Source: a virus. From it: 24,784 nt of DNA. Positions 1-24,784 of the stretch are shown here, in pieces. Both the position numbers and the translations under genes were made by a program. Location: positions 1 to 24,784 of IMG/VR virus record IMGVR_UViG_3300033146_003836; one strand, written 5' to 3'. The number at the start of each line of letters is the position of its first letter. Position 1 is the stretch's first letter. The notes beneath the pieces were generated by a model that was not told where the DNA came from, did no database searches, and saw only the letters and a program-made list of their open reading frames with translations.

Positions 1-690
1 AATGGATACTCATGCTTTGTTTATCAAGATAACTCCGGATTTGTTTATGAAAACAATGAAGATGAAAGAACAAATAATGTAAGGATTGTTTCTAAATGTT
101 CTTCATTATATGTTGCTGAAGTTGATGGGAGAGAAATTTCTACAGATGAAGTTTGGAACTATTCAAATATCGGACCTGGACTTGATAGGCTTATAAGCGA
201 AGATGTTTCATTAGGTGGTTTTGGCGATGATGAAAGGGTTAGATGTGATAGTTGTGGTGAATATCATAATGAAAGCAGCATACGTTATATTAATGGCTCT
301 AGAATTTGTATGTCTTGTATTAGCGACTATTATAGGATATGTAGTATATCTGGGGAAAGATGGCATCTTAACGATTTAGTTAAAGATGTGAATATATATG
401 AAGTTTCTGATAATGTTGATTTTGTAAATAGAAATTTACTTGAAACAGAGTATACTGAAATTGAAGGAGTTTATTTTAAGAAAAAAGAACTTATCTATAT
501 TAATACAAAAGATGGTAAAATAAATATTCATCCATCTTTAGTTAATATGGATGAATATAAAGTTTGTTTCTATAGCGGTGAATATTACCCTGTTGCTGAT
601 ATAGTACTTACAGCGTTGCCACACCAACCAAAAAATAAACTGTTTTCAATAAATAAAAAATTAGCTATTAGATATGGCTTTGTAGCATAA
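1..690 (+). CDS. Zinc-ribbon phage protein, 5'-truncated by window edge
   Basis: The reading frame is open from base 1 to a TAA at 688-690, so at least 229 residues are present and the true start lies outside the window. An internal ATG at 310 would give 126 residues, but it would cut through the metal-binding motif and is unlikely to be the start. The sequence shows two CxxC pairs (window residues 82/85 and 103/106) separated by 17 residues, with another Cys at 114. That is the spacing of a treble-clef or zinc-ribbon knuckle. The rest is acidic with no recognisable catalytic motif. Proteins with such knuckles are common unassigned genes in large phages, often nucleic-acid or protein binding, but no function can be given here. 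It converges on the tail sheath gene and is separated from it by a strong terminator. Confidence 0.8.
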   Translation, partial: NGYSCFVYQDNSGFVYENNEDERTNNVRIVSKCSSLYVAEVDGREISTDEVWNYSNIGPGLDRLISEDVSLGGFGDDERVRCDSCGEYHNESSIRYINGSRICMSCISDYYRICSISGERWHLNDLVKDVNIYEVSDNVDFVNRNLLETEYTEIEGVYFKKKELIYINTKDGKINIHPSLVNMDEYKVCFYSGEYYPVADIVLTALPHQPKNKLFSINKKLAIRYGFVA

Positions 691-720
691 AAAAGGAGAG
701 CGTAATGCTCTCCTTTTTTA
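688..720. terminator. Bidirectional Rho-independent terminator
   Basis: A 14-bp perfect stem (TAAAAAAGGAGAGC and its complement) surrounds the 5-nt loop GTAAT. The GC-rich core is flanked by A on one side and T on the other, so each strand gives a hairpin followed by a U tract. It overlaps the stop codon of the + strand gene and lies 11 nt beyond the stop of the - strand sheath gene, as expected for a shared terminator between convergent genes. Confidence 0.93.
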
Positions 721-730
721 TTTGAGTTAC

Positions 731-2671
731 TTACTCATCTAAAGATGAACCAGATTTATTAACCTGTAAAGTAAGTTCTATAATCTCAATAGTTCCTGTT
801 GGTACTATTTTAATAGTACCTTTCATAATACTTTGGGCGATTACATCTGGAGTATTAACGCTTCCATCTATAATAACTTTATATTGATCCAAACCATTTC
901 CAACCTTAACTGGCTCTAAGATTGATACAATCTTCGCAGTTGCACGTTTCCAAGAATCTGGGTTATGTGGTTCAAATATCATACTATCCATAGCTTTCTT
1001 AATTAATTTCTTAATATAGATTACCATTCTTCTAGTATTAACTCTGTTTAAAGCAGAGTTTTGTCTTAATAAAGTTTTCTGTCCGTATATCAATAATCCT
1101 TTAGAAGAAAAATTAACAAATGGATTAACAGCATTGAAATCACCATAAATAAGTTCTCTTTGTGGAAAACTTGGTGAAGTTTCATAATCAGCAGCTACAA
1201 CTCTACCCCTTGAAGCACCAGCTGGAGCGTACCACGGTCCATATAACCTGTCGATTTCCATATACTTTTCAGCAATAAAAACAGAAGGTGGACACCAAAT
1301 ATATTCTCCATTATCTGGATTAGATGTTTTTAACCAAGGCCAGTATGTAGCAGCATATGAGCTATCTAAAGCTTTTTCTCTACCATGACCTTTTCCATTA
1401 TGCCAATCAGCAATTTGTTCATAATTTAGACCCATTGGTGGATCAACTACATAAATAAAATCTTTTCTAAATTGAGCTAAATCTAAGGCAGCTTGTTGAA
1501 CCATAGTATCATTACAATCTGGAGTGATAAGGATATGATAATCAAACTCATCAGTATTTCCTAAATCACCACCTGTAGATAACGCCTCTCTAAATAAAGT
1601 TGAAATCTCTGTAGGGAGAGTAGGTATACCATCCATTCCTGTTCTATAGTCATATTCTCCGATAGATTTTCCTGTTTCATATTCAACAAGACCTTCTCCG
1701 AATTGATAAACTTCCCCTTCAATGTTATTAGGAAATGCTATTAAATCATCTGATTCTGGATCTTGAACTTCTACTTCTAATAGTTTTGAACCACCATTAT
1801 CAATATCAGCATTCATAAGTTTTAAGAAGAATTTATCATTAGAAGGAACTAAAGAAATCTCTGTATATGTTTCTTTAACTTCTTTATCATATAGAATTTC
1901 TATCATATGAACTACAGAGTTATCTAAAGGATTGATTTTAGAAGATTTTCTAACAGCAATTTTGTTAGTAGAAGAACCTTTTTCTTTTGCTTTAAAAAGA
2001 ATATTATCTGTAGTATTTGTGATAGCATCTACACCATCTACACTTGCTAAAATCTCAGTAACTCCATTATCAGCATTGGCTGTAGATACTAAATTACCAT
2101 CAGAAATTGCTACTGAACCTGCTTCTCCTACTGTATTAGTAGAAATTTTAAGTTTAGTTCCTTCTCTTGAGATAGTTCCTTTATTTTCTATAACACCAGC
2201 AATAGCAGCTTCAACTTCATTTATACTTAGTAATGTTTGACTTACCCCAGTAGTTATTTTAACATCTAAAGCACCAGCACCATCAAAAGTAATCCCTAAT
2301 GTATACTCTGTGCTTTCAGCTAAACCAGAAAAATCAACTCCGCCGGTTTCAATAAGACCATATCCAGAAGTTCCTGGAATTGGATTTGTTATAGCCATTT
2401 CTGCGGCTACAGCAGTTTCATTTGCTACTCTATAAAAGATTATTTGATTACCTTGTCTAAAAGCTTTATTTACAGCTAGTGCTGAATAAGGGCTTTTTTC
2501 AACAGAAGTTCCGAATTTTTGTTCAAAATCTTTTTTAGATATAACCATAGTTGCTTTACCAATAGGTCCTTTAGTTGCATAACCTACAACTGCTAAAACC
2601 GTACTAGAAGAAGTAACTGTATAAGTACTCATATCTCTTTCGAGAATAGTAACGCTTGGTGACTTTGCCAT
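731..2671 (-). CDS. Contractile tail sheath protein (T4 gp18-like)
   Basis: At 646 residues it is close to T4 gp18 (659). The N-terminus (SPSVTILERDMS, then VVGYATKGPIGKATMV and a KDFEQKFG block, residues 4-55) is the typical sheath start. The C-terminal part has the sheath core signature, including FSSKGLLIYGQKTLL and LNRVNTRRMVIYIKKLI, which builds the contractile tube surface. Residues about 120-210 look like an inserted beta-rich module (see findings). The start was moved to the second in-frame ATG. GGAGG lies 8 nt before it, whereas the upstream ATG at 2684-2686 would have the Shine-Dalgarno sequence inside the coding region. A GTAAAGATAATT element sits 29 nt upstream of the ATG, and the gene ends at the bidirectional terminator, so it is probably its own late transcript as well as the tail of a longer one. 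Confidence 0.95.
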   Translation of the reverse strand: MAKSPSVTILERDMSTYTVTSSSTVLAVVGYATKGPIGKATMVISKKDFEQKFGTSVEKSPYSALAVNKAFRQGNQIIFYRVANETAVAAEMAITNPIPGTSGYGLIETGGVDFSGLAESTEYTLGITFDGAGALDVKITTGVSQTLLSINEVEAAIAGVIENKGTISREGTKLKISTNTVGEAGSVAISDGNLVSTANADNGVTEILASVDGVDAITNTTDNILFKAKEKGSSTNKIAVRKSSKINPLDNSVVHMIEILYDKEVKETYTEISLVPSNDKFFLKLMNADIDNGGSKLLEVEVQDPESDDLIAFPNNIEGEVYQFGEGLVEYETGKSIGEYDYRTGMDGIPTLPTEISTLFREALSTGGDLGNTDEFDYHILITPDCNDTMVQQAALDLAQFRKDFIYVVDPPMGLNYEQIADWHNGKGHGREKALDSSYAATYWPWLKTSNPDNGEYIWCPPSVFIAEKYMEIDRLYGPWYAPAGASRGRVVAADYETSPSFPQRELIYGDFNAVNPFVNFSSKGLLIYGQKTLLRQNSALNRVNTRRMVIYIKKLIKKAMDSMIFEPHNPDSWKRATAKIVSILEPVKVGNGLDQYKVIIDGSVNTPDVIAQSIMKGTIKIVPTGTIEIIELTLQVNKSGSSLDE

Positions 2672-2700
2672 ATATTTATCCTCCATATATGTTTTCTATA

Positions 2701-2712
2701 AATTATCTTTAC
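2701..2712 (-). promoter_or_regulatory. Putative late promoter element before the sheath gene
   Basis: On the minus strand it reads GTAAAGATAATT, ending 29 nt before the sheath ATG. It is one of five near-identical 12-mers at the heads of late transcription units in this window. No separate -35 box is evident. The promoter role is inferred from position and recurrence only. Confidence 0.55.
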
Positions 2713-2881
2713 ACTATAAGAATTAAGCCTTTTTACAGCTTAATAGATTAGAGTTTATTAAGTTGTTTATCTGTGGAGTTAATTTTTCAACTCTCACCTT
2801 ACTTCTTTTTTGTATCAAGATATTTCCTATTAATTTAATAGGTTGATACGTCTTATTCATTAATATATACACTAGTTCTCC
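2713..2881 (-). other. Structured intergenic region upstream of the sheath gene
   Basis: With the sheath leader, this forms the longest gap between genes in the window (about 210 nt), and no credible ORF is seen. It holds three inverted repeats: ATTAAGC/GCTTAAT (arms 2722-2728 and 2738-2744), GAGTT/AACTC near 2776-2793, and a two-part hairpin at 2812-2849. In the last, GTATCAA pairs with TTGATAC around an inner CCTATTAA/TTAATAGG stem, leaving a 7-nt bulge on one side. None is followed by a U tract on the minus strand, so these are not ordinary terminators. They could be RNA processing or stability elements between the gp15-like gene and the sheath. Confidence 0.45.
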
Positions 2882-3493
2882 TTATACATCCATAATAACA
2901 TCTGTTGACTCGATTATACCATAATACTCTTCGTATTCTAGAGGTAAGTAAGCTCTAGGAATTTTAATTTCAAAAGAATATCTTACAGCCAAATCTTGAC
3001 TTTCTCCTGGGTCTAAATTTGTTTCATTAACCATATTTAAAACTTGCATTTCTGCCCATTGTCCATCAACCTGAACAGAATACTTGTTGTTAAAAGGTGC
3101 TGATGTTGCAGCTTGATACAATAATATATCCATATCTTGTCTCTTAGCAGCCCACATCGTAACTCTATATGTTAATGTATAAGTTAATAAGTTTTGTATT
3201 TTTTCAAACATCTTAGGGTTATCTTTACTTTGTTGATACTTCATAAAATACCCACCAGTTGTTTGGTTTTGTGCTGGATTTGGTGTCAATAATTGAAATG
3301 TTATTGTTGGATTTAAATTTGAACCATTGATGACAGGAACTATAAACTTAGCGAAAGCTCTAGATGGAGTTGTATAAAACACTTGAACGTTTTTATCCTC
3401 TGGAAGTCTTTTTAAATGTAGACTGTTTTTGAGGAACTTTTTTACTGCTACAGTGTATTTTAGAAACCAAAAATACTCTAAATTATTAGCCAT
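2882..3493 (-). CDS. Probable tail sheath stabiliser/completion protein (T4 gp15-like)
   Basis: The protein has 203 residues with no signal peptide or membrane segment. The central part (YTLTYRVTMWAAKRQDMDIL, about residues 106-125) followed by a beta-rich stretch and a closing IKIPRAYLPLEYEEYYGII resembles the layout of T4 gp15-type proteins. In those proteins a strand pattern with xxDM.. leads into the ring-forming domain that caps tube and sheath. The match is by pattern and is not close. Gene order helps: it lies between a gp14-like neck gene and the sheath, as gp15 does in T4-like phages. GGAG precedes the ATG by 7 nt. A tail terminator of the gp3 type is the main alternative. Confidence 0.5.
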   Translation of the reverse strand: MANNLEYFWFLKYTVAVKKFLKNSLHLKRLPEDKNVQVFYTTPSRAFAKFIVPVINGSNLNPTITFQLLTPNPAQNQTTGGYFMKYQQSKDNPKMFEKIQNLLTYTLTYRVTMWAAKRQDMDILLYQAATSAPFNNKYSVQVDGQWAEMQVLNMVNETNLDPGESQDLAVRYSFEIKIPRAYLPLEYEEYYGIIESTDVIMDV

Positions 3494-3505
3494 TATCTAC
3501 TCCAT

Positions 3506-3775
3506 TTATATATATATATACTCATCCTCTTTAAGAGGATCTTCTTCATTATCAGGGTTTGGAGCTACCTTAATAGCTCCACCTTTAAGCAATACACCTA
3601 AGACATCTTGGTTTTCTGTAATCATAGGTTTTTCAAAACTTACTATTACGTTCTCATCAATTAACTTAACATCTCTAATTCCATCGTTACTCTTTGCTGT
3701 CTTAAGTTTGCTTTCGAGATCGTTTAATAATTCATTCTTCAAGAATTCTATCGCTTTAGGTGTATCTATTATCAC
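3506..3775 (-). CDS. Small late-cluster protein, third of three N-terminally related genes
   Basis: This 89-residue protein has an unrecognised fold. It begins at a GTG whose last bases overlap the TGA of the preceding gene (GTGA, 3772-3775), a coupling arrangement that supports the start even though no strong Shine-Dalgarno sequence is visible. The N-terminal helix (PKAIEFLKNELLNDL) matches the first helix of the two upstream genes. The C-terminus is acidic and ends in YIYI, encoded by a short TA repeat that runs into the stop codon, so slippage there could change the tail of the protein. The position between neck and sheath-completion genes suggests a virion assembly or minor structural role, which is inference. 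Confidence 0.75.
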   Translation of the reverse strand: MIIDTPKAIEFLKNELLNDLESKLKTAKSNDGIRDVKLIDENVIVSFEKPMITENQDVLGVLLKGGAIKVAPNPDNEEDPLKEDEYIYI

Positions 3776-4104
3776 TTTCTTTTTACTGATGTTCTACCAT
3801 CTTTAAATAATATAACACTGAATGCTTGAGAAGGCTTATCACCATCTGTAGTTACTGTAAATTCTTGAGAGCCATCAACTCTCAATTGAGCTTTTGCTAC
3901 AGAATCTAAAACGCTACCATTGTTTCCTTTGAAATCGGAAAGTTTTATACCAGCTGTACTTTTCAACACAGCCTGTATAGCCTTATATTCTTGAGAACCT
4001 GTGGTTCGACTTCCTTTTATAAATTTGCCGTTTTCTATTTCTACACCAGCCATACCCTCATTAATCTCAGCTCTTAAAAATTCTATTGCTCTATCTAAGT
4101 TCAT
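3772..4104 (-). CDS. Small late-cluster protein, second of three N-terminally related genes
   Basis: This 110-residue protein starts MNLDRAIEFLRAEINEG, nearly the same first helix as the gene just upstream (MNLDRAIDFLSEEIN). The rest (about residues 30-110) is a different mixed region with a QVFTVTTDG-like strand pattern and a basic end, VKRK. A GGAGA lies 6 nt before the ATG. It overlaps the upstream gene by 14 nt and the downstream gene by 4 nt, so the three are translationally coupled. No enzymatic motif was found. A minor virion or assembly protein is the best guess from context. Confidence 0.8.
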   Translation of the reverse strand: MNLDRAIEFLRAEINEGMAGVEIENGKFIKGSRTTGSQEYKAIQAVLKSTAGIKLSDFKGNNGSVLDSVAKAQLRVDGSQEFTVTTDGDKPSQAFSVILFKDGRTSVKRK

Positions 4105-4405
4105 TTAAATCTCCATCTGTTTCTTTTATTTTATATTCTTTACTATCTACCTTAACTATATAAGCTGTTTTCTTTTTAGCAAAATGTTTGTGTTTTAACT
4201 CTACTTCTTTAATAGAAATTTTATGTCTATTTATAAACTTTTGAAATGTATCCACCATAGAGTCTTTAGAAGTATCTCTATATTTATTATCAAATACCCA
4301 TTTGATAATCTCTCTTTTAGACTTTCCAACACTACCTATAGTTCCCTTTATATTTCCTATATTAATTTCTTCAGATAAAAAGTCTATTGCTCTATCCAAA
4401 TTCAT
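4091..4405 (-). CDS. Small late-cluster protein, first of three N-terminally related genes
   Basis: This 104-residue basic protein starts MNLDRAIDFLSEEINIGN. Past the shared helix it is rich in Lys (ELKHKHFAKKKTAYIVKVDSK), unlike its two neighbours, so only the N-terminal segment is common to all three. GGAG precedes the ATG by 7 nt. It begins 3 nt after the stop of the gp14-like neck gene. The function is unknown. A shared docking helix with variable C-terminal domains is a reasonable reading of the trio. Confidence 0.8.
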   Translation of the reverse strand: MNLDRAIDFLSEEINIGNIKGTIGSVGKSKREIIKWVFDNKYRDTSKDSMVDTFQKFINRHKISIKEVELKHKHFAKKKTAYIVKVDSKEYKIKETDGDLNELR

Positions 4406-4408
4406 ATT

Positions 4409-5212
4409 CTACTCCATATCTAATTTGGTTCTTAAACCATATTCATTCTTTTTAATTTGTTCAATATAATTTCCAGGAAGATTAAATCTTTCTGGAGATG
4501 CTAATTGACAATCCAACTTCCAAGTTACATACTCCCAACCAAACTCTCCAGCTGGCATTGCTGATATAACTTCATATAATCTATATTTATTGGTTAAGAT
4601 AGCATCACCTATCTCTATAACATCAGATACATTTTTATAAGATGTATCCTCTGTATATATAAGTACTTTCCTATCTGAAAATTTTGTTCTTTCAAAGTTA
4701 ACTATGTTTCTTGATAGATCATTTTCTCCTTCTAATTGACAGCTAAAATCATCATAGTCATGGATTTGATTAGCTAATTTCCGTATGGTAGAGTACCTTC
4801 TATTTGATAAATCAAATTCTAAAAATTTTATTTTACCTATCCATACAGTAAGTATATTATCTCTTTTTCTTATAGTAGGAATTCCACTACCTTTATATTC
4901 AATATATAAATTAGCAACATGGTTTCTTTTCAAGTCAGATATTTTCTGAACCATATCTTGGAAATTCATAAAGAATGTTTGAACATTCTCTTGTTCAGAA
5001 TACATATCAGATCCTAACATAGACATCCATTTATTATCATTATGTAATGCTCTAATATCAAATGGATTTAAATATATTCTACCTGTAGAGTTATCTTCTT
5101 CTATGTATATATCATGTTTATTAGTTGCTTCTTTATCCAACCTAAACACTTTTAATTTTCCACCATATAAATCAGTATATGACTTATTCATATGTTGTAT
5201 CCAATCATGCAT
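4409..5212 (-). CDS. Probable neck protein (T4 gp14-like)
   Basis: The protein has 267 residues, close to T4 gp14 (256). A FFMNFQDMVQ segment (about residues 80-89) recalls the FFSNFGMQVQ segment of gp14. A later block, GDAILTNKYRLYEVISAMP (about residues 202-220), looks like the gp14/head-completion pattern in which interface strands define the connector. The similarity is weak and read by eye. Its place upstream of gp15-like and sheath genes matches T4 gene order. A clear AGGAG lies about 12 nt before the ATG, and a GTAAAGATAATA element lies 18 nt upstream, inside the end of the methylglyoxal synthase gene. It probably heads a late unit that runs through the three small genes to the sheath. 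Confidence 0.5.
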   Translation of the reverse strand: MHDWIQHMNKSYTDLYGGKLKVFRLDKEATNKHDIYIEEDNSTGRIYLNPFDIRALHNDNKWMSMLGSDMYSEQENVQTFFMNFQDMVQKISDLKRNHVANLYIEYKGSGIPTIRKRDNILTVWIGKIKFLEFDLSNRRYSTIRKLANQIHDYDDFSCQLEGENDLSRNIVNFERTKFSDRKVLIYTEDTSYKNVSDVIEIGDAILTNKYRLYEVISAMPAGEFGWEYVTWKLDCQLASPERFNLPGNYIEQIKKNEYGLRTKLDME

Positions 5213-5230
5213 AATTTATATATCTCCTAA

Positions 5231-5242
5231 TATTATCTTTAC
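5231..5242 (-). promoter_or_regulatory. Putative late promoter element before the gp14-like gene
   Basis: The minus strand reads GTAAAGATAATA, 18 nt before the ATG, and it overlaps the stop codon of the preceding gene. It is identical over 12 bases to the copy in front of the fibre gene. Confidence 0.6.
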
Positions 5243-5616
5243 TGACAATCTTTATGTAGTCCCATAAATAATAAGTTAGCTGTTTCTCTATTCAAGGCGA
5301 ACGGAATATTTTGTAAAACACAAGTTCTTATTAGTGCTTGTATATCTGCCTCATGCCCAAGAGGTGTTTTTACATCTATTAAAAATATCACCTTATCTAT
5401 ATTACCATCTAGTATCTCTTTAGCTATATAGATATCTCCACCATCAGGCCCATGACCTAAAGTTTTAACATCTAATCCTGTTATATTCTTTATAATCAAT
5501 GCGGTTCCAGAAGTACCAACTAAGTTAAAGTTTTTAAGTTTCTCTTTATTATAATTAGCCCATTCGGCTATATCCATTTTTCTTGTATCATGTGCTATAA
5601 GTGCTATAGTTTTCAT
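5239..5616 (-). CDS. mgsA: Phage-encoded methylglyoxal synthase
   Basis: This enzyme family converts dihydroxyacetone phosphate to methylglyoxal and phosphate in the cytosol. The 125-residue product aligns by eye with E. coli MgsA at a constant offset of ten: His9-Asp10 (E. coli His19-Asp20), Lys13 (Lys23), Thr35-Gly37-Thr38 in the phosphate loop, GPDGGD with Asp61 at the catalytic Asp71 position, Asp81 (Asp91), His88 (His98) and Asp91 (Asp101). It is about 27 residues shorter than the E. coli protein and lacks the C-terminal segment with Arg150. It starts 8 nt after the adhesin stop with AGAGG as ribosome site, so it is probably translated from the adhesin transcript. Activity is likely from the retained residues but unproven. 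A related MGS-fold domain with another ligand is the alternative. Confidence 0.88.
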   Translation of the reverse strand: MKTIALIAHDTRKMDIAEWANYNKEKLKNFNLVGTSGTALIIKNITGLDVKTLGHGPDGGDIYIAKEILDGNIDKVIFLIDVKTPLGHEADIQALIRTCVLQNIPFALNRETANLLFMGLHKDCQ

Positions 5617-5637
5617 CTATTCCTCTATTCCTCTATT
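5617..5637 (-). repeat. Short tandem duplication making the mgsA ribosome site
   Basis: The 8-mer AGGAATAG occurs twice in tandem on the minus strand (5625-5632 and 5617-5624), after a partial third unit (AATAG). The distal copy provides the Shine-Dalgarno sequence just before the mgsA ATG, and the proximal copy holds the adhesin stop codon. Confidence 0.7.
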
Positions 5638-8600
5638 AAATCGTTAAAATTTTGTTTTGAGCTCCAGACTTCATCTGGAGTATCTACTTCTGAATCTGTT
5701 AATCCAGCTTCATACTCTCTTCTATGAGTTATTTCATTAAACTCTAAATCATCTCCTAGGTTTGTTCTATATAAGGTATTTGAAATAAGCTGTATTTTTA
5801 TTATTTCTGAGTCTAGTTCTCCATAGTCAATATTGCTACATCTACATATTTCTCCAGAGAGTATTAACCAACCTGAAACTAATGGTTTTATAGTTAGGTT
5901 TCCGCCATTAATTCCATTTAACAATATCAATCCTGAAGCTATATATTCTGTATCTACCTTACTTATAGCAGCTCCAGAAATAACAACAGGACTTAAAGAT
6001 ATATCATAATTATATTCAGATATACTTTCTGATTTTCCACTTATATTGATAGAAACTATATCGGTTTTATAGATAAATCCAGCTTGAATATTTTCTGAGC
6101 TTATATTCACTTTGACTTTTCCATAACATCTTTTATAAGTAGTAGATAATGCATTAGAGCTGGATATTCTAGTTCTAACAGAAGCTACCTCAATATCTAT
6201 AAAAATCTCTGGGTTTTTATCAGCTTCTCCAGCTATCTTTATAGAGCCTAAGTGACTCGATCTTCCTACGTATGAATATTCAGATGTCATTTCAACATCA
6301 GCTATAGGACTTATATTGATAAAACCAGAAGATGAAATATTAACAAAATCATTACTATCTGTTATATCTGCTGCTGTACCTTTACCCCAAGCTATACCTC
6401 CATCTCTAGAACTATAATTTACAGATATATCCTCATAATCAACATTACCATCTACTTCAACTGTGCATATAACTACAGGAGTATAATTTAAATTATATAT
6501 CCTATCTTCTAGATATATATTTATACCACCTGAAGATTCTGCAATAAAATTTTTAACCCCAAGCATATCATAAGTTCCAGTTATAAAACATTTTCCATAC
6601 ATACTATATAAATAATTATAAACCAATTCATTCTCTAAAGAGCCATCAGTACTAAGTCCACCAAATACCTCATATTCAAACGTTGGGATAAAGTCAACTT
6701 CTATATCATTATTAAATACCTCAGCATTACCATTTGAAAAATATCTATATTTATTCTGCTCGAAATACTCTGACTCCTCTCCGCCTATTTTTATAGATAG
6801 TGTTCCTACTGTCATATCATTATCGTATCGTAAAGCTGTTTTAGCAGACCCAAACACATTAGCTATACCAAACTGAGTTATGAAAAATTCTATTGGATCT
6901 GTAAAGTTTCCACTTAGTTTCACTACGTTGTCTACTATATCATATATATAATTTTTAGAATATATATTAGTTGTTTTATCGCTAGTAATTGAGATATTCT
7001 CATTATATGAGAAATCATTAAATCGATATATATTCTCTTCTTCGTATGTTTCTCCACCTAAAGCATTAATTCCACCATCACATATTGTGTTGTATGATTG
7101 ATAACATAAAGATGGGTCTAAAACACCATTTAATAATACAGTTCCTACAAAGTCTCTATAAATATAAAATCCATGTTCTATATCCTTTAGTATACCTATT
7201 CTAGTTCTTAATTTAGCAAAACCGCAATCTGGAGAATACGTGATCCTTTCTACATTAACGATATTTACTTTTGTTAATACCATATCTGGCTTTCTATTAT
7301 AGTCGACAAATAAACTAGCGACTCCATCTATTATTATTTTTTCAGCAACAACTCTTTTATCTACTATAACCTCTGCTTTATAACTTTTGCCGTTTGATAT
7401 TATAAAATTAGGATATGATAAAACAGGATTGTAAATAATACTTTCTTCTATAATATTAGAAAGATTAATATTTTTATCTTCTATTAATGAGTTTCTATAA
7501 ACTTTTCTATCACTCTCTATTGAAATATCTATACTATTAACAACAGTAATATTGTCATACATCATTTCTGCTGCAACTTTTTTACTACTGGTTGTTAATG
7601 ATATTATATTATTAGATAAGTATACAGGGTTATATTCTGTATTTATAAGTGTCGATACTTCTAATATGCTCTCTAGAGTTTCATAATTAGATTCAGTTAT
7701 AGATAGAGGATATAATTTTACAAAACCATTAGCATTATTGTTATTATATACTGCATCTCTATAAGCAGTTCCTGATAGATTTTTTGTTTTAGATATTATG
7801 TTTCCTATATAATATCTTGAAGCTTTTGTTTCACCTGATGTGTTAATTAATATTAAACTATTATAATTATATTCAACTTTAATCTCAAAATATCTTTGAG
7901 ATATCTTGATTGTTCCGTTAGGAATATATATAGCCTCTAAAGTATCACCTATATATATTAATCCTGCTACTACATCCTTTCTCCACTTTATAGATTTTCC
8001 AGTTATACTTACAACATTATATGAGTTTTGAGCTATAACCTCATCACTAATTGATACCATTTGTGTTGATGCTGTTGTAACATTTACAACCCGTAATGTT
8101 TCATTATAGGATATATTAACTACACCAGAACACCTAGTATAAAATATAGGTAATGGTGTTGTAATTAATTGCTCTATGATTTTTACTTTTGCAAACTCAT
8201 TAGACTCATTAATATCTAATACATTAAATAGGTCTTGTGAGTCTATGATTAATTTAGCAGTTTCATTACTTGAATTAAAAGTAACATCATCTATATCAAA
8301 CTTAATACCTAAGTTTATATTAACTTCGGACAAAAACGCAAATACGCTATCTTTTGATATTATATCATTATGGTTAGATAGTATCACTGATGCTTTTATA
8401 ACTCTAGGAGTATACTCTAAACCATACTTGCAAGAGCCAGACGTTTTTATTTTATCAACATCTGAAGCACAAATGAATTCTATTTTATTAGTGTTATATA
8501 TCTTAGTGAATACTTCTACATGATTAGAGTTAGCTCTATTAATAACAGGTATTGTATCTTCATTACTTAGTGAAATAATATTTACTTTCTGTGTGGATAC

Positions 8601-11600
8601 ATTATTTATTATTAGTTGCTCATAATTACCACTTGACTGTATATTGTTAACAGAGATTGCACTATTCAAATCAAGTTTAGTTTCAAATAAATCTACCCAT
8701 CTAATATAACCAGAAACCTCTTCATCTGTTGTATATATAACCTCATTTAAAACAATAACACCAGACGTTTTTAAAACTGAAATAGACTCTAACTCTATTT
8801 TCATCTGTGGTTGTGTTTCTTCATCTATTATCCAAGATTCAGAATTTTCATCCCAAAGATAATACACACCATCATTTGAACTACCAATTAACCAAGTATC
8901 ACCAGTATTACCAGTTGTTGGTAATTCATCTACAGAATTCAATACCCCCTGAACTCCTGTATTATTAGGTTGATATTCTGGAGTTAATATCCATAATCCG
9001 TTTTCTCCATAAGAAGCATCCCAAATATAATATTCTGGATCTTGAGGAGAGCCTACTAAATAAACTTCATTATCATAACTTCCAGAAGAAGGTAGTTCGT
9101 TTTTGCTATTAGCAAATCCACTGATGCCAGTGTTATTATTTAGCGGATTTGCTATAGGAACTAAATTTTCACCTCTTTTTTCCCAATATTTAGAAATAGG
9201 ATTATCTATTACATAATAAATATCACCTTGAGCTGTATCTAAAGGAACATCATCTAATGTAGCAACATTGCCAACTAATTGAGAACCTACTTTAATTAAT
9301 GTTGAATCATATACTAATGTAGCTGTTCCTTTAAAATCTGCTCCACCATATACATCAGGATAGTATTTACTTATACTTTCTCTTCTAACACTAATACCTT
9401 TTGTTTTTACTTTCACGCTATTGTCAAAAAATATATTTAAATTAGACATAGATGAAATTTTCAAAGGAATGATATAATCATTCGGTATAAAAACAAAATC
9501 AGAGACTCTTTCTGATTGAGATGATAGTTTAATTATTCCATTAGTTTCATTTTTATAATTAGTTTCTGTATATTGAGATATAACTATCGTTTTAACTAAT
9601 GTTTCTGTAGGTATACTGTTATAGACGATTGCTTTTTCTGACAGTATGTTGGTCTCAACACTTCCATAAGATCTTTCTACTATTTCGATATTAGAGACAG
9701 CAACTCCTGATGTTAAGAATTCTTCACCAGAAGGTATATTTCTAAAATCTATTATTCTTTCATTTGATATTTTAGTTGTTAGTTTAGCATAATCACAAGA
9801 ATAAAAATATAAAGCTCTTAAAGGATCATATAGAACCCCTTGATGTAAATTAGCATCAGCTTGAACTATGGCTGTTCCACCAATAATATCATTTATCTTA
9901 TAATTAACGAAATCATCTACACTTGAAGACCCATAAGATACTATTACTACTTCAGTATCTATATTTATATTTATAATATCTAACTCTACTATAGATGAGG
10001 TAGCTACCCCTCCTTTAAAAGCATCTGTGTTTGTTATTTCGGTATAATTATCTTTTGAGTATGTTATAGTTGTTATAGTTGAGACTATATTTATATTACC
10101 ATATTCAGCTATATATTTAAATTCCGTATAGTCAAACAATACTGCTTCTGTAATGTTTATTTTTCCAGATGGATCTAATATAGCATTTACTTCTTCTACT
10201 ACACTTTCTCCTTCTGTATCAACTTTAACCAAAATATCATTATTGAGATAAATATTCCTATCAGATTTATTTTCTCCTAAAATATTAATATACTGAATAT
10301 AATCTGAATCATTATATAATACTTCTTCTTCAACATCAAGTTTCTGAAATCTATTATTTGTTATTGCTATAGCATTATCACTAATGATTGTATATATAAT
10401 TTTTTTAATAGCACTACCATTTGAAAAGAATATTCCTGATACTTCTACATCTGTTATGAACTCATTATGTAAAGAAGGAGTTCCTAAAGCTTTAATGTAT
10501 TGAATATAATCTGAGTCATTATACTTATTAACTCTATCAGATTCGATATTAATAATAATTGGTGAGTTATCAGTAGGGTCATTATATAAAACAGAATGTT
10601 CTATATCAACACTACTATCAAAAATATTAACTATAACTAATGCTTTGTTATCTACATAATGAGACTCTCTAAGATATATATCAGAGCCTGTTGAGTTGAC
10701 AACTCCTCCAGATATTATATTAATATAATTGCTAATATTTAGCTCTGTTATAGTTCCGCTACTTAAAGTTTTTCCACCAACAGCATCATTGAAATAAACA
10801 TCGACTGTATAGCCATCTGCTATTTCATGTGATACAACAGCGTTTCCAAAACTTAAGCTACCTGTTATATCTGGAATGTAAATATTTTCTTGAGTTCCTA
10901 AAGTCCTACCTGATGTAATACCTCCAGTGAAGAACCTTACAAATTCGATAGTGTGAGGTATGATATAAGGTGTTTTATTAGAATATAAAAACTTAACACT
11001 TTCTTCTGTTAATATTATGAACTCTCTTTCCAAATTACCAGATGTTAATCCTATAGATCCGTCCATTTCTCTTTCAAAAATTATAATTGAATCAGATTCT
11101 ATTTTAGTATCTATGTTAGCATTATTTTCTCTTTCAAAAATAATTGTAGAATTTGAATTGATATCAGTATTTATTTCTCCACCATTATCCGATACAACAT
11201 AATGTCGTGCTAAACTAGCACATTCTAATGAATTATAATCTATATATTGTTGAGCATCCTTAATATTCTTATATTCATTAGCTTGCCAATTTTCCGTTAA
11301 TACAGCTTTTTTTATTCTTACTTCAGCAATAACACCTTTAAAAGAATTCCAATTAGATTCAATCAAATTATCTTCATTATAATATTTACCAAAAGTTATA
11401 GAGTCATTATTTCCAGACCAAGGGAATGCTTTTTGAGTTTCTTTCTTAGTATCTCCATTAACAGAAATACCTCTCACTTCTGTATTATAATCTCTTGTTA
11501 ATCCTATATACGAGAATCTTTCAACATTATCTATTTCAGTTATAGCATCACTCTTAACATCATCAGACATTGTAAAACTTAACTTAACTTTATTCTCTAT

Positions 11601-14063
11601 TTTTAAATTAATACTATCTGATACAAATAAGCCTTTTGTTCCATCAATGCTTTCATAATTTTGCGACCAAAGAGATATTGTTAAATCATCTTGATTAAGA
11701 TCCATTTTTTCAAATTGACCATATAAAGCATCTTCTTTATCATAAAATAAAACACCTGCCCCAATAGAGTTGTTTACACTATTGGTTCCAGCATCCATAT
11801 TATAAGTATTTATATGTCTATTATTTCCAGAATAATCAAGCATTGGAGCACCATCATCTGGAGTTCCACTCATATGCCATACAGCCTCATAATCAGACCA
11901 TACTTCTTCTGAATTCCAATTAGGGTTAGTATCAAATATAGAAAAATCAAATCTTAATTCAGAGATTTTTCCTGTTGTTTTTATCTTAAGTTCATCTCCA
12001 ACTGCTAAGTATATCTTATTAGTAGTATTATACATTTTCATATTAGCTGATACTAAATGTGTATCAAAATGAGACATTTTAATATTATTAATATATATAT
12101 CATATAGTAATCGGTCACTATTACTAGCTAATATTTCTGTTGTAATATCATAAAACCCTGATACTCCATCCCAAGAAGTTATAGCTTCAGCAGTCATATA
12201 AGCATTTGCTTTTACACATTTACCAGATTTAAACTTTGAGTTATTTACAACAGAAGCATTAGTATAAGATAAATTTTCAGCATTAATTCTTTTTATAGGT
12301 TGTCCATATGCTGGATTAAATCTTATAGGTGCTACAGCGTTACCATAGTAGATATATAAAGATGTAGATTCATCATGTTTAAGTTTTGGTAATAAAACAA
12401 AACCTTTAAGTTGAGTCATATTTTGATCTTGTGGCTCTAGCCAATCAATATCACAACTAGAAGAATTTTTACCAAATGATATTTCATTCCATTCTTGAGT
12501 CCAATTAACAGGAACTTCTATTTCTTGATAAGAACTCCAAGATCCAGTAGGAGGCAAATTAATTGTATATAAATCATCATTTATATATATATTGGTTGCA
12601 GATGTAGAGCCTCCATTTGAATATCTTATCTTTAAATCATGAGTTCCTAATTCTACTATTCTTATTTCTGAGAATTTTATATAATCATTCGTTCCATCTA
12701 AATAACCACATCTATATCCACCTTCAGCATTTGTGTCATAAATAAGTTTAGCATTACCATTTAATATTATTTTATAAGCTCCAGCATATCTTGTTTGATT
12801 GATATGTTGTCTATATAAAAATCTTTCAAATGGTAATCTCTCTCCATATTCATCAGTTATTAATACGTCATTACCATATTGAGCTGCTTCATTTAAACAT
12901 TGATCATATAAATTTAATAGAAACGGAAATCTTCTAAATTCATCATTACCTATAATTTCAGAACCTTTTATATCAAATTTGATTCTTTTATTATAATCAC
13001 TATGTTCTAATCTCCATCCTGTTTCTTCTGAGATTAAACTTGGGTTTATTTCTTGATTAGAAATAGAAATGAAGTCTAAATTTCTATCATTGTTATATTG
13101 AGCGAAAATATAACTATCCGTGATATCTGGATTTGTTGAAACTCTTATATCTGATAGGCTTCCTTTGAAACTATATATAGTATTATAATACCAGTTACCT
13201 ATATTAATCTTATTAGCATTATTATTCTTTATATAACTACCACGAATAATATGTGAACTATCTAAAATCCCATCTATAAATATTCTTAATAATTCAGTAT
13301 TAGCGTTCCAATCTACAACAATATAGTACCATCTGTTTTTAGATAATTCAACATTAGAGTATTTACTTTTTGAACTTTCATTAGTTGTTACTCTAGTATA
13401 TAATTTCCTATTAGCACCCAACCCTATATAAAAATCTTTTATCTGACCGAATATATCATCATCTGTGTTTTCATATTCATCTCTATTTAACCATAAAGAC
13501 ATACTTAAATTAGTAGAGCCAGAGACAGCTATAGGTTGTGTTTGATAAAACTGATCGTTACTATCATAAAGATGAGTTCCATATTCAATAGGATTATTAG
13601 GGTTAAATCCTAATTCATTTGTTTTATTATAATTATAACCTTTTCTGGTTAAATGATAGTCTCCTGAATTAGTTTTTAATAAAGAAGGTGATGTTTCAGG
13701 ATATAACATATCCATCTTTGAAACAAAATCGTATAGTCCATAAGTATTTTGAGAGTCTTGTTCATATGTAAAAGTATTATTACCATAATATAAATATAGT
13801 TCGTTAGACGAATTATTTAAATCAATTTTACATTTTATATTAAAATTACCTTCTTTATCCGCATAATCAATATAACTTGGTAATTGATTTCCTGATGAAT
13901 CAACAACTATTAAATCTGATAAATCAGATTTAGAATAATTTAATAAATCATATTCCTTTCTTAATTTAATAGATAATGTAAAATTGTTTATTGAGTTGTT
14001 TATATATGATTGTTTTATACTAATCTTCTTTCTGAATTTCCAATCTGTATTATACCAAGACAT
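5625..14063 (-). CDS. Giant tail fibre/adhesin with paired DUF2341 and LamG-like domains
   Basis: The 2812-residue protein is probably the main host-binding fibre. Residues 6-105 resemble DUF2341 (start WKFRKKISI, end LYLYYGN), and 150-335 resemble a LamG/concanavalin-type lectin (SMSLWLNRD, RWYYIVVDW, FKGSLSDIRV). Residues 350-575 are a second DUF2341-like unit, split by a carbohydrate-binding-like insert (about 430-545). Residues 720-935 are a second LamG-like unit (AVWHMSG, LDYSGNNRH, FKGVIAEVRI). Residues 950-2812 are a long run of beta-rich units; about 1590-1755 hold tail-fibre repeats of the LPTTGNTGDTWLIG type. No peptidase, lyase or transmembrane motif was seen. ATG at 14063 was chosen over the adjacent TTG because GGAG sits 7 nt upstream. 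A late-type element lies 17 nt before it and mgsA follows at 8 nt. The adhesin role comes from domain type and late position; the partner is unknown. Confidence 0.85.
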   Translation of the reverse strand: MSWYNTDWKFRKKISIKQSYINNSINNFTLSIKLRKEYDLLNYSKSDLSDLIVVDSSGNQLPSYIDYADKEGNFNIKCKIDLNNSSNELYLYYGNNTFTYEQDSQNTYGLYDFVSKMDMLYPETSPSLLKTNSGDYHLTRKGYNYNKTNELGFNPNNPIEYGTHLYDSNDQFYQTQPIAVSGSTNLSMSLWLNRDEYENTDDDIFGQIKDFYIGLGANRKLYTRVTTNESSKSKYSNVELSKNRWYYIVVDWNANTELLRIFIDGILDSSHIIRGSYIKNNNANKINIGNWYYNTIYSFKGSLSDIRVSTNPDITDSYIFAQYNNDRNLDFISISNQEINPSLISEETGWRLEHSDYNKRIKFDIKGSEIIGNDEFRRFPFLLNLYDQCLNEAAQYGNDVLITDEYGERLPFERFLYRQHINQTRYAGAYKIILNGNAKLIYDTNAEGGYRCGYLDGTNDYIKFSEIRIVELGTHDLKIRYSNGGSTSATNIYINDDLYTINLPPTGSWSSYQEIEVPVNWTQEWNEISFGKNSSSCDIDWLEPQDQNMTQLKGFVLLPKLKHDESTSLYIYYGNAVAPIRFNPAYGQPIKRINAENLSYTNASVVNNSKFKSGKCVKANAYMTAEAITSWDGVSGFYDITTEILASNSDRLLYDIYINNIKMSHFDTHLVSANMKMYNTTNKIYLAVGDELKIKTTGKISELRFDFSIFDTNPNWNSEEVWSDYEAVWHMSGTPDDGAPMLDYSGNNRHINTYNMDAGTNSVNNSIGAGVLFYDKEDALYGQFEKMDLNQDDLTISLWSQNYESIDGTKGLFVSDSINLKIENKVKLSFTMSDDVKSDAITEIDNVERFSYIGLTRDYNTEVRGISVNGDTKKETQKAFPWSGNNDSITFGKYYNEDNLIESNWNSFKGVIAEVRIKKAVLTENWQANEYKNIKDAQQYIDYNSLECASLARHYVVSDNGGEINTDINSNSTIIFERENNANIDTKIESDSIIIFEREMDGSIGLTSGNLEREFIILTEESVKFLYSNKTPYIIPHTIEFVRFFTGGITSGRTLGTQENIYIPDITGSLSFGNAVVSHEIADGYTVDVYFNDAVGGKTLSSGTITELNISNYINIISGGVVNSTGSDIYLRESHYVDNKALVIVNIFDSSVDIEHSVLYNDPTDNSPIIINIESDRVNKYNDSDYIQYIKALGTPSLHNEFITDVEVSGIFFSNGSAIKKIIYTIISDNAIAITNNRFQKLDVEEEVLYNDSDYIQYINILGENKSDRNIYLNNDILVKVDTEGESVVEEVNAILDPSGKINITEAVLFDYTEFKYIAEYGNINIVSTITTITYSKDNYTEITNTDAFKGGVATSSIVELDIININIDTEVVIVSYGSSSVDDFVNYKINDIIGGTAIVQADANLHQGVLYDPLRALYFYSCDYAKLTTKISNERIIDFRNIPSGEEFLTSGVAVSNIEIVERSYGSVETNILSEKAIVYNSIPTETLVKTIVISQYTETNYKNETNGIIKLSSQSERVSDFVFIPNDYIIPLKISSMSNLNIFFDNSVKVKTKGISVRRESISKYYPDVYGGADFKGTATLVYDSTLIKVGSQLVGNVATLDDVPLDTAQGDIYYVIDNPISKYWEKRGENLVPIANPLNNNTGISGFANSKNELPSSGSYDNEVYLVGSPQDPEYYIWDASYGENGLWILTPEYQPNNTGVQGVLNSVDELPTTGNTGDTWLIGSSNDGVYYLWDENSESWIIDEETQPQMKIELESISVLKTSGVIVLNEVIYTTDEEVSGYIRWVDLFETKLDLNSAISVNNIQSSGNYEQLIINNVSTQKVNIISLSNEDTIPVINRANSNHVEVFTKIYNTNKIEFICASDVDKIKTSGSCKYGLEYTPRVIKASVILSNHNDIISKDSVFAFLSEVNINLGIKFDIDDVTFNSSNETAKLIIDSQDLFNVLDINESNEFAKVKIIEQLITTPLPIFYTRCSGVVNISYNETLRVVNVTTASTQMVSISDEVIAQNSYNVVSITGKSIKWRKDVVAGLIYIGDTLEAIYIPNGTIKISQRYFEIKVEYNYNSLILINTSGETKASRYYIGNIISKTKNLSGTAYRDAVYNNNNANGFVKLYPLSITESNYETLESILEVSTLINTEYNPVYLSNNIISLTTSSKKVAAEMMYDNITVVNSIDISIESDRKVYRNSLIEDKNINLSNIIEESIIYNPVLSYPNFIISNGKSYKAEVIVDKRVVAEKIIIDGVASLFVDYNRKPDMVLTKVNIVNVERITYSPDCGFAKLRTRIGILKDIEHGFYIYRDFVGTVLLNGVLDPSLCYQSYNTICDGGINALGGETYEEENIYRFNDFSYNENISITSDKTTNIYSKNYIYDIVDNVVKLSGNFTDPIEFFITQFGIANVFGSAKTALRYDNDMTVGTLSIKIGGEESEYFEQNKYRYFSNGNAEVFNNDIEVDFIPTFEYEVFGGLSTDGSLENELVYNYLYSMYGKCFITGTYDMLGVKNFIAESSGGINIYLEDRIYNLNYTPVVICTVEVDGNVDYEDISVNYSSRDGGIAWGKGTAADITDSNDFVNISSSGFINISPIADVEMTSEYSYVGRSSHLGSIKIAGEADKNPEIFIDIEVASVRTRISSSNALSTTYKRCYGKVKVNISSENIQAGFIYKTDIVSINISGKSESISEYNYDISLSPVVISGAAISKVDTEYIASGLILLNGINGGNLTIKPLVSGWLILSGEICRCSNIDYGELDSEIIKIQLISNTLYRTNLGDDLEFNEITHRREYEAGLTDSEVDTPDEVWSSKQNFNDLIEE
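8810..9285 (-). repeat. Tail-fibre repeat block inside the adhesin
   Basis: It encodes about three imperfect units of roughly 45-55 residues. Two have the form NNTG(I/V)xG, then LP(S/T)(S/T)G, then (Y/W)LVG or (Y/W)LIG, then YY(I/L)WD and a closing W. A more divergent first unit begins VATLDDVPLDTAQGDIYYV. This pattern recurs in many phage tail fibres and likely forms a stalk or carrier segment between the N-terminal lectin-like part and the C-terminal region. Confidence 0.65.
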
Positions 14064-14080
14064 CAATTATGCTCCTTAAC

Positions 14081-14092
14081 TATTATCTTTAC
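14081..14092 (-). promoter_or_regulatory. Putative late promoter element before the adhesin gene
   Basis: The minus strand reads GTAAAGATAATA, 17 nt before the adhesin ATG and just downstream of a strong terminator. The gene therefore needs its own start of transcription, which makes this the most convincing copy of the element. Confidence 0.65.
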
Positions 14093-14116
14093 AACCATCA
14101 GTAGAACATTTAAAGT

Positions 14117-14147
14117 AAAAAAAAAGAGACTCAATTGAGTCTCTTTT
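14117..14147 (-). terminator. Rho-independent terminator after the 128-aa virion gene
   Basis: A 13-bp self-complementary stem (AAAAGAGACTCAA and complement, 14122-14147) is followed on the minus strand by a run of nine T. It lies 4 nt beyond the stop of the 128-aa gene and upstream of the adhesin promoter element, so it separates the two late units. Confidence 0.93.
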
Positions 14148-14151
14148 AAAA

Positions 14152-14538
14152 TTAATCCAGTTGGATTTTTGGGGTAATCTTTACAGATCCACCTCCCGAA
14201 GGAATATTATAGGGTGCGTCACTGAATCGCTCGGCCCATAATAGAATGCTTCCACCATTATCAGTTACATAGTAACCATAAATAGTAGCAGAACCAGTAA
14301 AATCAAAACTTACTTGTGGGTAAGAACCTTCTGTAGCTCCTGCAACTGCAACTGTCCAAGTAGTATCTAAGCTTTTAGAAGCATAACCACCTGTGGATAC
14401 CTCATCATAACTTGTAACTGTATCTGCCTCGGCAGGAACGTGATCTACCTGAAATAAGTGTAGTTTAAGGTTATCCGAACCATTTAAGATTCTTTCTAAC
14501 ATTTCTTTTTCGCCAACGTTTGGAACTAAAAGTGCCAT
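14152..14538 (-). CDS. Small beta-rich virion/tail-fibre-associated protein
   Basis: This 128-residue protein begins MALLVPNVGEKEMLERIL and carries DTVTSYDEVSTGGYASKSL, then SFDFTGSATIYGYYVTDNGGSILLWAERFSDAP, ending VKITPKIQLD. From memory, small proteins of this shape are found among virion genes of many environmental phages, beside fibre genes, with no agreed function. The pattern suggests a compact beta sandwich with no cleavable signal. It has a ribosome site (AAGGAG) 8 nt before the ATG, its own late-type element 48 nt upstream and its own terminator. This monocistronic arrangement would suit a protein needed in many copies. Confidence 0.65.
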   Translation of the reverse strand: MALLVPNVGEKEMLERILNGSDNLKLHLFQVDHVPAEADTVTSYDEVSTGGYASKSLDTTWTVAVAGATEGSYPQVSFDFTGSATIYGYYVTDNGGSILLWAERFSDAPYNIPSGGGSVKITPKIQLD

Positions 14539-14586
14539 AATATATTCTCCTTTTGTATGAAGGGTTGCTTCATAATCATTTTCTAA

Positions 14587-14598
14587 TTTTATCTTTAC
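14587..14598 (-). promoter_or_regulatory. Putative late promoter element before the 128-aa virion gene
   Basis: The minus strand reads GTAAAGATAAAA, one base different from the adhesin copy, 48 nt before the ATG. It overlaps the 3' end of the upstream endonuclease gene. Confidence 0.55.
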
Positions 14599-15668
14599 AA
14601 CAGCAAAGAATTCATTATATTATATATGCTGTCATAATCTGTATATGATATTCTAAATATTTTAATATTATTATCTTCACAATATTGATTTTTAATTAAA
14701 TCAGATGCTTCTATTTGTTCTAACCCTTTTTTGCCACCAAAAAAACTTATCTCTTTAAAATGTTGTTCTCCATCAAATTCAATACAAGTATTTAAATTTG
14801 GTAGATAGAAATCAAACCGCTTATTACCTAAATCTTTAAATTTCTTTTCTCTTTCAAATTCAATATTATTTTCAATTAAATAGCGATATATTCTTTCTTC
14901 GCCTCTTGAAGATTTACATATAGGACAACCATGATGATTTAAATGATGAATCGGTTTCTGCTTAAACACATCATGTTTTTCGCATATAATCTTTACTTTA
15001 GTTTTATTATTAATATAATTAACTAAACTGTAGTCATATTTATTATCATGGACTAATTTAGCTTTAGTTATAAATTCTTCTGTAGTTGAACGTTTTACAT
15101 TTGCACATTTAGGACAACCAACATTATCCATATGATGAAAAGGCATTTGTTTAAATATACCGTGTTCTCTACATATAATTTTCACTTTAGTTTTAGCGTT
15201 TATATAATTAACTAAAGAATAATCATATTTATTATCATGGACTAACTTACTTCTTTTGATAAACTCTTCAGTAGTTAGCTTTTTTACATTTGCACATTTA
15301 GGACAACCATGCTGATTTAAATGATGAAAAGGATACTGAATAAATACATCATGTTTTTTACATATGATCTTTACTTTAGTTTTAGCATTAATATAATCCA
15401 CTAAACTGTAGTCATATTTATTATCATGGATTATATTAGCTTTAGTTATAAATTCTTCTGTAGTTTTCTTTTTTACTTCTTTGCACTTAGGACAACCATG
15501 TCGACTTAGATGAGAATAAGGCATTTGAGAAAACACATCATGTTTTTTACATATAATCTTTACTTTAGTTTTAGAGCCTTTATAGTCAACTAAACTATAG
15601 TCATATTTATTATCATGAGTTATATTAGCTTTAGTTATAAATTCTTCAGTAGTATACTTTTTTGACAT
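14595..15668 (-). CDS. Homing-type endonuclease with four zinc-binding repeats
   Basis: The product is 357 residues from the chosen ATG. Residues 6-257 are four tandem 63-residue units of the form TTEEFITKA..HDNKYDYSLV.Y...TKVKIIC..H..F...P..H....GCPKC, i.e. a DUF723-like zinc-binding DNA-recognition module. Residues 258-357 are a Vsr/EDxHD-type nuclease domain: RIYRYLIENNIEFERE, FDFYLP, and CIEFDGEQHF with the acidic and His residues of the active site. Such enzymes cut a DNA target and spread their own gene. An upstream in-frame ATG (15683) would add MIILY but falls inside a strong promoter. The chosen ATG begins 6 nt after that promoter's -10 box and has no Shine-Dalgarno sequence, so the message may be leaderless. 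The gene sits among late virion genes, on the same strand. Confidence 0.88.
   Translation of the reverse strand: MSKKYTTEEFITKANITHDNKYDYSLVDYKGSKTKVKIICKKHDVFSQMPYSHLSRHGCPKCKEVKKKTTEEFITKANIIHDNKYDYSLVDYINAKTKVKIICKKHDVFIQYPFHHLNQHGCPKCANVKKLTTEEFIKRSKLVHDNKYDYSLVNYINAKTKVKIICREHGIFKQMPFHHMDNVGCPKCANVKRSTTEEFITKAKLVHDNKYDYSLVNYINNKTKVKIICEKHDVFKQKPIHHLNHHGCPICKSSRGEERIYRYLIENNIEFEREKKFKDLGNKRFDFYLPNLNTCIEFDGEQHFKEISFFGGKKGLEQIEASDLIKNQYCEDNNIKIFRISYTDYDSIYNIMNSLLL
14898..15653 (-). repeat. Four tandem 189-nt coding repeats in the endonuclease
   Basis: Units of 63 codons are conserved at DNA level, for example the recurring TTATTATCATG on the plus strand. They encode repeated Cys-His...Cys-x-x-Cys knuckles. 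Their number could vary by recombination. The third unit is the most divergent in its second half. Confidence 0.85.
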
Positions 15669-15673
15669 ATATA

Positions 15674-15702
15674 ATATTATCATAAAAATAAACTTTTGTC
15701 AA
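15674..15702 (-). promoter_or_regulatory. Sigma70-type early promoter before the four-repeat endonuclease
   Basis: TTGACA (15697-15702), a 17-nt spacer and TAATAT (15674-15679) lie on the minus strand. The box and spacer match the + strand promoter at 23254 at 22 of 23 positions. The expected transcription start falls on or next to the ATG of the gene. Confidence 0.82.
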
Positions 15703-15706
15703 GTGT

Positions 15707-16579
15707 TTATAATTTTTTTAGAATATTATATATGTTGTCATAATCTGTATATGGTATTCGTAATACTTTAATATTTTTGTTTCTACAAAAACTATCTTTA
15801 AGTTTGTCATTAGTTTTTATTTTCTCTAAACCTTTTTCACCACCGAAAAATTCTATTGCCTTGAAATGTTGAACCCCATCATATTCTATAACTACATTCT
15901 TTTTAGATAGATAGAAATCAAATCTTTTTTTATCTAACCCATCAAAGATTTTTTCTCTAACATATTCTATATTATTTTCTATAAGATATTGTTCGACTCT
16001 AGCTTCACCTTTTGAAATTCCACATTTAGGACAACCGATTCCTTTAAGATGTTTTTTAGGATCTACACTAAACACTCCATGAATCGAACAAATTATATCA
16101 ACGCTACCTTTCACGTTTTTGATTTTTGAGTAATCGTATCGTTCTTTATGAATGATATCAGCTCGTTTTTTAAACCTGATAGGAGTCAATTTTATTTCAT
16201 TTTCACATTTAGGACATTCTTGACCTCTCATATGTCTATCTAATGGAAGTGTAAATTCTCCATGAGTTTCGCATTTGATTTTTATTCTTGATGCTATAGT
16301 TTTAACACCTGAGAAATCATATTCATACTTATTTTTATATTTCTTCCGTATGTCTTTAATATACGAATCAATTCGTTCTTCTTTTTTACATTCAGAGCAT
16401 TCATAACCTTTAGATAAATGATCTGTAGGAGTTACAGAGAATTCTCCATGTTTCCTACAGACTATATTTAATTTATCTTTAGAGCCTTTATATTCTATCT
16501 TAGAATAAAGATATTTGTTTCCATATATCTTTTTAGCTTTACGAATAAATTTAGTTTTATTAGTAGTCTTTCTTTTCAT
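15707..16579 (-). CDS. Homing-type endonuclease with three zinc-binding repeats
   Basis: The 290-residue product is a paralogue of the gene immediately downstream. It has about three diverged knuckle units (residues 5-65, 70-130, 131-190) with the IxCxxHGxF...H....CxxC layout, then a Vsr/EDxHD-type nuclease domain (190-290) with RVEQYLIENNIEYVRE, RFDFYLS and IEYDGVQHF. The 3' ends of the two genes are nearly identical in DNA (around 15725-15760 and 14620-14655). It has no clear ribosome site. Its ATG lies 20 nt inside the end of the 193-aa gene, so translation may depend on coupling. The units are more divergent than those of the neighbour, suggesting an older copy. Confidence 0.86.
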   Translation of the reverse strand: MKRKTTNKTKFIRKAKKIYGNKYLYSKIEYKGSKDKLNIVCRKHGEFSVTPTDHLSKGYECSECKKEERIDSYIKDIRKKYKNKYEYDFSGVKTIASRIKIKCETHGEFTLPLDRHMRGQECPKCENEIKLTPIRFKKRADIIHKERYDYSKIKNVKGSVDIICSIHGVFSVDPKKHLKGIGCPKCGISKGEARVEQYLIENNIEYVREKIFDGLDKKRFDFYLSKKNVVIEYDGVQHFKAIEFFGGEKGLEKIKTNDKLKDSFCRNKNIKVLRIPYTDYDNIYNILKKL

Positions 16580-17141
16580 CTGTTAGTTTATCAAAAGAGT
16601 ATTTCTCTAAAGCAGCTGCTACAACTTTTGCAGATTCTTTAGCTTCTTTAATCCCTAATAATTTTTTAACGAATAAGTAAGTATCATTACCTGTATTTCC
16701 AAAATGTATTGGTGGTGCTCCAAAAGATATAGTAATCTTATTGATTAATATTCTTACTGTAGGAGGAGTTACTTTTATATCGTTAAGTCCTTCTGTAGCT
16801 AACTGAATATTTTGTTCTTCTATACCTTTAAACACTTTATCAAATTCAGATCCATATGCTTTCTCAATCTTATCATCTTCTACTTTAATAACTTTGATAG
16901 CTGGTGTAGCTTTCATCTTTTTAATAGTAGCCTCAACATTAACATCTTTATTAAAGTTTTTCATAGCTGATTTAGTTTTTTTAAATACTGACATATATCC
17001 TCTAGTTATAAGACTAGCTCCCCAAGCGACAGCTAAACCAACAGTTCCATAACCTAATACATTTGCTATGATTTCTGTAGCATCTTCATCCAACCTTTCT
17101 TCTTTCATATCTAAGAAGTCTTTAAAACTTTTATCTTTCAT
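16560..17141 (-). CDS. Putative internal/prohead protein with capsid-targeting-like N-terminus
   Basis: The product is 193 residues. The N-terminus, SFKDFLDMKEERLDEDA, has the character of the T4 capsid-targeting sequence (hydrophobic/basic start, FxxF(L/I), then acidic), which directs internal proteins into the prohead. Residues 23-49 are a hydrophobic, Gly/Ala-rich stretch (NVLGYGTVGLAVAWGASLI), which could be a membrane segment. The rest is a Lys/Glu-rich mixed domain. GGAGG precedes the ATG by 5 nt. It follows the LamG/neck fusion after a 110-nt gap, and its last 20 nt overlap the start of an endonuclease gene. The targeting reading is inference; a small membrane protein of unknown role is the alternative. 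Confidence 0.5.
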   Translation of the reverse strand: MKDKSFKDFLDMKEERLDEDATEIIANVLGYGTVGLAVAWGASLITRGYMSVFKKTKSAMKNFNKDVNVEATIKKMKATPAIKVIKVEDDKIEKAYGSEFDKVFKGIEEQNIQLATEGLNDIKVTPPTVRILINKITISFGAPPIHFGNTGNDTYLFVKKLLGIKEAKESAKVVAAALEKYSFDKLTDEKKDY

Positions 17142-17181
17142 TTTTCCTCCAAATTATTTATGTCCTGTGGTATTAGGAAAG

Positions 17182-17206
17182 TTCTTTCTGCTAGTTTAGG
17201 AAAGAA
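17182..17206 (-). other. Inverted repeat in the gap upstream of the 193-aa gene
   Basis: TTCTTTC and GAAAGAA form a 7-bp stem with an 11-nt loop. No T tract follows on the minus strand, so it is not a standard terminator, and no late-type element was found in this 110-nt gap. It also holds a direct repeat, TTAGGAAAG. It may be an mRNA processing or stability site, or chance. Confidence 0.3.
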
Positions 17207-17251
17207 ATTTCTCACTAATAATATACAATGAACAATATTATTAATATTAAT

Positions 17252-19711
17252 TTATCCAAACTCAAAACCTAACGGCTCAGTACTTCTTTTCCAAGAATCC
17301 TTAAGTTTATCTACATCTTGTTGACCTTCAGATTTCAATTCAGATCCGTTAAGTTGTAACATCCCATCACCACCAGGAATTTGATTTCCAAATGTTGATC
17401 TAATATTACCTAATACTATTTTAGATAATGCTAATGTCATATCTTTAATAGGTTGAGAAGTAACAATCTCATCTAATGTCAGAGATGATTTATATTTAAT
17501 CCCAATTCTTAATGAATTTGAAGGAGTAGGATAAATAAATAATCTTTTATTCAGAACTTCCCAAGTTACATTAGTTCCTAATATATTATTAAGATCTTGT
17601 TGAGCGTTTAATGCTATACTATAGTCAGCAGCAGATTTCATAAACCCAGCTGCTCCTTTTCCACCACCAAACATTTTTTGAATAAAAATATTACCCATCA
17701 GGTCATCTCTACCACCATAATATCCTGATGGATATCTAGGCTCCATTATTATCTCTGTAATATTTTTATCACCACCTATACCAGCCGGAATTTCCCAACC
17801 ATTTCTGGCATTACCGGCTAAGTTAGCATATACAATATTCTCTTGAAAATTTCTCCATTTATTCCAATGATATACAGCCTCAGAAATATTATCTTCTACT
17901 TGTTCATCAGTTATTTCTACAGGAACAAGTGGTGCTCCTAATTTAGCACGAACCCAACGAAATATTTCTGAATAATCTTGATATGTTCCAATAGTAGATT
18001 CATCATCTTCACCTAAGTCTATAGTATCATTACCCCAAACTAAATCTAAGGCAGATGCAGTATCTCCATCTGAAATACTTATAAGAGATTCTTTTCCTTT
18101 AGTTGTTGAAATAAGAACTAATCTACCTTCTCCATCATCAGATACAGAATCTAAACCTATTACTTGAGCATCTCTTATAGATTGTTTTATCTCTTCTAAT
18201 GTAACATTATTAACATCTAAAGCAGCTGATGAAATATCTATTTCTCTAGTTTCTTTATCTGTAGCTATTTTAATTAAACAATTAGTTGATAGGTCTATAG
18301 GAGATAATAATCTTATATCAGATGTAATAACAGCAGAAGCTTCAGAGCCTTTATCTATAATTATAGATATTTCATCTAATTCAACTTCTGTCCATCCGTC
18401 TGAGTTGAAATATACTCTTATTAAAAGTTCTACTTCTTCATTAAAAAATAACTCTGAGAATTTCGCCTCAAACAAATCAATATCAGATGTTTGATTAAAA
18501 CTACCATCACCTGTTCTCCAAGCACCATTATAATAGAAATACCAAGTTAAACCCATTTTAACTGTAAAATTAAGTCCTTCAGATCCGTCAACTATAATAT
18601 CTTGGATTTCATTTTCTTTAAATCCTTGACCATATGATATATCAACATATGGTCTTTGGTTATCGTACGGTGTAAGAGGAGCTGTTTCAAGAGGATAATT
18701 CTTATTATGTTGAGTCTTATCATATATTTGTAATTCGTCAATATGATGGAAATTATCATTTAATCCTTTAAGGTGAAGGTTAGTTCTTACGTCTTGTCTG
18801 TCAACATCTGTTATAAATACTTTAGTTAATTTACCATTTATAAAGAATTGACCTATTTGTTGATTGAAGTTGAATTCAAATGAAGAATACTCATTTATAC
18901 AATTTGACCATAATCCTAAATCTTCATCTACTATAAGGTTTCCCTCATAATCATACATTTTCAAGTCGATATGAGATTCTGTGTTATGAGTTAATATGAT
19001 AGCATTTCTGTTATCGCCATTTTGTTTAAGAGATAGAAATTCAACATTCTCAGTTGGAGCGTTAGGTATAACTGGTTCAAAAACTCCGCCTAACAAATCT
19101 ATCAAACTTAACACACTCTCGTCTATATGAGGATGTATTTGCATCCTATTTCCATACTCATTAGTTTTAATTTTAATTCTATTAGAATTATCTCTAAAAC
19201 AAGAAAACCCTTCATTCTGTATACTTAATGATAAAGCATTATATATATCCGTATTATCAGCATTAGTATTTAATGTAAAACTAATGTCTGTAAACACACC
19301 TTCGTTTTCTAATGTTATTCCATATACATCAGTCTGTATAATAGGAATTACTGGATCGATACTTTTGAAAGTCTGCTCTCCAGTAGCATTATTAAAATCA
19401 GGTTTTAGCCAAAGTTTAATACTACCTTCATTTAATAGAGCTCCAAATGATTCTTCCTCATAAATAACTTCTCCAGATAAAACTCCATGTTTGCTAAATC
19501 CAAAAACATCAAAATCTTGAGTGACTGCGTTACCTGTTATACTTAAAGGTTCTTTAGAGCCTATTGAATATATAGAGTCGAAATTAGTGTCGAAATTTAC
19601 AGCGAATACTAGATCATCACTCCATTTCCTTAATACTATTTTTCCTTGTTTATCTTTTTTAAATCTTTTATCATTACTATATTCAATATTACGAAATGTT
19701 TCTTTAATCAT
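17252..19711 (-). CDS. Neck protein fused to an N-terminal LamG-like lectin region (gp13-like C-terminus)
   Basis: The product has 819 residues. Residues about 570-819 resemble T4-family gp13, a head-completion neck protein: SEIFRWVRAKLGAPLVPVEI, then DEQVEDNISEAVYHWNKW, then NKRLFIYPTP and a beta strand-rich end. Canonical gp13 is only about 310 residues, so the N-terminal 570 are extra. They contain LamG-like halves (about 30-120 and 230-340: SIKLWLKPDF, FFINGKLTKVFI, HHIDELQIYDK) split by a beta-rich module (about 125-215). A jelly-roll-like region (350-455) and another module (about 460-555, GRLVLISTTKGKESLISISD) come before the neck part. Ribosome site AAGGA lies 7 nt before the ATG, and a late-type element 26 nt upstream. 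It is the first gene of the late block. Confidence 0.7.
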   Translation of the reverse strand: MIKETFRNIEYSNDKRFKKDKQGKIVLRKWSDDLVFAVNFDTNFDSIYSIGSKEPLSITGNAVTQDFDVFGFSKHGVLSGEVIYEEESFGALLNEGSIKLWLKPDFNNATGEQTFKSIDPVIPIIQTDVYGITLENEGVFTDISFTLNTNADNTDIYNALSLSIQNEGFSCFRDNSNRIKIKTNEYGNRMQIHPHIDESVLSLIDLLGGVFEPVIPNAPTENVEFLSLKQNGDNRNAIILTHNTESHIDLKMYDYEGNLIVDEDLGLWSNCINEYSSFEFNFNQQIGQFFINGKLTKVFITDVDRQDVRTNLHLKGLNDNFHHIDELQIYDKTQHNKNYPLETAPLTPYDNQRPYVDISYGQGFKENEIQDIIVDGSEGLNFTVKMGLTWYFYYNGAWRTGDGSFNQTSDIDLFEAKFSELFFNEEVELLIRVYFNSDGWTEVELDEISIIIDKGSEASAVITSDIRLLSPIDLSTNCLIKIATDKETREIDISSAALDVNNVTLEEIKQSIRDAQVIGLDSVSDDGEGRLVLISTTKGKESLISISDGDTASALDLVWGNDTIDLGEDDESTIGTYQDYSEIFRWVRAKLGAPLVPVEITDEQVEDNISEAVYHWNKWRNFQENIVYANLAGNARNGWEIPAGIGGDKNITEIIMEPRYPSGYYGGRDDLMGNIFIQKMFGGGKGAAGFMKSAADYSIALNAQQDLNNILGTNVTWEVLNKRLFIYPTPSNSLRIGIKYKSSLTLDEIVTSQPIKDMTLALSKIVLGNIRSTFGNQIPGGDGMLQLNGSELKSEGQQDVDKLKDSWKRSTEPLGFEFG

Positions 19712-19737
19712 ATCTTATCCTTATAACTTATATCTAT

Positions 19738-19749
19738 TATTATCTTTCC
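19738..19749 (-). promoter_or_regulatory. Putative late promoter element before the LamG/neck gene
   Basis: The minus strand reads GGAAAGATAATA, one base different from the adhesin copy, 26 nt before the ATG. It opens the late block and lies in a 115-nt divergent region whose other side carries an early-type promoter. Confidence 0.5.
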
Positions 19750-19782
19750 AGTTAGATATAATAGAGGTAAAGATATAATTAC

Positions 19783-19811
19783 TTGACGAAAGTTTAATTT
19801 TTTTGTATAGT
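19783..19811 (+). promoter_or_regulatory. Sigma70-type promoter of the 84-aa gene
   Basis: TTGACG, a 17-nt spacer (AAAGTTTAATTTTTTTG) and TATAGT. The predicted start is about 9 nt before the ATG, at the edge of the Shine-Dalgarno sequence AAGGAG. Upstream at 19767-19779 is GTAAAGATATAAT, a partial + strand match to the late element. Confidence 0.78.
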
Positions 19812-19826
19812 TAATAAGGAGAAAAT

Positions 19827-20081
19827 ATGAGCGAAAATATATTACATGACTATATGAGAGAATGTAGAAAGTTTGGAATACAATCTCTTTGTGTGAGTGG
19901 TCTTGGAAATGATATAGAAATTCAAGTCGAATGTTTATCTGATAAAACGCCAGAGTATGACAAAATGACTACTATGAATTTATATGATGAAGATGAATTA
20001 ATAATAAGATATAGTCGTATGTTAAGATATTCATATTTAAATTTTGAAAATGTAAAATTAGAGATATTAAAATACACTTGA
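19827..20081 (+). CDS. Small acidic protein of unknown function (early cluster)
   Basis: This 84-residue protein begins MSENILHDYMRECRKFGIQ, with a beta-rich middle (DIEIQVECL) and an acidic stretch (NLYDEDELI). It has no signal peptide, membrane segment or metal motif. The ribosome site AAGGAG stands 5 nt before the ATG, and the gene has its own early-type promoter. Its stop codon TGA is part of the -35 box of the next promoter. It is a typical host-takeover-size protein of a phage early region, but nothing in it names a target. Confidence 0.75.
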   Translation: MSENILHDYMRECRKFGIQSLCVSGLGNDIEIQVECLSDKTPEYDKMTTMNLYDEDELIIRYSRMLRYSYLNFENVKLEILKYT

Positions 20082-20106
20082 CAAAAATTAATTTTTTTGA
20101 TATACT
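20078..20106 (+). promoter_or_regulatory. Sigma70-type promoter of the transglycosylase-chemoreceptor operon
   Basis: TTGACA, a 17-nt spacer (AAAATTAATTTTTTTGA) and TATACT. The -35 box contains the stop codon of the 84-aa gene. The predicted start is about 19 nt before the GTG of the transglycosylase gene. Confidence 0.8.
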
Positions 20107-20131
20107 TATAGGAAGTAGGAGTTGAAAAGTA

Positions 20132-20983
20132 GTGATAGAAAAAATAGAAAAAACAAATAAGGTGGAAGTGGTGAAAGAAAATAGAGTATATAAAAGAAAA
20201 GTATCTATGTGGCACGGATTAGGTTTCATTACTGGATTATTAAGTTATTTGGTATTAGCTCTTTTTATGTCTTCTATGAATATGAAGAAAGAGCTAATTA
20301 TAGAAGAAAAAAAAGAGCTGGAAAGTTTCACTGAAGCTATATCTAAGCTAGAGGGGAAATATAACAAAATAGACTTAATTCCAGAGAACCTTAGACACAC
20401 AATAGAGCTAGAAGATAAAAAAGCAGAAGATTATATAATTAATAAAGATGATGTAAAAATACATATTATAAATACAAAGTATGAAATGTTTCTTATGAAT
20501 AAATACAAAGTCCCAATTTATCTTAGAAACTATACTACCAAATTATGTAGATACTACAATATAGAATTAACTAAATTCTTAGGAATGATTCAAATAGAAA
20601 GTTGGTGGGGTAAACATAAAGATTATAAGAAATTTACTATTGATAGAACATATGGACCTAATAAAGAATATGCTGATATAGGTCTTGCTCAACTAAGCAG
20701 TAGATACTTTACTTTTTTTGAAGAAGAACATTTTGATTTTCAATTACTTTATTCATTAGGTTATGAAAGAAATAAATTTGATGCGAAAGATGATATAATA
20801 AACCTACAAGTAGCAGCATCTTATTTCTCATGGCTACAAAGTTATTTTCATGGAGATATTGAATCATCATTGGTAGGATATAATGCTGGGCCGTATGTTT
20901 CCAAGATACCTTTGAGAAGTCTTATATACACGAAGGCTATAATGAATAATTATGAGTATGTAGAACAAGCGAAATTATATTAA
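20132..20983 (+). CDS. Membrane-anchored lytic transglycosylase (SLT type)
   Basis: This 283-residue protein cuts the glycan strands of peptidoglycan. Residues 1-27 are charged and cytoplasmic, 28-47 form one membrane segment (GLGFITGLLSYLVLALFM), and about 52-75 look like a coiled stalk. The catalytic domain runs from about 135 to 275 with the family motifs in order: Glu156 in MIQIES, GLAQLS at 184-189, and YNAG at 250-253. The domain would face the periplasm. The GTG start was chosen because AGGAG lies 10 nt upstream and an ATG-initiated version would lose the N-terminal tail. The membrane segment lacks a clear cleavage site, so it is an anchor or a signal-arrest-release type. It is the first gene of the operon that contains the chemoreceptor. 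Lysis enzyme or entry-site wall remodeller are both possible. Confidence 0.85.
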   Translation: MIEKIEKTNKVEVVKENRVYKRKVSMWHGLGFITGLLSYLVLALFMSSMNMKKELIIEEKKELESFTEAISKLEGKYNKIDLIPENLRHTIELEDKKAEDYIINKDDVKIHIINTKYEMFLMNKYKVPIYLRNYTTKLCRYYNIELTKFLGMIQIESWWGKHKDYKKFTIDRTYGPNKEYADIGLAQLSSRYFTFFEEEHFDFQLLYSLGYERNKFDAKDDIINLQVAASYFSWLQSYFHGDIESSLVGYNAGPYVSKIPLRSLIYTKAIMNNYEYVEQAKLY

Positions 20984-20995
20984 GGAGAGATAAAT

Positions 20996-21187
20996 TTGAA
21001 AAGAGTTATTGTTAAAGATTTTAATGTCAGGATGTTACATCATAATGTAAAAGTAGGAAGGTTAATTCCTATGGAAAATATTATCAAAGTTGTAGAAAAC
21101 AAAGATGGTAAGGTTGAGTTTTTATATGCGTATAAAACACACTTTACAACAACTGATGAGCTGGAAAGATATACTATAGAGGTATAA
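20996..21187 (+). CDS. Small protein of unknown function between transglycosylase and chemoreceptor
   Basis: The 63-residue basic protein starts at TTG with a strong AAGGAGAG 6 nt upstream. It has no membrane segment. The sequence suggests a small beta-rich fold (KRVIVKDFNVRML, VGRLIPMENIIKVVENKDGKVEFLYAY). It begins 12 nt after the transglycosylase stop and ends 1 nt before the chemoreceptor ATG, so all three are cotranscribed and probably coupled. Confidence 0.72.
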   Translation: MKRVIVKDFNVRMLHHNVKVGRLIPMENIIKVVENKDGKVEFLYAYKTHFTTTDELERYTIEV

Positions 21188-21188
21188 G

Positions 21189-22928
21189 ATGAATATAGTT
21201 AGAAAATATAATACGATAATAGGAAGATTTGCTATTATCACAGGGTTTGTTTTGTTCTCTGTTATTACGGCTGGTCTAATATTTCAAGAGCGAGCTTTTA
21301 TCAAAATAGTTTCAGAGGAAATTATAAAAGGAAAACAAGAACAGATAAATTCTATAGCAGACGATTTAAAATTTGAGATAAAATCAGCTATATATACAAA
21401 AGCTAAATCAAAAAATCTGATTGGTAATTCTTATTTATATATAATAGACACTAGTGGTGTCTTTTATTATCATCCAAAAGTTGAACTTATAAATAAGAAT
21501 TACTCAACAGCAGATTTTTTCAAGAAGATAGTTTCTTTAAAAAGTAATACTGGGAATATACATTATATATTTGAGGGAATATCTAAAACTGGAATATTTA
21601 AAAGAATTGGAGATAAGTTTTATGTACTTACATACAATGATTCTGAGTTATATTCTATAAATAAGACTATAAATACATTCTTGTTTATAGGAATGTTTGT
21701 TGTTTTATTATTATCTGTATTCCTAATATTCTTTTTGGATATGATCGTTACTAATAAAATAATAAAAATAAATCAAGAACTAAAGAATAAATCAAATGGC
21801 GATTTTACAGATATACCTAGCTTTTGGTATAAAAATGAAAATAAATTTGATATTTTTCACTCTTTAACTAGATACACAATTGATTTATTTACTAGATTAA
21901 GTAAAACAATTTTAGATATTAAAAACATATCTAAAACACTAGAAAACAAATTTGAAATTATAAATAATGTTGTAGATGATAATGAGATAGTTCTAAAAGA
22001 AACAGTAAATACAGTTAATAACATAGAAAAAAATGTGAATAATGTAGTTGGTGTAATAACAGAGAAATTCAATTCAATACAGGAAGATATGAATAAATCG
22101 GTTGAAGTTGTAGAAAATGAAGTGTATAATCAACAAGCATTTACAGAAGAGTCTACTGCGGCTGTAGAACAGATGGTATCTAATATAAAAAGTATTAATA
22201 ATAATAACAATATTTCCAAGAGTAAAATAGATAGCCTTGTTAATCTTGGTGCTTCTGGATTAGAGCATCAAACTAAACTAAAAAAATCTGTAGAAAACAC
22301 TATATTAGCTATGAGTGAGTTAGTTAAGACGAATAAACTTATAACTAATATATCAAATCAAACATCTATATTATCTATAAATGCAGCAATAGAATCTGCT
22401 CATGCTGGAGAATATGGAAAAGGATTTGCTGTTGTCTCTGGAGAAATTGGAAAATTAGCAGAGAACTCAGCAAAACAATCTAAAGCTATAGATTCTCTAA
22501 CAAAAGAGTTATTAAAAGATTTAGATGGAATGTCAACTATATCTAATATAACATATAATTCATATAATGACATTATAGAGGTTATTAAAGATGTCGATAG
22601 AATATCATCTGAAATATCTTCATCATTACAAGAACAGACTACAGGTTCTGAAGAGATAGTTGTCTCTATGGTAGAACTAAAAGATAGTTTTCATAATGTG
22701 AATAAGGCTATAGAAAAGACATCTGAATCTAGTATATTTCTTAAAGATGGTGTTAAGGAATTAAATAGTTCTTGCGAGACTATTAAAGACTCAATGGTTG
22801 AGCTGACTGTTGAAACAAATAAAACTATAGAAAGTTCAAATAAGATAAAAATATCTATCGATGACTCATCAGATGCTTTATCTGATTTAATAGATGATTT
22901 AAAATTCTTTAAAATAAAGGATATATAG
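21189..22928 (+). CDS. Phage-encoded methyl-accepting chemotaxis protein
   Basis: This is a 579-residue transmembrane chemoreceptor. Membrane segments lie at about 11-32 and 163-186, with a periplasmic sensor between them. The sensor resembles a small Cache-type domain (YLYIIDTSGVFYYHPKVEL, then IFKRIGDKFYVLTYN). After a short linker comes a long helical hairpin whose tip, about 386-430 (TNISNQTSILSINAAIESAHAGE, GKGFAVVSGEIGKLAENS), is the CheA/CheW-binding signature of the family. An arginine usual in the EVRKLA motif is Gly (EIGKLA). No HAMP domain is obvious, and no CheR-tether pentapeptide is present at the C-terminus (ends KIKDI). The hairpin looks full length, so signalling capacity is plausible. 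A GAGG site precedes the ATG. Residue features are seen; the host-steering role is inference. Confidence 0.93.
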   Translation: MNIVRKYNTIIGRFAIITGFVLFSVITAGLIFQERAFIKIVSEEIIKGKQEQINSIADDLKFEIKSAIYTKAKSKNLIGNSYLYIIDTSGVFYYHPKVELINKNYSTADFFKKIVSLKSNTGNIHYIFEGISKTGIFKRIGDKFYVLTYNDSELYSINKTINTFLFIGMFVVLLLSVFLIFFLDMIVTNKIIKINQELKNKSNGDFTDIPSFWYKNENKFDIFHSLTRYTIDLFTRLSKTILDIKNISKTLENKFEIINNVVDDNEIVLKETVNTVNNIEKNVNNVVGVITEKFNSIQEDMNKSVEVVENEVYNQQAFTEESTAAVEQMVSNIKSINNNNNISKSKIDSLVNLGASGLEHQTKLKKSVENTILAMSELVKTNKLITNISNQTSILSINAAIESAHAGEYGKGFAVVSGEIGKLAENSAKQSKAIDSLTKELLKDLDGMSTISNITYNSYNDIIEVIKDVDRISSEISSSLQEQTTGSEEIVVSMVELKDSFHNVNKAIEKTSESSIFLKDGVKELNSSCETIKDSMVELTVETNKTIESSNKIKISIDDSSDALSDLIDDLKFFKIKDI

Positions 22929-23257
22929 TGTTTGTATCATATATAGAATTCAAAGATACAAACTGGAATATCTGTGATATTTGCGAAATTAAAACAGCGG
23001 AATTTCATATATTAAAACAACTTAATAAAATCAAGAGAGGTATTCCTATAGACGCTTCTCTTGATCTTATTAAACATATAAAACAATTTAAAAAAGTTTA
23101 TGTCTCCTATTTAACCCTAAATGAATTAAGAGAAATATCTATACACTCTAAAGGTATAGACGAAATCATAGATAAGCTAACAGAATTAGAAATAGAAAAA
23201 ATCTTTTGTCATAAATGTATACGTATTATCTTTGCTGAAGTTGACGGAAATACTTGA
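22928..23257 (+). CDS. Protein with two CxxC pairs, translated from the chemoreceptor operon
   Basis: The 109-residue protein has two CxxC pairs at 16/19 and 94/97, which could bind one zinc ion between the ends of the chain. The middle is helical and basic (about residues 25-60). The start is GTG, sharing one base with the chemoreceptor TAG (TAGTG), with AAAGGA upstream, so the two are translationally coupled. Its stop TGA lies in the -35 box of the next promoter. The function is unknown. Because it is coupled to the chemoreceptor, a partner role is worth considering. Confidence 0.7.
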   Translation: MFVSYIEFKDTNWNICDICEIKTAEFHILKQLNKIKRGIPIDASLDLIKHIKQFKKVYVSYLTLNELREISIHSKGIDEIIDKLTELEIEKIFCHKCIRIIFAEVDGNT

Positions 23258-23282
23258 CAAAAGTTTATTTCTATGATATAAT
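23254..23282 (+). promoter_or_regulatory. Consensus sigma70-type promoter of the 71-aa/replication genes
   Basis: TTGACA, a 17-nt spacer (AAAGTTTATTTCTATGA) and TATAAT, a perfect match to both consensus boxes at the optimal spacing. The predicted start is about 13 nt before the ATG, next to the AGGAG ribosome site. Confidence 0.9.
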
Positions 23283-23301
23283 AGATTAATAGGAGATTAT
23301 T

Positions 23302-23517
23302 ATGTTAACAAGAGATTTGCTTATAGCTGTAGTAAAAGAATTAGAAAAGAATAATATAAGATTAGCATTTTGTGCAAATAAAGAATTAGGATTAGATGGA
23401 CCGTTTGTAGGTATAAATGCTGAACAGGTTGAAGAGATTATAAATTATGATATAGCATATCGTATGGAACATGGAGAACCTAACGCTTTAAGGGAGGTTA
23501 CGCAGTGTCAAAAATAA
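23302..23517 (+). CDS. Small protein of unknown function upstream of the replication gene
   Basis: The 71-residue protein starts MLTRDLLIAVVKELEKNNI with AGGAG 6 nt before the ATG. The first 20 residues look like an amphipathic helix. There are two Cys, neither in a metal-like pair. It has the strongest promoter in the window and overlaps the next gene by 13 nt. No family was recognised. Confidence 0.72.
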   Translation: MLTRDLLIAVVKELEKNNIRLAFCANKELGLDGPFVGINAEQVEEIINYDIAYRMEHGEPNALREVTQCQK

Positions 23518-24368
23518 AAAACTTTGCGTATGATGACGAGACTATAGATTGGAGAGTTCCGATCGAAACATCTCTTTTAATAGATAAAAATATACCAGAT
23601 AATGCTTTAAGATTATATTTAGTTCTTCTATCTTATGCAAGAAATAAAACTACAGCATTTCCATCAAGAGAAACATTAGCTAATAATATAGGTAAAACTA
23701 CTAGAACAGTAGATACACTTAAAAATAAATTAAAACAACTTGGCTTATTAAGTTGGGAAAGTAAATTTAATGGTAGTAATATATATAATTTCTATACTTT
23801 ATTAAAATATGAGCCTATAATTAAAGGTGTTACTAAACCAAAGAAAATTAAGAAAGTTCTATTAACTTCTAAGAAAGAGAATTCTATTCCAAAAGAAAAA
23901 AACGAGCCTATAACTAAAGAAGAAGGGTTTGTATATACACCAGAGAAGAAGCCTAAGAGTAGTTCATCTAAATACGAGCCTATAATAAAAATCTTTAAAG
24001 AAAAGTATAAGGAAGTTTGTGATAATCATAGAGATGAATTAGAAAGATTTACTACATCTGGATGGATAGATAATCCTATATATATTCCAACAGTAGGTGA
24101 TTTCAGAAATCTTAAATGGTATGAAGAAACATATGGAGAAGCAGGACTTAAAAAAATAGAAATAGGTTTCAATTTTCTTAGAGAGTTTTTAGTTGAAGAG
24201 GTAGGTTATGGTTTGTTTTATAATGGAAACGGAACAGAACTTGTACCAACAATAAGTCTATTCTTAAAAGCTAAAATAGAACACGATAAGCTTATAAGAT
24301 TCGCAACAGATGAACTTGAAATTATAAGAAGAAAACAAATAGTTGAAGAAAGGAAAAAGGTAGGATAA
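23505..24368 (+). CDS. Replication-type winged-helix protein
   Basis: The product has 287 residues. Residues about 28-95 form a winged-helix domain of the phage/plasmid replication initiator type (HTH_36-like): NALRLYLVLLSYAR, then AFPSRETLANNIGKTTRTVDTLKNKLKQLGLL. A basic, Lys-rich linker (about 110-150) leads to a C-terminal helical region (about 160-287) with no ATPase motif. Such proteins usually bind origin DNA or load the helicase, but a transcription regulator is possible. The GTG start overlaps the 71-aa gene by 13 nt and is preceded by AGGGAGG. Its last base overlaps the ATG of the next gene. Confidence 0.75.
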   Translation: MSKIKNFAYDDETIDWRVPIETSLLIDKNIPDNALRLYLVLLSYARNKTTAFPSRETLANNIGKTTRTVDTLKNKLKQLGLLSWESKFNGSNIYNFYTLLKYEPIIKGVTKPKKIKKVLLTSKKENSIPKEKNEPITKEEGFVYTPEKKPKSSSSKYEPIIKIFKEKYKEVCDNHRDELERFTTSGWIDNPIYIPTVGDFRNLKWYEETYGEAGLKKIEIGFNFLREFLVEEVGYGLFYNGNGTELVPTISLFLKAKIEHDKLIRFATDELEIIRRKQIVEERKKVG

Positions 24369-24784
24369 TGTCTATAAAAGATTTTATATTTAAACAAGAA
24401 AAGAAAGAAGTGTCTGATATGACATTTTTGATTCCTAAGAAAAATGCTAAATTATTAAAACAATTTATGAAAGAATACCCTATAGATACAGTTTTGCCAT
24501 TTAGAAAAAAGTCAAAAATAACTTGCAATTTCGGATTAGCTAATGGATATAAAATTTCAAATGGTAATATGGAATGGGGATATGTTAGAATACATCCAGG
24601 TGTTGATAGAAGTGCCGGAGGAGATGCTGAATTTGATTGGGGTAATGTTCCTAATGTTGTTAGATCACCATTTAATGCTAATAGAACATCTATGATAGAT
24701 TATAAAGGAAAGTCATATGGAACTTTAATGAGAATGTTTATGGATAAGTATGGTTTTGAATTTAGAGTAGCACATATGAACCCA
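24368..24784 (+). CDS. Putative M23-family peptidoglycan peptidase, cut at window edge
   Basis: The 139 visible residues run off the window. From about 60 onwards the pattern fits an M23 (LytM-type) metallopeptidase. RIHPGVDRS at 75-82 gives His76 and Asp80, the HxxxD zinc ligands; VRSPFNANR matches the segment that follows; and FRVAHMNP at 132-139 would hold the later active-site His. The remaining zinc ligand should lie beyond the edge. The N-terminal 55 residues (SIKDFIFKQEKKEVSD) show no signal peptide or membrane segment. The start overlaps the replication gene stop by one base (TAATG). The assignment is by motif only and is limited by truncation. If right, this phage has two different wall-cutting activities in one cluster. 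Confidence 0.5.
   Translation, partial: MSIKDFIFKQEKKEVSDMTFLIPKKNAKLLKQFMKEYPIDTVLPFRKKSKITCNFGLANGYKISNGNMEWGYVRIHPGVDRSAGGDAEFDWGNVPNVVRSPFNANRTSMIDYKGKSYGTLMRMFMDKYGFEFRVAHMNP

Follow-up and report, generated by a model that had tools for sequence, protein, structure and literature searches.

A spirochaete-type chemoreceptor gene embedded in a phage genome

Results

A chemoreceptor gene in a compact phage gene cluster

The window, which is the whole stretch of DNA analyzed here, is a linear virus record of 24,784 bp with a GC content of 28.6%. An intact ORF at positions 21189–22928 of the plus strand starts with ATG and encodes a full-length chemoreceptor, or methyl-accepting chemotaxis protein (MCP), of 579 aa. 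The gene belongs to a plus-strand unit with the order transglycosylase, 63-aa ORF, receptor and 109-aa ORF. The first gene (20132–20983) encodes a membrane-anchored lytic transglycosylase of 283 aa, which has an N-terminal hydrophobic stretch and matches PF01464 (SLT) over the cut-off (E = 1.6e-5). The 63-aa ORF (20996–21187) has no family match of note, and the 109-aa ORF (22928–23257), also without a family match, contains two CxxC pairs that may bind zinc. The transglycosylase and the 63-aa ORF are separated by 12 nt (20983 to 20996), the 63-aa ORF and the receptor by 1 nt (21187 to 21189), and the start of the 109-aa ORF overlaps the receptor stop by 1 nt at 22928. This arrangement agrees with a preliminary description of the DNA, in which the receptor was placed in a phage operon with a wall hydrolase and two small genes.

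The receptor gene lies between phage genes: structural genes and the transglycosylase to one side, and a replication initiator to the other. The former include a contractile tail sheath gene, a phage hallmark (731–2686, minus strand; phrog_23, E = 1e-61), and the latter encodes an HTH_36 protein (23505–24368, plus strand; PF13730, E = 3.3e-13; phrog_270, E = 8.3e-10). The preliminary description had also held that the receptor is not a stray host fragment. The divergence of the receptor, its tight 1-nt spacing and the phage-type or orphan character of the genes to either side argue against such a fragment or a chimera, and the gene lies within the phage genome rather than in a host flank. The GC3 of the receptor gene is 16%, matching the phage, and its codon usage is the least correlated with the other genes of the window (0.853).

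Three near-identical sigma-70-type promoter matches with 17-nt spacers occupy intergenic positions on the plus strand (19783–19811, 20078–20106 and 23254–23282) and share sequence beyond the consensus. The site at 20078–20106 (TTGACA-17-TATACT, with TG before the -10 element) is the putative promoter of the transcription unit that contains the receptor. The next one, at 23254–23282, is a perfect 12/12 match with an extended -10 element (TTGACA-17-TATAAT with TG) and precedes a 71-aa ORF and the replication gene. Judged by their consensus matches, the three sites are probably early phage promoters.

Several other genes of the window have recognizable domains. A 2813-aa fibre-like protein (5625–14066, minus strand) contains Laminin_G_3, DUF2341 and CBM_6 domains close to the N-terminus, and no protein of the phage collection matches it. 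A methylglyoxal-synthase-like gene (5239–5616, minus strand; PF02142 MGS, E = 4.7e-9) lies among the phage structural genes and has relatives in other records of the phage collection at about 36–44% identity. Two adjacent genes at 14595–16579 (minus strand) encode repeated treble-clef zinc-finger units (DUF4379/DUF723-like) and a common nuclease-like C-terminal region, and are possibly mobile endonuclease genes.

Domain organization of the receptor

The protein belongs to the MCP family. It matches Pfam MCPsignal (PF00015) with 72.3 bits against a cut-off of 34.6 (E = 5.9e-20) and the PHROGs family phrog_8572 with an E-value of 1.4e-27. Two strong hydrophobic segments, TM1 at about aa 9–33 (21213–21287) and TM2 at about aa 160–186 (21666–21746), bracket a sensor of ~125 aa. 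The intact frame, the family match and the two segments bear out the preliminary identification of a full-length chemoreceptor. In an AlphaFold model (mean pLDDT 75), TM1 is followed by a mixed sheet of Cache/PAS-like type, and TM2 by a helix-connector-helix linker that leads into a helical region of 350 residues; the hairpin is mostly modelled at 80–90, and the sensor is modelled poorly. VIA-align superimposed the model on Thermotoga 2ch7 (Z = 17.0; 309 residues; 4.2 A) and on 6s1k, the core signalling unit of E. coli (Z = 13.2; 102 residues; 1.4 A; 32% identity). Because unrelated coiled coils also scored highly in this search, the identification of the receptor rests on the sequence evidence.

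The putative periplasmic sensor (about aa 34–158; 21288–21662) carries a Cache signature between TM1 and TM2 (YLYIIDTSGVFYYHPK...). In a small search, it matched the sensor of the spirochaete receptor L052 with 40% identity over 45 aa (E = 1.9e-5; shuffle z = 7.3), and the predicted models have a Cache/PAS-like topology at low confidence. In contrast, no Pfam Cache model matched the receptor, and a PDB fold search with the sensor alone returned nothing at E <= 0.001, although the Cache sensors Mlp37 and Tlp3 were among its weak matches. An hhalign comparison with the sCache_3 sensors of phages gave no match. The Cache-like sensor of the preliminary description is favoured by the L052 match and the models, and finds no counterpart in the Pfam and fold searches; the domain appears Cache-like.

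The stretch that follows TM2 (NKIIKINQELKNKSNGDFTD-IP...FDIFHSLTRYTIDLFTRL; about aa 187–240; 21747–21908) aligns onto the HAMP domain of spirochaete receptors. It retains both helices and the GD(L/F)T element, has lost the DEIG motif, and carries an insert of five residues in the connector in the alignment. The segment forms a helix-connector-helix in the AlphaFold model, and Pfam HAMP gives no score on the window receptor. On alignment and model, this region is best described as a divergent HAMP-like linker, and the earlier suggestion that the receptor lacks a HAMP domain is not supported.

The signalling hairpin and the methylation regions

The hairpin has the same register as that of spirochaete receptors. 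Compared with 43 mostly spirochaetal receptors, the window receptor is missing no insertion and has a single extra residue over 340 coiled-coil residues. Its full-length identity to the approximately 40 aligned receptors is only ~20%, and retention of the register despite this divergence points to selection on structure. The open frame and the preserved heptad register leave no signs of a pseudogene.

The tip, which is the CheA/CheW contact region, spans aa 385–430 (22341–22478). Its positions are given in Tsr numbering, and we presume for N381, E385, R388, E391, V398, E402 and R404 the roles that these residues have in Tsr. The equivalents of N381, E385, E391, V398 and E402 match the consensus, in line with the intact tip that had been noted before, and the R388 equivalent is His, as in 39 of the 43 receptors. 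Among 37 tip-region positions that are conserved at >=80%, the window receptor departs from the consensus at seven, mostly conservatively; the cellular spirochaete rows depart at 0–5 of these positions. The non-conservative departure is R404G, at a position occupied by Arg in 40 of the 43 rows. Two other receptors also have Gly there, namely L031, which is from a spirochaete, and that of a viral contig of 394 kb (L129), and this single Arg-to-Gly exchange is the only one that a check for contact-abolishing substitutions brought up. The conserved contact positions predict binding to CheA/CheW and control of the kinase.

Methylation-type segments are present on both helices. The N-helix segment covers aa 317–334 (E327-Q328; 22137–22190), and the C-helix segment covers aa 477–490 (Q481-E482; 22617–22658). 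The latter contains SSSLQEQTTG at aa 477–486, which satisfies the strict pattern [ASTG]2-xx-[EQ]2-xx-[ASTG]2; any such match arises in 3% of shuffles. E327 and E482 line up with highly conserved Glu residues of spirochaete receptors, and the conserved site sequences predict that both helices are methylated. All 44 aligned receptors, including those from cells, lack an NWETF-type CheR tether. The absence of a tether had been noted correctly, and it is uninformative. The further proposal of a locked, non-adapting receptor does not follow, because the methylation sites are conserved and the tether is absent from all aligned receptors.

Affinity to spirochaete receptors

A scan of 84,980 prokaryote species genomes with the tip placed 77 of the 79 best loci in Spirochaetota. 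A tree of 155 rows, whose sampling is weighted to spirochaetes, nests the window receptor among spirochaete receptors with moderate support (SH-aLRT values of 80, 89 and 87 at successive forks). The branch leading to the window receptor is long (1.78), and no other receptor in the tree shares more than 36% identity with it. Across 393 spirochaete genomes, the closest full-length cellular receptors are only about 25–30% identical, suggesting an old acquisition. The spirochaete-type hairpin makes a spirochaete the probable host, likely rather than proven, and in this respect the scan and the tree uphold the host clue drawn earlier from the hairpin.

No close phage relative was found in IMG/VR or the phage collection when the receptor, the sheath, the transglycosylase, an 819-aa protein and the 2813-aa protein were used as queries. 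The window sheath had matches in 11 of the 393 spirochaete genomes, all of them distant. One sheath-bearing stretch is a phage fragment of 27% GC binned with a spirochaete genome (L119; G023:C2; 6714 bp), which carries a 719-aa tail sheath that is a distant relative of the window sheath (29% identity) and two large endonuclease-like genes.

Chemoreceptors in other large phages

A scan of IMG/VR with the tip profile returned 309 MCP-encoding stretches, of which 79 loci were kept. Many short stretches among them may derive from bacterial genomes or prophage flanks. A single intact receptor was observed in each of several jumbo-size contigs with phage hallmarks, and the phage-like contigs span 190–504 kb. 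The 198-kb contig L120 and the 329-kb contig L123 encode a phage-type DNA polymerase, a helicase, a ligase and NrdD, together with a baseplate wedge protein in L120 and UvsX in L123. The receptors of both contigs have spirochaete-type tips in the tree, a feature shared with the window receptor, and differ from it in their dCache_1 or sCache_3 sensors and canonical HAMP domains. The L120 receptor is the best viral match over the sensor and hairpin of the window receptor (27% over 514 columns), and no structural gene of the window was detected in the stretches of L120 and L123 that were read. A search for the window sheath in other MCP-bearing phages, which had no positive control and is uninformative, found nothing.

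Terminase genes accompany receptors in further contigs: one of 229 kb (L142), one of 286 kb in which the terminase is 5 kb from the MCP, one of 210 kb with an additional weak sheath match, one of 504 kb in which the MCP adjoins a tail-collar gene, and two of about 195 kb with soluble 290-aa MCPs. A terminase by itself is weak evidence of a phage, because phrog_2 (terminase) finds matches in control genomes as well. Phage-encoded gyrase B and gyrase A adjoin the chemoreceptor in L142 (1392–7010, plus strand). The soluble MCPs of ~290 aa, without membrane segments, form a clade (L134, L143 and L138/L140/L141) in which two contigs have a terminase; the contigs of the clade have 26% GC and span about 84–229 kb, and the MCP matches lie near position 10000 (8370 in L143). 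Across the signalling region, three of the copies, each from a different record, do not differ in sequence.

An isolated Vibrio jumbo phage, vB_VmeM-Yong XC31, encodes a dCache-HAMP receptor of 610 aa whose annotation reads hypothetical (QAX96201.1). The record of Microcystis phage MaAM05 (L002; MW495066.1; 274 kb) was set aside as a case of a phage MCP. It contains an MCP, thiL, ispD and ruvA, no terminase match was found, the neighbouring genes look cellular, and the record may represent a bacterium that was wrongly labelled as a phage. It is resembled by many short 'phage' records that lack annotation and have MCP matches.

Neither CheW nor ribosomal protein S12 was found in the 13 MCP-bearing records searched (the window record, which is a genome fragment, and 12 others), whereas control genomes match both. 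The sensors of the phage receptors are of dCache, sCache_3, 4HB and 4HB+PAS types or are absent, and the receptors are spread over separate clades of the 155-row tree. These differences in sensor type and clade indicate several independent captures. Chemoreceptors could be a recurrent viral gene class. In that case, large phages that infect spirochaetes, vibrios and other hosts would have captured MCPs independently (dCache, single Cache_3, four-helix-bundle, PAS-containing and soluble types) and would take over the navigation of infected hosts without a CheW of their own; we put this generalization at somewhat less than even odds.

Discussion

The window receptor resembles the receptors of Treponema and other Spirochaetota in its two membrane segments, putative periplasmic Cache-type sensor, HAMP position and methylation positions, as well as in hairpin length and register, the 'AAHAGE'-type tip and the lack of an NWETF tether. 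Unlike them, it is phage-encoded, has a short single sensor, a divergent HAMP and the R404G exchange, and is only about 25–30% identical to its best cellular match.

We propose, with a probability of roughly 0.55, that the phage acquired a spirochaete-type receptor long ago and has kept it functional, and that the protein joins the CheA/CheW array of the host and retunes swimming during infection. The gene would probably be transcribed early by host RNA polymerase, together with the transglycosylase, from the strong sigma-70-type promoter. The receptor would then insert in the inner membrane, its hairpin tip would enter the host array, and its Cache-like sensor would provide a new input to flagellar control. 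Infected cells would show an altered swimming bias or respond to a cue chosen by the phage. The full-length anatomy, phage context, spirochaete affinity and conserved tip and methylation positions are observed; expression, array insertion, a ligand and a benefit to the phage are parts of the proposal that we infer. Without CheW in the window record or the 12 others, the receptor would depend on partners supplied by the host; with an intact contact tip, an intact methylation region and a sensor of its own, entry into the host array is the simplest reading. The presence of such genes in several large phages makes an effect on swimming more plausible. The seven tip departures, R404G among them, and the lowest codon-usage correlation count against the proposal, as does the fragmentary state of the record, since this phage may encode a CheW elsewhere.

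The main alternative to retuning is that the phage poisons the array. A receptor with fixed output, or one acting as a CheA/CheW sink, would stop infected cells from navigating and leave them in constant run or stop. The loss of a widely conserved Arg at position 404, the connector insert in the divergent HAMP and the sensor-less 290-aa MCPs of other large phage-like contigs would all suit such a protein. However, the same Gly occurs in L031, and the window receptor still has its complete sensor, its two membrane segments and its methylation consensus, none of which is needed for mere titration; we consider poisoning unlikely.

Still less probable is a role outside motility, either as a superinfection-exclusion or envelope factor acting with the transglycosylase or in a chemosensory pathway with a non-flagellar output. 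In favour of this role, the receptor gene shares its transcription unit with two orphan ORFs and the gene of a membrane-anchored transglycosylase, but a purely envelope function would not conserve the CheA/CheW contact tip and the methylation region, and large phages elsewhere have their receptors beside tail-collar, gyrase or terminase genes. We give the least weight to an accidental passenger, that is, a recently captured host gene or a chimera of the assembly that serves no function in the phage. The somewhat atypical codon usage and the apparent stray host MCPs in short records of IMG/VR and the phage collection are what such a passenger would predict. The phage-type or orphan neighbours joined by 1-nt spacing and overlap, the phage-like GC3 and the intact frame and register argue against it, and the long branch with its low identities is not that of recent host DNA.

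Viruses are known to rewire host metabolism; steering where an infected cell swims would be host control of a different kind. The genes of the window, XC31 and the jumbo-size contigs make such control directly testable, since it would depend on one membrane protein whose readout is well understood, and a receptor gene of this sort is present in an isolated phage, XC31. The same set gives a hint as to which hosts uncultured spirochaete phages infect, and viruses may repeatedly borrow receptors to alter the movement of the cells they infect. The XC31 protein, like the window receptor, is a full-length receptor in a phage and matches phrog_8572. Unlike it, the XC31 protein has a dCache_1 sensor and a canonical HAMP and belongs to another branch of the tree, suggesting a separate capture.

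No paper describing phage-encoded chemoreceptors was found in the open-access literature. MCPs named in papers on T. denticola and Pectobacteriaceae prophages are host genes rather than phage receptors. The nearest report concerns phages from glacier ice, which carry motA/motB auxiliary genes and whose viral genes were proposed to alter host motility (PMC8290583). The motA/motB products belong to the stator and act on torque, whereas the window receptor is a sensor and would act on chemosensory input. The matching PHROGs family, phrog_8572, is unannotated in that collection.
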